DNA of 64,000 nt from Thermoplasmata archaeon (lineage in GTDB: Archaea; Thermoplasmatota; Thermoplasmata; Thermoplasmatales; Thermoplasmataceae), in the NCBI GenBank assembly GCA_021810045.1, contig JAJZJR010000010.1, positions 1-64,000 on the forward strand, written 5' to 3'. Below the pieces are notes generated by a model that was not told where the DNA came from, ran no database searches, and was given only the letters and a program-made list of their open reading frames with translations. This document shows, piece by piece, positions 1 through 64,000 of this stretch. The stretch's first letter is position 1. The number at the start of each line of letters is the position of its first letter. The translations under genes and the position numbers were made by a program.

Positions 1-120
1 CTGAACCGGCATTATATTTATTTTAACATTAATATATTCCAGAATGACCTCCCTGAGTATATAAACAGGGGGCGGTTTTACACAGTTTTTACTGTTGACG
101 CATTGAACATTTTATATTAT

Positions 121-204
121 GCGGAGGATGGGATTCGAACCCACGGACCCCTACGGGAATGGACCCTAAATCCATCGCCTTTAACCTAGCTCGACAACCT
201 CCGC
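121..204 (-). tRNA. tRNA-Leu (anticodon TAG)
   Basis: Read on the minus strand the segment folds as a type II tRNA. A 7-bp acceptor stem (GCGGAGG with CCTCCGC) closes it, the anticodon stem is ATGGA/TCCAT with loop TTTAGGG, giving anticodon TAG, a long variable arm follows, and the T arm is GTGGG-TTCGAAT-CCCAT. CCA is not encoded. The 5' half and the upstream flank of this gene are repeated further right at 1373-1415 and 3347-3389, so its anticodon region looks like an integration target. An AT-rich stretch (CATATATTCC on the minus strand, about 20-30 bases upstream) is the likely TATA box. Confidence 0.95.
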
Positions 205-400
205 TTAGCTATTAGGGATAAACCGGGAATATATGAAAGATGCTGAAAATTGATTAAATTGGTTGAAAGTATCTTTCTCTAAGAAATGTGACTGGGAGAA
301 TCCTGGAGTAAATGAGCTTGAACATTTTTCCTGTAATACATGTAATACGTGTAATACAAAATGAGGAGCAAAATTTTATGTAGACTTCTCAATATTTTGT
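162..400 (-). repeat. tRNA-Leu 5'-half repeat, copy A (resident copy)
   Basis: This is the resident copy of a direct repeat made of the 5' half of tRNA-Leu up to the anticodon stem, its promoter flank, and about 190 further bases. Related copies start at 1353 and 3327. The tail carries three tandem TGTAATAC units (332-357). A reading frame seen across the flank in copy B is interrupted here by a TGA. I read it as one end of an integration site whose tRNA half was supplied by the most recent insertion; that history is inference, the similarity is visible. Confidence 0.8.
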
Positions 401-401
401 C

Positions 402-448
402 CAAACCTAGAAAATAACGGTTTAAATATCGATTGTGAATTATTATTC
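402..448 (+). promoter_or_regulatory. Repeated promoter segment, copy 1 (AACGGTTTAAATAT)
   Basis: A TATA-type segment, AAAATAACGGTTTAAATAT, occurs here and again at about 2470-2488 and 3962-3982. In this copy and the third one it is followed, about 25 bases on, by an ATG beginning MAKE. The spacing fits an archaeal core promoter for a leaderless transcript. Confidence 0.6.
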
Positions 449-583
449 ATGGCAAAAGAAAAGCCTAAAACCCAGGAGACAGAAGAGCAGACAGCCATAA
501 GGAAGAAGATAAGGAATGAGTGGGATTCAGCAGAACATAGATTAATTGAAGTGATCATAATATCCAATTTCAGATTTTCATAA
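449..583 (+). CDS. 44-residue hypothetical protein, probably a truncated gene
   Basis: A 44-codon frame starts MAKEKPKTQE and ends in a hydrophobic tail followed by a stop. It lies directly downstream of a good TATA box (421-429), so it is probably transcribed. The highly charged start followed by an abrupt hydrophobic end looks like the stub of a longer gene. A homologous start (MAKEEPE, then a stop) occurs at about 3993 after the same promoter, showing that this gene start was duplicated and has decayed. I recognise no family. Confidence 0.4.
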   Translation: MAKEKPKTQETEEQTAIRKKIRNEWDSAEHRLIEVIIISNFRFS

Positions 584-621
584 TCATGTTGAATATCGTC
601 TAAACTGGTAGTTGACACCTA

Positions 622-660
622 TTAGACAAGATTTTATATTGTGTAATACATGTTATACAT
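622..660 (+). promoter_or_regulatory. vapB promoter and probable operator
   Basis: ATTTTATATT (631-640) is a TATA box placed so that the transcript would begin at or near the ATG at 661. Between them lies GTGTAATACATGTTATACAT, a near-palindrome built from the same TGTAATAC unit that is tandemly repeated in the tRNA repeats (332-357, 1541-1559). This is the expected place for antitoxin autoregulation. The binding is inferred. Confidence 0.6.
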
Positions 661-936
661 ATGCCTGACAATAAACCCGAAAGGAAAAGTGATGTCCTAG
701 TTGTTAGAAAAATAAACAAGAGCCTTTACAAAAAATTTCGGGAAAGGGCTATGGAAGAACACAGGAATGTAGGGGATGCTCTTAACCAAGCAATGGCTGA
801 ATGGTTAAAGGCCCAGGATGAAAAGAAGAAGTTACGTATAGAAGGAATCCTGAACTTGAATGGATTAGTCAAGACAGACGGGAAAGTAAGGTGGAGTGAA
901 GAGGTAGATGAAACACTCTATGGTGAGTCTGCTTGA
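661..936 (+). CDS. vapB: VapB-type antitoxin, ribbon-helix-helix-like
   Basis: A 91-residue, strongly charged protein. The N-terminal part (about residues 12-50, VLVVRKINKSLYKKFRERAM onward) has the strand-helix-helix pattern of ribbon-helix-helix DNA-binding antitoxins, and the tail is the likely toxin-neutralising segment. It overlaps the next gene, a PIN-domain toxin, by four bases, the usual antitoxin-first order. ATG at 661 directly follows an operator-like repeat with no room for a leader, so translation is probably leaderless. The family is inferred from size, fold pattern and pairing, not from a diagnostic motif. Confidence 0.75.
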   Translation: MPDNKPERKSDVLVVRKINKSLYKKFRERAMEEHRNVGDALNQAMAEWLKAQDEKKKLRIEGILNLNGLVKTDGKVRWSEEVDETLYGESA

Positions 937-1337
937 TCTTCCTCGACACTAGTTTTTTGGTTGCATATATAGTTGATAAAGATACAAATCATGAAAAAGC
1001 AGTATCATTGATGAAAGAGATTGTTGAGGGCGAGCACGGTTCTGCAATCACTTCAGAGTATGTGTTTGACGAAACCGTCACTGTTGTTCTTGTCCGATCT
1101 AAATCGTTGGAGTCGGCAGTTAAGACTGGCGACCTCATAAAGGAGTCGATTCCTGTGCTTGACGTTGGAAACAATGTATTTGAAGCTTCCTGGAAGCGAT
1201 TTAGAAATCAAAAAAATACGAAGTTTAGCTTCACAGACTGCACCATCCTTGAAATGGTTGAATCCAACCACCTCGACAAACTTGCCACATTCGATCGGGA
1301 GTTTGAAGGTGCCGATAATTTCAAAGTATTAAGATAG
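933..1337 (+). CDS. vapC: VapC-type PIN-domain ribonuclease toxin
   Basis: A 134-residue PIN-domain protein. It opens MIFLDTSFLVAYIVD with the first metal-binding Asp at residue 5; Glu47 or Glu42 lies in the EYVFDET segment; Asp102 is in the SFTDC motif and Asp121 in ATFDREF. These match the acidic active site of VapC toxins, which cleave tRNA or rRNA. The start is TTG at 933, overlapping the antitoxin stop by four bases, so the two are translationally coupled. Just downstream (1353) begins a tRNA-Leu repeat, so the pair forms one bounded cassette. Confidence 0.88.
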   Translation: MIFLDTSFLVAYIVDKDTNHEKAVSLMKEIVEGEHGSAITSEYVFDETVTVVLVRSKSLESAVKTGDLIKESIPVLDVGNNVFEASWKRFRNQKNTKFSFTDCTILEMVESNHLDKLATFDREFEGADNFKVLR

Positions 1338-1352
1338 ACTATTCAGCAGGAT

Positions 1353-1610
1353 TTGCTTGCAGAAGTAAGTCGGACTCTAAATCCATCGCCTTTAACCTAG
1401 CTCGACAACCTCCGCTTTGTTATTAGGGATTAACCTAGAATATATGAATGATGCTGAAAATTGGTTAAAATGGTTGAAGGTATTTTTCACTAAGAAATGT
1501 AATTGGGAGAACTTAGGATTAACCCAGCTTGAACATTTTTCCTGTAATACGTGTAATACAAATTGGAGAGTGAATTTTAATGGAGACTTCGAAGTATTTT
1601 GTCTATTATA
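1353..1610 (-). repeat. tRNA-Leu 5'-half repeat, copy B
   Basis: The 43 bases at 1373-1415 reproduce the 5' half of the tRNA-Leu(TAG) gene with only one or two differences, and similarity to copy A continues through the flank to about 1600 (including two TGTAATAC units at 1541-1559). On its left it carries TTGCTTGCAGAAGTAAGTC, which also precedes copy C but not copy A. No 3' half is present, so it is not a functional tRNA. This accounts for most of the 1338-1661 gap; a 64-codon frame across it is discussed under rejected items. Confidence 0.85.
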
Positions 1611-1661
1611 ATTCTCTTTAATTTGAATTCAATCATTATTTGCGAAGGATTTTACTCAAGG

Positions 1662-2384
1662 TCATTTTTGAAGTAAAAGTCGTGTATAAAGCCCCTTCTT
1701 GCTTTTGCTTTTCAAAGAGAAATCATTCTTTTCTATATGACCCAAGATTTGTTTGTTGTCGTAAAGTCTAAGGGAATGCACTTCTTCAAAGTAGTCTACA
1801 ATCTCTCTGCCTCGATATATTGTGCATTTGAAATCCAATTCAAGTCGTTCACTCTGCAGGTCCACTTTTGGGAGTGTTGCCCTAAATGATTTAAGATCAC
1901 CTTTTTGCCCTTCAAGGATCACTGCTTTTGGTTGATTTTCTTTTAAATATGCAATGTCGAGGAAATCTAAAATGAAAAACCCTCCTTTTGACAAACATTG
2001 GTCAATTTTTTCCAATAGCACAGTTACTTTGGTGTCATCGTAAAGATAGTCGAAAGAACCAAACAGGCATATTGCTGCATCGTAAGACCTTTCAAATGTG
2101 TGCTCGGCCATGTCTTCTAGAATAATTTTGGATTGAATATTTGCCCCATTTATCTTCAGTCTAGCAACTTCAACCATGGCTTGTGAGGAATCCACTCCAT
2201 CTACGTAATAACCTTTTTTAACAAGACCTACCAAATAAGTACCAGTACCACACCCAATGTCAAGAATACGTCCTATATTCAGATTTTCAACCTTTAGGAG
2301 ACCTGAAATCTCATCAATCTCATTGTCGTAATCTACAGAGCTGTAGATTAGATCATAATACTTGCCATATTTTTCATAGAGCAA
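1662..2384 (-). CDS. Class I SAM-dependent methyltransferase
   Basis: A 240-residue protein with a standard class I methyltransferase fold. The SAM-binding motif I is ILDIGCGTGTYLVGL (about residues 39-53), followed by the acidic motif VDGVDSS, and a post-I segment with AICLFGSFDYL. The C-terminal part (SERLELDFKCTIYRGREIV) resembles small-molecule methyltransferases of the ubiE/SmtA type; the substrate cannot be read from sequence. The only workable start is TTG, since a TAA lies upstream in frame. It lies between two tRNA repeats together with a MazEF-like pair, with which it is co-oriented, so it is cargo of that cassette. Confidence 0.8.
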   Translation of the reverse strand: MLYEKYGKYYDLIYSSVDYDNEIDEISGLLKVENLNIGRILDIGCGTGTYLVGLVKKGYYVDGVDSSQAMVEVARLKINGANIQSKIILEDMAEHTFERSYDAAICLFGSFDYLYDDTKVTVLLEKIDQCLSKGGFFILDFLDIAYLKENQPKAVILEGQKGDLKSFRATLPKVDLQSERLELDFKCTIYRGREIVDYFEEVHSLRLYDNKQILGHIEKNDFSLKSKSKKGLYTRLLLQK

Positions 2385-2462
2385 TGTAGTTAGTAGATCA
2401 AGAGTTTAAAGAAAAGAGTATCGTTAACTATCATTTTGATGTCCTTAAACAAACTTTGAGCC

Positions 2463-2505
2463 CAAACCCAGAAAATAACGGTTTAAATATCAATATGGTT
2501 ATATT
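2463..2505 (+). promoter_or_regulatory. Repeated promoter segment, copy 2
   Basis: CCCAGAAAATAACGGTTTAAATAT matches the segments at about 405-428 and 3953-3982. Here no MAKE reading frame follows, so the downstream gene start has been lost or replaced by the methyltransferase/MazEF cargo. Confidence 0.5.
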
Positions 2506-2552
2506 CAACCCAAATTTAATAAACCGGGTTCTGTAGCAATATAGTATTTTGA

Positions 2553-2906
2553 TCAGTAAATTCCAAAAACAATTTTGGTGGCTTCCAAAATTTTTTGAAA
2601 TTCCTCTTCGGTCACTTTCCCTATGTTTCTGATTAATCTTACCTGTGAAACGGACCTCAATTGGAACAAATCGACTACTGATTTCTTCGACAAGTTGTTA
2701 ATTCCGTCCGGAGACAACTCCACCATCCAAGGGACTGAATCATAATGAACTTTGTAATCTGTAATTGGTGCGATAACCTTCAATGGCAATATGCCAATTT
2801 CGTTGTTGCTCACTATCACACACGGCCTGGTTTTGGTGATCTCAGCGCCAATTGTTGGAGACAGGTTCACCAACCAGATTTCACTCTGTTTCAAGTTGTC
2901 TCTCAC
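2553..2906 (-). CDS. mazF: MazF/PemK-family endoribonuclease toxin
   Basis: A 117-residue protein of typical MazF length. Recognisable segments are EIWLVNLSPTIGAEITKTRP (start of the SH3-like barrel), CVIVSNNE, and APITDYK, with the conserved Arg of KTRP and the Thr of APIT in the usual places. Family members are sequence-specific mRNA interferases. Its ATG overlaps the stop of the upstream antitoxin gene (ATGA), the normal antitoxin-toxin coupling. No truncation is seen. Confidence 0.88.
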   Translation of the reverse strand: MRDNLKQSEIWLVNLSPTIGAEITKTRPCVIVSNNEIGILPLKVIAPITDYKVHYDSVPWMVELSPDGINNLSKKSVVDLFQLRSVSQVRLIRNIGKVTEEEFQKILEATKIVFGIY

Positions 2907-3127
2907 TCCACGAAGTCCTGTGAATCCAAGGATTTCAGAGAGTTAAGGTCCTCATCAGACTCGTAGTATTTCTTCAGCTTCTTTGCTGCCTCAATAATTT
3001 CCCTTTTCTTGTCATTTATGGCTTTTTCTCTTACCGCTTCAGCTAGAAACTCTGACTTATTCTTTTTAGTCTTGAGAATTTCCGACACATCATCAGGCAA
3101 TGTCACATTGAGTCTTTGAGTTGACAC
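2903..3127 (-). CDS. mazE: MazE-like ribbon-helix-helix antitoxin
   Basis: A 74-residue protein. MSTQRLNVTLPDDVSEIL is a textbook ribbon-helix-helix N-terminus (beta strand followed by helix), then a long charged helix and an acidic tail that should wrap the MazF dimer. The start is GTG at 3127, which lies inside a 16-bp perfect palindrome, so the repressor's own operator covers its start codon. It is co-transcribed with the toxin by a four-base overlap. Confidence 0.82.
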   Translation of the reverse strand: MSTQRLNVTLPDDVSEILKTKKNKSEFLAEAVREKAINDKKREIIEAAKKLKKYYESDEDLNSLKSLDSQDFVE

Positions 3128-3165
3128 ACATAATTATGTGTATTTGATATACATATCTTTTGGTG
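3126..3165 (-). promoter_or_regulatory. mazEF promoter with 16-bp palindromic operator
   Basis: ACACATAATTATGTGT (3126-3141) is a perfect palindrome overlapping the GTG start of the antitoxin. Upstream on the minus strand is ATGTATATCAAATA, a TATA-like element about 20 bases before the start, implying a leaderless mRNA. Autorepression by the ribbon-helix-helix antitoxin is the natural reading. Confidence 0.65.
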
Positions 3166-3326
3166 CTCGAATGTTATTCCTGAAACAACATTACATTTAA
3201 GAGCCTATTTTACGGAGTGAGAGAAAGATACATTTTCTGATTCTCAAAGCAAATTTTTCATGCTATTTTTTGCTTCAATTCTATAACTCGTTGTGATGTC
3301 ATAATCGTTGGACAAATCAGTCAGAA

Positions 3327-3590
3327 TTGCTTGCAGAAGTAAGTCTGACCCTAAATCCATCGCCTTTGACCTAGCTCGACAACCTCCGCAATGGTATCCT
3401 AAATAATCGGGGAGTGTATTAAAAGTATTCAAAATTTGTCGAGTGGGAAAATGTGTCTTTATCTAAGAAATATGATTGGGAGAAACTTGGATTATACCTC
3501 CATGTAAATTTTTGTTGTAATACGTGAAATAAAAATGGAGAGTGAATTCATGTGGAAACCTCGAATTGACCCGCCCAAACAGGGATAGTA
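3327..3590 (-). repeat. tRNA-Leu 5'-half repeat, copy C
   Basis: Bases 3347-3389 match the 5' half of tRNA-Leu(TAG) with one mismatch. The left arm TTGCTTGCAGAAGTAAGTC is shared with copy B. The flank is more diverged than copy B but still aligns through AAGAAATATGATTGGGAGAAACTTGGATT and a single GTAATACGTG unit (about 3516). It is the oldest-looking of the TAG-type copies. Apart from this repeat and the mazEF promoter, I see nothing coding in the 3128-3703 gap. Confidence 0.8.
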
Positions 3591-3703
3591 AGAATTTGGC
3601 GTTTTTTCAACAGCTTTCCAATGAAAACCTAAAAATCAGGTTCTTGTGAAAAATATATAAGATTGAATTATCTTGTTTCTTAGAGATAGCAGTAAGGTGG
3701 AAT

Positions 3704-3913
3704 ATGAGAAAGAAAGTTCTGGGGTGGATATTGATCATCTATTCAATAGCCGTATTTCTCATGGTTTTAACTTATTTAATACTGAATCCCATAGTTGCTC
3801 CATTCTGGCTACCAATAGCTTTCATTGTTGATTTCTTGCCTTTTAACATTGGATTTTATTATGTCTTTGGCGCTAGAAAGATTAGAAGGCGGAAACATGT
3901 CGATGGAGCTTGA
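3704..3913 (+). CDS. Small two-helix membrane protein
   Basis: A 69-residue protein with two hydrophobic helices (about residues 6-27 and 32-56) and a strongly basic tail (RKIRRRK), so the C-terminus is predicted cytosolic. It has a good promoter (AAATATATAAGA, about 3647-3658) and a clear ribosome-binding site, AAGGTGG, five bases before the ATG, which supports that it is a real gene. Function unknown. It lies between a tRNA repeat and a VapBC pair and may be cargo of the same cassette. Confidence 0.65.
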   Translation: MRKKVLGWILIIYSIAVFLMVLTYLILNPIVAPFWLPIAFIVDFLPFNIGFYYVFGARKIRRRKHVDGA

Positions 3914-3948
3914 AACCTTTTCTGCTTTTTGACCGAATACCTATCCAG

Positions 3949-4016
3949 CCCAATAAAATAACGGTTTAAATATTGATTGTAAATTATTTCATATGGCAAA
4001 AGAAGAACCTGAATAG
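3949..4016 (+). promoter_or_regulatory. Repeated promoter segment, copy 3, with a 7-codon gene stub
   Basis: AAAATAACGGTTTAAATAT is followed by ATGGCAAAAGAAGAACCTG (from about 3993), which encodes MAKEEPE and then stops. The same promoter and gene start occur at 405-480. This copy is reduced to the first seven codons. Confidence 0.5.
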
Positions 4017-4082
4017 ATAAGAATAACCTTAGTAAAACCCTATGAATAATGTATATATGTACGTTATACTTATGACAATTAT

Positions 4083-4337
4083 ATGGAAAAGAAAACTACA
4101 GTTGGTCCAAAAGGCCAAGTGGTCATACCAAAAGATATCCGGGATAAGATCGGAATAAAGGAATATTCTGAGGTTATTGTTGATATTATTGATGATTCAG
4201 TTATAATTAAGAAGCTAAAACCAGAATCAGTATCTTATGTAGACTATTATTGCACAACTTATTCAAAGAAGCTTACCAAGAAAGTGGATATAAAGAAGAT
4301 AACAGAGGAACAGTATGAAAGGAACATATTACATTGA
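4083..4337 (+). CDS. vapB: VapB-type antitoxin, AbrB/SpoVT swapped-hairpin family
   Basis: An 84-residue protein whose first 45 residues are a canonical AbrB-type DNA-binding domain: TVGPKGQVVIPKDIRDKIGI, followed by VIVDIIDDSVIIKK. This family binds DNA as a swapped-hairpin dimer and commonly serves as the VapB partner of PIN toxins. The C-terminal region should contact the toxin. A TATA box (TGTATATATGTA, about 4049-4060) lies roughly 28 bases before the ATG, so the transcript is probably leaderless. It overlaps the downstream toxin by 23 bases. Confidence 0.88.
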   Translation: MEKKTTVGPKGQVVIPKDIRDKIGIKEYSEVIVDIIDDSVIIKKLKPESVSYVDYYCTTYSKKLTKKVDIKKITEEQYERNILH

Positions 4338-4731
4338 TTCCAATGTATTCCTGTACCCTGTTCTTTACAATGATCTTAAGGAGGCTGAACTGGCAAGAGA
4401 AATCTTGGCGGAAATTGAAGGAAAAAATATACAAGCCTATACTTCAACCTTGACCTGGGATGAAGTCTCGTATGTTGTTGAAAGAGTCATAGGAAAAACA
4501 GATGCCATTGAGGTCGGCAAGAAGTTCCTGAATTTTCCTTTCCTGAGGTTTATCCCAGTGGATGATGAGATAATCAGAAGAAGCCAGGTTATCCGTGAAA
4601 AATACAATCTGAAACCGCGAGATTCTATTCACCTATCATGTGCAATAGAACGAAACATATCTCAGATTATGACAGATGATGCAGATTTTGATGGTATTAA
4701 AGAGATCAAAAGAATACCTGTCATGCAATGA
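4315..4731 (+). CDS. vapC: VapC-type PIN-domain ribonuclease toxin
   Basis: A 138-residue PIN protein. Asp8 in YYIDSNVFLYP, Glu50 in LTWDEVSYVV, Asp103 in KPRDSIHLS and Asp121/Asp122 in IMTDDADFDG form the acidic cluster that binds the catalytic metal. It belongs to a different PIN subgroup from the toxin at 0.9-1.3 kb and is paired with a different antitoxin fold, so the two modules were acquired separately. The stop is seven bases before the next tRNA-derived repeat. Confidence 0.9.
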   Translation: MKGTYYIDSNVFLYPVLYNDLKEAELAREILAEIEGKNIQAYTSTLTWDEVSYVVERVIGKTDAIEVGKKFLNFPFLRFIPVDDEIIRRSQVIREKYNLKPRDSIHLSCAIERNISQIMTDDADFDGIKEIKRIPVMQ

Positions 4732-4742
4732 ATAAGCTTGAC

Positions 4743-4859
4743 ACCGAATCCATTGCCTTTAACATAGCTTGACCATCTCCGCTTTGTAATATGAGATTAA
4801 CCGGGCATATGTGAAGGATGCTAAAAATTGAATAAAAAGGTTGAATATATATTTCTCTA
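4743..4859 (-). repeat. tRNA-Leu 5'-half repeat, copy D (second Leu tRNA type)
   Basis: On the minus strand 4743-4782 reads as the 5' half of a leucine tRNA with GCGGAGATGG and GGATTC before the break, different from the TAG gene but matching the fragment at about 11803-11841. Flank similarity to copies A, B and E continues (GGATGCTAAAAATTGA, TTTCTCTA) until it is cut at 4860 by an IS605 end. No 3' half is present. Confidence 0.75.
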
Positions 4860-4909
4860 GTGACATCCTCCCCGCCCTATTGGACGTGGCTTCCTGCTTC
4901 GCCGACCGG
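4860..4909 (-). mobile_element. Remnant right end of an IS200/IS605-family element
   Basis: Read on the minus strand this 50-base segment is nearly identical to the right end of the element at 33491-33540: it shares GGCGAAGCAGGAAGCC and GGGCGGGGAGGATGTCAC and keeps the GC-rich hairpin. No transposase gene remains next to it. It abuts tRNA repeat D, so an element inserted there and was then deleted down to this end. Nothing else is recognised in 4910-5045 beyond AT-rich DNA. Confidence 0.8.
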
Positions 4910-5045
4910 AGAGTTGCTCAATGAATTTCTGAAGAGTCGCAGAGTTTCCTTTGGCATTAATAAGTCTGAAATTATTTCCACAAAAATTAAGAAACGATTA
5001 TAAATATATATTAGATTTTTTTAATATTATATACATTATAATGAC

Positions 5046-5072
5046 AAAAAAGAGATAATTGAGATTATCTCT
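5046..5072 (-). terminator. Hairpin terminator of the surface-protein gene
   Basis: On the minus strand AGAGATAAT-CTCA-ATTATCTCT forms a perfect 9-bp stem and is followed by a run of T. The first arm overlaps the last codons and stop of the surface-protein gene. Confidence 0.75.
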
Positions 5073-7806
5073 TTCTCATAGTATATACCGCTATGCCCAC
5101 AATTGCTACTGCAACAACTCCAGCAATTGCACCGTAAATTACATCCTGCGATATGGGATTGTTCTGATGCAGTGCCTTCAGATCTATTGAGATGTGCTTT
5201 ACTGCACCATTGCCAAGTGTAACATTTGTGCTGAATGAATGGTAGCCTGTATCAGTAGCCACAATATCATATGTCCCGTTTGCAACGGATACATTGAATG
5301 AGCCGTTAGAAGAAACTGCCACATCCTTTCCATTGAAGGTGAGTGTTGCATTGTCCGGCAAGACTGTTCCAGTTATGTATGCCCAGTGATAGTAATGGAC
5401 ATTTTCAGACACATTGTAACCTTTGATTGTTATAGTGAATTGGGAAGCAGATGTGTAATAACTGCTAAGATTCGTAGCTGTAAATGTATATGTACCATTT
5501 GTGAGTTCAAAGACCATGTTCTGGGATGTTGAACTCTCCGATACTCCTGTTCCGTTAACGTACCAGGCTGTGCCAGAGGGCAAACCTGATTCTGTAAAAG
5601 TTACTTTGCTCAGAACCTTGCTGAAAGTAACGGTTTCAGAAACAGAGGAATTATTTACTGTAAAGGTACCAGATCCTTTATCAGGAGAGTAGGTTTTGTC
5701 TGCGGTTGCAACTGTATAAGAATACGTCCCATTTGGCTCATAGGATGTTATCGTGGCCGTATTTGATGTCAGTGTCTGTCCATTGGAGAGGTTGACGTAC
5801 CAGGGTGTTCCAGATGGTAAGCCTGAATCGGTAAACGTTGTCTTGTACGCGTATGAAAAGTTTACCCCCTCATATAGTGCTGCACCGTTAACCGTAAAGG
5901 AGCCGGAAGAAAGTGAACGGGTGAAACCAACTGGTTCTACTGCCATAATGTGAACTGCAAAGCTTCCGTTTGGTTCATAATTCTTGTCAACTGTCGCAAT
6001 GTTGTAATAGTAGGTACCGTTAGGAACAGAGAATAAAACAGTGCTGGTAACCTTTGGGACATTTGCGGGTAATGTTTCCATAGGAGGTGCTTTCGACTTG
6101 TATGAATTGCCGTTAGTCAGATTTACGTACCATACCTGTCCTGTTGGAATTTCATATGTGTCGAATTCAACCTTGTATGTCTCTACGAATGAGATGTGCT
6201 CGATAACAGAAGACCCATTCACTGTGAGAGTTTTGTTTCCATATGCCTCAAAATTACTGTTAGATGAAGAAGTGACATAAGTGTATGTTCCATTCGGGAG
6301 ATTTATAGTGAAGCTGTCTCCACTTATGGTCCCAGAAGCCGGCTGGCCACTTACCAAAACATACCAGTCCGTTCCGGGTGACAATCCGGATTCCTTGAAT
6401 GTAACTATGTAGGCCGTGTAAAAAGATGTGTGCACAGACTCATCAGAACCACTCACATTAAATGTATTGAGAGTGCGTAATGGTGCATATCCCCTGTTAA
6501 TCGATACTACCGTATAAGAATAAGTGCCGTTGATGAGATTTATCGCATAACTGTTTCCAGTGATAGGGCCGGATTTTATGGGAGAAGGCTGCTGGTCCGT
6601 TATGTTCACATACCAAGTTGAACCGGAAGGGAGGTCTGATTCTTCAAAAGTGACTTTGTATAAATCTACAGTACTGATTTCTGAAACAGAAAAATCTTCT
6701 ATGTTTAAAACATATAAATTGGTGTTTGATGAATCGTACACAATTCCTTCTGGTTCTGTGCCAACTGAAATATTTGCAACAACTGAATTAGTGGTCGAGT
6801 TTATCACACTGACAGTGTCCGAGCCAGAATTGGAAACATAAATCTCGGCACTGGCCGGATCATATACAATTCCGTACGGTTCTGATCCAACGGATACATT
6901 TTTAACAACAGAATTCGTGGCAGAACTGATTATGGTAACATTTGAAGAACCGAAGTCTGTTATGTACATATAGCCATTTGACGGATTATATGCAATTCCA
7001 CTTGGTTCAGATCCAATGTTCAAACCTGCAACAACAGAATTGGTGGCCGGGTTAATTATTGTAACATTTCCACCATAAGTAGTTGTTTCAGTAATTACAT
7101 ATAAGTAAGTATTAACAGGATCATATGCAATCCCATAAGCTGAATTATCTGTGTCCACTTGGATTGTGTTAACCAATGAATTCGTTGTTGCATTGACTGC
7201 AAAGACATTTATGCGGGCACCATTAGAATTTACTGCATACATGTAATTGTTTGCAGGATCATATGTCAGATAACTATACCCTGTAGCACCTATGGTTATG
7301 TTTTTCACTATAGAATTCATAGTTGTGTTGATTACAGAAATATTGCCATTACCATAGTCAGAAACATAAAGGTAAGTATTAGCCGGATCATATGCCATAA
7401 AGTATGGATCTGATCCAGTTCCCAAGCTTAGATTTGCGGCAATGGAATCAGTTGTTGTGTTTATTGCTGATATTTTTCCATCGAAGAAATTATTGACATA
7501 CAAATAGTTGATGACAGGAACATAAGATATGGAAGTCGCGTTTTTTTCATTGAGATTGAAAGAAGTGTTCAAAATATTCACTTTAGCAGTTTCATGGGAC
7601 AGTAATTTGGGAACACCTGAAAACTGCCCCGGATTGTTTATTGCTGAGTTTGTCTTATGATCCAATGTTCCGGCAATAACAGAAAGTCCAGAAAGGACTG
7701 TTAACAAAATAATCAATGTTACCAATATTTTATTAAATGAATTATGCAACACCTTTTGTGATAGAAACGTTAAATTAAATATTTTCATTTTAATAAATAC
7801 TAACAC
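5065..7806 (-). CDS. Large cell-surface protein: YVTN-type beta-propeller plus repeated beta domains
   Basis: A 913-residue extracellular protein. An N-terminal membrane signal helix (about residues 24-47) precedes roughly seven 40-residue propeller repeats of the NSVVANISVGTEPEGIVYD type (about 85-390), as in archaeal YVTN surface-layer proteins. Five beta repeats follow, each with a [ST]F.ESGLPSGT.WYVN core (about 393, 470, 548, 655, 733), then a carboxypeptidase-regulatory-like domain. A C-terminal helix (about 888-908) with the tail MRKR anchors it. It probably acts in adhesion or as an S-layer component. Many N-G-T and N-x-S/T sites suggest heavy glycosylation. It is transcribed alone, with its own terminator. 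Confidence 0.85.
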   Translation of the reverse strand: MLVFIKMKIFNLTFLSQKVLHNSFNKILVTLIILLTVLSGLSVIAGTLDHKTNSAINNPGQFSGVPKLLSHETAKVNILNTSFNLNEKNATSISYVPVINYLYVNNFFDGKISAINTTTDSIAANLSLGTGSDPYFMAYDPANTYLYVSDYGNGNISVINTTMNSIVKNITIGATGYSYLTYDPANNYMYAVNSNGARINVFAVNATTNSLVNTIQVDTDNSAYGIAYDPVNTYLYVITETTTYGGNVTIINPATNSVVAGLNIGSEPSGIAYNPSNGYMYITDFGSSNVTIISSATNSVVKNVSVGSEPYGIVYDPASAEIYVSNSGSDTVSVINSTTNSVVANISVGTEPEGIVYDSSNTNLYVLNIEDFSVSEISTVDLYKVTFEESDLPSGSTWYVNITDQQPSPIKSGPITGNSYAINLINGTYSYTVVSINRGYAPLRTLNTFNVSGSDESVHTSFYTAYIVTFKESGLSPGTDWYVLVSGQPASGTISGDSFTINLPNGTYTYVTSSSNSNFEAYGNKTLTVNGSSVIEHISFVETYKVEFDTYEIPTGQVWYVNLTNGNSYKSKAPPMETLPANVPKVTSTVLFSVPNGTYYYNIATVDKNYEPNGSFAVHIMAVEPVGFTRSLSSGSFTVNGAALYEGVNFSYAYKTTFTDSGLPSGTPWYVNLSNGQTLTSNTATITSYEPNGTYSYTVATADKTYSPDKGSGTFTVNNSSVSETVTFSKVLSKVTFTESGLPSGTAWYVNGTGVSESSTSQNMVFELTNGTYTFTATNLSSYYTSASQFTITIKGYNVSENVHYYHWAYITGTVLPDNATLTFNGKDVAVSSNGSFNVSVANGTYDIVATDTGYHSFSTNVTLGNGAVKHISIDLKALHQNNPISQDVIYGAIAGVVAVAIVGIAVYTMRKR

Positions 7807-8038
7807 AGAATAATACTAAATTCATAGTATGTTCAGTCTGATGTTCAGATTACATAGGTATGAACCCCGTATTGGTGCATATGGCATGTCCAGAAGAACC
7901 CCTGGCTCCAAAGAAAGTGAGATGGAACCGGTGGAAGATGTTATGAAAATATCGGGATGGAAAAACCCGCAATAATAAATACACAAAATTCTTAAGAGTT
8001 CTTGTCAGGCACTGCACGGTCCTGGCAGGATAAGGCAA

Positions 8039-9052
8039 TTGGTTCCTAAAGGTATTCGCAGGACAATGGTGTTACTCATGATCATCATGACCCCTGGAAT
8101 ACCTGAATACATGACTGGTTCTTCCCAGCTTGGGGATTTAATTTTCAGCCCTGCTTCTTTTTTCCTCGGTCTTGCATTCAATATTGCCCTATATTCTACT
8201 GGTGCCATCCTGATAAGAGAATTTGCCATAAAATTCAGGAAGGGCTGGGCAACAATCCTGTTGCTTGGACTTGCTTACGGAATCATGGAAGAAGGAATAT
8301 CTGTGCATACCTTCTTCATCCCATCTGGAAATCCGGTGGGTCTGCTTGGTTTATATGGAAGATTTCTGGGTATTGATTGGATCTGGGCAATTGGGATCTC
8401 TATTTTTCATGCCGTGTTCAGCATAGGACTTCCTATCCTCCTACTTTCTATTGCATATCCCGAACGTTCCGGGGAACGTCTTCTCGGGAAGAAAAGTGCC
8501 TCTCTTGTGCTTGGTATTTATGCCATAGATGTAATTGTGTTGAATATTGTGGTCAATTCTGCCAGACCTGTGGCAGTTCCTACTCCTGCAGATTATGTAT
8601 TTTTCCTTGGGATTGCAATTTTGCTCGTGATAATGGCCAGGATACTTCCTGGCGAATGGCTTTCCGGCAAAGGAGAGACAAAACAGGGAAAATGGAAATT
8701 CTTTTTTCTTGGTGCACTTGTATTTCCACTTTATTCCTTCAATGCTTTCCTATCGCCAATCATTAATGGGAGGTATGGAATATCACCACTTCTTGATTCA
8801 ATTCTCTTCATAATTGGAAATATTCTGATTGCATTGGCTATAGCCAGATTCATGCCTAGAAAAGATAATCGTGGCCACAAATTTGCACTGGCCATTGGCC
8901 TTTTGACCCCATTGTTTGTGTGGGCTGAGTTAGTCCAGGTATTAGGCATCGCAAGGATCATAACTGTTGTGTCACTCATAGCGATCATATTTCTGTTGAA
9001 ACTCCGCGGCCTTATCAAAAGCCCCAGCCTTATAGGTGAGCCCTACATCTGA
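8039..9052 (+). CDS. Polytopic membrane protein of unknown function
   Basis: About 337 residues, almost entirely hydrophobic, with some nine or ten predicted membrane helices and short basic loops (FAIKFRKGW, FMPRKDNRGHK). The most polar conserved-looking stretch is GLAYGIMEEGISVHTFF with an intramembrane Glu pair and His, which recalls membrane-embedded CAAX-protease-like active sites, but the rest of that signature is not evident and I do not assign it. The start is TTG at 8039; an ATG at 8066 (MVLLMIIM) is an equally possible start. It stands alone between the surface protein and the ABC exporter. Confidence 0.7.
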   Translation: MVPKGIRRTMVLLMIIMTPGIPEYMTGSSQLGDLIFSPASFFLGLAFNIALYSTGAILIREFAIKFRKGWATILLLGLAYGIMEEGISVHTFFIPSGNPVGLLGLYGRFLGIDWIWAIGISIFHAVFSIGLPILLLSIAYPERSGERLLGKKSASLVLGIYAIDVIVLNIVVNSARPVAVPTPADYVFFLGIAILLVIMARILPGEWLSGKGETKQGKWKFFFLGALVFPLYSFNAFLSPIINGRYGISPLLDSILFIIGNILIALAIARFMPRKDNRGHKFALAIGLLTPLFVWAELVQVLGIARIITVVSLIAIIFLLKLRGLIKSPSLIGEPYI

Positions 9053-9285
9053 CAGTTCAATTCATGATCATCTATTTTGCCCGCCATAAATATTGATTCG
9101 AGATAGTTCCTGCTCCCGATCTCAAGGGAAGCAACCAAATCTATCTATTCCTTTGGTAAGTGGATATCTTGCTATCCAGTGGAAAATCATTAGATAATAG
9201 TGGTAAGTAAAAAGGCAAAATATATGAAAAAAATATAAAAATGTCGAGTGAAATTTATGTGTGGTTTATACACCACATTGTTGAT

Positions 9286-10770
9286 TTAATCCCTGTTTAC
9301 CGAAAGCCAGTACGAAATACCAAAAGGCACAGTTATCCACAAAATTCCAGCTATGATCAGTAGCGGTGCCGTAATGTAGAACAAAGCCGGATTTATGGAT
9401 GTACTGGAAATCAGGCCAATCTTTCCCGTGATAAAAGTTGACACCAGGGATGAATATCCGGCCGGGCTGGCGTAGTTAAACGCAATCTGTGTTGTGAGAT
9501 ATGCGTTGGAATTACTGCTGACGCCAAAGGCGGAAAGAATCGCAATTGGTATTATTGACCAGAACAAATCCCAGACCACGAATATAGCTATTGCTGCTCC
9601 CAGTAAAGCACCCTGCGATTTCACTAGATGTGAAAACAGATAAACCAGAGAAAGGAAGGCAAGACCCTCTACAACATATGTCCAGATAAAGTATGCATCG
9701 AATGTCAGGGTAGGATACAAGTTGAGATAGTGATGTATTATGATATCTGATAAAAGCATGGACAGAGCCACCGATCCTATTATGGCAACTGAGTTGGAAA
9801 GGTATCTCGAAGCGATAATCTCCCCACGTGCTATTGGTCTCTTTATTACAGATTCCATTACACCCGTAGTTCTATCTTTACCATAGGTAAGGTATGCTGC
9901 GAAAATTGCCAGGATAGGTATCAGGAATCCCAATAGTTCTGATGTCCCGGAAAATATGAGAGACTGCAGTTGGCTTTGCGTCAACGGTGTGTACACAGAT
10001 ATCGGTCCCAGAACGGATATATCAGGAAACCTGGAATTTGAAATTGACACGAATGCCCCCGATGAGTTTGTTGCCACAACACTGTAATTTTTGCCTTTGT
10101 CGGAGGCAGTGGCAGATGGGAAGAAAGTCTTGTGCGAAAATCCGGAAGCACTGAAAGAAAATGTATGGTTTCCCTCAAGGGAAAGTGCACTGAAAGCGTT
10201 TGGATTGGACAGATTTATCTGAGACACATAAAAATGCGTATATGGTGCAGAAGAACCGTTTTGACCTACATACATTGCCATAAATCCAAGATCGGTCTTG
10301 TTGGCTGGGTTGAATATCTCGTTTTCAATATAGAGCCCTGAGTAACTCTTCAGAAGGTATACTGAATATGTTGAAGCCGAACTGGATACTGATGACCGGA
10401 ACTGCTGATATGAATAATTTACAGTTATGGGAACGGTCTTGGCATTAACACTTCCAAGAGGTATCGTTGCGTTGGCATATCCGTTGCTGTTGGCCTTGCT
10501 GGAAAATGTTGAATTGGCATAGGTGTAATATGCAGTAATATGAGTATCCGGTTTTCCATATGCATCATGGAAATAACCCACCATTGTCAAATTCTGGCCG
10601 TTGAGGTAATACCCGTTAGTAAGAATAGGGGATGAGGGTATGTTGACTGCCGAATATGTTGAACCGTTTTCATAGGAAAGCAATGACACAAGACCAACAA
10701 TGGCAACCATCATTATTATGACAAACTTACTTGTCAGAGTTCTTTTTATTTCATACACAACGGGTTTCAA
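9286..10770 (-). CDS. ABC-2 type exporter permease with a large extracellular domain
   Basis: A 494-residue integral membrane protein. A first helix (about residues 14-31) is followed by a 230-residue extracellular, Ser/Asn/Tyr-rich beta domain (about 35-270), then five or six helices (about 275-490) with the ABC-2 signature region YGKDRTTGVMESVIKRPIARGEIIASRYLS. The upstream gene encodes the ATPase and overlaps it by four bases, so the two form one exporter. The big outward insert is typical of NatB/CcmB-like permeases; the substrate is unknown. It is part of the block bounded by tRNA repeats D and E. Confidence 0.82.
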   Translation of the reverse strand: MKPVVYEIKRTLTSKFVIIMMVAIVGLVSLLSYENGSTYSAVNIPSSPILTNGYYLNGQNLTMVGYFHDAYGKPDTHITAYYTYANSTFSSKANSNGYANATIPLGSVNAKTVPITVNYSYQQFRSSVSSSASTYSVYLLKSYSGLYIENEIFNPANKTDLGFMAMYVGQNGSSAPYTHFYVSQINLSNPNAFSALSLEGNHTFSFSASGFSHKTFFPSATASDKGKNYSVVATNSSGAFVSISNSRFPDISVLGPISVYTPLTQSQLQSLIFSGTSELLGFLIPILAIFAAYLTYGKDRTTGVMESVIKRPIARGEIIASRYLSNSVAIIGSVALSMLLSDIIIHHYLNLYPTLTFDAYFIWTYVVEGLAFLSLVYLFSHLVKSQGALLGAAIAIFVVWDLFWSIIPIAILSAFGVSSNSNAYLTTQIAFNYASPAGYSSLVSTFITGKIGLISSTSINPALFYITAPLLIIAGILWITVPFGISYWLSVNRD

Positions 10771-11684
10771 TTCTTCTCACCTATTAATTTGAAAAAATAT
10801 TCTTCAAGCGTTTCACCCATTGGCATAAACTCCCTGATACGATAACCTGACTTGATTATGCTGTCAGGTATGGAAGGAATTTCACTGTCAGGTACATTTA
10901 GATCCGATAAAAATACAAAGTGACCGTCAAATCTTGATTCTCCATAGTCTTTCAAGATTTTGAGAAATTGTTCATCGTAGTTATCAACAACCATCTTTAT
11001 GACCGTGTTCCCGAGAGAATGAAGCTCGTTCCTCTTCAGCACCTTCACAAGTTTTCCGTGGTTGATAATGGCAACTCTGTCCGCAACATCTTCAACTTCA
11101 CTCAGAATGTGCGATGAAAGTAGTACGGACTTTCCTTCCTTTTTAATGCCGAACATAAGATTTCTCACAAAAACTACTCCTTCAGGATCCAACCCGTTTA
11201 ATGTCTCGTCAAACAGAACATTCTGTGGGTTTCCAATAATTGATTCTGCAATGGCGAATCTCTTCTTCATACCCTGTGAATAATCTCTGAGTTTCTTGTC
11301 GAGATGAGCCTCCAGGCCAACTATGGAAAGCAGATGCTCTATTCTTTCATCTGCTTCCTTTCCGTTTAGACCATAAAAACCAGCATAATACTTCATAAGC
11401 TGAACGGGCTTGGCATTTGGTTCAAAATTCGGGAATTCCGGAATCCAGCCCACTTGCGCTGCAGCTTTTATTTTATCCTTTACCATGTCATGCCCATCAA
11501 CCAGCACCCTGCCGGAAGTTGGTAGTATAATACCTGCGGACATCCTTATAGTCGATGTTTTGCCTGCACCGTTAAGACCTACGAGGCCCAATATTTCTCC
11601 ATCCTTCATTTCCAGGTTGAGGCTATCAACAGCCGGTGGAGACTTGGGGGTGTATACTTTTGTAACCGATTCGATATTTATCAA
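10767..11684 (-). CDS. ABC transporter ATP-binding protein
   Basis: A 305-residue ATPase with Walker A GLNGAGKT (about residues 36-43), signature YSQGM (135-139), Walker B VLFDE (156-160), D-loop NGLDPEG and switch His in LSSHIL. The C-terminal 80 residues form the regulatory extension common in DrrA/NatA-type exporters and end in MPMGETLEEYFF. The signature is SQG rather than SGG, and Walker B has FDET in place of LDEP, both seen in this subgroup. It is the first gene of a two-gene operon with the permease; a palindromic operator candidate lies just upstream. Confidence 0.9.
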   Translation of the reverse strand: MINIESVTKVYTPKSPPAVDSLNLEMKDGEILGLVGLNGAGKTSTIRMSAGIILPTSGRVLVDGHDMVKDKIKAAAQVGWIPEFPNFEPNAKPVQLMKYYAGFYGLNGKEADERIEHLLSIVGLEAHLDKKLRDYSQGMKKRFAIAESIIGNPQNVLFDETLNGLDPEGVVFVRNLMFGIKKEGKSVLLSSHILSEVEDVADRVAIINHGKLVKVLKRNELHSLGNTVIKMVVDNYDEQFLKILKDYGESRFDGHFVFLSDLNVPDSEIPSIPDSIIKSGYRIREFMPMGETLEEYFFKLIGEKN

Positions 11685-11698
11685 TTAATTGACCCCGG

Positions 11699-11757
11699 TT
11701 TCCGATATCGGAAAGTTAGATTTTAAATATTTTTATTTTATAAATAGAATAAAGTAA
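11699..11757 (-). promoter_or_regulatory. ABC-exporter promoter with 14-bp palindrome
   Basis: On the minus strand TTTATAAAATAAAAATATTTAAA provides TATA elements, followed by the perfect palindrome TTCCGATATCGGAA (11699-11712) about 14 bases before the ATG. Its core CGATATCG also appears in the PadR operator at 41722-41739. The palindrome is a plausible repressor site. Confidence 0.55.
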
Positions 11758-11841
11758 TGCAAATGAATGGATTCGAACTCTCATACCCACACAAGATGAG
11801 CTCTGAATCCATTGCCTTTAACATAGCTCGACCATCTCCGC
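11758..11841 (-). pseudogene. Degenerate tRNA-Leu(CAG)-like pseudogene (repeat copy E)
   Basis: The 5' half (11803-11841) is a good leucine tRNA half and matches repeat copy D closely. The 3' half is damaged: the anticodon stem ATGGA/CTCAT has a mismatch and a wobble, the T stem around TTCGAAT pairs at only two or three of five positions, and the acceptor strand CATTTGC does not match GCGGAGA at two positions. The loop would read CAG. I read it as a decayed tRNA at an old integration boundary. Confidence 0.6.
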
Positions 11842-11893
11842 TTTGCAATATGAGATTAACCGGGCATATGTGAGGGATTCTAAAATTTCAAAA
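11803..11893 (-). repeat. tRNA-Leu 5'-half repeat, copy E
   Basis: From GAATCCATTGCC through TTAACCGGGCATATGTG this segment is nearly identical to copy D (4743-4812) in the same orientation. The two copies are 7 kb apart and bracket the surface protein, the membrane protein and the ABC exporter. Confidence 0.75.
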
Positions 11894-11919
11894 ATATAAT
11901 GAGAATAGCAGAAATTATT

Positions 11920-12747
11920 TCATGCGATTCCTGTTGCTTTCAATGATATTTCCCATAGGTTCTTTGCATTCTGAGTATCTTCAGCCTGCCTGTTGGGGCG
12001 CTTAATCTTCCTGTTGCTGTAGTACTCCCCTGAAGCCCAGTCTTTTCCCGGGATTGAAGTTGCGAGCCATACCAGTGTGTCAGCACCTTTTTCCGGTGTT
12101 CTGAGAACATATTTCATTGGCCCCGAGTACAGGAACTTAGTGCTTCCACCAAACTCTTCCCCGAAATTTGTCCTTACAACCCCCGGATGAAATGCTGCCG
12201 TTGATATGCCTTCTGGATTGTAACGCCTGTGAAGTTCTTTAGTGAAGAGGACGTTCATGAGCTTGCTCTTGCCGTATGCACCCATTCTGCTATAGCCCTT
12301 TTCAAGCTTCAGATCGTTTACGTCAATTTCTCCTGAAAATTGTTGAGCCGCACTTGATGTGTTTATAACTGTGGCTTTGGAAGCACAGAGTGTATCCATG
12401 AGAATGTTTGTGAGTAAGAAACCTGCAAGATGGTTAACCTGGATTGCTCTGTCGTACCCGTCCTGGGTAAGGATTCTGTCAGAGCCCATGATTCCTCCGG
12501 CATTGTTTGCAAGAACATCAATGGTTGAATAGTCCTTTATCAATTCTGAACCCAACTTCCTTACTTCATCCAGTTTTGAAAAGTCAGAAATATAATAGGG
12601 CACTTTGAGTTCTTCCGCAACAGCCTTTGTCTTTTCCATGGATCTGCCGGTAATAACCACATTTGCACCGCTGGCTTTCAGGTTTGTCGCAGCTGCACGT
12701 CCGATTCCATCACTTGCACCCGTGATAATGATTGTTTTTTCTGTCAT
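11920..12747 (-). CDS. Short-chain dehydrogenase/reductase
   Basis: A 275-residue Rossmann-fold oxidoreductase. The cofactor motif is TGASDGIG (near residue 8), followed by ITGRS with an Arg that suggests NADP(H) preference, then NNAGG, and the active-site Ser (NTSSA) with YGKSK (Tyr and Lys). The tail is longer than in classical SDRs, resembling the retinol-dehydrogenase/WWOX-like group. The ATG at 12747 was chosen because GGTGACTAAA precedes it; a longer frame reaching 12786 would add 13 residues of odd composition. Substrate unknown. It lies just outside the last tRNA repeat. Confidence 0.85.
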   Translation of the reverse strand: MTEKTIIITGASDGIGRAAATNLKASGANVVITGRSMEKTKAVAEELKVPYYISDFSKLDEVRKLGSELIKDYSTIDVLANNAGGIMGSDRILTQDGYDRAIQVNHLAGFLLTNILMDTLCASKATVINTSSAAQQFSGEIDVNDLKLEKGYSRMGAYGKSKLMNVLFTKELHRRYNPEGISTAAFHPGVVRTNFGEEFGGSTKFLYSGPMKYVLRTPEKGADTLVWLATSIPGKDWASGEYYSNRKIKRPNRQAEDTQNAKNLWEISLKATGIA

Positions 12748-12941
12748 TTTAGTCACCGTGAATAATACTATTATGTGATAATCCAAACCAACTAATTTAC
12801 TTTGTCGAATGTGGATATGTTGGGACAGTTTAAGTTCTGTGCTCTTACCAGGACATTACATGGCAACTGTATCAGTTGTTCATGTCCCATTGAATCGACT
12901 GTCGTATCCGGATGATGTGCTCGAATATCCCATTTCCTCAA

Positions 12942-12977
12942 TCAAAATTTATATTGTATGGTCAGGTATCTTCCACT
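12942..12977 (+). promoter_or_regulatory. TATA promoter that fixes the start of the proline-racemase-like gene
   Basis: AAAATTTATATTGT (12943-12956) lies about 25-30 bases before ATG 12978 with no ribosome-binding site, indicating leaderless transcription from this ATG rather than the in-frame ATG at 12912. Confidence 0.6.
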
Positions 12978-14015
12978 ATGCCGGCAGTTTTCAAAGACAG
13001 CGTGGAATGTATTGAAGGCCATAATGCAGGAATGCCTGTAAAGGTGGTTTTTCTTCCATATATTCCTGGAGAAACCATGCTACAGAAGAAGAATTACTGT
13101 GAATCAAATCTTGATTACATCAGGAAGATGCTGACATACGAACCAAGATCAGGAAGCAATTCATACGATGTTGTTGTAACCAATCCGCCTTCAAAGGATG
13201 CCCAGTTCGGAACCATATATTTTGATCCTTCAGGATGGCATGATATGTGCGGTCACGCAACTCTGTTTTTAGGCAGCCTACTAGTTCAGAGGAACCTTAT
13301 TGAAACAGAAGGTAAGAAATCAGTGCAGGTTCACATCGATGCCCCGGCGGGAAGAGTTGACGTCAATGTTCATCTCAAGGAAAATGGTGACGTGGATCAT
13401 GTATCTCTGGTAAATGTTCCATCATTTGTCTTCTCTCAATTCAAGGTTAATGTCAAAAAACATGGGGAAATAAATGTCCCGGTTATCTTTGGTGGGGACT
13501 TTTATGCCATAGTTGACCTTGATGCATTAGGAATGAAATACTCCAGGGAGATTTTGCCTGAACTCATGGACTTATCCTCAGAGATCCTGGAAAAACTCAA
13601 CAGGGAAAAAATTGAGCATCCCCTTGAAAAAGATTTGAAGGGCGTTTACGGGGTAAGGTACCATTCAGTGGTGAATGAGGAACAGCAGAGGATGTACGGG
13701 GTTCTCTTCTTTGGTACAGGGGAACGTGTTTCACTTGACAGATCACCATCGGGAACAAGCAGCTCTGCCCATCTGGCATATTTATACTACATCAAGAAGA
13801 ACGTAAGGATGAATGAGAGGGTGGAATTCCTTAGTACAATAGATACCAGGTTCATAGCAGAGGCAAAAGAGGAAGTGAGTGTGGGGAACCTGAAGGGAAT
13901 TGTTCCTGAAATTTCAACCACCGACAAAGCATGCTTTATTACAGGTTTCTCCACCTATGTTGTTGATACACAGGACCCCCTGGAACATGGATTCAAACCC
14001 ATAGAGCCTTTCTGA
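12978..14015 (+). CDS. Proline racemase / hydroxyproline epimerase family protein (Cys/Ser active site)
   Basis: About 345 residues with the proline-racemase fold. The first catalytic residue is Cys91 in DMCGHATLFLG. At the second catalytic position, where racemases and epimerases have Cys (DRSPCGT) and trans-3-hydroxyproline dehydratases have Thr, this protein has Ser258 in DRSPSGTSSS. That makes racemisation by the two-thiol mechanism unlikely and points to a dehydratase-like or altered activity. Two other typical segments, EGHNAGMP and GGDFYAIVD, are present. The neighbouring FAD amine oxidase and amino-acid permease support a role in cyclic amino-acid use. Confidence 0.82.
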   Translation: MPAVFKDSVECIEGHNAGMPVKVVFLPYIPGETMLQKKNYCESNLDYIRKMLTYEPRSGSNSYDVVVTNPPSKDAQFGTIYFDPSGWHDMCGHATLFLGSLLVQRNLIETEGKKSVQVHIDAPAGRVDVNVHLKENGDVDHVSLVNVPSFVFSQFKVNVKKHGEINVPVIFGGDFYAIVDLDALGMKYSREILPELMDLSSEILEKLNREKIEHPLEKDLKGVYGVRYHSVVNEEQQRMYGVLFFGTGERVSLDRSPSGTSSSAHLAYLYYIKKNVRMNERVEFLSTIDTRFIAEAKEEVSVGNLKGIVPEISTTDKACFITGFSTYVVDTQDPLEHGFKPIEPF

Positions 14016-14072
14016 ATCCAATCAACTTAGATTTAATTTTTAGTTGTGGGATGGTTTGTACTTCCCACCTGA

Positions 14073-15281
14073 TCAATATATTGTTCCTACCTCCGAGTAA
14101 AGGGAGGGGATCAGTTTTCCTGATGCGAATCTTTCCTTGCTGAATGGTCTCCAGTCAAAGGTTGCATTTTCTGGACTTACATCTGTAACCATTTCAGAAA
14201 CAATTTTTCCATATGCTGGTGAAAGTTTGAAGCCGTGGCCGCTTAACCCTGCACACACATACACGGAATCCAGGCCCAGTGATGAAAGGGAGTCGATAAT
14301 GGCCTGGCCATCAGGTGTCATGTCATATATGCCGGATACTGTTGAAATCAGGCTGGCTTTTTTCACGGCAGGCAATCTTTGTATTATTCTTTGCAGATAA
14401 TCTTCCAGATACTCATCGGATGCACCTTCCGGAATTTCTCCGTGAATGTCAATGGGCTTGTTATCAATGCTTGGGTCAAGGCTGCCTATTGCAGTTACTG
14501 AGTTTCCTTCCATTTTGTAATAGGCTAGACTCGGAGGATCCATGAGGGTGGGACGATTCCCTTTGTATTCATCAGGCCTGCGAAGGTATATGACGTCGTG
14601 TAAGGAGGCGTTTATGGGAAGATTTTTGTTTTTTGAAATACCAGATTCGGAGAGCAAATCATTGGTCCATACATTTGTTGCAAGTATCACCTTTGAAGCT
14701 TTAATCTCAGAACCATCGTCCAGATGAACAGAAGGTCCGTTTGAGTTACTGTCAACACTGACTGCTTTCTTTTTCAGCATTATCCTTGCACCAAATTCCT
14801 TGGCCTTATCAATGAAGGCGTTAGCGGTGGCAACTGGATCAGCATAACCACTGTCTGGTTCATATGAGACAAAACCATAACCTTCTGTATTCAAGTCTGT
14901 GTAGAACTCTTTGATATAATTCACTGTAGATTCCTGCTCATTTATTCCGACAGATCTTAACATTTCTGAATTTTTCCTGGCAATGCCTGCATATTTCTCA
15001 TCAAAGGGGAAGAACATGCCTGTCCTGGTAAAGCCGGAATATCCTATACCATCAAAATCACGGAATGCATTCAAAGAATACAGAGACATTTCAGCAATAA
15101 TCCTGCTGCTGTAATGTGTTCTTACAAGAGCGCTTGATTTGCCGGTATTCCCGCTTGCAATACCATTTCTTTCAACCACAGTAACACTCTTACCCATTCT
15201 AGCCAGATGGTAGGCTATGCTTGATCCAGTGCTTCCAGAACCAATTACTACAAATTCAGATGAGGCTTTATGTTCGCCCAT
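14073..15281 (-). CDS. FAD-dependent amino-acid/amine oxidoreductase (DAO family)
   Basis: A 402-residue flavoprotein. The dinucleotide-binding motif is VVIGSGSTGSSIAYHLARMG (from about residue 11), followed by VVERN (adenosine ribose Glu). The C-terminal FAD motif, YVCAGLSGHGFKLSPAYGKIVSEM, is typical of D-amino-acid dehydrogenase, sarcosine oxidase and glycine oxidase relatives. It is convergent with the proline-racemase-like gene and co-oriented with the permease gene upstream, so oxidation of an imported or epimerised imino/amino acid is a fair inference. The precise substrate cannot be read. Confidence 0.85.
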   Translation of the reverse strand: MGEHKASSEFVVIGSGSTGSSIAYHLARMGKSVTVVERNGIASGNTGKSSALVRTHYSSRIIAEMSLYSLNAFRDFDGIGYSGFTRTGMFFPFDEKYAGIARKNSEMLRSVGINEQESTVNYIKEFYTDLNTEGYGFVSYEPDSGYADPVATANAFIDKAKEFGARIMLKKKAVSVDSNSNGPSVHLDDGSEIKASKVILATNVWTNDLLSESGISKNKNLPINASLHDVIYLRRPDEYKGNRPTLMDPPSLAYYKMEGNSVTAIGSLDPSIDNKPIDIHGEIPEGASDEYLEDYLQRIIQRLPAVKKASLISTVSGIYDMTPDGQAIIDSLSSLGLDSVYVCAGLSGHGFKLSPAYGKIVSEMVTDVSPENATFDWRPFSKERFASGKLIPSLYSEVGTIY

Positions 15282-15399
15282 GAAATGAAAATCATATTCT
15301 GAATATTAAATCATCCTTGTAAAAAATATTTAAAGCAATAATTATTATAAGAATGGCAACTTTAAAGGAAAAAATAGATATAAAAGAATTTAACAAAGT

Positions 15400-15428
15400 A
15401 AAAATTAGAGAGATGCTGTTTGCATCTC
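15400..15428 (-). terminator. Hairpin terminator after the amino-acid permease
   Basis: On the minus strand GAGATGC-AAACA-GCATCTC (15428-15410) forms a 7-bp stem and is followed by TCTAATTTTT. Confidence 0.65.
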
Positions 15429-15439
15429 ACTTTTTATGA

Positions 15440-17089
15440 CTATGCCTCAGCATCTACTGGTGCATTCTCCACAAGTGATTGCATATCTCCCAGTGGCTCT
15501 TTGGAAGCCGATACCTGCGAAATTATCCAGAATACGATTCCGTATGCAATCACAACATACACATCATAAGGGAACGGAATGATGTCTGATCCTCCTGTTA
15601 TTGATGAACCAAGGTAAGACAAAATCATCAAACCCATGATGTATATCGGTATCCAGATCGAACCTTTCAGGTTGATATTGTGCCACTTTGTCTTTATTCC
15701 CTGGTACAGGAAAACAACACTTCCGGCAAGGGTTGCTCCAAGTGCATATAAGGTGGTCGGGTAGGTTGACCAGTATATGAGCAGGGAGGCAACAACGAAT
15801 GCCACAAGTGACCAGGCTGTGCCGAATGGTACCTTGAAGGGTCTGTGCAAATTCGGGTATGACTTACGGATTATAGGTACTGATGCTGCCACTATGGCAA
15901 AATTGACAACTGCTGCCACTACCACGAAATCCACCAGAGAATACCAGCTGTGTAGAGGTATCAGGAAAAGGTCCCCAACTACGGCTACAAGTAATATGGA
16001 ATAAGTCGGAACGCCCCTCTTGTTTGTTGCTCCAAGTTTCTGAGGAAGTGCGTTTTCTCTTGTAAAACCAAATACAATCCTTGATGCTCCTGTTATGAAA
16101 ACACCAAATGTCCCCAACGGAGAGAATACTGCAAATGCAAGTGCAACTACAACAAGTCCAGCCAGTAATGGTCCACCAAATCCAGGCACTACAGTTGAGC
16201 CCGCCCTCATAAGGTCAGCCAGAGGAATACCAAGGGTAGAAACACTGCCCCAGTCACCCGGTGCAAAATTAAGTGCCTTCCAATCCACTGCACCCACAAT
16301 GACAACAGCCATAAGTATGTAAAGTACAGACTGAACGACGATTGTTATTCCTATTGCCAGTGGAAGATTTCTCTTTGGATTCTTAATCTCACCAGCCATA
16401 TCGGCAACCTGCCTGTAGCCTCCAAAAGAGAAGAGGATACCGCTTGCCGGTATTGCTAGGAAGATTCCAGACCATCCGTTAGTGGGTAGAATGAATGATG
16501 GCGTTGTGAAGTTTGAAGAATGGAAAAGAACCAGCGGCACAATTATGATCAGTAATACCACAACACCAACCTTTATCCAGGTGATAATTGTGTTAAATTT
16601 GCCCAGCCCTTTTACTCCGGCAAGGTTCAATAGAACAAAGAATATTGTGATTATGACTGATACAAATATTCCCAGAGGAGTCAGGAATGTACCATTCGTG
16701 AACTGTGGAACCCAATAGGAAGCATATGTAGCTACCGCCACAGCTTCTATCGGTGGGATCATAACGGCCCATAAAAACAGAGCCCAGCCACCGATGAAAC
16801 CACCATAGCTTCCAAATGAATAATACCCTATTCTCGCACTTATTCCGCCCCTTGGGGCCATTGACGAAAACTATGCAAATGGTATGGTAACAATGGTAAT
16901 CATAATGGCAGCAATTATCCAGGAAATTACCACACCCGGTCCTGCAAAAGCTGTTCCACCAGCCGCTGCGAAGAGAATGCCTGAACCCACTGCTCCACCA
17001 ATACCAAACAGAGCCGCATCCTGTAGGGAAAAACCTCTTTTCAGGGTTGATCCCTTTTCGACATCTACCTGTTCGTTATCCGCATACAT
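15440..17089 (-). pseudogene. Amino-acid permease (APC family) interrupted by an in-frame TAG
   Basis: The 549-codon frame encodes a 12-helix APC-superfamily transporter. N-terminal hallmarks LFGIGGAVGSGILFA and GPGVVISWIIAAIM precede codon 73, which is TAG (16873-16871). The frame then continues without shift as FSSMAPRGGISARIGYYSFG. Relatives usually have Glu at this position ((A)EFSSMAPR), so a single GAG-to-TAG change explains it. The remaining 470 codons look intact and include GASRIVFGFTRENALP. Either it is a recent pseudogene, or TAG is read through. A product re-initiated at Met77 (16861) would lack the first two helices and could hardly transport. Confidence 0.8.
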
Positions 17090-17265
17090 ATAACGAATGC
17101 AACAACTTTATATATTTAAAACTGCTGGAGCCTGAAATTCACTGGCTTTAATTAATATCATTAAATAATCATTATGATAGAATATTTCTGATTACTACCA
17201 TTCCATAGTCATATTGCTGAAAGGTTGCTCTCCAAGTGCTTAATTGCCTTATTAGAGCATTGATA

Positions 17266-17496
17266 CTATTTCATGTCATTTTTATTGACAGAGAAAATAT
17301 TGTATACCACCAGGATGAGAATTATGATTCCTCCTGCCAGAAGATAAATGGAAATTCCGTTAAGAAGTTCCATTCCGTAGGAATTTGGCCCAAGAATCTC
17401 CACCGTGTGGAACAGGAGTGCGGATGCAAAAAGACCAATTGCTGAAAAGGATATTTTTTCAACTGTTTTCAGGATTTTCTCAATATTGCTGCCCAT
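17266..17496 (-). CDS. Small two-helix membrane protein
   Basis: A 76-residue protein with two membrane helices (about residues 18-32 and 46-66) and a short charged tail (NKNDMK). The ATG at 17496 is preceded by CTGGAGATGT, a good ribosome-binding site. No family is recognised. The 235 bases between it and the mechanosensitive-channel gene hold divergent AT-rich promoter sequence only. Confidence 0.6.
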   Translation of the reverse strand: MGSNIEKILKTVEKISFSAIGLFASALLFHTVEILGPNSYGMELLNGISIYLLAGGIIILILVVYNIFSVNKNDMK

Positions 17497-17737
17497 ACAT
17501 CTCCAGGATTCAACAGATAAAGTATGTTCATAACCTCTTTTGATTACAATTCAGGGCCCACATAGTAACCTTGTTCCATTGATAATTGTTTTTTGCAAAA
17601 GTTAATTATTTTTGTATTTTTATGCGCCTTCGCTTCAACTGTCTTACATATATTGATTTAGCAATTTATACCACATTCTGATTTTTATTCTGTGCAGACC
17701 CGGGTGAATGACACAATAAGGTAAGAGTGATGTGAGT

Positions 17738-19045
17738 ATGGACTTATCCGATATTTCACGCTATTTGGCCAATAATATTTGGACGGTTTTAGTGCCACTT
17801 CTCTTAGCATCCATCATCCTGATAGTCATATACCTAATGGTTAGATTCCTGTTCAAGAAAAGGAAGATGAACAATGATCTCAGGATTTTCCTTATGGCCA
17901 TAATCAGGGGACCATTAGCAGTAATAGTAATTGGATCAGCCCTCATAATCATCGGGCATTTTCACCCTTCATTGTATCCTGGTTATTTTTCGGAGGATAT
18001 GCTAATCTTTCTGATTCAGCTTCTCCTCCTTCTTACCTCTATAAATGCGGCCAGAAAAGTAAGCCATATCATTCTATCCAGGGTATTCGTTGATGGGAAA
18101 ATATCCAGGAGAATGCTTCTTGTTGGCTTATATTCACTTGGACTGGTGATCCTGTTCTACATTCTTTTTACGTCACCATTAAGATTATCTTTTCAGCAGG
18201 GTGCAATGCCTTCTATCAGTTTCATAACTGGCCTCATAATCACCTACCTGATTGCATATATCATAAACCTGCTGATTACCAGATATCAGTTAACCCTGAG
18301 GGAGACAAGTTCTCCTCTAAACACAACAATAACCTTTGGAAGGAGAGTCCTTGTAGGGGTGATCATTCTTATTGGTGTAGCTGCAACTACCTTTACCAGT
18401 TTTCCTGATGCTTTGGGGGCGATAACCTCACTTTTTGTTGCTGCCGGTTTTACATCCATAGTTGTGGGTCTTGCCGCCCAGTCCAGTCTATCAAACCTCA
18501 TTGCGGGAGGCGTTCTTTCAACATCTCAGCCTTTCAGGATAGGGGATTCAATCTTTTACAACAATGAGTTCTGCACTGTGGAGGATATCAAGCTGATTTT
18601 TTCCACTCTCAGGACATGGGACAACCGCAGACTCATGGTCCCAAATTCATTATTCCTGAATTCCGTTATCATAAATTATACTGTAGAGGATCAATCAAAA
18701 ATCACGACCATATTTGTACAGATAACATTGGAAAGTGACGTGGAGAAGGCCATGGATATCATGAAGAAAACAATTGCCCGACATCCGGCTTTCTATCCCA
18801 AAGAAGGGTTCCCATCGGTCCTTATAATGGGTTTCACTGAATTTGGAGTGCAGTTGAGGGCACTTGGATACGCCCGCAATCAGAGCGATAACTGGACGCT
18901 TGAAAAAGAATCATATCTGGAAATAAAGAAAGAATTTGACAGGAACGGGATAAAACTGGCAGTTCCCAGGAGAGAGGTAGTCTTCGGGAATGAGCACACG
19001 GAAGGAAAAAACAAAGACTCTGGTTCAGGTGGCTCTCATGAATAG
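17738..19045 (+). CDS. mscS: MscS-family mechanosensitive ion channel
   Basis: About 435 residues. Four or five N-terminal helices are followed by the pore helix and beta domain characteristic of MscS: the Gly/Ala-rich TM3 region (FVAAGFTSIVVGLAAQSSLSNLIAGGVL) and then QPFRIGDSIFYNNEFCTVEDIKLIFSTLRTWDNRRLMVPNS. These channels release solutes on osmotic downshock. The ATG at 17738 sits six bases after GAGTGAT, the best ribosome-binding match; GTG at 17732 would add two residues. The C-terminal tail is charged and disordered (EGKNKDSGSGGSHE). Confidence 0.93.
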   Translation: MDLSDISRYLANNIWTVLVPLLLASIILIVIYLMVRFLFKKRKMNNDLRIFLMAIIRGPLAVIVIGSALIIIGHFHPSLYPGYFSEDMLIFLIQLLLLLTSINAARKVSHIILSRVFVDGKISRRMLLVGLYSLGLVILFYILFTSPLRLSFQQGAMPSISFITGLIITYLIAYIINLLITRYQLTLRETSSPLNTTITFGRRVLVGVIILIGVAATTFTSFPDALGAITSLFVAAGFTSIVVGLAAQSSLSNLIAGGVLSTSQPFRIGDSIFYNNEFCTVEDIKLIFSTLRTWDNRRLMVPNSLFLNSVIINYTVEDQSKITTIFVQITLESDVEKAMDIMKKTIARHPAFYPKEGFPSVLIMGFTEFGVQLRALGYARNQSDNWTLEKESYLEIKKEFDRNGIKLAVPRREVVFGNEHTEGKNKDSGSGGSHE

Positions 19046-19102
19046 ACCATTGTCAAACCTTAGAAATTGCATCCTTTCAATCTTTTGACACGGGACTGTA
19101 AA

Positions 19103-19753
19103 TCATATTTTTCGTCTGATGCAGCTGGATACAAAAGCTTCACACTGCTGGGCCACCTGTTCCAGGATCCTAAGAGAACCATCGTAGTCATCCCTGACCT
19201 CCATGAGATGATCCGCATCCGGAAAAGTTATGATTAATACATTCCGCATTCCCTTTACCTTATCCACATCACCCTCTCCAAAAAGTGGATCCTTTTCCCC
19301 AACCATTACAAGCATCTCCGGTGTTTCCTTCATAAATTCAATGGTGCTTTTCAGAGGGGTCAGAAAAATGTGTCTTTTTATGGCGTGATTACCAATTTTT
19401 CCAATTTCACTTGCAAAATGTGTGCCTATACTTTTGGAAATCATGATTATGGTTTCATAACTGTGATTTGAAAGAAAACTCTCCAGGGAGGATCGCAGTT
19501 CTTCTAGAGTGGATCCAAGTGTTGACCTGTCTGATGAATTTCTGTTGGCATGGAATCCGTATTCCACATTAAGGGTGTCCGCTCCTGCCTGATATGCTGC
19601 AATAGCCGAATACCACATTAAGGGTGCATCCTTGTAATAAGCCTGACCCGGGAGTAAGATGACCAGGTTCTTTTTCTCCTTGTCATGATATCTGTAAGTG
19701 TAGGCCGCCGGTCTTCCCAGCCTTGATTCAAATTCAAGCTCTTCAACGTTCAC
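19103..19753 (-). CDS. Alpha/beta-hydrolase-fold protein
   Basis: A 216-residue protein with the serine-hydrolase layout. LVILLPGQAYYKDAPLMWY is the oxyanion region, and the nucleophile elbow reads MISKSIGTHFASE, where Ser sits in the S-K-S-I-G context instead of the usual G-x-S-x-G. The acid is likely in MVGEKDPLFG and the His in FPDADHLMEV. The family is common in archaea and bacteria as uncharacterised hydrolases of about 200 residues. Substrate unknown. It is convergent with mscS. Confidence 0.72.
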   Translation of the reverse strand: MNVEELEFESRLGRPAAYTYRYHDKEKKNLVILLPGQAYYKDAPLMWYSAIAAYQAGADTLNVEYGFHANRNSSDRSTLGSTLEELRSSLESFLSNHSYETIIMISKSIGTHFASEIGKIGNHAIKRHIFLTPLKSTIEFMKETPEMLVMVGEKDPLFGEGDVDKVKGMRNVLIITFPDADHLMEVRDDYDGSLRILEQVAQQCEAFVSSCIRRKI

Positions 19754-20012
19754 TTCTTTTCAGGAAAACATGCAAATGTAGCTAAAATACTTACATGATT
19801 AATTGGAAACTCTTTTTTGGCAAAAAAAGGAGAAATATTCCATCCATCGTCATGTTTTGTTATGAGAAGATTTGAAATATTATCTCGAATCGCCATAGCG
19901 TTCACATTTTACAGAAATTGAGCAAAACACATATATGATTCCATACCTATGCATGACTTCCGGGAATTGTGCCCATTCAGGTATACTTCCCATAAACTTG
20001 GATGGGATCTGA

Positions 20013-21263
20013 ATGGAGAGAGAAATAATAAGTGCCACAATTCAGGATGTCAGAAAACTCTTCATTTTCAAGCAGCACCTTTACGGGGAGAAACTGCAGG
20101 GGACTTTCAGGAATAAAATGATCACAATTCTGAGAGATGCAGGCTATATTCAGTGGGACCCCGTAACTGTTGTTGCACCTTCCCATATGATTTCAATCTG
20201 GAGCAGGATTGGTTACTTTAAGGCAGAGGAACTTGAGAAGATGATGTGGAATGACCGCGAAGCGTTTCTTCATTGGGTTCCTACAGCCTGGATAGTGCTT
20301 ACAGAGGATTATCCGATTTTCCACTCGCTCATGAAGAATTACCCCGACTCACTTCGAAGTGGATGGACCTCACACATTGAGCCTGCCAGGGAATTCATGG
20401 AATCTCACAAAGACCTGGAATATAAGGTCATAAATCATTTACGGCAGGGTCCCGCCAATACCGCACAGCTATCAGGATACGGAAAGAAAGAAAAAAGTAA
20501 TGATGGCTGGAGCACAGGGAACGAAGTAACCAGACTCATGTTTCACCTGCATATGTCCGGGAGAGTCATGGTCTCAGGACATTCCAAAAACCAAAATGTC
20601 TGGAGCCTTACTGATGATTACCTCCCGGAATGGACAGTTAAAACAGAATTTACGTATAAGGAACTGGAGAGAAGAACTGCAATAAGAGCACTGAAGGCAC
20701 TCGGGGTGGCTTCAGAACAGGATATATTCGGATATTTCATTAGGGGGAGATACCTTAACCTGAAGAGTACATTAAAAGACCTCTATGAGGAGCAGGAAAT
20801 TGTAAAGGTAAGCATTGTGGGACAGCCGAAATCAAAGTCAATGTTCCTTCTGTCAGAGGATGTCGGAAGGCTCGATTCCATAATCTCTGAAAAGGGAGAG
20901 AATGAAGTGAATCTTGTTTCTCCATTTGATAATCTATTGACTTTAAGGAAAAGGCTCAAAAGATTGTTCAACTTTGAATATTCTCTGGAACAGTTTGTTC
21001 CTGAAAAAAAGCGTAAATATGGAACCTATGTGCTTCCTGTTCTTTATGGTTCAGAAATGGTTGGAAGGATAGATGCCAGGCTTGACAGGCATGCTGGCAT
21101 ATTAGAGATTAAATCAGTATATGCTGAACCGGGATATGAGGGAGATGAGCTTATTGCAGATAAGCTCATGAACAGGATAGAAGAACTCGCGAACTTCTTG
21201 AATGCTGAAAGAATTGTGTTTGGAAACAAAAAACCTGAAAAATGGTCAAATTATCTATCCTGA
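20013..21263 (+). CDS. AlkX/YcaQ-type DNA glycosylase (winged-helix HTH_42 family)
   Basis: A 416-residue protein of the YcaQ/AlkZ superfamily, built from tandem winged-helix domains and a C-terminal beta barrel (VLYGSEMVGRIDARLDRHAG). The catalytic motif is visible as IQWDPV: Gln47-Trp48-Asp49, the QxD form found in AlkX/YcaQ. AlkZ enzymes that act on azinomycin crosslinks have QxQ. Relatives excise alkylated bases and unhook interstrand crosslinks, so genome repair is the likely job. Other family signatures are FLHWVPTAWIVL and VSPFDNLL. ATG 20013 follows an AT-rich promoter. It is monocistronic. Confidence 0.85.
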   Translation: MEREIISATIQDVRKLFIFKQHLYGEKLQGTFRNKMITILRDAGYIQWDPVTVVAPSHMISIWSRIGYFKAEELEKMMWNDREAFLHWVPTAWIVLTEDYPIFHSLMKNYPDSLRSGWTSHIEPAREFMESHKDLEYKVINHLRQGPANTAQLSGYGKKEKSNDGWSTGNEVTRLMFHLHMSGRVMVSGHSKNQNVWSLTDDYLPEWTVKTEFTYKELERRTAIRALKALGVASEQDIFGYFIRGRYLNLKSTLKDLYEEQEIVKVSIVGQPKSKSMFLLSEDVGRLDSIISEKGENEVNLVSPFDNLLTLRKRLKRLFNFEYSLEQFVPEKKRKYGTYVLPVLYGSEMVGRIDARLDRHAGILEIKSVYAEPGYEGDELIADKLMNRIEELANFLNAERIVFGNKKPEKWSNYLS

Positions 21264-21295
21264 ACTCCATCAGACAGAAGTATTTTGAGTACGCT

Positions 21296-21592
21296 TTATT
21301 GCATCCTGCCCAGGAAGAAGGCTATTAATGCACCCAGGACAAAACCGGATGCTATGGCATATGAAATAATGCTCAGCAGAAGCAACCCTCCGTTGGAACC
21401 CTGTCCAACCATTACCGCAAAGATGTAGAACAGAAGGCCGGTAATAACAAACAGTAGAGAATTCATTTTTTTAGGATTATCCTTTCTAGTTGCCTGTGTC
21501 CAGCCAAGTTTTTCATAATACCTGGTTGTATTCTTGGATATCCTCATTACAGCACTTGCAAGGCTAACACAAAAAACAAGAAGTGCAAGCAT
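21296..21592 (-). CDS. Small three-helix membrane protein
   Basis: A 98-residue hydrophobic protein with helices at about residues 1-16, 45-65 and 70-93 and a basic loop between the first two (YYEKLGWTQATRKDNPKK). No family is recognised. It is convergent with the AlkX-like gene (32 bases apart) and its upstream side faces the solo tnpB gene. Confidence 0.55.
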   Translation of the reverse strand: MLALLVFCVSLASAVMRISKNTTRYYEKLGWTQATRKDNPKKMNSLLFVITGLLFYIFAVMVGQGSNGGLLLLSIISYAIASGFVLGALIAFFLGRMQ

Positions 21593-21648
21593 TGAAAGCG
21601 TGAAAATATAGGGGTTTTAACAGCTAATGGAAAACATCGACTGATCCT

Positions 21649-22974
21649 GTGAATGTTGTGCATCCTGCACAACAGTCTCATTTACTCATTTTTCACACAG
21701 ACAGAAGAATATTTCCACCATGTACAATAAACAGGGATGTGCCATCATCACATCCCTGGAAATCATCCGGTCATGCAAGATCAGTATGGTGGCATTATGA
21801 TCCCTCTGATGAGATCATGAAATACCTGAGAGACATGCGTGATGCAGTTCACCATGCCCTCATGAAAGCTGAAGAGATGAGGAGGATAAACGGAAAGATT
21901 CCCTCGCCCATTGATCTCAGGAAAGAGATCAAGCCATGGTTTGATTCCTCTTATGAATACGCGAAACATCACATCAATCCTGTGTGCCGTACATCCATTT
22001 CCATTCTCAGGTCATTCCGGAAGAACAGGAGAGGGAAGAAACACCCTGAGGTGAAGAAACTATCCATGAGAATGGACAGTGAACTGGTAAAGCTTCAGGA
22101 TGGATTCATCAGGATCACCATTCGTCCAAGAGAATATGAATACATTCCCGTCAATGATCACCACTCAAAATACCCTGAGTACATCAGGTACGGAGTATCT
22201 GAACTTCTCCTCACAGATCGCAAGGTAGTTATATCCTTCAGGAAACCTGAAGAGAAGGAAATCATGAATCGAAAGACAGGAATTGATGTGAATTTCAGCA
22301 ATATCTCAATGACAACTGTCCATGAGGGAAGGATCATTGATGTTGCAGTTAAATCCACTCACAATGTGGTAAAAATCCAGAATGATTATTCAAGAAGGAG
22401 AAGGAAGGTACAGAAACACATCATGAATCCTCAGAAGAGGCACAGGAAACTTAGAGAGGCGAGAGGGAGACAGCAGAACCGTGTGAAGGATGCATTGCAT
22501 AAACTCTCCACTTCCTTGGTCAATGATAATCCTGATACAACATTCATTGTTGAGGACCTGAGGAACATAAGGAAGACCTCTAATACGAAAAGCAGGAAAC
22601 TCAGAACATACCTGAACAGATGGCCTTATGCAGAATTCCTGAGAATGATCGAATACAAGTCGCCCAATAAGGTGATCAAAGTGAATCCGGGAGGGACCTC
22701 ATCCGAGTGTCCTGTATGTGGTGGAAGATTGAAGCACCCTACCTGGAAGATATCCAGATGTAACAACTGTGATCATGACTATGACAGGGACAGGTTGGCC
22801 TCACTGGCTATTTCCCTTCGTGGCCTTGATCTATGCGGAGATCCGTTCCCCGTAAGTGCGGTAACCTCTTTGCCATCCATGATGGATGAATACCTGTACC
22901 CCGGAAGCATGCCTGATGCTTCCGGCTCAGGAAGGACTGAGATGGCATACGTTCCGAACAGAGGTTATGCATAG
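21649..22974 (+). CDS. tnpB: TnpB-family RNA-guided nuclease (solo IS1341-type, no TnpA)
   Basis: Up to 441 residues. All three RuvC-like catalytic sites are present: Asp213 in TGIDVNFS, Glu302 in FIVEDLRNI, and the DYDRDRLASLAI segment after the zinc finger. The four zinc ligands are intact (Cys354, Cys357, Cys371, Cys374). Family members are guided by an omega RNA from the element's 3' end to cut target DNA. No tnpA gene flanks it, so it is a solo or domesticated copy. The 5' end is uncertain; the first 55 codons are atypical and a start at the Met of DEIMKYLRDM is possible. Confidence 0.82.
   Translation: MNVVHPAQQSHLLIFHTDRRIFPPCTINRDVPSSHPWKSSGHARSVWWHYDPSDEIMKYLRDMRDAVHHALMKAEEMRRINGKIPSPIDLRKEIKPWFDSSYEYAKHHINPVCRTSISILRSFRKNRRGKKHPEVKKLSMRMDSELVKLQDGFIRITIRPREYEYIPVNDHHSKYPEYIRYGVSELLLTDRKVVISFRKPEEKEIMNRKTGIDVNFSNISMTTVHEGRIIDVAVKSTHNVVKIQNDYSRRRRKVQKHIMNPQKRHRKLREARGRQQNRVKDALHKLSTSLVNDNPDTTFIVEDLRNIRKTSNTKSRKLRTYLNRWPYAEFLRMIEYKSPNKVIKVNPGGTSSECPVCGGRLKHPTWKISRCNNCDHDYDRDRLASLAISLRGLDLCGDPFPVSAVTSLPSMMDEYLYPGSMPDASGSGRTEMAYVPNRGYA
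22901..22925 (+). ncRNA. Probable omega-RNA/right-end hairpin inside the tnpB 3' end
   Basis: CCGGAAGCAT-GCCTG-ATGCTTCCGG is a perfect 10-bp stem with a five-base loop. A second dyad, CATCCATGATGGATG, lies at 22875-22889. TnpB guide RNAs are usually made from exactly this region. RNA boundaries cannot be read from sequence. Confidence 0.45.
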
Positions 22975-23516
22975 GATTGCATAACATTTTGAGAACGGTT
23001 GAATGTTGCTTCATAGTAAGGATAAATGGAGAGAATGAAGGATGGATTACTGGAGTCAATTCCGCGACCCGCATTGAGTGTCAGTGTTATTGACTCGGAT
23101 GAATTGAGGTTATGGTAGACATAAATGCCAGATCCGGTCAGACTTTCTGATTCTACTACTGATGGATTGCCTGAGATAGGAAAATTATAGGGTTTTTCAG
23201 TAATTGTGAATGACCCGGAAGATCCTGAAGGAATGTCGTAGGAAAGATTTACATAGCTTCCATGAGGAATTATGGTTGTGTATGAAGTTGAGGTTGAATA
23301 GCCCGGGGATAAGCCAAAGCCGTAATCAAGAGAAGTCCCGGATGGATTGTTCCCCACAGGCAAAATAGTGAATGAGGCGAATATGAATACAATAAATAGA
23401 ATAAAAGAAAGAAACGAAAAATGAACGCGTCTGTCTTTTCTTATAACCAGAACCAGTTTTGCCAACGTTGGGCTTCTAGAAGTTATTGTGTTGCCATCAT
23501 CCTTTCCCTTGACCAT
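22965..23516 (-). CDS. Membrane-anchored protein with small extracellular domain
   Basis: About 183 residues: a basic cytosolic N-terminus (KLVLVIRKDRRVHF), one membrane helix (about residues 33-51), and a Ser/Thr/Tyr-rich extracellular domain with several N-x-S/T sites. The ATG at 23516 (MVKGKDDG) was chosen because a TATA box (TTTTTATATATTC) lies about 35 bases upstream; a longer frame to 23573 would run through that promoter. The 3' end overlaps the end of the convergent tnpB by ten bases. Function unknown. Confidence 0.6.
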   Translation of the reverse strand: MVKGKDDGNTITSRSPTLAKLVLVIRKDRRVHFSFLSFILFIVFIFASFTILPVGNNPSGTSLDYGFGLSPGYSTSTSYTTIIPHGSYVNLSYDIPSGSSGSFTITEKPYNFPISGNPSVVESESLTGSGIYVYHNLNSSESITLTLNAGRGIDSSNPSFILSIYPYYEATFNRSQNVMQSYA

Positions 23517-23657
23517 GATAGACCCGGCTAAAATTGAATAAACTAGAATATATAAAAATATTGTCTGCATCAAAATAAGTATTTTTGATCATGTTGGGGC
23601 AAATTTCCTTCTGTTACTGGGATTAACTTTCTGCTTCCCAGATCTGATAATATCTAA

Positions 23658-24026
23658 TCAAAGATAACTGAGGATGTTTTCCTGTCCGGTTATTCTAGTC
23701 CTTCCAGAAAAGCCTTCATCCGCATAATGCCAGTATTCGATATCATCTTCGTCAATGCTCCAGCACAGGTAAGAAGGTATATTGTCGATAACTGCGGGAA
23801 AATCGAATAATGTGGCATCCTGGTCCCTGACTACAATGCCTTTTTTACGGATCTTGTCCAGAATGGACTGAATTTTAAGGGTGAGGGTGTCTGCTGATTC
23901 CATGTCATATTGTTCCATTGCCTCTACACCCATCTGGCTTAATTCGTTCATTTCACTGATCTTTGCTTTCAACCATTTTAATGTCCTTCTGGCTGAATCA
24001 AGGTCGAAATAGAGTACAGAGGCCAT
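23658..24026 (-). CDS. DUF2203 family protein
   Basis: About 122 residues matching the DUF2203 pattern: an N-terminal FDLDSARRTLKWL helix, a coiled middle, a KKGIVVRDQDATLFDFPAV segment and a C-terminal YLCWSIDEDDIEYWHYADEGFSGR. The family is widespread in archaea and bacteria and has no established function. The start at 24026 (MASVLYFDLDSAR) fits family length and lies after a TATA-like stretch; a frame to 24065 adds 13 residues. Confidence 0.8.
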   Translation of the reverse strand: MASVLYFDLDSARRTLKWLKAKISEMNELSQMGVEAMEQYDMESADTLTLKIQSILDKIRKKGIVVRDQDATLFDFPAVIDNIPSYLCWSIDEDDIEYWHYADEGFSGRTRITGQENILSYL

Positions 24027-24124
24027 ACTTGGGTGAGATGTAAAATTATAGTTAATTCTTTGCAATAATCAGAAGTGACAACCTGTCCACCTTTTTCTAA
24101 GTGGATTTCTTGAATGCCTGAACT

Positions 24125-24505
24125 TCAGACAGAATTCAAGGCTTCTCTCAGTTCCGATTCATAGGCCTTCGGCCTTGCAGGATCTGCCCCCAGATACTTT
24201 TCTGCAAGTTCTGACACAAGAAGCATCTTGATTGTTGTTTTACCTTCACTCTTAGTTTCCAGAGTAACCTTACATGGGAGGAAAAGTCCATAATCATGAT
24301 TGCTTGAAATGAGTTCTCTGGCTGCTGCGGGCTTACATACATCCAATATGTAATATCCCGGAAATTCCTCTCCGAATTTATTCATTATAATTTCTTTGAT
24401 GTCTACATAAGACAGTACAACAAAACCTGCGTCCTTGAGTTTCTGGGACACTTTCAGATATGCTTTGTCGATGTCAAGATCTACTTCCCTCTCAAATTTA
24501 AACAT
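24125..24505 (-). CDS. DUF302 family protein
   Basis: A 126-residue protein with the DUF302 layout: an initial FKFEREVDLDIDKAYLKVSQKLKDAGFVVLSYVDIKEI split by short turns, then YYILDVCKPAAARELI and GLFLPCKVTLE, the signature NP/KP-A and PC motifs. DUF302 proteins are small alpha/beta proteins of unknown role, sometimes associated with redox or metal stress. It lies between the DUF2203 gene and a carboxymuconolactone-decarboxylase-like gene. Confidence 0.82.
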   Translation of the reverse strand: MFKFEREVDLDIDKAYLKVSQKLKDAGFVVLSYVDIKEIIMNKFGEEFPGYYILDVCKPAAARELISSNHDYGLFLPCKVTLETKSEGKTTIKMLLVSELAEKYLGADPARPKAYESELREALNSV

Positions 24506-24680
24506 GGTTCAGCATTTCCTTAAAATTATTATAAATTTGCAAGTTCCGGTGGAGTTAACATTTTGCTTCTTAATCAGGGTATGTACCCGGTTCCTTTTCT
24601 GGGTTGGAGAAAATAGATGTCAAATTTGCACCTTTCTAAAGTCTTTTGATGGTTATGGAACTATTTGTCCACTGATATAA

Positions 24681-25010
24681 ATGGATCCAAAAGAAATATT
24701 GCAGGAAGTCCAGGATACAATAAAATATGGAAACAGTAAACAGCCGAATGTTCAAAAGGCATTCATGAATTTTAACCAGGAAGTGCTTGGTCCCGGGAAG
24801 CTCACCACCAAAACAAAAGAGCTCATTGCACTGGCCCTTTCACTTTCCAGTACCTGCGAATGGTGCATAACCTTTCATGTTAAAATGGCTAAGGAGCAGG
24901 GAGCAACTGATGAAGAGATCCTGGAAGCATCGTATGTTGCAGTTCTCATGGCAGGAGCTCCAGCTCTAATGCACATGACTATTGTAAGGGAAACGCTGGA
25001 ATCACTATAA
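24681..25010 (+). CDS. Carboxymuconolactone decarboxylase / AhpD-like protein
   Basis: A 109-residue protein of the CMD/AhpD fold. It has the redox motif C-x2-C-x3-H (Cys59, Cys62, His66 in TCEWCITFH) preceded by KELIALALSLS. In AhpD relatives this site acts in alkylhydroperoxidase chemistry, so a peroxide-defence role is likely. The ATG at 24681 is preceded by AT-rich sequence without a strong ribosome-binding site. It is divergent from the DUF302 gene. Confidence 0.88.
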   Translation: MDPKEILQEVQDTIKYGNSKQPNVQKAFMNFNQEVLGPGKLTTKTKELIALALSLSSTCEWCITFHVKMAKEQGATDEEILEASYVAVLMAGAPALMHMTIVRETLESL

Positions 25011-25020
25011 TTTCCAACAG

Positions 25021-25296
25021 TTATTCCACCGCTTCTACATTTTCGATGAAAATTTGTTCCAGTTCCAGTATTTTTTCATAAAGCAACCTCCCAAAGGGGG
25101 TGAGCTTTACAACATTCCCGGGAGTCAGTTCTGCAATGCCTATTGAAACAAGGTAATCTCCGATTTTCTGGTTGGTCTTCTTTCCGTATGCGTTTAGCTT
25201 GTCCAGTTTCATCATGTTTTCCTTGCCAACCAAGTATATGGATCGCAAGATGCATGGGTTCCAGTCAAGCCATTCAAGATATGTATTGCTGCTCAT
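25021..25296 (-). CDS. Small winged-helix-like protein of unknown function
   Basis: A 91-residue protein. The middle (NQKIGDYLVSIGIAELTPGNVVKLTPFGRLLYEKILEL) has the helix-strand-wing pattern of an archaeal winged helix, suggesting a DNA-binding or scaffold role. The first 30 residues contain a Trp-rich LEWLDWNPCIL segment. No family is recognised with confidence. It is convergent with the AhpD-like gene, ten bases away. Confidence 0.6.
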   Translation of the reverse strand: MSSNTYLEWLDWNPCILRSIYLVGKENMMKLDKLNAYGKKTNQKIGDYLVSIGIAELTPGNVVKLTPFGRLLYEKILELEQIFIENVEAVE

Positions 25297-25458
25297 ACAA
25301 ATTAATCTGGTTTTAAATAAATAACGTGAGTTCTAATCACTTAGAAGTACGATATTAAAACCATTGGATTTTTTGCAACCGTAGAGAATGTTTTATGAGT
25401 TCGTTGCCCTTATGTCAAAATCATCAGACTCATTTGAGATAGGGGATTTGATCATAAT

Positions 25459-26085
25459 ATGTCCGATATAACAGAAAACAAAAGAGCGCCCATTATCCTG
25501 ATAGGTGGTATACCTGGAGTTGGAAAATCAAGTATTTCCGGATATATAGCAAGGAGTCTTGGAATTGATCTGGTCCTTTCTGGAGATTATCTGAGGGAAT
25601 TTGCAAGACCAATTCTTTCAGATGAGAGCAGAGAGCTCCTCAGCAAAAGTGTATACGAGGCATGGCAGAGGTTTGGCCCAGAGAACAGGGAGAACATTGA
25701 GAAGGGTTTTCTTTCCCAGGGAAAGTTGCTCAATAAAGGACTTAACGCAGTCCTCAGGAGAGCAATCGGAAATGGTGAACCAATCATCGTGGAAACACTG
25801 TATTTCATTCCCTCGCAATTTGATAAAGATGTGCTGGAGAATACCACGTCATTTTACATTTATATTTCAAAGAAGGAGATAAATTCTCAAAGGTTGCTTG
25901 AAAGAGAGAAATACACTCATTACAATTCTCCCGGGAAAAGGTTGAGTGACCAACTTGACCGTTACAGGATCATGATGGAATATTCCCTCAGGGAATGCAG
26001 AGATTATGGTATAAAGACCTTTGACAATCTTGTTTACACTGATACAAGAGAGGAAATCATTCAATACCTCAGAGGATTGTATTAA
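25459..26085 (+). CDS. P-loop kinase, probable mevalonate-3-phosphate 5-kinase
   Basis: A 208-residue P-loop kinase related to 2-phosphoglycerate kinases: Walker A GGIPGVGKSS (residues 16-25), GDYLREFARP as substrate segment, and IIVETLYFIPSQF as the acidic Walker-B-like region. In Thermoplasma the enzyme that phosphorylates mevalonate 3-phosphate at position 5 is a P-loop protein of this size, and here the next gene, two bases downstream, is a mevalonate-decarboxylase homologue. The family assignment is solid; the specific substrate rests on gene context and recalled Thermoplasma biochemistry. Confidence 0.72.
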   Translation: MSDITENKRAPIILIGGIPGVGKSSISGYIARSLGIDLVLSGDYLREFARPILSDESRELLSKSVYEAWQRFGPENRENIEKGFLSQGKLLNKGLNAVLRRAIGNGEPIIVETLYFIPSQFDKDVLENTTSFYIYISKKEINSQRLLEREKYTHYNSPGKRLSDQLDRYRIMMEYSLRECRDYGIKTFDNLVYTDTREEIIQYLRGLY

Positions 26086-26087
26086 TC

Positions 26088-27176
26088 ATGGTTCCAGATC
26101 CAAGAGAGCTTGGCAGCAAAATAGAAAGAGGTCTTATAGAGAGGGGAATTTTAAAACACCTGCAGGAACACACTCCGGCACTTGAGGATGGAAGAATAAC
26201 CACTGGATATGGGTACCCAATAACCGGATTGGAGAAATTCCTGGGATATTTTGATCAGTCCATCAATATTGCAAATTTTCCTTCAATTTCCATAGTAACA
26301 GATTTCAGTGTGACACACTCAGTATGCAAATATACAAAAAAAGACGGTGGAGATGAGGTCTGGCTGGATGGAAAGCAGGACAGGAAATATACCGAAAAAG
26401 CCAGGAGAGCACTCCAGTTTTTCAAATCTGTTTACGAGATATCAGGTTCATTCAGGTTCTACATAGAACGCAAGAAAAAGTACGAAAATGCAAAGGGTCT
26501 TGGTGAATCTGCATCTGTGGCGGCATCTGTTGCACGAGCATTGATAGAAAATGTCTTTGGAAAAGTTGCCTTAAGCGATGTAACCCTGGTTTCAAGATTT
26601 GCAAGAATGGTTTCAGGATCGGGAACCAGATCTGTCTCTGGTGGCCTTTCTATTTGGTTATCCTACCCTTACATAGAGGAAAGCCATTCTGCCGGTTATT
26701 TCATAAGAGACACTGATGATTTTCATGTAGGTGCTTTCCCGATGCCTTCAATGATTCTCACAGACAGTGCCCATACACTTGCAAAGGAATCAGATTTCTA
26801 CGGAAAGTGGGTTTCCTCCAAATACAATAACATCCTTGAGGAACTGGACAACGGGTTTGACACTGAACACCTCATGAAAAGGGCCCAGGAAGAAATGTAT
26901 ATGCTAAACTCAATCATATTGTCAAGAGGGCATTTTATACAGACCCCTGCAAGCCTTGACATTATAAATTCTCTCGTTAATTTCACTGCGAAAAACGAGG
27001 GACTTTATTATACTGCGGATACAGGCCCCAGTATTGTGCTCCTGAGCAGGGACAAGAAACTCATTGATGAATTTGTCTCCTCAAGGGAGGAGGAATTCAT
27101 CTGGAGCAGTTCAAGGGTTACAGAATCAAAGCCCCAGAAGAATTTCCTGGAACGTTCAGGAAAATTCCTGAAGTAA
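26088..27176 (+). CDS. Mevalonate-decarboxylase homologue, probable bisphosphomevalonate decarboxylase
   Basis: A 362-residue GHMP-superfamily protein. The ATP-binding loop is GLGESASVAASVARAL, the SGSGTRSVSGGLSIWL segment corresponds to the S-GSA-RS-GG region of mevalonate diphosphate decarboxylases, and TADTGPSIVLL carries Asp311 where decarboxylases have the catalytic Asp (DAGPN). Mevalonate 3-kinase of Thermoplasma, the other family branch, lacks that Asp, so a decarboxylase is favoured. Its coupling to the P-loop kinase gene suggests the two act in sequence to give isopentenyl phosphate for archaeal lipids. Confidence 0.78.
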   Translation: MVPDPRELGSKIERGLIERGILKHLQEHTPALEDGRITTGYGYPITGLEKFLGYFDQSINIANFPSISIVTDFSVTHSVCKYTKKDGGDEVWLDGKQDRKYTEKARRALQFFKSVYEISGSFRFYIERKKKYENAKGLGESASVAASVARALIENVFGKVALSDVTLVSRFARMVSGSGTRSVSGGLSIWLSYPYIEESHSAGYFIRDTDDFHVGAFPMPSMILTDSAHTLAKESDFYGKWVSSKYNNILEELDNGFDTEHLMKRAQEEMYMLNSIILSRGHFIQTPASLDIINSLVNFTAKNEGLYYTADTGPSIVLLSRDKKLIDEFVSSREEEFIWSSSRVTESKPQKNFLERSGKFLK

Positions 27177-27182
27177 CAGAGA

Positions 27183-28118
27183 TCACCTTTTATCAAGGAG
27201 ATCCCTTGCCTTGAGTTCCAGGGGAAGAAGACACCCATAAATAAAATCATGAATGGGAGTCTTTACCCCGTATTTCCTGCCCAGCCTTGTTACTGAGCCA
27301 CTCATAAATTCAAGCTCAGAGGGTTTTCCTGATTCCACATCTCTCTGCATGGAGGTTGTTGAATTTGGAGGAATGGATGAAATAAATGCCCATGCTTTTT
27401 TCCTGCTTTCATCGTCAAGGCTTATACCTGCTGCATTTCCCACCTTGATTACCTCATTTATGGCTTCAGCCAGGAGATCCTTGGTGTTGGCTATGGAGAG
27501 AATTGTGCCAATGGAAACTCTGGTAATGGCTCCGATTCCACCCATGTTTGCCATGATCAGGAATTTTTCCCAAAGGGCTTTTCGGATATCTGTTGTGGTG
27601 TAGCATGAGATTCCTGCTTCGTTGAAAGCTTTGGATATTTCCCCAACCCTTGCTGAAACTGACCCATCATTTTCACCTATTGTCACAGATACTTCGCCCC
27701 CAAGATTCCTTACCCTCCCAGGTTTCTCAGTGTAACTGATCATCTTGGTAAGGCCACCAATTACATTTTTCCCGTATTTCAACCTCATTGTATCGAAAAT
27801 TTCAACACCATTCTGAATTGGTAATATTGTTGTGTCCTGTCCTATAAGCGGAGAAATCCTGTCCATGATGTCATTTACCTGCCAGGCTTTCACTGTGAGA
27901 ACAACCAGGTCTGAAATACCTATTTCATCCGGATTGTCTGTTACAATGTCGGGAGTTGCTGTTTCAGTGAAGTTCTGCCCTACCAGGGTTATGCCACTGG
28001 ATTTTATTGCCTTCAGGGCACCCCCTCTTGCCAGAACATTGAGATTATGGCCGGAATTCTTTAACTTTACTGCGTAGAATCCACCAACTCCACCGGGGCC
28101 GATAATAGTAATTTTCAT
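27183..28118 (-). CDS. panE: 2-dehydropantoate 2-reductase (ketopantoate reductase)
   Basis: A 311-residue NADPH-dependent enzyme of coenzyme A biosynthesis. Features are the Rossmann motif IIGPGGVGGFYAVKL (residues 4-18), the LARGGAL segment that binds the NADP phosphate, LTVKAWQ with the catalytic Lys, PIQNGVE, and a C-terminal helical domain with the substrate-binding KPSELEFMSGSV. Length and motif order are normal for PanE. It is convergent with the decarboxylase gene, six bases apart. Confidence 0.9.
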   Translation of the reverse strand: MKITIIGPGGVGGFYAVKLKNSGHNLNVLARGGALKAIKSSGITLVGQNFTETATPDIVTDNPDEIGISDLVVLTVKAWQVNDIMDRISPLIGQDTTILPIQNGVEIFDTMRLKYGKNVIGGLTKMISYTEKPGRVRNLGGEVSVTIGENDGSVSARVGEISKAFNEAGISCYTTTDIRKALWEKFLIMANMGGIGAITRVSIGTILSIANTKDLLAEAINEVIKVGNAAGISLDDESRKKAWAFISSIPPNSTTSMQRDVESGKPSELEFMSGSVTRLGRKYGVKTPIHDFIYGCLLPLELKARDLLDKR

Positions 28119-28219
28119 AGATAAGACAGGAAATTTTACAATAAAGCTTTTAAGGATTCAAAGAGGAGTCAGATTAACTCTGAAATTTAATAATAAGTCT
28201 CAATATTGGGTGATCATAG

Positions 28220-28948
28220 ATGATTGAACACCCTGCACTGAAAGAGAGTCTTTACAAGGATATCCCCAAGTTACCACATTCTCGTATGGTCAATGTAGCC
28301 TACTCCTTTGGAATAAGTGACGTGCAGGACTTCGATCCAGATGGAGACCGGGAAGGCAAATCCATCCCCTGGCCAAATATTTCAAAGGCTGTACTTGCAA
28401 GGGATGAGTACAAGTGCAGGATCTGCGGTAAAGGTTCCTTATCCGCAGTAGACAGTTCAAGTGACTATAACAGGATTCATTTTGGACTTGAAGTACACCA
28501 CATCATTCCCAGGAAGGATGGAGGCAGTGACTGCTTCAGGAACCTTATCACACTTTGCGAGGATTGCCATCATAAGACATTTTCCGGCGGTTATTCAGGA
28601 TTGCCGGTCGGGAAAGACAAAGATCTGTTCAGTTTCGGCAAGACTTTCCTCTTTGCGTTGCCTGCTGACAGTATATCACTGGTAGATGGAACAATCAGGA
28701 GTGTCACAATCGATGACTTTGAAAGGGTTTTTGATCCTTCTGAAAACCGCTACAGAGTGATGCCTATGCTAAACGCCAGAATGAGGATCAATGTGGCTGA
28801 TATCAAAGTGGATGAATACAGGGAACTGGTCTCAAAAATAACGATGGAACACAGTGTCAAAGATTACATTACCGTGGAAGCAAAGACCGGAAATTTAAAC
28901 GTGAAAGTCCGTGTCCTCATTGACGAGTCTTCAGACCTTCTTGTCTAA
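28220..28948 (+). CDS. HNH endonuclease-domain protein
   Basis: A 242-residue protein. A zinc-coordinating HNH nuclease lies at about residues 63-120: CRICGKG, then EVHHIIPRKDGGSDCFRNLITLCEDCHHKTF, giving two CxxC pairs around the HH..N..H active site. The N-terminal 60 and C-terminal 110 residues are not recognised; the latter contains beta-rich segments. No methyltransferase or restriction partner is adjacent, so a stand-alone nuclease or repair role is possible. It overlaps the end of the convergent oxidoreductase gene by four bases. Confidence 0.85.
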   Translation: MIEHPALKESLYKDIPKLPHSRMVNVAYSFGISDVQDFDPDGDREGKSIPWPNISKAVLARDEYKCRICGKGSLSAVDSSSDYNRIHFGLEVHHIIPRKDGGSDCFRNLITLCEDCHHKTFSGGYSGLPVGKDKDLFSFGKTFLFALPADSISLVDGTIRSVTIDDFERVFDPSENRYRVMPMLNARMRINVADIKVDEYRELVSKITMEHSVKDYITVEAKTGNLNVKVRVLIDESSDLLV

Positions 28949-30222
28949 ATGATGAATTCTTCCTTCTCTACTTCCCTGTTTTCTATGCCCAGAGCACTGG
29001 CCTTGAATTTGCTTCCGTTGTAGAGCTCTGCATACTCCTTTCCCGAATAAACGGCTTCAACAATCCTTCCAATGGAATCACCTTTCAGTATTCCACTTCC
29101 GCTTGTACCGGATGCAACGATTATATTGAGATCCCTGAATATGTATGGCGTTCCATCTATGGTGTTATAGGCATAGTAACCTGCCCACATTCCTGTAACC
29201 TTAGGGTATGTTAATGTGGGGATATAAGCGTGCACGACCTGTGCAAGACTGTTCTCATAATATTCTTTCTCGGCCTCCGGTTCCTCAGAAAAGCTGAAAT
29301 CACGGTTGTAGTCATCTGCCACTCCAACCCAGAGAGACTTGGCCTTTGGTGCAGGCCTCAGGTATACACCATAAGATGGTAGAATCGTGAATGGAAGTAC
29401 TCCATCATCATTCTGATCCCAACCGTAAAGGACGCTTTCCACGTTTGGTCCGCTGATCTGGAATACCTGCCTTTTCTTCGGCCTGATATGGCTGTCGATA
29501 CCAGTATTGTCAAGAAGTCCCGTGGTCCAGACATCAGTACAGGCGATGAAAATATCAGCTTCAATGTCACCGTTGTTGGTCTCAAGTTTCCTCAGCTTCT
29601 TTTTCTGCCACAGGAATGGTTCCCCGGGATAGTCCATGGGGTCCACAGGTTCAAGATGGAATTCTTTCACATGGGTGTTGAAAAGGAATTTTACGCCCAT
29701 TCTCAGAGCTGAATTGTAATAGAAATCCACCACCAGTTCAGGCTCTATTGTTCCACAGTTTTCACCGAGAATGCCGATATCAATATCCTTTAGATTCATT
29801 AGGGACTTAGTCTCGTCATCAATCTTTGTTTTGAGAAAATCATATCTGGAAAGGGAATCTGCATCAATTGTCCTGACCTTCGATCTTTGAGCTACCTTCT
29901 GAAGTACCTGAAGTCTTGGATCATCATTGCTTGTGAGGAAGAGATATCCTACAAACTGCATCCCCATATCAAAACCCAGATCTTCCTGGACGTGTCTGTA
30001 AAAACCTATTGTTGAATTGGAGAGATTGAAATTCATGTCAGAAGAGAACATATCCCTGAATCCAGCAGCACTCCTCGCCGTGTTTCCCTGGGCATATGTA
30101 GGGGCTTTGTCAATGACAACAATATTTACATCAGGGTTATTCTTTTTTATATGATAAGCAGAAGTCAAGCCTACTATACCAGCACCTATAATTGCAACAT
30201 CATAACGATTGTCAGGCACCAT
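28945..30222 (-). CDS. FAD-dependent oxidoreductase (DAO / sarcosine-oxidase-like family)
   Basis: A 425-residue flavoprotein. VAIIGAGIVGLTSAYHI (residues 9-25) binds FAD, VVIDKAP supplies the ribose-binding acid, and GNTARSAAGFRDMF is the family's flavin-contact segment. The C-terminal motif is VASGTSGSGILKGDSIGRIV. Relatives oxidise secondary amines or D-amino acids. It differs in length and sequence from the oxidase at 14-15 kb, so the two are paralogues with separate substrates. Transcribed alone. Confidence 0.83.
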   Translation of the reverse strand: MVPDNRYDVAIIGAGIVGLTSAYHIKKNNPDVNIVVIDKAPTYAQGNTARSAAGFRDMFSSDMNFNLSNSTIGFYRHVQEDLGFDMGMQFVGYLFLTSNDDPRLQVLQKVAQRSKVRTIDADSLSRYDFLKTKIDDETKSLMNLKDIDIGILGENCGTIEPELVVDFYYNSALRMGVKFLFNTHVKEFHLEPVDPMDYPGEPFLWQKKKLRKLETNNGDIEADIFIACTDVWTTGLLDNTGIDSHIRPKKRQVFQISGPNVESVLYGWDQNDDGVLPFTILPSYGVYLRPAPKAKSLWVGVADDYNRDFSFSEEPEAEKEYYENSLAQVVHAYIPTLTYPKVTGMWAGYYAYNTIDGTPYIFRDLNIIVASGTSGSGILKGDSIGRIVEAVYSGKEYAELYNGSKFKASALGIENREVEKEEFII

Positions 30223-30292
30223 AAGGTAAGCTCAGAGACCTTTAATAATCTTCTTGATTCACCTGTGTTTAACCTATTTTGGGTCAGAAATA

Positions 30293-31213
30293 TTAAGTCT
30301 CAAAAAGGTCAGTTGAAAGATATTTAAATCCGTTATCGGGGAATATCACAACAATATTCTTGCCTGGCCCCATTTCCTTAGCCTTTTGAAGAGCGATATG
30401 CAGTGCACAGGCAGAACTCTGCCCGAGAAGTAACCCCTCACTACTTGCCGCTTTTCGTCCTGTTTCAAATGAGGCTTTCTTCATGTTTTCATCAAGTTCA
30501 ATGAATTCGTCAAAGTAATCGAGTCTCACCAGTCTTGAGGGATTTGGTTCCTTTGGATTCCGTATTCCCTGGATCTTCACCCCAAGAGCTGGAGTAACTC
30601 CAACAATTCTTATGCCTGAATTGAACTCTTTCATTCTCAGAGCTATACCTGAACTGGTACCCCCTGTTCCAACCGTCATGACGACCATGTCGATCTTCCC
30701 ATCCATCTGCCTGATGATCTCATTTGCTGTACCGGTGTAATGTGCAAAGATATTGGCCGGATTGCTAAACTGATCCATGGGAACATATTTTCCGGGGTTT
30801 TCCGCAACCAGTTTTTCCTTCAGTTCGATGGCACCTGCTGTACCCTTTTCGCCCGGTGTCAGGAGGAGTTCTGCCCCGTATGCCTTAATGATCTTCCTTC
30901 TCTCCATGCTGGCAGACTCTGACATTATGATTGTAACTTTGTAACCCTTGTAGGCACCAATCATTGCAAGTGCAATTCCTGTGTTTCCTGATGTAGCTTC
31001 AAGAATGGTCTTATCCTTGGTGAGTATACCGCTGGCTTCGGCAATCTCTATGAGGCTTAAGGCAGCCCTGTCTTTCACAGAACCGCCTACATTAAACATT
31101 TCAAGTTTCGCGAAAACGGAGGCATCATCTGGTCCGGTTAATTTGTTGATTCTGATCATTGGCGTATTTCCAATGAGTTCTGATATGTTTCTCGTGATTC
31201 TGGGATAATCCAT
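30293..31213 (-). CDS. Cysteine synthase family PLP enzyme
   Basis: A 306-residue fold-type II PLP enzyme. NVGGSVKDRAA contains the Schiff-base Lys47; TSGNTG (74-79) binds the phosphate and substrate carboxylate; GTGGTSSG is the PLP phosphate cup. The C-terminal GQSSACALHIALQKA and PDNGFKYLST are typical of O-acetylserine/O-phosphoserine sulfhydrylases and of cystathionine beta-synthase catalytic cores. The acceptor cannot be decided from sequence. It is divergent from a thiosulfate sulfurtransferase gene, so the pair may handle sulfur for cysteine synthesis. Confidence 0.88.
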   Translation of the reverse strand: MDYPRITRNISELIGNTPMIRINKLTGPDDASVFAKLEMFNVGGSVKDRAALSLIEIAEASGILTKDKTILEATSGNTGIALAMIGAYKGYKVTIIMSESASMERRKIIKAYGAELLLTPGEKGTAGAIELKEKLVAENPGKYVPMDQFSNPANIFAHYTGTANEIIRQMDGKIDMVVMTVGTGGTSSGIALRMKEFNSGIRIVGVTPALGVKIQGIRNPKEPNPSRLVRLDYFDEFIELDENMKKASFETGRKAASSEGLLLGQSSACALHIALQKAKEMGPGKNIVVIFPDNGFKYLSTDLFET

Positions 31214-31322
31214 GTTACTGTATTGCTACAAACATATTACCTTTGAAGTTTCTGGAACGCAATTAACTGAATTGGGGCAGTTCGTTGGAATAGGTTTAAA
31301 CTAAATCCATATATCACAAGAT

Positions 31323-32162
31323 ATGTCCGGAGAACCAACAACCAATCCACTGGTTTCCTGCAAATGGCTTTCAGAGCACCTTAATGATGAGAAAATAATA
31401 ATCGTTGATTGCAGGTACAACCTTTTCGACAAGACCTGGGGAAAAAACGAATATGACAAGGGACATATTCCAGGAGCCTGTTTTTTGGACATGGAAAAAG
31501 AACTCACAGGCAAGGTTGGTGAACATGGTGGCAGGCACCCGCTTCCTCATGCTGAAGCGTTCCAGGAGAGCATGAGGCAGATTGGGCTTGAGGAGGGTAA
31601 AACCGTTATAGCGTATGACTGGGATGGATCCGGAGCCTCAAGGCTCTGGTGGCTTCTCAATTATTTCGGTTATCCGCATGTAAGGATACTCGATGGAGGT
31701 TATGACGGGTGGGCAGATTCGGGTCTGCGCATTACAACAGAAGTGCCGGATACAAAAAGAGGCAGTTTCAGTGCACATATTGCCGGCCATATACTTGTAA
31801 GCCGAGCAGATCTTGACAAGCTTCCTCACGGAACCAGAATTATAGATGTGCGTGACAGGGAAAGATACCTGGGGATAGTTGAACCCATAGACAAAGTTGC
31901 AGGCCATATACCCGGCGCCATAAACATTCCTTACAAGGATATTGTAGAAAAACCTGGAAAATTCAAGAATTACGATGAACTGAAGAAAATATTTTCACAG
32001 AGTGGTGAGGAACCGGTTGTTTACTGTGGTTCGGGAATCACGTCCTGTGTAAATTTCGTTGCACTTGAGTCCATAGGGAAGCATCCAAAGCTATATGCAG
32101 GGAGCTGGAGCGACTGGATCAGTTATGAAGACAGTGAAATCGCAACGGGAGAACATTCCTGA
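31323..32162 (+). CDS. Tandem-rhodanese sulfurtransferase
   Basis: A 279-residue protein with two rhodanese domains. The N-terminal domain is inactive (no Cys at the AYDWDGSGASR loop); the C-terminal domain carries the active-site Cys235 in VYCGSGITS, a six-residue loop like that of 3-mercaptopyruvate and thiosulfate sulfurtransferases. Both domains keep the structural segments VDCRYNL/GHIPGACFLD and IDVRDRE/GHIPGAINIP. It should transfer sulfane sulfur. The divergent arrangement with a cysteine-synthase-like gene supports a sulfur-assimilation role. Confidence 0.9.
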   Translation: MSGEPTTNPLVSCKWLSEHLNDEKIIIVDCRYNLFDKTWGKNEYDKGHIPGACFLDMEKELTGKVGEHGGRHPLPHAEAFQESMRQIGLEEGKTVIAYDWDGSGASRLWWLLNYFGYPHVRILDGGYDGWADSGLRITTEVPDTKRGSFSAHIAGHILVSRADLDKLPHGTRIIDVRDRERYLGIVEPIDKVAGHIPGAINIPYKDIVEKPGKFKNYDELKKIFSQSGEEPVVYCGSGITSCVNFVALESIGKHPKLYAGSWSDWISYEDSEIATGEHS

Positions 32163-32299
32163 TTATTTATACTTACACTGACAGATATATTTCTTTTAAC
32201 AAAATTGAGCGAGAAATCCCCTTCCGAAAGGGAGGGGATGAAAGCTAAATCTTTATAGTTCGGGAGTAAATGTTACATTACCTGTACTGATGAAGTACG

Positions 32300-33523
32300 T
32301 TGAATCGCAGGAGATCAAACGAATTGAAGGCATATAAGTTCAGGCTGTACCCGTCTGCGGATCAGGAGAAGAAGCTCAACGATCAGATAGAGCTTTGCAG
32401 ACAGTTGTACAACGGATTGCTGGAGCAGAGGATAACTGCACACAGGCTGGGCCAGGGAGTGAATTATTATTCACAGCAGAACCAGCTGCCTGAACTTAGG
32501 AAAGGCTTTGAGGAATACGAGCAAATTCATTCTCAGGTCCTGCAGGATGTGGCCAAGAGAGTTGACAGAGCATACCAGAACTTTTACAGAAGGGTGAAAG
32601 AGAAGAAAACCGGCAAAATGCAGAAAGCAGGTTTTCCAAGATTCAAACCCATGACGAGGTACAGGTCGCTGACCTACCCTCAGTCGGGGTTCAAAATCAT
32701 GGAAAACGGACACCTGAAACTCTCCAAGATCGGAGAATTGAGGATGTTCATGCACCGTGAGATCATGGGTGAGATAAGGACATTGAACATTTCCCGTGAA
32801 CAGACGGGAAAATGGTATGCTTCATTCTTCGTGATGCCGGAGAAGGTAGCCAACGTCTCAGAAGAGACGGGGAAAAGTATCGGAATAGATGTGGGTCTCT
32901 TGAATCTCGCAACAATGAGTGACGGTACTGTGATCGCTAATCCCCACTTCATCAAGCAGGGGGAAAAGAGGATCAAAAGGGAACAGAGACGGTTATCACG
33001 CAAGGTTAAGGGTTCAAGGAACCGAAGAAAATACAGAATAAGAGTCGCCAGAGCTTATGAAAAGGTGATGAATCAGAGAGAGGACTTTGCACATAAGCTC
33101 TCGAATGAGATCGTGCAAAACTATGATCTCATTGTCTTCGAGGACCTGAATATAAGAAGCATGGTGAAGAACCATCATTTAGCGAAGGGCATTGCGGATG
33201 TTTCATGGAACACACTTGTGCAATACACGACTTACAAGGCTGAAAGTGCTGGTAGGGAAGTGGTGCTGGTGGATCCAAGAAATACATCAAAGCTCTGTTC
33301 CAGATGCGGATGGAAGAGGGAATCACTGGAACTGTCAGAAAGGACATTCCTCTGTGAGTCCTGAGACTATGAGATTGATCGGGATCTCAATGCCGCAATC
33401 AACATCCACAATCTTGGATTGAAGAAAGTAGGGAGGAGCACTCCCGAAGTTACGCCTGTGGAGATCGGTGCACTACCCGCAAGGGCAACCCTGATCGGCG
33501 AAGCAGGAAGCCCCGTCCCTTAG
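32300..33523 (+). pseudogene. tnpB: tnpB interrupted by an in-frame TGA
   Basis: The 407-codon frame encodes a TnpB nuclease: N-terminal LKAYKFRLYPS, RuvC Asp197 in SIGIDVGLLNLATMSDG, Glu281 in IVFEDLNI, and the zinc-finger cysteines Cys333, Cys336 and Cys352 (CSRCG, FLCES). Codon 355, where the fourth zinc Cys belongs, is TGA (33362-33364); the frame then continues with DYEIDRDLNAAINIHNLG, which holds the last catalytic Asp. The truncated product therefore lacks both the zinc site and the third active-site residue. The start is TTG, either 32300 or 32324. Confidence 0.85.
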
Positions 33524-33540
33524 GGCGGGGAGGATGTCAC
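33491..33540 (+). ncRNA. Probable omega-RNA 3' region of the IS605-type element
   Basis: The end of tnpB and the right-end hairpin coincide, as in elements whose guide RNA is processed from the tnpB 3' end. Because the hairpin is intact while tnpB is broken, this RNA could still serve another TnpB in trans. The role is inferred from the family. Confidence 0.4.
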
Positions 33541-33597
33541 TTGTGCATAGAAACATAGCGCAATCACTCTTTTATACCTATAAAGAAATACAGGGGT

Positions 33598-35835
33598 ATG
33601 GCGTACAGTGACGGCATCATACTCAGAGTCGCTGAAGCAAATTCTACCGATCCAGGAATGTCGAGAGTAAGACTTGATGAAGAGTCAAGGTTAGCTCTGG
33701 GCGCTGAAATCGGGGACGTTGTTGAAATCGAAAAAGATAAGAAAACCGTTGGAAGAGTCTACAGGGCCAGACCTGAAGATGAAAACAAGGGCATTGTGAG
33801 AATTGACAGTGTCATGAGGAATAATTGCGGTTCATCCATTGGAGACAAGGTAAAAGTAAAGAAGGTGAGAACCGACGAAGCAAAGAGAGTAACCCTGGCT
33901 CCAATTATAAGAAAAGACCAGAGGCTGAAGTTTGGAGAAGGAATAAATGAGTTCGTCCAGAAAGCCCTTATCAGGAGACCAATGCTTGAAGGAGACAACA
34001 TAAGTGTACCTGGTCTTACCCTCGCCGGCCACTCAGGACTTATCTTCAAGGTTGTCAAGACACAGCCTGCAAAGACACCTGTTGAAGTAGGTGAAGAGAC
34101 TAAGATCGAAATCAGGGAAGAACCAGCTTCTGAAGTTCTTGAAGATGTTTCAAGGATCAGCTACGAAGATATTGGGGGTCTTTCCGACCAACTTGGAAGG
34201 GTCAGGGAAATTATAGAGCTCCCACTGAAACATCCAGAACTTTTCGAGAGACTTGGAATTCACCCTCCAAAGGGAGTTCTTCTTCATGGACCCCCGGGTA
34301 CTGGCAAAACGCTCATAGCGAGGGCAGTTGCAAATGAATCCGGTGCAAACTTCTTCTCCATAAACGGTCCGGAGATTATGAGCAAGTACTATGGCCAGAG
34401 TGAACAGAAACTCAGAGAAATATTCCTCAAGGCTGAAGAAACAGAACCTTCAATAATATTCATTGACGAAATTGATTCCATTGCACCAAAGAGGGAAGAG
34501 GTACAGGGAGAAGTTGAGAGGAGAGTCGTTGCACAACTCCTGACACTTATGGATGGCCTGAAAGAAAGAGGCCATGTCATAGTCATTGGTGCAACAAACA
34601 GGATAGATGCTGTGGATCCCGCACTGAGAAGACCGGGAAGATTTGACAGGGAAATCAATATAGGGGTTCCTGACAAGAAGGGGAGAAAAGAAATTCTCTC
34701 CATCCACACAAGAGGTATGCCCTTAGGAATGGAAGAGGAAAAGAAAATCGAATTCCTTGACGAAATTGCTGGCCTCACATATGGGTTTGTGGGTGCAGAT
34801 CTTGCAGCACTTGCAAGAGAATCAGCAATGAATGCTCTTAGAAGATACCTCCCCGAAATTGACCTTGACAAGCCAATTCCCACGGAAATACTTGAGAAAA
34901 TGCAGGTCAAGGACGATGATTTCATGGAAGCCCTGAAAACCATTGAGCCAAGCAGCCTTAGGGAAGTAACGGTGGAAGTCCCAAGCATAACCTGGGAAGA
35001 TATTGGCGGGCTTGAAACCGTAAAGAGCGAACTGAGAGAATCTGTGGAGCTACCCCTGCTAAAACCAGATGTTTTCAAGAAACTGGGAATAAGAGCAGCG
35101 AAGGGATTCCTGTTGTATGGGCCACCTGGGGTTGGAAAGACGCTCCTTGCGAAGGCAGTGGCAAATGAAAGCAATGCCAACTTCATTTCCGTGAAGGGAC
35201 CTGAAGTTCTTAGTAAATGGGTTGGAGAAAGCGAGAAAGCCGTAAGAGAAATATTCAAAAAAGCAAAACAGGTAGCCCCTACCATAGTATTCCTAGACGA
35301 GGTGGATTCAATAGCACCGAGGAGAGGGCAATACGGTGACACTGGTGTTACAGAGAGGATTGTTAATCAGCTGCTTACATCACTTGACGGGATAGAGGTG
35401 CTGCAGGGAGTTGTAGTTCTTGCTGCAACAAACAGGCCAGACATTATTGATCCGGGTCTCCTGAGGGCAGGAAGATTCGACAAGATGATCTACATTCCTA
35501 CACCTGATGCCACAAGCAGGCTGAAGATCCTGCAGGTGCACACAAAGAGCATGCCTCTTGCCAAGGACGTGTCACTGGAGGACCTGGCCCAGAAAACAGA
35601 GGGGTATGTTGGTGCAGACCTTGAAAATCTCTGCAGGGAAGCTGGAATGATGGCATACAGGGAAAACCCTGAAGCAAGCGAAGTCTCACAGCAGAACTTC
35701 ATCGGTGCCATGAAGAACATCAAGGCGTCTGTGGATGAAGAGGTCATCAAGTTCTACCAGAATCTCTCCCAGACCATTGGAAAGGGCGTTAAGGAAAAGA
35801 GGAGAGCTGTGGAGGAACTGGGACTTTACCAGTAA
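33598..35835 (+). CDS. vat: VAT (VCP-like AAA+ ATPase, CDC48 family)
   Basis: At 745 residues it has the length of Thermoplasma VAT. The N domain (1 to about 185, double-psi barrel then a beta-clam) binds substrate. D1 has Walker A GPPGTGKT (about 230-237) and Walker [14 protein letters not shown]2 has Walker A GPPGVGKT (about 508-515) and Walker [13 protein letters not shown]. Both rings keep the arginine-finger and second-region-of-homology segments ([21 protein letters not shown] and [20 protein letters not shown], split here by type). It unfolds proteins for the proteasome. A TATA box lies just upstream (about 33570). Confidence 0.97.
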
Positions 35836-35922
35836 TCCACCATCTCATCCATTTTTGCATTCTTTTATAAAACACAACATTTTGAAGCAAAAAATTTTAT
35901 CCCAATGTCTGTTTAAACTACA

Positions 35923-36189
35923 ATGGCTGTGAAAAAGTTCGCTAGCGATATACTTAAGAAATCTGTTATGACCGTTGATGGTGAATTGATCGGCACAGTC
36001 AATAATGTGGTTGTGGACACTGAACTTGGCATTATAAAATCTGTTCTGGTAAAACCCCAGGGTGGAAAAAAATACTCAGATTTTCAGGCCGATAAGGAAG
36101 GACGCTACATGATCCCGCTTAAAGCCATGAAATCCATGAAAGATGTTTTTGTAGTGGAAGTTACAGGCGGCCAGAAACTGAAAAATTAG
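35923..36189 (+). CDS. PRC-barrel domain protein
   Basis: An 88-residue protein that is essentially one PRC barrel: KKSVMTVDGELIGTVNNVVVDTELGIIKSVLVK, then IPLKAMKSMKDVFVVEV. In archaea such small proteins occur in nearly every genome; a role in RNA metabolism or cell division has been proposed for relatives, but none can be assigned here. A TATA-like AAAATTTTATCCC lies about 30 bases before the ATG. It lies downstream of VAT with its own promoter. Confidence 0.85.
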   Translation: MAVKKFASDILKKSVMTVDGELIGTVNNVVVDTELGIIKSVLVKPQGGKKYSDFQADKEGRYMIPLKAMKSMKDVFVVEVTGGQKLKN

Positions 36190-36199
36190 ATTTCTGTTC

Positions 36200-37438
36200 T
36201 TATCCCAAAACCTTGGGCACATATCTCAGAACTCCAACCATTCCGCCGAAAGCTTTCTGAAGAAGCTGTCCCTCCTCGCTGTCCCCTGATATCATTTCCA
36301 CTCTTGTGTTTGACTCTTCTGCGAGTTTGTAGAAAACTTCCACAATATCTTCCTCATGATCCATGGACATTACGGCACCACAGGATTCGCAAATAGCATC
36401 CTCATCAGGTTTCTTCGCAAAGGCCTTTTCAGTACCGTCGTTTGGGCACTTATAGAAATATTGAACTTTGTTGAGATTTTCTGATATGATAAGGAGATCA
36501 ACAGCCTTCTGTTCCAGTGCTGATCTTATTGCTGCTTCCCCATATACCCCGAGTCCTCCATCGGGTTTCCTGATTTCCATCATGAACCTGTTAATGAGGT
36601 CCTTTTCTCTGGCGATCTGCATCTCCTTCATTGAATCTGCTGCTTTATCAACCAGCTCCTTTAGGCCTGTCTCATCAGTGTACCCAATATCAAAAAGATC
36701 CTTGACCTTGAATTTGATTTCATTTCTGAGATAGTCCTTCTCGAAGAAGTATTCCTTTGTTGCACCTGGTCCGCCGATAAATACAGCCTTGAGATCCTTT
36801 ATGACAGGCACGAAAGCATTATTTGCAATTTCCCCGACTTTTTTGAAGAACTCATGGGCTGCAATTTCAATAAGACGTTCATACCTTCGCGATGACTGAC
36901 CACCCTGGTGATGCTTGCTTGGAACCAGGGACTGCTCGTTGGCCACCATACTGATATTTGTACCGTTCAGGAAACCGATTGTTGCTTCCTTTCTGTCGAT
37001 CACAATAAGACCATAGGCTTCCTTGACGGCAAGTTGAGTCTTCAGCTGTTCAAGGTGGAAATTTGAATCGCACATGTACATGAATGTCTGAATTGGCTCT
37101 GGCGGCTCAATGATCTTGGTATACATTTCAGTCTGGTCACCACGGGTGGCGACATGACCGACGAAGAAAACAAGTCCGCTCTCAGGTGGAAACTTGTAAT
37201 TTTTTAATCTTGACATTATTGATTCTATCGCCGATAGAACATTTTTCCTGGTTGATTTGGATTTAATGTTGGAGGAGGTCGAATATTCTTCCCTCAGATA
37301 CTGTACCACATCTGATATCATCTTGCTAGGTGGAACGTAAAGTGAAATGAGTTCTGTGCCTCTGCCCTTAAGGTTCTCCAGCTCCTGAAGGGCCCTTTTG
37401 AATTCATATCTCCTTAACTGGAGATCATCTGTTGCCAT
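36200..37438 (-). CDS. prf1: Peptide chain release factor 1 (aRF1)
   Basis: A 412-residue archaeal class-I release factor. The three functional motifs are all present: NIKS (residues 57-60) and YMCDSNF (121-127) for stop-codon reading, and GGQ (179-181) for peptidyl-tRNA hydrolysis. The C-terminal domain carries two CxxC-like zinc pairs (YKCPNDG and CESCG). The ATG at 37438 ([10 protein letters not shown]) was chosen because the longer frame to 37645 would run through the divergent promoter and into pyrH. Because this organism's window has in-frame TAG and TGA codons in two genes, the intact eRF1 motifs are relevant. Confidence 0.95.
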
Positions 37439-37487
37439 CCTGAACAAAATTTTATAATTGTATATAACCTTATTCAGCCAGATTTTG
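37439..37487. promoter_or_regulatory. Divergent promoter between aRF1 and UMP kinase
   Basis: Only 49 bases separate the two ATGs. TTTATAATTGTATATAA (37451-37467) offers TATA elements in both directions at leaderless-type spacing. Confidence 0.6.
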
Positions 37488-38165
37488 ATGGAAACAGTTG
37501 TAATTTCCCTTGGCGGTTCAATTATATCGACGAATGGCCTCAATCTGAAATTCATGGAGGAATTCGTCCGGACCATAAGAAAACTTGAAAAAACCTGCAG
37601 GTTTGGTATTGTAGTTGGAGGCGGAAGCCTGGCAAGAACATACATCTCCGCACTGAGGGAATATCATGTTAACGATAATATCCTGGATGAGATAGGAATA
37701 AACGCTACCAGGATGAATGCACTTTCACTATCATCATTCCTGCCTGACTCCAATTCCAAAATACCTTCCACGGTAAATGATGCAGCAGAATTTTCCAGAA
37801 TATATCCGTATGTTGTAATGGGCGGTACAGAACCGGGACATACAACAGACACTGTTGCGACGTTACTTGCAGAAAGGATAGGCGCAAAGATCCTCATAAA
37901 CGCAACATCAGTTGATGGTGTGTATACCGATGATCCTAAAAAGGACCCAAATGCAAAGAAACTCGATTCCCTTAGCTATGACGAGGCAATATCTCTGGCA
38001 CTGGAAAAATCCATCGGTGCAGGCCCGAACGTTTTCATGGATCTGACCGCACTGAATATTGCCAAGAGAGCAGGAATCAAGTTATATGTCACGGATGGAA
38101 AAGATCTCTCTGAATATGAAAATATAATTTTAAATGGAAAAACCAGAGGTACGCTGATCTCTTAG
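37488..38165 (+). CDS. pyrH: UMP kinase, archaeal type
   Basis: A 225-residue amino-acid-kinase-fold protein. [11 protein letters not shown] is the phosphate-binding N-terminus, [13 protein letters not shown] the second glycine loop, and [18 protein letters not shown] plus [20 protein letters not shown] the UMP- and ATP-binding segments characteristic of archaeal PyrH. It makes UDP for pyrimidine nucleotide synthesis. The start at 37488 ([10 protein letters not shown]) follows the TATA box by about 25 bases; a longer frame from 37458 would begin inside the promoter. Confidence 0.92.
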
Positions 38166-39319
38166 AAGAACGCCTCTCTCAGGTCATATTTTATTATGGG
38201 AATCGCCAAATCCTTGCCGTTCATGTCAAGGTAGCTTTCCTTGATTGCTTTAGTAAGACGATCCATCTGCTGGACCTTTTCCTCTGGAGACATTGATCCA
38301 ATACTTTCTCTCTCCACTATCTTCTGGTATTCCGGATCGTCTTCCTCTACAATGGGAGAGAGGAATATCATATCTCCATTCTCAAGCATCATCTGTGAAA
38401 TCACGTTGGCGGTTCCCTCAACATGATCACTGTCATACTTTTTCCCGCCCATACCTGCAAGAATTACCAGCGAAACTGATATTCCATGATCCTTGAGATT
38501 ATTGATCAGGTTCAGGGTCTCGTTGACATTTATCTTATCATTGAAGAGCTTTATGACCTTGTAGCTGCCGGACTGGATGAAGACAAATATCCTGTCAAGG
38601 CCATGGTTCTTGATGTCCATATAATGAATCATGTTCTTACGCTTTGGTGTGGAAAACATGTCGAAAGCTGAAAAGAGCGGGAGACCAAAATCAGCCTTCA
38701 GTTTATCCAGGATAGGGAGAAGTTCCTTCTGATCAACATCAAGTGCACCGGGATCTCCGAGGAAGATTCCCTTCTTGGCTTTCAAACCTTCTCCGAGCTG
38801 ATTCTTCACTTTCTCAACATGTTCCATGAACTGTGCACTGTCTTTTGTCTCGACTGTCCTGCCAGCATATGAAGAAGAAATGGTACACCTGTTCCATTTG
38901 GTCCCTGAAGACAGTTCAAGATATACTGCAGATGCCTGATCGGGAGGCATAATGGGCTTTATTGCGTAAAGTGATGTTATTGCTGCTGCATCCTGCTCAA
39001 GCCATTCAGGATTTCTGGTTGATATTTTTTCAAGGATTGCCTTCTCCTCGTCGCTGAGTGTGTCCGCAGGAAAATTTCTGGCAAGTTGGTAGCACCTGTC
39101 ATAAATGGCTGATGCTTCGTCCTTCTCCAGGGGAGTAACAGAACGAACATCATTGTCCCAGCCAAGCTTGAAAAGCGAATTGTCGGATGACCTTCTGTGC
39201 ATCACTCCATTCTTTGTGTAGAAGAGAATTCTGCCCTCAAAATCGAAATTTGCAACTTCTTCGTTTCCGCTTGCAATAGTAAGTATTCCGTTGTTGATTC
39301 TGAACAGGTTACGATTCAT
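38162..39319 (-). CDS. Radical-SAM-like protein lacking two cluster cysteines
   Basis: A 385-residue protein. [20 protein letters not shown] (residues 137-154, with one break here) aligns position by position with the SGC-x4-C-x2-C cluster motif of a radical-SAM subgroup, but the first Cys is Thr140 and the third is Ser148; only Cys145 remains. Further segments fit a TIM-barrel layout: [21 protein letters not shown] and [26 protein letters not shown]. Without a [4Fe-4S] site the classical chemistry should be impossible, so it may bind SAM or a substrate without radical catalysis. Its stop overlaps the end of pyrH by four bases. Confidence 0.65.
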
Positions 39320-39411
39320 TCAATTCTCTATAGGATGTTCTCATATTACTTTTGTCCAGCGTGAAATGTAAATAAAAATAATTTATAATTTAATAAAAAT
39401 GTGGTTTTTAA

Positions 39412-40233
39412 TCAGTCCCTGATTTCTTTTTCTGCAACGAAGTATGTCAATAGAACCAAGCCTGCGGCAAGTATTGCCAGAGATCCCATCCACCATTCAA
39501 CATTTGCGACCTGGGATGAGATGACTGTTCCATTTATCACCACTGTCCTTATGGATTCTGCAGCCCAGGAAACTGGATTATACTTTGCCGCATCTGCAAG
39601 CCATGAGGCCATTATGTCCGGAGGAAACATCGCGTAACTCATGAACAGAAGTGGCAGATTTACAAGGTTGACGATTCCGAAGATGGTGTTCATATCTTTG
39701 AGTCTAACGGCTATTACGCTGAATATTGAAGAGAATATCAGTGCCACAAGAATTACAGTCACGACCAGAACAAATCCAGCCAAAAGTGAGAAACCGTGTT
39801 CAAGAACCAGCCCATTAGGTATAACAAAGGCAGCCGCTATGAGTATAACGACCTGCACCAGGATTCTTACCATTGCTGAAAGGATCTTGGAGAACACAAT
39901 GGAACTCCTCCTTATTGGCGATGTCAGAAATCTTCCCATTGGGCCAAGCCTTCTGTCAAAGATAATATTGACACCCGAAAACATTGCGGTGAACAGGCTT
40001 GTTATAACTAGTATTCCACCAAGTATGAAGGTGATATAATTTGAAGCACCCTGGAAAATAACACCGGCCGCTGCACTTGTGGCTGCACCTCCCCCAAGGA
40101 ATTTTGAAATATCAATTGCACTTCCAAAGAGTGCTAGCCAGAAGAAGGGCTGAATCAGTCCTGTTAAAAGAAAAACAGGATTTCTGTACCATTTCTTGAG
40201 TTCTCTGGCAGTAAGTGGGGCTAATCCGCTCAT
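39412..40233 (-). CDS. ABC-2 type exporter permease
   Basis: A 273-residue permease with six membrane helices. The N-terminal amphipathic RELKKWYRNPVFLLTGLIQP and the cytosolic loop NIIFDRRLGPMGRFLTSPIRRS are hallmarks of the DrrB/NodJ-type ABC-2 group, which exports drugs or lipid-linked molecules. Its ATG overlaps the ATPase stop (ATGA), so it is the last gene of a three-gene PadR-ATPase-permease operon. No signs of damage. Confidence 0.9.
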   Translation of the reverse strand: MSGLAPLTARELKKWYRNPVFLLTGLIQPFFWLALFGSAIDISKFLGGGAATSAAAGVIFQGASNYITFILGGILVITSLFTAMFSGVNIIFDRRLGPMGRFLTSPIRRSSIVFSKILSAMVRILVQVVILIAAAFVIPNGLVLEHGFSLLAGFVLVVTVILVALIFSSIFSVIAVRLKDMNTIFGIVNLVNLPLLFMSYAMFPPDIMASWLADAAKYNPVSWAAESIRTVVINGTVISSQVANVEWWMGSLAILAAGLVLLTYFVAEKEIRD

Positions 40234-41222
40234 CTCCTCATCCTCCTCATGTTCATCATCATTTTCCTGACATCTCCGGCGTCCTCCTGTCGTATATCTC
40301 TGCCAGTATACTGCAGGAATACCTCGTCCAAAGAAGGTTTTTGAACAGTCATTCTCATTATTGTGAGATTGTTTTCGGAAACGTATTTAATTAAAACCGG
40401 CAGTACTTCGTCGGAATTTCTCACAGTAACTCTCACTATATTTGGTCCAAAGTCTCTTGCCTCAGTTGCCTCCGGGAATTTTTTCATGGTTTCGGCATCT
40501 TCCTGATTCTTGAATGTCAACTGGACAATATCGCCCTTCAGGCTTTCCTTGAGTCCCTCTGGAGTTCCGGTGATCAGGATTTTTCCATGATCTATTATGG
40601 AAATCCTGTTGGCAAGTGCATCCACTTCTTCCAGATAGTGGCTGGTGAGAATAATAGTTACATTGAGTTTTTTCTGAATATCCCTGACATATTCCCACAT
40701 CTGTGTTCTTGTCTGCACATCAAGGCCAAGGGTCGGTTCATCGAGGAAAAGGATCTTTGGGTCATGGACAAGGCCTACTATGAGTTCAAGACGTTTCCTC
40801 ATACCTCCTGAATATTGTTTGACATATCTGGAGGCTGCTTCCTCTAGATCCACAAGTCGCAGAAGAGTTGCAATTCTCTCATTTGCCAAGTTTTTGGGTA
40901 CATCGTAGAAACGGGCAACCATCATGAGATTCTCGTAACCTGTCAGATCCTCGTCGGTGGTTAGATCCTGTGGTACTACACCAATGACCTTTCTGACATC
41001 CATCGAATGTTTCTTGATATCAAAGCCGCCAACCAGTGCTGTGCCTGATGTGGGCGTGATTCTGGTTGTAAGCAGGTTTATGGTTGTGCTCTTTCCTGCA
41101 CCGTTTGGTCCAAGCAGCCCATAAACTTCTCCCTCTTCTATCTCAATATTCAGGTCTTCAAGTGCTTTTATCTTTCCTCCATATATCTTGGAAAGATTTT
41201 CTGTTTTGATAATTACCGGCAT
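40230..41222 (-). CDS. ABC exporter ATP-binding protein (DrrA type)
   Basis: About 330 residues. Walker A is GLLGPNGAGKST, the signature YSGGMRKRLELI, Walker B ILFLDEPTLGLD, and the switch His is in ILTSHYLEEVD. The C-terminal 100 residues are the DrrA-type extension that couples to the permease. ATG 41222 was chosen because GGAGTGA lies eight bases upstream; a GTG at 41234 overlapping the PadR stop would add four residues. It is controlled with the upstream padR gene. Confidence 0.93.
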   Translation of the reverse strand: MPVIIKTENLSKIYGGKIKALEDLNIEIEEGEVYGLLGPNGAGKSTTINLLTTRITPTSGTALVGGFDIKKHSMDVRKVIGVVPQDLTTDEDLTGYENLMMVARFYDVPKNLANERIATLLRLVDLEEAASRYVKQYSGGMRKRLELIVGLVHDPKILFLDEPTLGLDVQTRTQMWEYVRDIQKKLNVTIILTSHYLEEVDALANRISIIDHGKILITGTPEGLKESLKGDIVQLTFKNQEDAETMKKFPEATEARDFGPNIVRVTVRNSDEVLPVLIKYVSENNLTIMRMTVQKPSLDEVFLQYTGRDIRQEDAGDVRKMMMNMRRMRR

Positions 41223-41230
41223 TTTTGTTT

Positions 41231-41719
41231 TCACTCCAATTTTAATTTTGATAATCTTTCTGTGAGCTCCATAATCCTTTCCCTGTGATCTTTCAGGTTT
41301 CCCTGTTCATCTTCCAGATAGGATATGTAACCCTCTATCTCTGTAAGTATTTTGTCAATGTCCCAGTTTTCTGTGCTTGAAGTTTTGGTTTCGCCAGGCT
41401 TTAATCCAATTTCTTCTGCACCAGCAGGTGTAAGAGAATACCTCAGATCGTGTTCTTTTTTCACCAAGCCATCCTTTAGAAGTGTATTAAGCAGAGGATA
41501 AATTGTTCCGGGACTTGGCCTCCACCATCCCATTGTCTGTCTCTGTACAGTCTCAATAATTTCTGAACCTCTGAGATTTTTCTGGCTCAATAGCCAAAGA
41601 ACGTAATATTTCATACCCCCATGTCTTCTAAAGTTGTGGGCGAAGCTGAAATTGCCTGGATCGAAGCCTTTGAAGAACTCTTTGCTGGTTCCAAAATCCT
41701 TCTCACTGGGTCTAAACAT
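41231..41719 (-). CDS. PadR-family transcriptional regulator
   Basis: A 162-residue PadR repressor. The winged helix runs over GGMKYYVLWLLSQKNLRGSE, ending with the characteristic GTIYPLLNTLLKDGLVKKE (residues about 76-94), then a C-terminal helical dimerisation region with HRERIMELTERLSKL. PadR proteins adjacent to ABC exporters usually repress them and release DNA on drug binding. It is the first gene of the operon and a perfect inverted repeat lies just upstream of its ATG, so autoregulation is likely. Confidence 0.9.
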   Translation of the reverse strand: MFRPSEKDFGTSKEFFKGFDPGNFSFAHNFRRHGGMKYYVLWLLSQKNLRGSEIIETVQRQTMGWWRPSPGTIYPLLNTLLKDGLVKKEHDLRYSLTPAGAEEIGLKPGETKTSSTENWDIDKILTEIEGYISYLEDEQGNLKDHRERIMELTERLSKLKLE

Positions 41720-41765
41720 TCGATATCGATTTCGATATCTGTATTAAATATATAAATTATACAAC
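41720..41765 (-). promoter_or_regulatory. padR-ABC operon promoter and inverted-repeat operator
   Basis: GATATCGA-TT-TCGATATC (41722-41739) is a perfect 8+2+8 inverted repeat lying between the TATA box (TTTATATATTTAATAC on the minus strand, about 41741-41756) and the ATG at 41719. Repressor binding there would block both polymerase and the start of the transcript. Confidence 0.7.
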
Positions 41766-41964
41766 ACCTCGTATGGAAAGACTGTTGTCTTGCAGAAATT
41801 TCAAAATTTGATACTTGTAGTTGAAGTATCCAGGTTCACTGTGATAGACAACTCAAACAAGTGATTTCCTACAAAAATTATAGATCAACAAAAGTTCTCG
41901 ACTCACATTTTCACATGTTTTGATCATACACAATAGTTTCTGGGGACTCTATGACTTAATACAC

Positions 41965-41980
41965 ACGCATCAAGATGCGT
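41965..41980. other. Inverted repeat in the padR-permease intergenic region
   Basis: ACGCATC-AA-GATGCGT is a perfect 7+2+7 dyad, 75 bases beyond the 3' end of the permease gene at 42055. It could be a terminator stem or an operator. Apart from this and the padR promoter, I see nothing in the 335-base gap 41720-42054; a 78-codon frame across it is not credible. Confidence 0.4.
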
Positions 41981-42054
41981 TTAAAAATTAGAAGGTGGTA
42001 ATTCCTGAGTTTTCCTCTGGAAATTATGGCACAGTCCTATGTAAATGCAAGATT

Positions 42055-43548
42055 CTACAGAGAGAAATCTCCTATCAATTCCAATCTCTTGCTGTACTTT
42101 TTTCTCACAATTATTGTCAGGGTAACTGTTATGATTATCCAAACAAGTGCACCATATATGCCGTAAACATATGGCACACTGAGGTTGTAATCAACAGCAA
42201 TAAATATTGCGAAAATGAGAAGTGCTGTTGAAATGCTTGGTACTACAAGATGCCTGAAATAGCTGATCTTCTTCCCTTCTTTCCTCTTGTAAATGAAAAG
42301 TGACGTGTTTGTGAGTATATGGATAAGATATGAAACAGGGCTTTCGAGAATCAGGAGGAACAAAGCTGCATAAGATAAAGCCTCAACAGGTTGGTTCGGA
42401 TACAAATCCTGAAACACAAGTCCTGTCACTATAACAATTACAGCCGCAATTGTTGCTACCAGAATGACAGCGTTTGTTGGGACACCTGTTCTTTGATGGG
42501 TCTTGGAGATCCTGTCATTGATCACTTTTTCCCTTGACATTGAAAACAAAACTCTTGTTGCATTTGTGCCCAACGACACGGTGGCGGTGAAATAGGAATT
42601 GGCAACAATTATGATCATTATGCCAAGTAGGATCGGGCTAAGAGAACCGAAGCTGTCGCCGTAAATGTTCAAAACAGGGTATGCAACAGTATTGCCAAAA
42701 GCTGACATGTTTGCTGCACCCCAGGCAATCACCTGGGCATAAGATGACAGTATGATTGTTACTCCCAGAACAATAATAGTTGCAACTATGGCCAGTGGAA
42801 CATTTCTCTTAGGATTCTTTGTTTCCTCAGCAACAGGAATTGCTCCACCTATGCCTACAAAGGTGCCTATTGCATATACCATCATTGAGGCAAGAATCAG
42901 TGGATTGTTGCCAACGGGATTTGCAGTGAATGGGGCAATTGAAAGTTTGTTGTGATATACCCCAAGGAGAACAAGAGAAGTTACAATGAAAAATGTAATT
43001 TCAACAATAATTGTGTAAAACACGTATTTCAGGGAAGGTTTTATTCCACTGTAAATAAGCGCGGAAACGAAAACAATGAATGCAAGTACAATAGGTATCC
43101 ATAGAGAAGATGCATCAGGAACGTTTATTCCAACTGCAGGCAACACACCATAGATGAAACCGATAAATCCAAGAATCCCGAAACCAGTGAAGCTAAGTAT
43201 CTGATAAGATACATATGAGATGGCGGTGAGGAACCCTGCTGAACTGCCCAGACCTCTTGAAACAAATGTATAATATCCTCCTGAACTGGAGATCTCTCTC
43301 GCGAACTCATACATTGAGAAGCTCATTAGGCCATATACCATGAGTGACAGTAACAATACCAATGGAATGGAAAAAGCACCGTTGGGATATGTTGAACCAA
43401 ATGTGAAAAACATTAGTGCGGCGGTTGTTGTCACATACAAAACAATGGTTCCGGCGGGAGCATTTAGCGCCACAGCCTGCGAAACTGCGTGTCTTAGGCC
43501 AAGCTGATCTCTCTTTAGATGTTTTAAACCGGTTTCGGTTTCCTGCAC
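42055..43548 (-). CDS. Amino-acid permease (APC superfamily)
   Basis: A 497-residue transporter with about 12 helices. Hallmarks: LNAPAGTIVLYVTTTAAL early in helix 1, a helix-2/3 region with SMYEFAREISSSGGYYTFVS and GLGSSAGFL, the GIGGAIPVAEETKNPKRNVP segment after helix 6, and NATRVLFSMSREKVINDRIS. This layout matches APA-type uptake of amino acids or amines. It is an intact counterpart of the interrupted permease at 15.4-17.1 kb. Monocistronic. Confidence 0.87.
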   Translation of the reverse strand: MQETETGLKHLKRDQLGLRHAVSQAVALNAPAGTIVLYVTTTAALMFFTFGSTYPNGAFSIPLVLLLSLMVYGLMSFSMYEFAREISSSGGYYTFVSRGLGSSAGFLTAISYVSYQILSFTGFGILGFIGFIYGVLPAVGINVPDASSLWIPIVLAFIVFVSALIYSGIKPSLKYVFYTIIVEITFFIVTSLVLLGVYHNKLSIAPFTANPVGNNPLILASMMVYAIGTFVGIGGAIPVAEETKNPKRNVPLAIVATIIVLGVTIILSSYAQVIAWGAANMSAFGNTVAYPVLNIYGDSFGSLSPILLGIMIIIVANSYFTATVSLGTNATRVLFSMSREKVINDRISKTHQRTGVPTNAVILVATIAAVIVIVTGLVFQDLYPNQPVEALSYAALFLLILESPVSYLIHILTNTSLFIYKRKEGKKISYFRHLVVPSISTALLIFAIFIAVDYNLSVPYVYGIYGALVWIIITVTLTIIVRKKYSKRLELIGDFSL

Positions 43549-43731
43549 TTTTGGGCTTATGATGCTGGTCTATTTGAAGCTATGTTAACAACAGACACAT
43601 CACTAATCTCTATATGTAACATTTTTGTCCACAATAGCAATAAACTGAGAACAACTTATCACATGAAAACAACATCGTTTTCACACCCCACGCTAGAAAA
43701 AACTTAACTATTGAGTCCGCATTAAAATGCT

Positions 43732-44715
43732 ATGACACTGGTAACCGACAATTTTGGCAGATCAGTACGAAGCATGAGAATCCAGGTCAACACAACCTGT
43801 AATTTCAGCTGTTTCTTCTGCCATATGGAGGGCACCGGTATTCATTCAGAATCCATGACTGCTGATGAGATAGAGAAGATTGTGTCAGTAGCCAGCAAAT
43901 GGGGCGTCAACAAAATCAAGTTTACCGGCGGTGAACCTACGCTTAGAAGAGATATTCTTGATATTGTAAGAATGACTAGGAAATACATCACCGGAGATAT
44001 TTCCATGACCACCAATGGGATCATGTTACCTAAAATTGCTAAGGATCTTAGAAATGCCGGCCTGGACAGAATAAATATTTCTCTTCATTCAATAGAAAGG
44101 GAGAAATTCGAATTCATTACGGGAGTAGATGCCATAGATCAGGTTGTAAAGGGAATTAGGGCAGCACACGAAGCAGGTTTTGATCCCATCAAGGTTAATT
44201 TTGTTGTTCTCAAAGACCTGAATGTTGATCAGCTTCCCTTAATGTTGAAACTTTCGGCAGAAGAGAATGTCATCCTGCAGCTTATCGAATATGAAACCAC
44301 AAGAGAAATGGAAAAGTCCGATGATTTCCTCAAGTACCATATCTCACTGGAGGGCTTTGAAAAAGAAATAGCCTCCAGGTCATTTAAGGTTGAATACAAT
44401 GAATTGCACAGAAGACCGAGATATCACATGAATCTTGAAGGGAAGACTGCAGTCGTTGAATTTGTAAAACCCATGAGAAATTCTGAATTCTGCAATAACT
44501 GCACAAGGATCAGGCTTACATCTACTGGTCTCCTAAAACCCTGCCTGATGAGGAATGACAACCTTACCAACATAATATCAAGCATAAGAAACGGAAAGCC
44601 CGAAAATGAACTTGACGATATATTTGTAAAGGCTGCAAAAGCCAGGGAACCTTACTGGAAAAAGGAGGATGAAATTGAAGGTAACAGTGAAGTATTTTGG
44701 GTCAGTGAGGGATGA
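43732..44715 (+). CDS. moaA: GTP 3',8-cyclase MoaA
   Basis: A 327-residue radical-SAM enzyme that starts molybdopterin synthesis. The N-terminal cluster motif is Cys23, Cys27, Cys30 (TTCNFSCFFCHMEG) and the C-terminal substrate cluster is Cys254, Cys257, Cys271 (FCNNCTRIRLTSTG, KPCL). The typical MoaA tail ending in two glycines (EG here at the very end of ...VFWVSEG) is imperfect. The ATG at 43732 lies after an AT-rich promoter. It overlaps moaD downstream and opens a molybdenum-cofactor island that runs to 58 kb. Confidence 0.96.
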   Translation: MTLVTDNFGRSVRSMRIQVNTTCNFSCFFCHMEGTGIHSESMTADEIEKIVSVASKWGVNKIKFTGGEPTLRRDILDIVRMTRKYITGDISMTTNGIMLPKIAKDLRNAGLDRINISLHSIEREKFEFITGVDAIDQVVKGIRAAHEAGFDPIKVNFVVLKDLNVDQLPLMLKLSAEENVILQLIEYETTREMEKSDDFLKYHISLEGFEKEIASRSFKVEYNELHRRPRYHMNLEGKTAVVEFVKPMRNSEFCNNCTRIRLTSTGLLKPCLMRNDNLTNIISSIRNGKPENELDDIFVKAAKAREPYWKKEDEIEGNSEVFWVSEG

Positions 44716-44920
44716 TTCCGGAATAGAGAAGGAATCATTGACCATAAACGATAATTCCACCATCACGGAAGCGATTTCGCTGTTGAAGGAGAAACATGCG
44801 GCGCTTAAGAACAGAAAGGGCCAGATACTGTTTGCCCTGAACCAGAATTATTCTAGTGAAGAAACAAGAATGAAAGACGGAGACGAGCTTGCTCTTTTTC
44901 CTGTGGTAAGTGGCGGATAG
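44669..44920 (+). CDS. moaD: Molybdopterin synthase small subunit MoaD
   Basis: An 83-residue ubiquitin-like sulfur carrier. It begins LKVTVKYFGSVRDDSGIEKE and ends ALFPVVSGG, with the C-terminal Gly-Gly that is adenylated and thiocarboxylated. The activating enzyme is probably the MoeB/ThiF-like protein at 57.2-57.9 kb and the partner subunit is MoaE at 49.5 kb. AAAGGAGG directly precedes the ATG inside moaA, so the two are coupled; a TTG two codons on is a possible alternative start. Confidence 0.92.
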   Translation: MKLKVTVKYFGSVRDDSGIEKESLTINDNSTITEAISLLKEKHAALKNRKGQILFALNQNYSSEETRMKDGDELALFPVVSGG

Positions 44921-44925
44921 GCCGG

Positions 44926-45768
44926 TTAAGTTCTGATTCGTGACGGATTTGTGTAAATATTGAACCTGTCTCCTCTTACGAAACATACGAGTGTCATGTT
45001 CATGGATTCTGCTGTGTTTATGGCCAGTGTTGAAGGAGCAGACACCGAACTCACGACAGGAATTCCTGCCATTGCAGCTTTCTGAAGAATCTCAAACCCG
45101 GCCCTTCCACTTACCTGTAACACCAGGTCGTCCTGGAAAAGAAGATCATTAAGCACCATATAGCCAATAACCTTGTCAACAGCGTTGTGACGCCCGATGT
45201 CTTCAGCAACGACTTTCAGGTTGCCTTTATTGTCAAAAAGACCTGCAGCATGAATTCCACCGGTTTCACCGAAGATTCTCTGCTGGCGCCTCATCAGATC
45301 AGGAAGCTTTAGCAGAGTGCCCGCGTCTATCTTGGAGGTGGATCGTATTAATTTTCCAGATCTGACAAATATATCATTGATGCTGCTTTTGCCGCATACA
45401 CCGCAGCTTGAATTGATTGCAAAATTTCTCCCGTAATCCGACAGATCAAAATGAACTCCCTCTGTTACATGTACAATGACTATATTCTCCAATGCAGTTC
45501 CTTCCTGGTCAATGTTTGAAATAGACATTACCTGATTTTTGTTTTTTATAATGCCTTCAGAGTAGAGAAAACCCACTGCAAGATAGTTGTCAAGACTTGG
45601 GGTACGCATTATAACAGAAACAGTCTTATCACTTCCATCTGTGTACCTTATCTTTACTTCGAGAGGTTCCTCAACAGTAATTCTGTCCTGAAAATTCTCA
45701 GTTCCCGCTTCTGTATTATATCTGACTGTATCAAAAAAATGAAAAGATTTGGTTTTGGAGTCTTTCAA
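44926..45768 (-). CDS. fdhD: Formate dehydrogenase accessory sulfurtransferase FdhD
   Basis: A 280-residue FdhD. The persulfide-carrying pair Cys122-x2-Cys125 is in INSSCGVCGKSS; other signatures are TPSLDNYLAVGFLYSEGII, GGIHAAGLF and AEDIGRHNAVDKVIGY. FdhD moves sulfur from IscS-like enzymes onto the molybdenum or tungsten centre of formate dehydrogenase. It is the last gene of the operon 49199-44926 together with the DUF1641 and FDH genes, with three bases to the gene before it. Confidence 0.95.
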   Translation of the reverse strand: MKDSKTKSFHFFDTVRYNTEAGTENFQDRITVEEPLEVKIRYTDGSDKTVSVIMRTPSLDNYLAVGFLYSEGIIKNKNQVMSISNIDQEGTALENIVIVHVTEGVHFDLSDYGRNFAINSSCGVCGKSSINDIFVRSGKLIRSTSKIDAGTLLKLPDLMRRQQRIFGETGGIHAAGLFDNKGNLKVVAEDIGRHNAVDKVIGYMVLNDLLFQDDLVLQVSGRAGFEILQKAAMAGIPVVSSVSAPSTLAINTAESMNMTLVCFVRGDRFNIYTNPSRIRT

Positions 45769-45771
45769 ATT

Positions 45772-46245
45772 CTACTCCTTTTTAGTTGATGGTTTCGTGA
45801 AACCTTTTGCCACTTCGAAAAGAACCCTGAATCCAACAGAAACATCTGGATCCTTCATGTTCCTGTTCAATGCCATAAGACCCATTGGTCCCTCATCCTT
45901 GAGGGATGATGATTTATCCACCGCACTTGCCAGGTTCAGCATGAATTTCCGTACTGTGTCGGGATCAATGTTTGACAGCAGAGTGTATACGGTCAGAAGA
46001 TTTCTGACAAACCTGGTATTCTGAGGTTTGGAGATTTCGTCAGATATCTGCGTCATGGCTTCGCCCTTGTTCTCGAAAAGAGCCTTCAGGAGAGTGAAAA
46101 TCCCACTCTCACTGGCCGATTTCACCAAATCGAGGAACGCGTCAATCTCTTCCCCATGCTTTGCGAGGAGTGTTGCAAGATCCAATGTTCCGTCAAGTGA
46201 CTCTTCCTGTACGTTTGTTTCAATTTCTTCTATCATCTTTGCCAT
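45772..46245 (-). CDS. DUF1641 protein, formate-dehydrogenase associated
   Basis: A 157-residue mostly helical protein. The family signature includes LTVYTLLSNIDPDTVRKFMLNLASAV and the C-terminal GLMALNRNMKDPDVSVGFRVLFEVAKGF. DUF1641 proteins are usually found next to formate dehydrogenase genes, as here (11 bases after the FDH stop), and are assumed to be assembly or regulatory factors; no activity is established. Acidic and soluble, no membrane helix. Confidence 0.85.
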   Translation of the reverse strand: MAKMIEEIETNVQEESLDGTLDLATLLAKHGEEIDAFLDLVKSASESGIFTLLKALFENKGEAMTQISDEISKPQNTRFVRNLLTVYTLLSNIDPDTVRKFMLNLASAVDKSSSLKDEGPMGLMALNRNMKDPDVSVGFRVLFEVAKGFTKPSTKKE

Positions 46246-46256
46246 TATTCTTCACC

Positions 46257-49199
46257 TCACTCCGTAGTAAGAGGTTTGTAATCCTTCCTCTTCCACTTCT
46301 CCTCCACGAGAACACCGTTCTGGGGTTTTGGATGTCCAAACCTTGGATTTGTTTTTGGAAGCGGTGATGGCCCTCTTGCCTCCTTGAGTTTTTCCATTTT
46401 CACGGAAAGTTCCTTGTAGGCAGGAGTATGTGCTGTTGGATCCACCAATCTTCCTGTTAGGTTGTTGACGGCCTCATCGCCCAAGGCATTCATTGGAAGG
46501 TACATTTCCTTTCCTGATACTCTGTCAGTGACAAGTACCCTTACTTTCACTGAACCTGATGGAGATGATATCCTTACAAAGTCTCCTGTATCCAGATCTC
46601 TTTCCTTTGCCAACTCGGGAGAGACTTCTACAAAAGTGCTTGGTACTTTATCCCTGATCCCAACGGTCTTGTAGGTTTCATTACCTTCATGGAAGTGCTC
46701 AAGAAGCCTTCCATTGTTCAGGTGCAGATCATATTCGGCCGTGAGTTCAAGCGGAGGCGTGTATGAAACCGGGTAAAACTTCGCTTTCTTGTCCGGGAAA
46801 TGGAATCCATTCTCATAAAGGAATGGTGAATCCGTGCCATCCTCTGCCACCGGCCACTGCTGGCTCTTGAATCCTTCAAGCTTCTCGTATGAGACACCTG
46901 CAAAGAGAGGTGAAAGTTTTGCTGCTTCTTCCATGATTTCAGATGGGTGTCTGTAATCCCAGTTGTGCCCCATCTTTCTGGCAAGAAGCTGCATTATCTC
47001 CCAGTCTGGTTTTGTTCCCTTGAGTGGCTCAAATACCTCATAGAGTCTCTGTATTCTTCTTTCGGTGTTCACAAATGTTCCTTCCTTCTCGAGACTTGGA
47101 CTTGCTGGAAGGATCACGTCGGCATACTTTGCTGTCTCAGACATAAAGACTTCAAGAACAACGAGGAAGTCAAGGGATTCCAGTCTCTTTCTTATGTAGT
47201 TTGAGTCGGAGCCTGTTTCAACTATTTCCTCTCCCACAACCATCATTGCCTTTATTTTGCCATCCTCTATTGCTTCAAGACAGTTGTTGTTGTCGTATCC
47301 GGGTTCCGCAGGAATCTTGCAGTTCCAGGCATCCTCGAACTTCTTCCTTACTTTGTCATCGGCAACTTTCTGGTATCCCGGGAAGTAAGCATTCATGCAT
47401 CCAAAGTCGCTGGTTCCCTGCACATTGTTGTGCCCCCTGAGCGGGTAAGCACCTGTACCTCTTCTTCCATAGTTTCCTGTGACCAGAAGCAGGTTGGAAA
47501 TTGCAGTTGAAGTGTCGCTTCCCATCTGGTGCTGTGTTACACCCATGGCCCAAAGCATAACCATGCTCTTTGCTTCGTGTATTGTCTCTGCTACTTTGAT
47601 GAGTGTCTCTTTTGGAATTCCTGTCTTTTGTTCTGCAAACTCAAGAGTAAATGATTCAAGGCTCTTTTTGTACTCGTCAAAGCCGTTGACCTTCTGAGCA
47701 ATGAAATCTTCAGCTTCCCAGCCCTTATCTATGATGTATTTTGTCACAGCACTTAGCCAGACAAGATCAGAGCCAGGTTTGGGATGTATGAAAATATCCG
47801 CCCTGTTAGCCATCTCATGCTTCCTAATATCGGAGACTATGAGTTTCTGGCCGTTGAGCTTGTGTGCTCTCTTTACCCTGGTAGCAAGAACCGGGTGTGA
47901 TTCTGCAGTGTTTGTTCCAACTGCAATTACAAGATCTGAAATGTAGATATCATAGATGGACCCTGCGTCTCCTCCATACCCCACTGTTCTCCACAATCCT
48001 GTAGTTGCAGGTGCCTGGCAGAATCTTGAACTGTTATCCACATTGTTTGTTCCCATCACCTGTCTCGCGAATTTCTGCACAAGATATGCCTCTTCATTTG
48101 TACCCTTTGAAGAAGCTATGAATTCAATGGCGTTGCCCCCATGGGTTTCCTTTACCTTTGAGAGTTTCTTTGCCACTACATCCAGGGCCTCTTCCCAGGA
48201 TGCTTCCCTGAATTTGTTACCATCTCTTATGAGTGGTTTTGTTAATCTTTCAGGGCTGTTGGTGAATTCCCATCCGAATTTGCCTTTAATACAGGTTGAA
48301 ATTCCATTTGCCGGAGATTCAGGCATTGGCTGGACCTTGAGTATTTCTCTTCCCTTTGTCCACATTTCAAAAGAACAGCCCACACCACAGTATGTGCATA
48401 CTGTCTTGGTCTTCTTTACCTGACTGTTCCTAAGCTTTGATTCAACATTGCTGATGAGCATGACCGGAGACATTGTCAGTTCGGGTTCGAAGGACTTTGT
48501 GAAGTCGATCATCTGCCTCTTGGATTTCATGTTCATTCCGGTTATAAATCCGGCCTGGCCAAGCATGTTCTTTTCCATAAGTGCATTCACAGGACAAACT
48601 GTCACACAATGACCACAGGAAACACAAGATGAATCGTTTATTGGAACGTCATTGTCCCAGATTACCCTGGGTTTTTCTCTGTTCCAGTCAATGCTCAGTG
48701 TCTCATTTACCTGAACATCCTGGCATGCCTCGACGCATCTTCCACACAGAATGCACTGGTTTGGATCATATCTGTAGAAAGGGTTTGAATCATCAACAGG
48801 GTAAGGCTTTGGTTCAAAGGGGTATGTCTGCTCATCTATTCCCAGATCATGAACAGCATTGTGCAGAGCACAGTCTCCGTTATTATTTTCACAAACTGTG
48901 CAATAAAGCTCATGATTGTGTAAAATCCTCTGTGTAGCCTCCCTCTGCAGGTCCTTTACATTCTTTGATGAATAATCAATATTCTGTCCGGATTTCAGGT
49001 GTGTTGAGCATGACCTGACCATTTTGCCGTCAACTTCAACGAGGCATGTATCACAGGTCTGTATAGGTCCGAGATTTGGTTGATAACAAACATGTGGTAC
49101 TTCTGCGCCTTCTGCCATTAAGGCCTGAAGAACTGTCTGACCTTCGAGACCTGTAAATTCCTTTCCATTTGCTTTGTATTTTATTTTATCGCCGTTCAA
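46257..49199 (-). CDS. Formate dehydrogenase catalytic subunit (Cys type, NuoG-like N-terminus)
   Basis: 980 residues. Domains in order: [2Fe-2S] ferredoxin (Cys38, 49, 52, 64); His-Cys3 [4Fe-4S] (His96, Cys100, 103, 110); two ferredoxin [4Fe-4S] clusters (Cys149/152/155/159 and 192/195/198/202); catalytic-domain [4Fe-4S] (Cys268, 271, 275, 303); and the bis-MGD molybdenum or tungsten domain. The metal ligand is Cys394 in SSRFCQAPATTGL, where the following His of E. coli FdhF is Gln, so formate specificity is likely but not proven. Soluble, with no diaphorase partner nearby; the electron acceptor is unknown. First gene of the fdh-DUF1641-fdhD operon. Confidence 0.9.
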   Translation of the reverse strand: MNGDKIKYKANGKEFTGLEGQTVLQALMAEGAEVPHVCYQPNLGPIQTCDTCLVEVDGKMVRSCSTHLKSGQNIDYSSKNVKDLQREATQRILHNHELYCTVCENNNGDCALHNAVHDLGIDEQTYPFEPKPYPVDDSNPFYRYDPNQCILCGRCVEACQDVQVNETLSIDWNREKPRVIWDNDVPINDSSCVSCGHCVTVCPVNALMEKNMLGQAGFITGMNMKSKRQMIDFTKSFEPELTMSPVMLISNVESKLRNSQVKKTKTVCTYCGVGCSFEMWTKGREILKVQPMPESPANGISTCIKGKFGWEFTNSPERLTKPLIRDGNKFREASWEEALDVVAKKLSKVKETHGGNAIEFIASSKGTNEEAYLVQKFARQVMGTNNVDNSSRFCQAPATTGLWRTVGYGGDAGSIYDIYISDLVIAVGTNTAESHPVLATRVKRAHKLNGQKLIVSDIRKHEMANRADIFIHPKPGSDLVWLSAVTKYIIDKGWEAEDFIAQKVNGFDEYKKSLESFTLEFAEQKTGIPKETLIKVAETIHEAKSMVMLWAMGVTQHQMGSDTSTAISNLLLVTGNYGRRGTGAYPLRGHNNVQGTSDFGCMNAYFPGYQKVADDKVRKKFEDAWNCKIPAEPGYDNNNCLEAIEDGKIKAMMVVGEEIVETGSDSNYIRKRLESLDFLVVLEVFMSETAKYADVILPASPSLEKEGTFVNTERRIQRLYEVFEPLKGTKPDWEIMQLLARKMGHNWDYRHPSEIMEEAAKLSPLFAGVSYEKLEGFKSQQWPVAEDGTDSPFLYENGFHFPDKKAKFYPVSYTPPLELTAEYDLHLNNGRLLEHFHEGNETYKTVGIRDKVPSTFVEVSPELAKERDLDTGDFVRISSPSGSVKVRVLVTDRVSGKEMYLPMNALGDEAVNNLTGRLVDPTAHTPAYKELSVKMEKLKEARGPSPLPKTNPRFGHPKPQNGVLVEEKWKRKDYKPLTTE

Positions 49200-49531
49200 A
49201 CGATTCTCATCCCCTTAATCAGTGACCTAAGTCACTCGAAACGGGAAATAGTCTGACTAATTTCCCTATCAATGAATAGGCACTCTTTGTATTTAACTAT
49301 TCCAAGGTAGAAAATCGACATTGACCGATTTTGCCGGCAAAATGAGTTGTTTCTTTAAGAAATTCCGTTAATCAGGTTACTTTCCATTTATAAAAATACA
49401 GATTTTCTTTCCATCCATTCGTGTCAATAAACGAATTGGTTATGAACAATACTTTGTTTTTTTAACTGAATACTGGATACGGCCTCTCTGACTTAGAAGC
49501 ATTTATCAACAATATAACCCTGCAAAGGTTA
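49200..49531. promoter_or_regulatory. Divergent fdh / moaE control region with palindromes
   Basis: The 332-base gap holds no gene. It contains the dyad AGTGAC-CTAA-GTCACT (49221-49236), 22 bases before the FDH ATG, and the perfect 14-bp palindrome TTTTGCCGGCAAAA (49329-49342). AT-rich TATA-like sequences for moaE lie further right. The two dyads are different sequences, so two regulators are possible. Confidence 0.5.
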
Positions 49532-49939
49532 ATGTTTGTCACCATTACTGAAAGCCCCATTGACATTAACAATCTCATTGAAAAAACGAGAAATGAGGAT
49601 GCGGGTGCAATTGTTACGTTTCAGGGCACCGTAAGAAGGTTTACTGGTGAACTTGAAGTGGAATCTCTGATTTATGAGAGTTACAATGAAATGGCTGAGA
49701 AAACAATGATAAAAATCTGCCAGGATGCATTAGAAAAATACAATGTTATTGACATCAACGTGGTTCACAGGATCGGCAAGATTGAACTTAAGGAAGATTC
49801 TGTTGCCATATGCGTAGCTTCCGCCCACAGAAAAGACGCTTTTCTTGCGTGTGAGTATGTTATTGACACCATCAAGGAAAAAGTACCCATCTGGAAGAAA
49901 GATGTTACTCCGAAGGGAGAACAACAATGGCATGATTGA
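49532..49939 (+). CDS. moaE: Molybdopterin synthase large subunit MoaE
   Basis: A 135-residue MoaE. Recognisable segments are DAGAIVTFQGTVR, VESLIYESYNEMAEK, VVHRIGKIELKEDSVAICVASAHRKDAFLACEYVID (broken by the usual loop) and the C-terminal PIWKKDVTPKGEQQW with the active-site Lys residues. With MoaD it converts cyclic pyranopterin to molybdopterin. AAGGTTA precedes the ATG. It is divergent from FDH and is followed by the IS5-type insertion. Confidence 0.95.
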   Translation: MFVTITESPIDINNLIEKTRNEDAGAIVTFQGTVRRFTGELEVESLIYESYNEMAEKTMIKICQDALEKYNVIDINVVHRIGKIELKEDSVAICVASAHRKDAFLACEYVIDTIKEKVPIWKKDVTPKGEQQWHD

Positions 49940-50149
49940 CCATAAATAGATTTTTGGAACTTAATTTGATAAGTGTCATTTAGGAAAATGTTTTCAAATC
50001 CCTTCCATTTTTCAGGACTGAACCAATGGTCGTTCCTGTTTTATACAGAATTTCCAACATAAACTTCAATTTAACAATCTAATCCAGATTTAAATTACAA
50101 ATTTATCCATTTTTATCTCAAATTCGCGGCAAATTGGTATTAGGTCTAA

Positions 50150-50165
50150 AAAAGTATTAAATACG
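50150..50165 (+). promoter_or_regulatory. Stranded promoter of the acetate-transporter-like gene
   Basis: AAGTATTAAATACG is a TATA box whose natural downstream sequence is now 1.15 kb away. Removing the IS and one copy of the 4-bp duplication places it about 35 bases before ATG 51350. Confidence 0.5.
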
Positions 50166-50288
50166 TTTTACATTATTATGAGTTGAGGATTCCGATTAAC
50201 TTTCAGAATTCCCTGATTTTTGATCAATAAATGATGAACCGCGGGCAAATACATACATTAACAGTGTTTTCTTCTCATTTATCCCTGA

Positions 50289-50312
50289 ATTTCCCTGATT
50301 TTTCAGGGAAAT
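50289..50312 (-). terminator. Strong hairpin after the transposase gene
   Basis: ATTTCCCTGA-TTTT-TCAGGGAAAT is a perfect 10-bp stem with a four-base loop, beginning 15 bases beyond the transposase stop. It could end the transposase mRNA or shield it from outside transcription. Confidence 0.55.
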
Positions 50313-50326
50313 ATCGATGGCTTGCG

Positions 50327-51280
50327 CTATCCCTGTATGATTTTCATCGCATGAAGATTGTATGCAAAGCAAGCAAACATGAATTTCACCCTCACCCTTC
50401 GCACCATGGTAACCATAACATGGGTGAAGTGGAATACCCTCTTCATCACGGCATATGGATATTCCACCATTGATCTCTTCCGTGAGATCCTGAGATTCCT
50501 CCTCACAGACTCCACTGGGAGTTTGTGATGCCTCACCGCCCTGTCCATTGTGCCATTGATGCCCTTAGGATCAGAGCCGAAGTACCCCTTGTCCCTGTAC
50601 ACCGTTATTCCACGCTTTGAAAGATCAATCCTTGTGTCGTGGTCCTTTGCTGTGGTGACTGCATATGATCTTATTACAGGTACTGGATGATTGTCGTCCA
50701 CAATGTCATGTCCCTTGTAGCCGAAGAATGTCCTGTTGTTCTTCTTTGTGAACGTTCCGTCCTTAGATCTGCGCGTCTTTCCCTCTTCTCTTGGTTCCTC
50801 ATGCTTTTCATGTCCGGGATCGGAAGTGATGAAAGTGGCATCCTGCGCTGATCCTTTCTTGACCTTGATGCCCTTCAATTCGATCTGCCTCTGCAGTTCA
50901 TTCCATATTATGCGATCCCTGCCTGTTTTTGACAGTCTTTCCCGGAACATCCATATGGTGGTGGAGTCCGGCAGATGCTCTGGAAACCCCAGGAAGTTCA
51001 TGAAGGAGATCCGGTCCTTTATCTCCTTCTCTGCCTGTTCATCCACGAGATTGTACATGCTCTGCAGGAAGAGCACTTTGACCATTGTTGTAACCGGAAT
51101 GTTCGGCCTTCCGCCCTGATCTGTATTGTTGTGATAGAGATCCTCCAAAAGCTCCGGAAATACTGACCAGTCAATTGCATCCTTCATGTACGCGAGTGGA
51201 TCATGGATGCCGTTGAGCTTGTATATTTCCTTGAGTGTTTCGCCATAAAGTGTGCTCATGCAGTAACATGGCTGATTCAT
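50327..51280 (-). CDS. IS5-family DDE transposase
   Basis: A 317-residue transposase. An N-terminal helix-rich DNA-binding region with VTTMVKVLFLQSMYNLVDEQ precedes the catalytic core: Asp147 in SAQDATFI, the FGYKGHDIVD motif, Asp230 in VYRDKGYFG and Glu273 in RSMVEYPYAVMKRVF, which is the Y-(2)-R-like region of IS5/IS1182-type enzymes. No frameshift or stop interrupts it, so it can be active. The ATG at 51280 is 56 bases inside the right terminal repeat. Confidence 0.93.
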   Translation of the reverse strand: MNQPCYCMSTLYGETLKEIYKLNGIHDPLAYMKDAIDWSVFPELLEDLYHNNTDQGGRPNIPVTTMVKVLFLQSMYNLVDEQAEKEIKDRISFMNFLGFPEHLPDSTTIWMFRERLSKTGRDRIIWNELQRQIELKGIKVKKGSAQDATFITSDPGHEKHEEPREEGKTRRSKDGTFTKKNNRTFFGYKGHDIVDDNHPVPVIRSYAVTTAKDHDTRIDLSKRGITVYRDKGYFGSDPKGINGTMDRAVRHHKLPVESVRRNLRISRKRSMVEYPYAVMKRVFHFTHVMVTMVRRVRVKFMFACFAYNLHAMKIIQG

Positions 51281-51349
51281 GAATAAATCTTATTGTTACC
51301 GGTAAGGTGATCAGATGGGGGTTTTTCGGAATCCTCAGTTGGTTTTAAA

Positions 51350-51946
51350 ATGAGCGTTGTTTCATTAGCTCCAATAGCACTGGGATTCTTTGGGCTCGGA
51401 ACTGGCTATTTAATATATGGCCCGTATGAGCTTCTTGGAAAACCAGAAAAATCGGACAGATTGAATCTGTCGTTGGGACAATGGGGCATTTGGATGCCAG
51501 GATTTCTCCAGTTTGTAACTGGTATACTTCTCTGGCTCGGATTGACCCTGTACCCAACGGCATTTAATCCCACCGGGGCAAATTCCGATGCCCTGTACAT
51601 GGCAGCACTTGCGTTCACCGCTTATGGTGTTCACTGGTTTGCCTTGGGATACAACAGGTACAAAGGCGCAGATATGAGAATAGATGGCTATATGGCCTTC
51701 GCATTCCTGTGGATATCAATAACAGGTGCAGTAGTGTTCTTACACAACAGCACAGATGTCCCAGTAGGAATACTTTTCGTACTGCTGGCCTTTGTGTACA
51801 TAACCGACATTCCTGCAAGCCTGACGGAGAAGCCAATGTGGGTAAAAGCCAAAGGTTTCTTCCACATCATAACAGGAATATGGCTGATGTACCTGATGTT
51901 TGCTGCAGTGGCAAACTTTGCAATGGGAATTGGTCTCTGGCTATAA
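51350..51946 (+). CDS. GPR1/FUN34/YaaH-type acetate transporter-like protein
   Basis: A 198-residue protein with six membrane helices. PIALGFFGLGTGYLIYGPY, GQWGIWMPGFLQFVTGILLWLG and YMAALAFTAYGVHWFALGY correspond to the N-P-x-x-L-G-L start, the G-x-W-E/P-F segment and the F-x-x-Y-G-x-x-W segment of the acetate uptake family (YaaH/SatP). Those transporters carry acetate, succinate or formate with protons. Its position inside a formate-dehydrogenase island suggests organic-acid traffic. An IS has landed 13 bases before its ATG, cutting it from its promoter, so expression may be lost or driven from the IS end. Confidence 0.65.
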   Translation: MSVVSLAPIALGFFGLGTGYLIYGPYELLGKPEKSDRLNLSLGQWGIWMPGFLQFVTGILLWLGLTLYPTAFNPTGANSDALYMAALAFTAYGVHWFALGYNRYKGADMRIDGYMAFAFLWISITGAVVFLHNSTDVPVGILFVLLAFVYITDIPASLTEKPMWVKAKGFFHIITGIWLMYLMFAAVANFAMGIGLWL

Positions 51947-51977
51947 CCGGAAGACCTGTTTTCCAAATTTTTTATTT

Positions 51978-52499
51978 TTAAAAATCATTATTTTTCAATT
52001 CATCGTAAATGGAAATTGCATTTCTGTAGTCTTCGCTTGTATTAATGTTATAAAATGCATATTTGCTGAATTTGCTCTTTGGGATATAAACAGTGGTTTC
52101 GCCTGTCAACGCTTCCCTCAGATTCCTGGTTAACTTTGGCTCACCGGAATAGATGCTGAACATGGGTTCATAATCCTCATAACCATCACCTGGGACAACG
52201 GGCCCCCCACGGTAACTCTCCTTTAATATTTTCAAATCATTCTCATTGAAAAATACCATGTCCCCGCCTATCATGGCAAATGTACCATATCTTTTCTTGA
52301 GGTTGAAAACCAAGTCCATGATATTTTCTGATTTGTCATGAATAAATGGGAGAGGTAAATCGATCTTGGAATAGATGTATGTTTCAAACACCTTTGATAC
52401 CTTGTGGTACACATGCTCAATGATTGTCTTTTCCCCTATCTTCATCAAATGCTTGCCGGGGAGTCTTACTGAAAGCTTCACCGGGATTATGGCAATCAT
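51978..52499 (-). CDS. mobA: MobA-like nucleotidyltransferase (molybdenum cofactor)
   Basis: About 173 residues. The N-terminus IAIIPVKLSVRLPGKHLMKIG is the nucleotide-binding signature of MobA/CMP-NeuAc-synthetase-like transferases, and MIGGDMVFF supplies the metal-binding Asp. Within the molybdenum-cofactor island the most likely job is attaching GMP to molybdopterin to make the bis-MGD cofactor of the FDH subunit. It is shorter and less typical than E. coli MobA. Convergent with the transporter gene and divergent from moaC. Confidence 0.72.
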   Translation of the reverse strand: MIAIIPVKLSVRLPGKHLMKIGEKTIIEHVYHKVSKVFETYIYSKIDLPLPFIHDKSENIMDLVFNLKKRYGTFAMIGGDMVFFNENDLKILKESYRGGPVVPGDGYEDYEPMFSIYSGEPKLTRNLREALTGETTVYIPKSKFSKYAFYNINTSEDYRNAISIYDELKNNDF

Positions 52500-52582
52500 G
52501 GATGCCAAATGGGTTTGAATAACCTAAACCTGCCGATCTCCGTTGAGAATCTCTTTATGAAATAATGTCATGAGTGGGTATT

Positions 52583-53020
52583 ATGATAAACATCTCTGAA
52601 AAACCCATAGTCAGAAGGTATGCCAAAGCCTCGGGGAGCGTTGTTCTGAAAAAAGATACCGTTGAACTAATCAGAAAAGGGCAGATAAAAAAAGGCGATG
52701 TGTTCACCTCTGCAAAGGTTGCTGGAATCCAGGGTGCCAAAGAAGCCTGGAGCAGGATGCCCTATTGTCACCAGGTCCCAATAGAAAGTATTGATTTTTC
52801 AATGGATCTTGATGATGAGAAAGTGACAGTGTCATGTGCCCTCGTTGCAAACTGGAAAACTGGCGTAGAGATGGATGCCCTGAGCTGTGTTACATCTGCA
52901 TTGCTAACAGTCTGGGACATGACAAAGTATCTTGAAAAGGATGAAACTGGAAATTACCCGTCCACCAGGATAACAGATGTTCATGTTGACACAAAGGAGA
53001 AAGGCCATGCACCATCATGA
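52583..53020 (+). CDS. moaC: Cyclic pyranopterin monophosphate synthase MoaC
   Basis: About 145 residues. Family segments are RRYAKASGSVVLKKDTVELI, FTSAKVAGIQGAKEAWSRMPYCHQVPIES and TGVEMDALSCVTSALLTVWDM, the last holding active-site Glu and Asp residues. It completes the first molybdopterin step with MoaA. ATG 52583 was preferred to GTG 52574. The 3' end overlaps the start of moaB by 14 bases. Confidence 0.95.
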   Translation: MINISEKPIVRRYAKASGSVVLKKDTVELIRKGQIKKGDVFTSAKVAGIQGAKEAWSRMPYCHQVPIESIDFSMDLDDEKVTVSCALVANWKTGVEMDALSCVTSALLTVWDMTKYLEKDETGNYPSTRITDVHVDTKEKGHAPS

Positions 53021-53495
53021 AACAAAGGGCTTCAGTGGAAAATTCGGCGTTATCACCTGCAGTTCATCACGCACACAGGATGATGACGATTCAGGGAAAA
53101 CCATCATGGATCTGCTTGAAAATGCAGGACATGAAGTGGTTTCTTACGAAGTGATAATAGACGACCAGATCAGGATAAAGAATACAGTTCTTGACTTTCT
53201 TGACCAATGTGATTCCGTCATAATATCCGGAGGAACGGGCATAACCAGGTATGATGTAACGATCCAGGCTGTATCCAGCATTGCTGAATATGAAATGACC
53301 GGTTTCAGCCATGTCTTTGCGACATTGTCATTTCAGGAAATAGGAACAAATGCCGCCCTATCAAGAGCCACAGCTTTCGTGGTAAACAGGAAGCCGGTAT
53401 TTTGCCTCCCCGGATCACCTGCAGGTGCAAAACTTGGTGTCAGCGGCATAATCCTGGAACAGATTGCACACATACATCATGAATTGAACAGATAG
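53007..53495 (+). CDS. moaB: Molybdopterin adenylyltransferase MoaB/MogA
   Basis: About 162 residues with the MoCF-binding fold: GVITCSSSRTQDDDDSGKTIMDLL, VIISGGTGITRYDVTIQAV and FCLPGSPAGAKLGVSGIILEQI. It adenylylates molybdopterin before metal insertion. The ATG at 53007 follows AAAGGAGAAAGGCC, a good ribosome-binding site inside the moaC end; an upstream frame from 52977 is less likely. It is followed after seven bases by moeA. Confidence 0.94.
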   Translation: MHHHETKGFSGKFGVITCSSSRTQDDDDSGKTIMDLLENAGHEVVSYEVIIDDQIRIKNTVLDFLDQCDSVIISGGTGITRYDVTIQAVSSIAEYEMTGFSHVFATLSFQEIGTNAALSRATAFVVNRKPVFCLPGSPAGAKLGVSGIILEQIAHIHHELNR

Positions 53496-53502
53496 GATAA
53501 TC

Positions 53503-54744
53503 ATGGAAAAGATAAGGAGAAAAATGGGAAAATTCCTGAAGCTGATTTCGCTTGATGAGGCATTGGACAGGATTAGAAACACAGCCTGGGATACTCCTAA
53601 AAAAGAAAGTATCCATGTTGCCTCTTCACTTGGCAGGATATCTGCAGGTGATGTTACAGCCAAGTCTAATTTTCCCCCATGGAACAGGAGCCTCGTTGAT
53701 GGTTTTGCGGTAAATCTTTCAGACTGCAAAAGTGCAAGCGATACAAATCCTGTAACTCTGGAAACAAATGGAGTTGTTGAGGCTGGCAGGTCCAGGTTCG
53801 ACAAATATATTGAGGGGAAATGCACAGAAATTTACACCGGAGGAATAGTGCCCGATTCTTATGATGCCGTCATAATGGCGGAAGACTGCATTATTGAGGA
53901 GGGAAATATTACGATAACCTCTGTTCCAAAGCAATGGGCAAACATAGAGAGAGCAGGAGATGACCTCCGCGGAGGTGACATGATATTGGCAGAATCCTCA
54001 GTGATTAAACCCTGGAATATCACTGCTCTGGTTAGTTCAGGTGTTGAAACGGTTGATGTTTTTGAAAAAATACGTGTTGGAGTCATTTCCACTGGTAATG
54101 AACTGTTTTCCGATGCTGAAGGAAAAATCCCAAATACAACACAGAACCTCATTGTCAACTACCTGAACAGAGGATTTATTGAAGCTCGGGCAGCAGGTAT
54201 TGCCCACGACGATTCCCGGGAAATAAGAGACATGATTAATGTTGCCCTGAAAGAGAATCATTGCGTAGTAGTAACAGGGGGAACCAGCCTTGGGGGTAAG
54301 GATGAGGTACCGGAAGCCATGTCGGAAATTTCCAATGTGGTATTTGGTGGAGCCATGATAAGGCCAGGAAGAACTATGACTCTTTACGAATCAGATGGCA
54401 AACCCGTATTTTCCGTTTCTGGAGTTCCCGTCCCATCCATGCTGTCCTTTGACCTGTTCTTTGAAGAATATGTCAGAACAGTAACAGGTCTGAAGGAATA
54501 CAGGAAGACGCTTACTGCCACACTGTCCTCTAATGTTTCCAACAAAGCTGGCTATGCAGGGATTTACAGAGTGAACCTTATTTCAGGCGAAGATGGAGAA
54601 GTTGCTGAGGTCATCAAAACACATGGCTCAGGATCAATAAGTTCAATGCTGAAGTCTGATGGCACACTGGTGATACCGGGAACTGTTGAGGGCCTTGAAG
54701 CCGGTGAACATGTAAAAGTTAAACTCTTTGGTGATTTTTATTGA
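53503..54744 (+). CDS. moeA: Molybdenum insertase MoeA
   Basis: A 413-residue MoeA. Domain I/II contains SLDEALDRI, FPPWNRSLVDGFAV and EIYTGGIVPDSYDAVIMAED; domain III (MogA-like) has GVISTGNEL and VVTGGTSLGGKDEVPEAM; domain IV is a C-terminal beta barrel. It puts molybdate or tungstate into adenylylated molybdopterin. It overlaps the next moeA by four bases. Two MoeA paralogues per genome are common in archaea and may serve molybdenum and tungsten, respectively. Confidence 0.95.
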   Translation: MEKIRRKMGKFLKLISLDEALDRIRNTAWDTPKKESIHVASSLGRISAGDVTAKSNFPPWNRSLVDGFAVNLSDCKSASDTNPVTLETNGVVEAGRSRFDKYIEGKCTEIYTGGIVPDSYDAVIMAEDCIIEEGNITITSVPKQWANIERAGDDLRGGDMILAESSVIKPWNITALVSSGVETVDVFEKIRVGVISTGNELFSDAEGKIPNTTQNLIVNYLNRGFIEARAAGIAHDDSREIRDMINVALKENHCVVVTGGTSLGGKDEVPEAMSEISNVVFGGAMIRPGRTMTLYESDGKPVFSVSGVPVPSMLSFDLFFEEYVRTVTGLKEYRKTLTATLSSNVSNKAGYAGIYRVNLISGEDGEVAEVIKTHGSGSISSMLKSDGTLVIPGTVEGLEAGEHVKVKLFGDFY

Positions 54745-56594
54745 AGTCCGTATACAAGAAACTGGTATCATTCGGGAAAGCTGTTCAGCTGGCCAGAGAA
54801 ACTATAAAACCATTGGATGAAACTGAAAATATCCCAATAACAGAGAGTTCCGGCAGAATTCTCTCCCAAAGTGTGTTTGCACCGAGAAATAATCCCCCAT
54901 TCAATAGATCCACCATGGATGGTTACGCAGTAAGATCCAGAGATATAGCTGATATCAATGAGACAGATCCTGCCATCCTGAAGATTACTGGAGAATCATT
55001 CATTGGACAACCTCGAAAAGAAATGGCCTGTGAAGGATGCTGTTTCAGGATCTCCACGGGTGCCATAATCCCTTCAGGCGCTGATGCAGTTGTCAGAGTT
55101 GAGGATACTGAAGAAACTGGAGATGAAAAAGTAAGGATTTTTGTATCGGTTTCTTCGGGAACAAACATAGCCGAATCCGGGAGTGATATTTCGGGACAGG
55201 AACTTCTGACACTTGCCGGTAAGGTGGTAGATACCAATGATATTGCTGTATTTGCTTCACTTGGTATTCCTGAGGTTGAAGTTTACAGGAAGCTGAAAAT
55301 TACCGTTATCTCCACTGGAAATGAACTCATAGCATATAACGGGAAATACAGTGAAGGGAGCATAAATGATGCAAATGGTATCGCCCTGTGCAACGAGCTC
55401 AACAACTACAGTTTTATTGATGCAGTGTACGCAGGAATTGTCCCAGACGACTATAATCAAATCAAGGAAAAAATAGATGAAAATCTCACCAAGGCAGACA
55501 TTGTGATTCTTTCAGGAGGCAGTTCAGCTGGCGAATCTGATCTTGTATACCGGATTATTGACGAAATGAGCCCAGGAATGATATTCCATGGAGTTCTTGT
55601 TAAACCTGGCCTGCCAACAGTTTTGGGTCAATCCGGAAATAAAGTCGTTATAGGTCTACCAGGGTTTCCCGTATCATCCATGATGATCTTCAGGTCAATC
55701 TTTCTGCAGGCAATTCTCTCAGCCGGTGGCTTAAACCGCCAGCCAGCATCCCTTAGAGGTGTTCTTGCCGTTAATCTTAAGCTTGAAATGGGCAGGCAGA
55801 ACCTTATTCCAGTCAGTGTAGCTCCTGGCGAACCCAGTAGAATCTATCCTGTAACAGGACTGTCCGGATCAATATCACGGTTCATGTCAACCAGCGGATT
55901 CATTTCCTTGGAAGGCGACACAAAATTCCTTGAAGCTGGAACAGAAACTGATGTTATCCTCTGGGAACAGAATCTTGAAGACAGAAGACCTGTCATTTCA
56001 GGAATTGTGTTGAGAACCGAAGCTGAAAGTGATGTTACAGAGCATCTTTCCTCTTTCAGATATCAGAGAATGAACCCGAGGGAATCCCTCAGGTCACTGA
56101 AAAATCGTGATTCAAGCATAAGTTCTTTCTTTTTCACCGAAGGTTTTAGTGTTCGTGAATATGTAAAAACAGAGTTTGGAAACGATGAGTTTTTTATTTA
56201 TGCAGGGCACCGGATGGAAGTTGGGATCTTATCCACATTTTCCATGAAAACCATGGATGAAGTTTTCGAAAGTATTCAGAAAGGGGTTAAGATTACTGGT
56301 CCTGCCATAAGGTTCCTTGAAAACATTGTATCTGACAATAAGGTTCTCCACAGATTGCTCCAAGAAATAAGAGAAAACCTGTCATCGTACTTGCCTTCGG
56401 ACTTGAAATATGAAAGTGCCCATGACCCGGGAGATAAAAACATCTTAAGGATCTGCAGCGGCATTCCTGAAGATCTGGAGGGAAAAAGCTGGATAAGGGC
56501 CTTTGACATCATCCCTGTTTTTGTGACAGAAAAAAAGGGTACTGTTGAAAATCTTCCACATTTGAATGAATTCCTGAAGCTTTTAGAGGATTAA
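54741..56594 (+). CDS. moeA2: MoeA paralogue with a C-terminal PBP-like domain
   Basis: 617 residues. The first 405 form a full MoeA (FGKAVQLARETI, NPPFNRSTMDGYAV, STGAIIPSGADAVVRVED, VILSGGSSAGESDLV, VIGLPGFPVSSMM). The last 200 residues resemble the periplasmic-binding-protein-like (PF12727-type) domain that archaeal MoeA2 proteins carry, but it is poorly conserved here and its ligand is uncertain; molybdate, tungstate or cofactor binding is possible. The start is TTG overlapping the moeA stop (TTGA). Confidence 0.88.
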   Translation: MKSVYKKLVSFGKAVQLARETIKPLDETENIPITESSGRILSQSVFAPRNNPPFNRSTMDGYAVRSRDIADINETDPAILKITGESFIGQPRKEMACEGCCFRISTGAIIPSGADAVVRVEDTEETGDEKVRIFVSVSSGTNIAESGSDISGQELLTLAGKVVDTNDIAVFASLGIPEVEVYRKLKITVISTGNELIAYNGKYSEGSINDANGIALCNELNNYSFIDAVYAGIVPDDYNQIKEKIDENLTKADIVILSGGSSAGESDLVYRIIDEMSPGMIFHGVLVKPGLPTVLGQSGNKVVIGLPGFPVSSMMIFRSIFLQAILSAGGLNRQPASLRGVLAVNLKLEMGRQNLIPVSVAPGEPSRIYPVTGLSGSISRFMSTSGFISLEGDTKFLEAGTETDVILWEQNLEDRRPVISGIVLRTEAESDVTEHLSSFRYQRMNPRESLRSLKNRDSSISSFFFTEGFSVREYVKTEFGNDEFFIYAGHRMEVGILSTFSMKTMDEVFESIQKGVKITGPAIRFLENIVSDNKVLHRLLQEIRENLSSYLPSDLKYESAHDPGDKNILRICSGIPEDLEGKSWIRAFDIIPVFVTEKKGTVENLPHLNEFLKLLED

Positions 56595-56595
56595 C

Positions 56596-57204
56596 CTAAT
56601 TTTTTTTCATTTTTTCAAGTATCTTTAGAACTTCAGATATCTCATCTATGTAGTAATCAGCATAATTCGAGAATTTTCTCACGCCATGACCTATGAATAC
56701 AGATACGGAACCTATGTCCCTTGCAGGAATGAGGTCGGTTTCAGCATCCCCCACAACCATGCAATCCTTTGGTCCAACTTTCATTGAAGAGAGGGCTTTC
56801 AGGTAAGGCTCAGGGTCAGGTTTCCCCACTTCAACGTCGTCTATTGTTACTACCGGATTATATGGCAGCTTCAGGATATCCAGTAATGCCCTTCTTGAAG
56901 ATGTTACAATGGATGTTCTTATTCCCATGGATGTAAGCCGTTTCATGGTACAGTCAACATCATCATAAAGAGTGATTTCCCCCAGGTGTGAGCGAAAATA
57001 TTTCTCTTCTTCCATTTCAATTTCAAAGGCTTTGCTTGAAAATTTTCCTGCAAGATCCACTCCCGGTATCCCTATGAGTGGAGATATCTGTTCTTCTGAT
57101 ACCTCCAGGCCAAATACATCAAATGCATGTTTCCAGGCCTTAATCCTCAAGGCTCTCGAATTGAGAAGTGTTCCGTCCAGATCAAAGATAATTCCCCTTA
57201 TCAT
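56596..57204 (-). CDS. HAD-superfamily phosphatase
   Basis: A 202-residue HAD hydrolase. Motif I is FDLDGTLLNS (residues 7-16), motif II VTSSRRA, motif III the Lys of VEVGKPDPEPY, and motif IV VVGDAETDLIPA. The helical cap (about 17-85) is of the beta-phosphoglucomutase/phosphoglycolate-phosphatase class. Substrate unknown; its place between moeA2 and a moeB-like gene may be incidental. It is convergent with moeA2 and follows moeB by six bases. Confidence 0.9.
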   Translation of the reverse strand: MIRGIIFDLDGTLLNSRALRIKAWKHAFDVFGLEVSEEQISPLIGIPGVDLAGKFSSKAFEIEMEEEKYFRSHLGEITLYDDVDCTMKRLTSMGIRTSIVTSSRRALLDILKLPYNPVVTIDDVEVGKPDPEPYLKALSSMKVGPKDCMVVGDAETDLIPARDIGSVSVFIGHGVRKFSNYADYYIDEISEVLKILEKMKKN

Positions 57205-57210
57205 ACAGAA

Positions 57211-57942
57211 TCAGTTTTGAATATTGCTGCAGGTAGGGCATTGCGGATTCCTATTAATATGAATCTTTTCCATAACAAGATTCCACGGATCAATGTAATA
57301 CAAATCCCCATTTTCATCCTGGTTCAGGAGAATCCTCAGGGCAATGGTCCAGGCGAGGCTTGAAGCCATAACAGGTGCTGAAGCAAGAACCCCGGTTTCT
57401 TCACAGCTCATTGAATAGTTTAAATTTCTATCTACAAAACAGTCCAGGCAGGATGTGCTTCCGGGAAGAATCCCCTTAGCCTGAGACACAGTGCCTATTG
57501 AGGAAATGAATACCCAAGGTATCCTGTTCTCAACACAGTAGCTGTTAATGATCCTGCGTGTCTGCATATTGTCGGTTCCGTCAATGACAATGGAAGGTTT
57601 TCCTAAGAGTTCTGAAGCATTTTCCTGGGATAGGAATTGTGGTACGGATTCAATTTCGCAACCCCCATTGACTATCCTCAGCCTTTCTGAAGCAGCATCA
57701 GGCTTTTTCCTGCCCACATCATTTTCAGAATAAAGGATCTGACGATGGATATTGGAAATGTCCACAGTATCTCCATCTATCAAACGGATCTTTCCAACGC
57801 CTGCTCTTACGAAGAGATCTGCAGCCGGAGAACCTGTTGCTCCAATACCAACAACTACCACATATGAGTTCCTGATGATTTCGTATCCATCCACCGAAAT
57901 TTCTTTCAGTGCCATTTCCCTGGAAAATCTTAGATTGAACAT
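57211..57942 (-). CDS. moeB: ThiF/MoeB/HesA-type adenylyltransferase
   Basis: A 243-residue E1-like enzyme. VVVVGIGATGSPAADLFVRAG is the ATP-binding motif, LIDGDTVDISNIHRQILY the Arg/Asn/Asp region, and the zinc site is two pairs, CLDCF and CPTC. A Cys in MSCEETGVLASAP may be the sulfur or thioester site. It should activate the Gly-Gly tail of MoaD (44.7 kb), and may also serve other ubiquitin-like SAMPs. First gene of a two-gene operon with the HAD phosphatase; divergent from the alcohol dehydrogenase. Confidence 0.9.
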   Translation of the reverse strand: MFNLRFSREMALKEISVDGYEIIRNSYVVVVGIGATGSPAADLFVRAGVGKIRLIDGDTVDISNIHRQILYSENDVGRKKPDAASERLRIVNGGCEIESVPQFLSQENASELLGKPSIVIDGTDNMQTRRIINSYCVENRIPWVFISSIGTVSQAKGILPGSTSCLDCFVDRNLNYSMSCEETGVLASAPVMASSLAWTIALRILLNQDENGDLYYIDPWNLVMEKIHINRNPQCPTCSNIQN

Positions 57943-58008
57943 TTGTGCTCCGGACTATGGTGAGCCATTAAGACCCATCACATATATATTTCCACATTAT
58001 TCTTACTT

Positions 58009-59019
58009 ATGAAAGCATCTGTTCTGAAGGAGTTAAAAACACCGATAAGTGTTGAAGAAGTTGAAATACCTGAAGTCTCAGGCCATGATGTTCTAATAAA
58101 GCAGAAACTGACTGGTATCTGTTACAGAGACATTCTGACCCAGGAAGGTTTCTTTCCAAGAGTTTCACTTCCAATTATTCCAGGACATGAAATATCAGGA
58201 ACAATTGAGAAGGTGGGGGAACAAGTTGAAGATTTTAAACCAGGTGACAGGGTTGCAAGCCTCATTTATACTCCATGTGGCCAATGTGAATACTGCAAAT
58301 CAGGAAACGAAAATCTCTGTCCCAACAAGAGAACATTTGGAGAAACCGTGAACGGCGGGTATGCACAGTATATAAAGACTACCGACAAGTCCCTGGTCAA
58401 AGTTCCCGAAGGAGTGGGAGATGCTGAAGCATCAATATCAGCCTGTGTGACAGGGATGATTTACAACGCAATGAAGCGTGTTGGAGGCCTAGTCGAAGGA
58501 GAAAATGTTCTCATATCTGGAGCAGGTGGAGGCGTTGGGACACACGCAATACAGATTGCAAAGGCACTGGGTGCTCATGTTATTGCCAAAACTTCGTCCC
58601 CGTGGAAAGCAGAAAAACTCTATGGCCTCGGTGCAGACCTGGTGGTAACTTCGGAAAATTTTGACAAGGAGATCAAGCAACACACAGGTGACGGGGTGCA
58701 TCTTGCCCTTGAAAGTGTAGGTCTTCCAACATTTGATAAAACACTGAGAAGCCTGAGAACAGGAGGAAGAATGGTTGTCATAGGGAATGTAGACCCAACC
58801 CCTGTGCCATTGCCATTAGGTCTCATTATCCTGAAGGGAAACAAAATAATGGGCAGCATAAGTTCTACCAGGGAAGACATGAAAGCTGCTCTTCAACTTT
58901 CAGCGGAAGGTAAAATTTCTGCCATGGTTCACAGGAAAATTAAACTCGATGACATAAACGAAGCATTTGCTGAAATGAAGGGGAAAATGTCTCTGGGCAG
59001 GATAATGATAGAACTCTGA
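58009..59019 (+). CDS. Zinc-dependent alcohol dehydrogenase (MDR family)
   Basis: A 336-residue enzyme. The catalytic zinc ligands are Cys38 (GICYRD), His60 and Glu61 (PGHEISG), and the structural zinc lobe is Cys90, Cys93, Cys96, Cys104. The Rossmann motif is ISGAGGGVGTHAIQIAKALG. The TD/R instead of a Ser or Thr after Cys38 resembles the acryloyl-CoA/alcohol-dehydrogenase branch common in Sulfolobus and Thermoplasma. It should oxidise an alcohol or reduce an aldehyde with NAD(P). The ATG lies 67 bases from the divergent moeB start. Confidence 0.92.
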   Translation: MKASVLKELKTPISVEEVEIPEVSGHDVLIKQKLTGICYRDILTQEGFFPRVSLPIIPGHEISGTIEKVGEQVEDFKPGDRVASLIYTPCGQCEYCKSGNENLCPNKRTFGETVNGGYAQYIKTTDKSLVKVPEGVGDAEASISACVTGMIYNAMKRVGGLVEGENVLISGAGGGVGTHAIQIAKALGAHVIAKTSSPWKAEKLYGLGADLVVTSENFDKEIKQHTGDGVHLALESVGLPTFDKTLRSLRTGGRMVVIGNVDPTPVPLPLGLIILKGNKIMGSISSTREDMKAALQLSAEGKISAMVHRKIKLDDINEAFAEMKGKMSLGRIMIEL

Positions 59020-59164
59020 ATGCTGTTAGTATTCCTGGAAACTGCTATCACTCATAATAGTATGACTGCATCCACACTTTTCTGCATAAGATTATTTTTT
59101 CAGTAAAAATAATTCCACAATATTTTTATAAAGTAGTAAATTCGGTGTAAAAAGTGGGATTGAA

Positions 59165-59323
59165 ATGCAGGAACTTATTTGTAATATTGAATTTGATTCT
59201 GAGGAAGATCAGTATGTGGCAAGGTTAAGAACGGAAATGGGTGGCCTCAGAGAATATACTGGAGTAACCTTCGAAGAGGTACTTAATCTTGTTATGATTG
59301 AACTCAGGGAAGAATTTGCCTAA
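59165..59323 (+). CDS. 52-residue conserved-looking small protein
   Basis: MQELICNIEFDSEEDQYVAR begins an acidic 52-residue protein that continues LRTEMGGLREYTG and ends VLNLVMIELREEFA. The strand-strand-helix pattern (IEFDSEEDQYVARL, then a helix starting TFEEVLNLV) recalls the half-size HicB-like fold found in small archaeal proteins, but the match is weak. TATTTTTATAAAG (about 59120-59132) is a good TATA box and GTGGGATTGAA precedes the ATG. No HicA-like toxin is adjacent. Confidence 0.55.
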   Translation: MQELICNIEFDSEEDQYVARLRTEMGGLREYTGVTFEEVLNLVMIELREEFA

Positions 59324-59381
59324 TCCAGATTTTTTGATCGATTGTACCAAAAAATTTTATTTTATATTAGCAGTGTAGTCA

Positions 59382-60359
59382 ATGTTGAGGCGCTTACTAT
59401 TAATCCTGGTCATATTTTCATTGGTAGCCCTCCCCGTTGCCTCAGCAGACGATGGGGGCCATAATCCCGAGACTCCAGTAGAGAATGAACTTCATTTTAC
59501 AAATTATCCCCAGATCTATATAAGCCCATCAGCAAACACCAGTTTCAATCTTTCCTACGAGGGTTTGCTTCTTTTCACGAATTATGGCCTTTATTATGCC
59601 TATTTCCCATCCCAAACATGGGTTATCCACAGAGTCTCAAACAACAGCCTTTACTATACTTCTCATCTCAATTTCCATAAAACGGATGCAAACTATTTGA
59701 GTGATATCGAGAAAAAATTCAACATTTCCTCAAACGTTGTGAGTGGAGACCATGAAAACTACAAATTTGAGCTTGAATCCCAGGTTACTTCAGACATCAC
59801 CATATGGATGAACAAAACACTTACACCGAATCCCCTTCCCCACAACAATACACCTGTGAGCAGCTTCCAGCTTACCTTTTCTATGAGTTCAAACAGCATT
59901 ACCGGCCAGGGAGATCTCCTCCTTATTCAACAGCTTGGGGCAAAGCTTGGGAACATATTTGAGCAGTATCACAACCTTTCCAGATTCTCCCAGAACTTCA
60001 CAAAACTAAATACCAGCGGAATCAGTGTTACCAGCACAAATTATTCTGCCTATTACTGGTGGAACAGTTCCTTTGTTGTGAATGGCCTGACTTCACAGCT
60101 GAATGCTTCAAAAAGTTCTGATGGGAATGTGGATACACTGATATTCCAGTTTCATTTTACCAATGGAATACATACACTCACACAGGATCCCCATTTCTCT
60201 GTTCCCAGTATAGACCTTTTCCAGAGCCCTATTCTGCAGAATGATATACAGCAGGCAGCAAATTTCCTCATCATCCATTCTGAACTTCTTGCCGGCGGTC
60301 TTGCAACAGGCATGGCATTACTTGGTGTATCTTATGCTTCATTCAGAAGAAAAAAATAG
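59382..60359 (+). CDS. Secreted protein with C-terminal membrane anchor
   Basis: 325 residues. A signal peptide (LRRLLLILVIFSLVALPVASA, cleavage near residue 23) is followed by a 260-residue extracellular domain rich in Asn, Ser and aromatic residues with many N-x-S/T sites, and a C-terminal helix (about 299-319) ending in RRKK. No domain is recognised. Its gene is convergent, five bases from a winged-helix regulator gene. Probably a surface-exposed protein. Confidence 0.75.
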   Translation: MLRRLLLILVIFSLVALPVASADDGGHNPETPVENELHFTNYPQIYISPSANTSFNLSYEGLLLFTNYGLYYAYFPSQTWVIHRVSNNSLYYTSHLNFHKTDANYLSDIEKKFNISSNVVSGDHENYKFELESQVTSDITIWMNKTLTPNPLPHNNTPVSSFQLTFSMSSNSITGQGDLLLIQQLGAKLGNIFEQYHNLSRFSQNFTKLNTSGISVTSTNYSAYYWWNSSFVVNGLTSQLNASKSSDGNVDTLIFQFHFTNGIHTLTQDPHFSVPSIDLFQSPILQNDIQQAANFLIIHSELLAGGLATGMALLGVSYASFRRKK

Positions 60360-60364
60360 TGACA

Positions 60365-60871
60365 TTAGTCCAACATTGACATTATGTTGGCACTCATGGA
60401 GTCCAGGAAACTTTCCCTGAATTTTTTAAGGACTAATTTAGTTTTATCGGGATCTGATAGAAACAGATGTGAAGAACTTGACCTGCTTTCTGAGTGCAAA
60501 ACCTCCTGCTCAATCATATCTGATATGATCTGCCTCATGTTTTCCTGGCGGCCCTTTCTTCCTGTAAGAAAATAAGAAAGTTCAACATTATCGTGCTCAA
60601 GGAGGTAAAATATTACATCCTTTGCATACCTGTTTCTAAGGAAATAGATAATTTTCCTTTCGCTGAAGCCGGTGTTGTCCAGCAGAAAGTATCTCTTTAG
60701 TTTTCCATCCTTCCTTATTGAGATTTTTTCCATTTTCTCCAGCTGATACAGGTGATATTCAACCTGGCCAACGGCTGCACCGGATTTTCTCTGGATTTCT
60801 CTGAAGTGTATACCTGGATTTTCAGATATAATTTGCTCGATATAATCCCGGAGAGAACCCTGTTCCACCAA
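60365..60871 (-). CDS. Winged-helix transcriptional regulator
   Basis: A 168-residue protein with an N-terminal winged helix: LRDYIEQIISENPGIHFREIQRKSG, then AVGQVEYHLYQLEKMEKISIRKDGKLKRYFL with the wing. A second helical region (about 80-168) could be another winged helix or a dimer domain. Such two-part regulators are common in archaea and often control membrane or surface genes. It follows the small membrane-protein gene by three bases, so the two are co-transcribed; the partner may be a sensor. Confidence 0.82.
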   Translation of the reverse strand: MVEQGSLRDYIEQIISENPGIHFREIQRKSGAAVGQVEYHLYQLEKMEKISIRKDGKLKRYFLLDNTGFSERKIIYFLRNRYAKDVIFYLLEHDNVELSYFLTGRKGRQENMRQIISDMIEQEVLHSESRSSSSHLFLSDPDKTKLVLKKFRESFLDSMSANIMSMLD

Positions 60872-60874
60872 TAT

Positions 60875-61144
60875 CTAACTACCTCGCACAACTCCATAAT
60901 AGAAGAGAAGGAGAATTATCACATCGGATATCATCAGGACAGCCGTGTTTGAGATGGGAAGAGTAAATACCCCAAATCCTGAGATTATAAGGATTACACC
61001 ATCCAGGAGGATGACAAGGAAAACAAGCAGTATGAATAGAAACATTCTCATTCCTGATTTTCTGTAAGCCCGTATGCCAACTGCCAGTAAGAAAGCTGCA
61101 AGTATGACGGAAATACCGGTCAGAAAGAAGTCAATGTTTTCCAT
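60875..61144 (-). CDS. Small three-helix membrane protein, paired with a regulator
   Basis: An 89-residue protein with three membrane helices (about residues 5-22, 32-54, 62-84) separated by short basic loops (RAYRKSGMR). No family is recognised. It is transcribed just ahead of the winged-helix regulator. In archaea similar pairs of a three- or four-helix membrane protein and a winged-helix regulator occur, and a membrane-tethered control is possible. Confidence 0.65.
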   Translation of the reverse strand: MENIDFFLTGISVILAAFLLAVGIRAYRKSGMRMFLFILLVFLVILLDGVILIISGFGVFTLPISNTAVLMISDVIILLLFYYGVVRGS

Positions 61145-61270
61145 GGACTACGTAATGAAGGGGGATATAAAATCAATGCCTATATTCTTAGTTAAAAGGA
61201 ACTGAGAAATTCAGAAAACTTATATTAAAAATAAATGATGATTTTCAAAAATCATACTTTTCAAAGGTTT

Positions 61271-64000
61271 TCAGTTAAAGGAAACGGCGAATCCGAATTC
61301 ATTCATTTCTTTCCTCATTTTGTCCCTGTATTCCCTATCACCGATTACTTTTGAAACCTTCAGGGTTTTCAGGCTCTTTCTAGCCGAGAATCCTGCTGCG
61401 AGTTTTCCGTTCTGAACCATAATATATAGGTTTATAGAGCCAAGCTGCCTCTTGATATAGTCCTGGAAATAGAGAAGGATAATATCTTTTGGAATTAGTA
61501 TCCTTGATTCACCCTTCTTGAATTTGAGTGCGGATGGATTGATATATAGAAGTCTCTGGAATCCTGGAATTATGCCTTTTACTGCCTTTCCGGTCTTTAT
61601 GAGCTGCTCCATGACCTTATGGAAGTTCTGATCCATGGGTCTGCCGGTTGTGTCTTCATACCTTTTGGCATCTATGAATCCCATATTCTTGAGCAGTGAG
61701 CGGACAATGATATCGACTGCTTCAACTGTCTTGAATTTCTCGGGAACAAAAACATATCTCCTGTCAGAATCCTTTGCAATAACACAATCCTCGAAAAGTG
61801 ATTTGAGGCCTTCTCTCACCCCAAGGATATCTTTCCTCAGATGGCTGATGATTTCTGATTCTGTCGCGCCCCCATATTCCATTATTACATGGACAATACG
61901 CTGGTCAAACTCGTTCAGTTCTCTTCCCCTTATGGCTCTGTAAACAGAAATTGTTTCCATTGTTGCCATTGCCTGGACCCCGAACGGGCCGGAAAAGTTG
62001 TAAAGCAGCCTTGACTGAAAATAATTTCGAAGGAGAACATTCCTGAGTCCCATATATGAGGCTTCAACTTCATTTCTGATTCCCAGATGGAATTCCTTGA
62101 GTTTTTCAAAAACAACAGAGTCCTCATTCTTCTGCGCAGAAGCTACAGCATATGAGAAAAGATCCTCCTCTTCCAGATCCACTATCTCCGCATCCCCCAG
62201 GATGAAGGCACCACCCTTTTCAGTGAATCCTTCTTCCTTTGCATAAGGTGAAACATTTTCAGGAACAGCAGATATGAATATTTCCCGGCAGTTGTGGTTT
62301 CCTGCAAGCTCCTTGACAGTATTGAAGAAACTTTCTGGAGAGGAAATTGATCCTGTCAGGTTGGAACACCACAGCACATTGTCATTAAACGCGATGTTCA
62401 GGGTGGCCTCTTCCCTTCCCTTTGAAACATAAATGGAATTGTAATCTATTTCATTCAGATACTTCCTGCCGAAATATATCTCAAGGGGATCTGTAACAGG
62501 AATAATCACCCCCTTCTTCAGGTCGCCGATGAGGTCCCTTGTTCCATAATAAAGATCATTGCGGATATACTTGGGTTTTTCATTGAGTGCCTTGATGCTT
62601 TCACCCATGAATGCCCAGAATGTATGTTCCAGTTCTCTCTTTGATACTGGGCCATATTTTTCAATAAGTTTCCCCACTGATTCGTTTAAATTCCCCTGCT
62701 CCCTGGAACCGTAAAGAATGGAATATCTCCCATCAAGGGAACGCGTGATTGATACTCTGAACTCCAGTGCTCGAATGAGCTGCCTCACAACTTTGACAGG
62801 ATTTCCAGATCGTTCTGCAATATCCTCATCTGTATCATGACCGTTCTCAATATACCTGAGAACCTGAAGTTCCTCTTCCTTGAACGGGCCGTACCTGAGA
62901 TTGTACAGGGATTCGCTCAGCCAGTCTGCCGTATAGGAAAGCCGGTTCTTCACAAACCTGCCAAGATGAACTTTTCCGGTTTCTATTAGGTTCTGAAGCC
63001 CCTCCTGGCTATAGTTGCTGCATCTTGCCTGAATGCTTGCAATATTATAGGCATAACCGAATTTCTGGAAATATTCTTCTACGCTGGAAACGCTTGATGA
63101 AAAATCGGCAACTCTGAGCTCAAGCTCGTTGCTCTCACCTCTGCCAAGAAGTGCATCCAGATCTGATTTCAGGATATACTGTCTTGCAAAAACAGGAGTT
63201 ATGTAATCGTTAACAAGTGTTCCTTCTTCAACAAGTCTTTCCAGTCCCTGGGAAAGTAAATCCTGATCAACAGGAAGCCTGATGGAAATCTCATCCATTG
63301 TAAGTGGTCCGTAACTCCCTATAACAAGAATTAGGGCCCGGTCTATTGCTTCTTCAATATCCGGTTCCTCGAAGTAAAGATCATTCTTAACATAAGAATT
63401 GACTTCGTTCTTGAGCGTTCGTCTTATCAGGTACCATGATTCAAGTCTTGAAAGTGAATCCTTCAGTTCTCCTTCTTCCAGATCCAGAGAGCGTTTCAGT
63501 TCCCCGAAGGTGAGGTTTTCGCAGGCATCATATACTGCCTGTGTGGAAACATCCATTTTCTCACCTACTTTGAAGAGTTTTCTCAATATGGGGTAATTAT
63601 CGATATGTGTCCACCCTGAGCCACGAGCATATACAGAGACTATAATATCCTGGGTTACCAGTTCCTCTGTAAGATCTGAAACCCCAACCTGAGCATACGG
63701 AAATGGACTGTTATACCTGTTTCTGAATGGATCAAACACCAGAAAATGTCTTGCAAAATCCTCATAGCTCTCAAGATCGTTAATTTGCGGAACCTTGGAT
63801 TTGTAATACTGATCGACAGTGGCCTGTTCCTGAATAAGGAACCTCATCTCCTGTGTTCCGTATATCTTGTCCAGTATTCTCCCCTGGAGTTCCTTGAGAA
63901 GCTTGGAACGGTCTTCCATGAGAACCATGTCTGATACTCCTGCAAGTATGAGACCGTAGGAGAACGGACTTGTCTCAGCACGGTAATCCAGAATTTTGTA
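61271..64000 (-). CDS. Lhr-type superfamily 2 helicase, C-terminal part (runs off the window)
   Basis: The frame is open from 61271 through base 64000, at least 909 residues, with no stop at the right edge; the ATG at 63928 is internal. The upstream end reads ETSPFSYGLILAGVSDMVLM, a segment typical of the region after the helicase core in archaeal Lhr-like proteins, and the rest is a chain of winged-helix domains (for example LTFGELKRSLDLEEGELKDSL, PVSKRELEHTFWAFMG, GGATESEIISHLRKDILGVR). The helicase motors themselves lie outside. Likely role in DNA repair or RNA/DNA unwinding. Confidence 0.72.
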   Translation of the reverse strand, partial: YKILDYRAETSPFSYGLILAGVSDMVLMEDRSKLLKELQGRILDKIYGTQEMRFLIQEQATVDQYYKSKVPQINDLESYEDFARHFLVFDPFRNRYNSPFPYAQVGVSDLTEELVTQDIIVSVYARGSGWTHIDNYPILRKLFKVGEKMDVSTQAVYDACENLTFGELKRSLDLEEGELKDSLSRLESWYLIRRTLKNEVNSYVKNDLYFEEPDIEEAIDRALILVIGSYGPLTMDEISIRLPVDQDLLSQGLERLVEEGTLVNDYITPVFARQYILKSDLDALLGRGESNELELRVADFSSSVSSVEEYFQKFGYAYNIASIQARCSNYSQEGLQNLIETGKVHLGRFVKNRLSYTADWLSESLYNLRYGPFKEEELQVLRYIENGHDTDEDIAERSGNPVKVVRQLIRALEFRVSITRSLDGRYSILYGSREQGNLNESVGKLIEKYGPVSKRELEHTFWAFMGESIKALNEKPKYIRNDLYYGTRDLIGDLKKGVIIPVTDPLEIYFGRKYLNEIDYNSIYVSKGREEATLNIAFNDNVLWCSNLTGSISSPESFFNTVKELAGNHNCREIFISAVPENVSPYAKEEGFTEKGGAFILGDAEIVDLEEEDLFSYAVASAQKNEDSVVFEKLKEFHLGIRNEVEASYMGLRNVLLRNYFQSRLLYNFSGPFGVQAMATMETISVYRAIRGRELNEFDQRIVHVIMEYGGATESEIISHLRKDILGVREGLKSLFEDCVIAKDSDRRYVFVPEKFKTVEAVDIIVRSLLKNMGFIDAKRYEDTTGRPMDQNFHKVMEQLIKTGKAVKGIIPGFQRLLYINPSALKFKKGESRILIPKDIILLYFQDYIKRQLGSINLYIMVQNGKLAAGFSARKSLKTLKVSKVIGDREYRDKMRKEMNEFGFAVSFN

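Follow-up and report, generated by a model that had tools for sequence, protein, structure and literature searches.

A radical-SAM-fold protein without its cluster cysteines, probably a functional pseudoenzyme, in an archaeal family with repeated loss of the motif

What does a protein of radical-SAM fold do once the cysteines of its iron-sulfur cluster are gone? The question is raised by a gene at 38162..39319, on the minus strand, of a 64,000-nucleotide stretch of DNA from a Thermoplasmata archaeon (contig JAJZJR010000010.1), which as a whole we call the window. The gene was recognized by a 385-amino-acid open reading frame that starts at 39319 and has its stop within these coordinates, by a PF04055 match at the cut-off, and by full-length homologues; frame 1 of the plus strand over the same interval contains many stops. 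Members of the radical-SAM superfamily are usually picked out by the cluster motif, and annotation is inclined to infer radical chemistry from the fold. In the window protein, the middle cysteine alone is left of the CX4CX2C motif. The degenerate cluster loop (residues 138 to 151; 38867..38908, minus strand) has Thr140, Cys145, and Ser148, with the first and third cysteines replaced and with Trp142 and Asn143 kept, as they are in all 40 rows of the family alignment. The first-pass annotation had placed Thr140 and Ser148 at the positions of the first and third cysteines, and the family bears this out: intact homologues have GC-x4-C-x2-C at the same columns (140, 145, and 148 in window numbering), so that CX4CX2C is the ancestral motif and two of its three cysteines have been lost. 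The window protein contains two cysteines in total, at residues 76 and 145, and a count of cysteines over the ten family members with a broken motif found no substitute elsewhere in these proteins.

The PF04055 match falls exactly at the curated cut-off (29.5 bits against 29.5; E, 9.9e-7) and reaches 30.5 bits in a genome-wide run. As for the features of the PF04055 superfamily, the partial TIM-barrel fold is present in the predicted model, and the three-cysteine motif for the [4Fe-4S] cluster is absent, the three columns reading T-C-S. The homology itself is certain, because full-length intact homologues in the same genus share 57 to 59% identity with the window protein. Judged from its sequence, the protein lacks the cysteines needed for the usual [4Fe-4S] cluster, and their absence predicts that it does not cleave SAM reductively. 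Among the 23 Radical_SAM matches in the window genome, 22 are in frames with C-x(3-7)-C-x2-C, the window protein being the sole exception. The usual spacing between the first and second cysteines of the radical-SAM motif is x3, whereas this family has x4. The x4 spacing is shared by a further radical-SAM protein that the window genome encodes (CPHGKCIYC), and a Radical_SAM protein on contig C78 (locus L152) has the spacing GC-x7-C-x2-C, another nonstandard cluster motif. In Mmp10, the cluster cysteines are C15, C19, and C22 (PMC8828468).

The family of the window protein (f1) gave a match at an E value of 1e-25 or better in 35 of the 77 genomes examined, and its alignment has 40 usable rows; a frameshifted copy in genome G012, in two pieces and with its motif intact, was left out of the tree, as was the split-off N-terminal piece of the copy in G093. 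Cysteines occupy all three motif columns in 30 of the 40 rows (31 of 41 with the G012 copy counted). From other Thermoplasmatota, 22 outgroup loci were taken, fewer than all the matches found; one yielded no row, and the other 21 are all intact, so that 51 of 61 rows overall carry the full motif and ten are broken. The broken rows are spread over five genera. In g1, the genus of the window, four members read TCS, TCS, VCS, and ACS, and two further members are intact. The two broken g7 rows, one of them from UBA447, both read AST, the g9 row (a single-contig genome) reads SCA, the two g14 rows read SGF and SCF, and the g5 row, from a 79%-complete genome, reads CSC and has lost one cysteine only. 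Both g7 proteins have no cysteine in the whole chain, the g9 protein has one, and the g5 protein and each g14 protein have two; 22 of the 30 intact family members have exactly three, all of them in the motif. The losses are confined to a loss-prone clade of 17 rows (six g1, five g12, two g7, one g5, one g9, and two g14), and the remaining 23 family rows are all intact. Cysteine loss is thus not a trait of the whole order Thermoplasmatales, a possibility that the first-pass annotation had raised, but is found in five genera and 10 of 40 family rows. An error of sequencing or assembly was considered and rejected, the loss being seen in four g1, two g7, and two g14 genomes as well as the single-contig g9 genome; it is very unlikely because loss of the first and third cysteines is common to four g1 genomes, each a separate species, with residue 140 being T, T, V, and A. 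In one g14 genome (L089) the gene is present twice, once intact and once broken, with about 9 kb between the two copies (5178-6335, plus strand, and 15225-16358, minus strand); the broken copy adjoins PadR/ABC genes.

How many separate losses this distribution represents was addressed by tree tests of the broken rows. The ten do not belong to a single clade: forcing them together, with the motif columns left out of the alignment, was rejected (p-AU, 0.001), and when the tree was confined to the family, the broken g1 quartet came out as the sister group of the intact g1 pair, with support of 98/98. Taken pairwise as one clade, six of the ten combinations of broken lineages were rejected at an uncorrected 0.05 (g1 with g9, p of 3e-5; g5 with g9, 0.007; g1 with g5, 0.009; g7 with g9, 0.012; g14 with g9, 0.016; g5 with g14, 0.048). 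The other four were not (g5 with g7, 0.069; g1 with g14, 0.088; g1 with g7, 0.13; g7 with g14, 0.46), nor was a joint clade of g1, g7, and g14 (0.068). After correction for ten pairwise tests, g1 with g9 alone survives, besides the test of all ten. Assuming that a lost cysteine is not regained, g1 and g9 are firmly separate losses, and g1, g9, and g5 are nominally three; the cysteine lost in g5 also differs from those lost in g9. Five losses are implied by the tree, a reading of it and no proven number, because four pairs and the g1-g7-g14 group were not rejected and the p values are uncorrected. Plain parsimony with regain allowed requires four changes on the 61-row tree and three on the family tree. 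The differing replacement residues seen in the aligned sequences likewise point to separate events, and the long branches of g9, g5, and g14 make their positions in the tree less sure.

An AlphaFold2 model of the window protein, from a 13-row alignment, has a pLDDT of 87.3 and a pTM of 0.85. Its best structural matches are MqnE (Z, 14.6; rmsd, 3.4; 223 aligned) and MgmA (Z, 14.0; rmsd, 3.8; 229 aligned), followed by NifB and viperin, with the matched rows spanning mainly residues 61 to 385, and MgmA stands on top of the Foldseek list (E, 1.2e-6). The TIM barrel that the first-pass annotation expected in a structure prediction is therefore present, with these Z scores to solved radical-SAM enzymes, and in the model the window protein appears to keep the whole predicted radical-SAM barrel. 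The core (residues 122 to 325; 38345..38956, minus strand) is predicted as a partial TIM barrel, and the N-terminal part (residues 1 to 120; 38960..39319, minus strand), for which seven short strands and three helices are predicted, can be aligned to the homologues from Deinococcus. The zero-cysteine UBA447 protein gave a model with a pLDDT of 88.4 that matches MgmA at a Z of 14.9 (rmsd, 3.5; 226 aligned). Since both alignments include intact relatives, the two models show compatibility with the fold and are no independent proof of it. Seventeen positions are specific to the loss-prone clade, being conserved in at least 88% of its 17 rows, intact and broken together, and rare in the other 23; g5 and g9 deviate at several of them. 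Five of the seventeen lie in residues 219 to 235 (38615..38665, minus strand), the loop after strand 215-220, which contains TPKRKNMI and in which the block 221 to 230 is of low confidence in the window model (pLDDT, 62). The active sites of such barrels sit on the side of the strands' C-terminal ends. In the window model, positions 219, 229 to 231, 235, 253, and 298 follow the C-terminal ends of predicted strands and, going by that predicted secondary structure, would lie on the active-site side.

Known proteins resemble the window protein to different extents. Those of Deinococcus radiodurans (WP_063653089.1) and D. ficus (WP_244940407.1) are similar in length to the f1 family and have the same order of parts. 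These plasmid-borne, intact relatives show 31% identity over 95 to 97% of an intact g6 query, and their records are annotated "radical SAM protein" only. The full-length family includes them, as the alignment, made between the window protein and intact family members and between intact members and Deinococcus, covers both the N-terminal part and the C-terminal YDLxE. The Deinococcus proteins and the intact family members keep GC-x4-C-x2-C, whereas the window protein is without the first and third cysteines. The best NCBIfam match of the window protein is TIGR04014, the model for MgmA, the methyl-coenzyme M reductase glutamine methylase (PDB 9ccb), but the score of 25.5 bits against a cut-off of 360 bits places the window protein outside that family; the short name of the model, B12_SAM, marks a B12/SAM family, and the alignment covers residues 130 to 314 only. 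The family profile matches the core of OxsB (PDB 5ul2; E, 2e-9), which shares the x4 spacing (GCDYSRCTFC) but, unlike the window protein, is a cobalamin-dependent chain of 744 residues with all three cysteines. The outgroup radical-SAM proteins of other Thermoplasmatota (291 to 333 amino acids) have a homologous core with CX4CX2C but are shorter than the family and are matched only from about residue 70 to 180 of the model onward. Cluster-less radical-SAM relatives are already a known kind, to go by the name of the NCBIfam pseudo-SAM/SPASM family TIGR04347, a radical-SAM-related pseudo family that we judged by its name alone; it was matched neither by the window protein at E values up to 1 nor by the 13 alignment rows at E values up to 0.01. 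NCBIfam presumably holds other "pseudo-rSAM" models as well. The literature matches listed, judged from the openings of their abstracts, include no paper on cluster-less radical-SAM proteins, which is no proof of absence. As far as those matches show, what is new here is that loss has recurred within one family, in which intact sisters are found in the same genus and some proteins are devoid of cysteine.

The gene neighborhood offers a hint of context. A DrrB-like ABC-2 permease gene (39412..40233; below the TIGR01247 cut-off) lies 92 bp upstream of the window gene, preceded by the genes for a DrrA-like ABC ATPase (40230..41234; above the TIGR01188 cut-off) and, upstream of the ATPase, a PadR-type regulator (41231..41719), all on the minus strand. 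An archaeal UMP kinase gene (pyrH; 37458..38165, plus strand) converges with the window gene and overlaps it by 4 bp; this gene and that for peptide chain release factor aRF1 (36200..37645, minus strand, the listed frame probably extending too far at its start) are part of the shared surroundings. The permease is immediately upstream in 15 of 22 loci (the 17 loss-prone rows plus five g6 rows), including six of the ten broken copies. As to the remaining seven, two could not be judged (a contig end and a split N terminus), the g9 permease is three genes away, and it is not immediately upstream in g5, at one of the broken g7 loci, or at either of the intact g1 loci. Among the 18 other family loci, none of the seven inspected has a permease immediately upstream, and no neighbor is common to all the family loci inspected. 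The gaps between permease and gene in the 15 loci run from 74 to 462 bp, and the upstream gene of the intact g1 loci is divergent, so that a separate promoter could be accommodated and the link to the exporter is weak. Gene order hints at a tie between the window protein and the PadR/DrrAB-type export operon. The broken g1 members inspected here, three of the four, have in common a short motif resembling GCTGGACAAA..TAATA that precedes the start codon by some tens of nucleotides (in the window, the upstream region is about 39320-39412); it may be a promoter or leader element.

Other loci point to other contexts. On the Deinococcus plasmids (loci L131 and L132), the intact relatives are found near Rrf2-type regulators and adjoin a flavohaemoprotein or a truncated haemoglobin gene, one of the two loci also having a SufS-type desulfurase nearby; these neighbors hint that the intact family may belong to a nitrosative-stress or Fe-S context. 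In a g19 genome (L071, 255-1304 and 1301-1882), the intact gene shares 4 bp with a gene for a MobA/MocA-type nucleotidyltransferase-like protein. The Deinococcus neighbors and the g19 gene together suggest that the contexts differ. Elsewhere in the window, a 354-amino-acid open reading frame (32300-33364, plus strand), which reads like an IS605/IS607-type TnpB ending soon after the start of the zinc finger, is placed between a conserved neighbor and the CDC48 gene; it is missing at the same spot in the three other loci of the genus that cover it (L076, L077, and L078), and a relative in the same cluster occurs near the g9 copy of the radical-SAM-fold gene.

Whether such a gene is still in use was judged from dN/dS, obtained by Nei-Gojobori counting, and from its frames. 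The ratios are 0.055 to 0.112 among broken g1 pairs (five of six pairs with finite dS), 0.056 for the broken g7 pair, 0.077 for the broken g14 pair, and 0.058 to 0.20 among intact pairs (9 of 11 with finite dS); they are rough, many of the pairs being close to synonymous saturation, and all are far below 1. In the zero-cysteine g7 pair, 4% of the nonsynonymous core sites differ and the synonymous sites are saturated. The frame is full length in nine of the ten broken rows and truncated at a contig end in the other, and no internal stop was found in any of the ten. With dN/dS as low in the broken genes as in their intact relatives, the window protein evidently does something, and its gene is maintained by purifying selection, which agrees with the first-pass description of a protein otherwise well maintained. 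That annotation had also held that homologues of the same order retaining all three cysteines would mark a local pseudogene. Such homologues do exist, in the family and even in the genus, but they do not imply decay, because the low ratios and the full-length frames speak against it. A decaying pseudogene would account for lost cluster cysteines beside intact orthologues in one genus; set against the ratios of the broken g1 genes at near-saturated synonymous change, the frames, and a shared gene order, it retains almost no probability, and we regard it as ruled out by dN/dS and frame integrity. The window protein has what characterizes a pseudoenzyme, in that its gene is kept by selection and it is missing catalytic residues that its homologues possess, a comparison made at the sequence level with homologues whose own activity is putative.

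If the protein is functional, its chemistry has to be asked about. The two intact g1 rows and the five g12 rows agree at 133 columns. The broken g1 proteins all depart from them at only 11 of these, which include C140, C148, E249Q, H262K, and M287L; the g9 protein also has E249Q and M287L. In none of the five broken lineages is the cluster/SAM site, whose residues were our own assignment, significantly enriched in changes (Fisher p of 0.20, 1.0, 0.60, 1.0, and 0.19), so that a loss of SAM binding is likewise unsupported. SAM might still be used, through polar chemistry or in a SAM/SAH sensor, with the cluster lost and the SAM pocket kept. Gly188, Asp189, Gly251, Gly289, Gly291, His299, and Asp316, identical in all ten broken rows, and Ser250, in nine of them, would suit this, as would a barrel that is predicted to be intact. 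We nevertheless consider it unlikely, as a comparison of rows at position 249 (codon 38573..38575, minus strand) finds Glu in all 30 intact family rows and all 21 outgroup rows but Gln in the four broken g1 rows and the broken g9 row, and the Asn of the GDANA stretch, present in 29 of 30 intact family rows, is Gly, Ser, or Arg in g1, g9, and g14; we take both places to be where the SAM motifs of the fold lie. Alternatively, the window protein might be the noncatalytic partner of another, intact radical-SAM protein in a two-subunit enzyme. The 22 other Radical_SAM matches with a motif in the window genome would supply candidates, and the g14 genome with intact and broken copies some 9 kb apart is compatible with the idea, but the f1 family is matched only once in the window genome, and only once in the single-contig g9 genome, so that a partner would need to belong to a different family, and we think this arrangement quite improbable. 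A cluster might even still be bound, by the remaining cysteine and noncysteine ligands or between subunits, with radical chemistry surviving: the broken g1 rows, g9, and one of the g14 proteins still have the second cysteine, g5 still has two motif cysteines, and Mmp10 provides a precedent in Tyr115, a noncysteine fourth cluster ligand (PMC8828468). The two proteins with no cysteine and the replacements T, V, A, S, F, and G, which make up no consistent ligand set, leave little room for this, and its likelihood is very small.

The reading we favor, and hold to be reasonably probable, is that the window protein is a functional radical-SAM pseudoenzyme whose barrel has been kept for a cluster-independent role, probably the binding of a ligand or partner. 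The loss-prone clade may already have had a job that needed the folded barrel and not radical chemistry, in which case the cluster would have been dispensable and repeatedly lost. That job would most likely be to bind a small molecule or a protein partner at the face of the barrel where the active site lies, since the clade-specific residues there (219, 229 to 231, 235, 253, and 298) are kept in most members with or without the cluster. The window protein may be a sensor, carrier, or scaffold tied to the neighboring PadR/DrrAB-type export operon. Arguments balance about evenly on the fuller history, in which a cluster-independent function would have come first and the [4Fe-4S] site would then have been lost separately up to five times, down to proteins with no cysteine, with strong purifying selection acting on the barrel throughout. 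The repurposed, cluster-less radical-SAM fold proposed in the first-pass annotation thus holds as regards the predicted barrel, the missing cluster cysteines, and the selection; a new function, which "repurposed" implies, is something we infer.

The unusual aspect of these proteins is the repeated loss inside one archaeal family. If the favored reading is true, a barrel kept under selection after repeated loss of its cluster would mean that the fold can carry a cluster-free function. Because intact and cluster-less related proteins occur within one genus, the two can be compared directly, and the clade, with members that are intact or have lost one, two, or three cysteines, would be a natural series leading from a radical enzyme to a nonradical protein.
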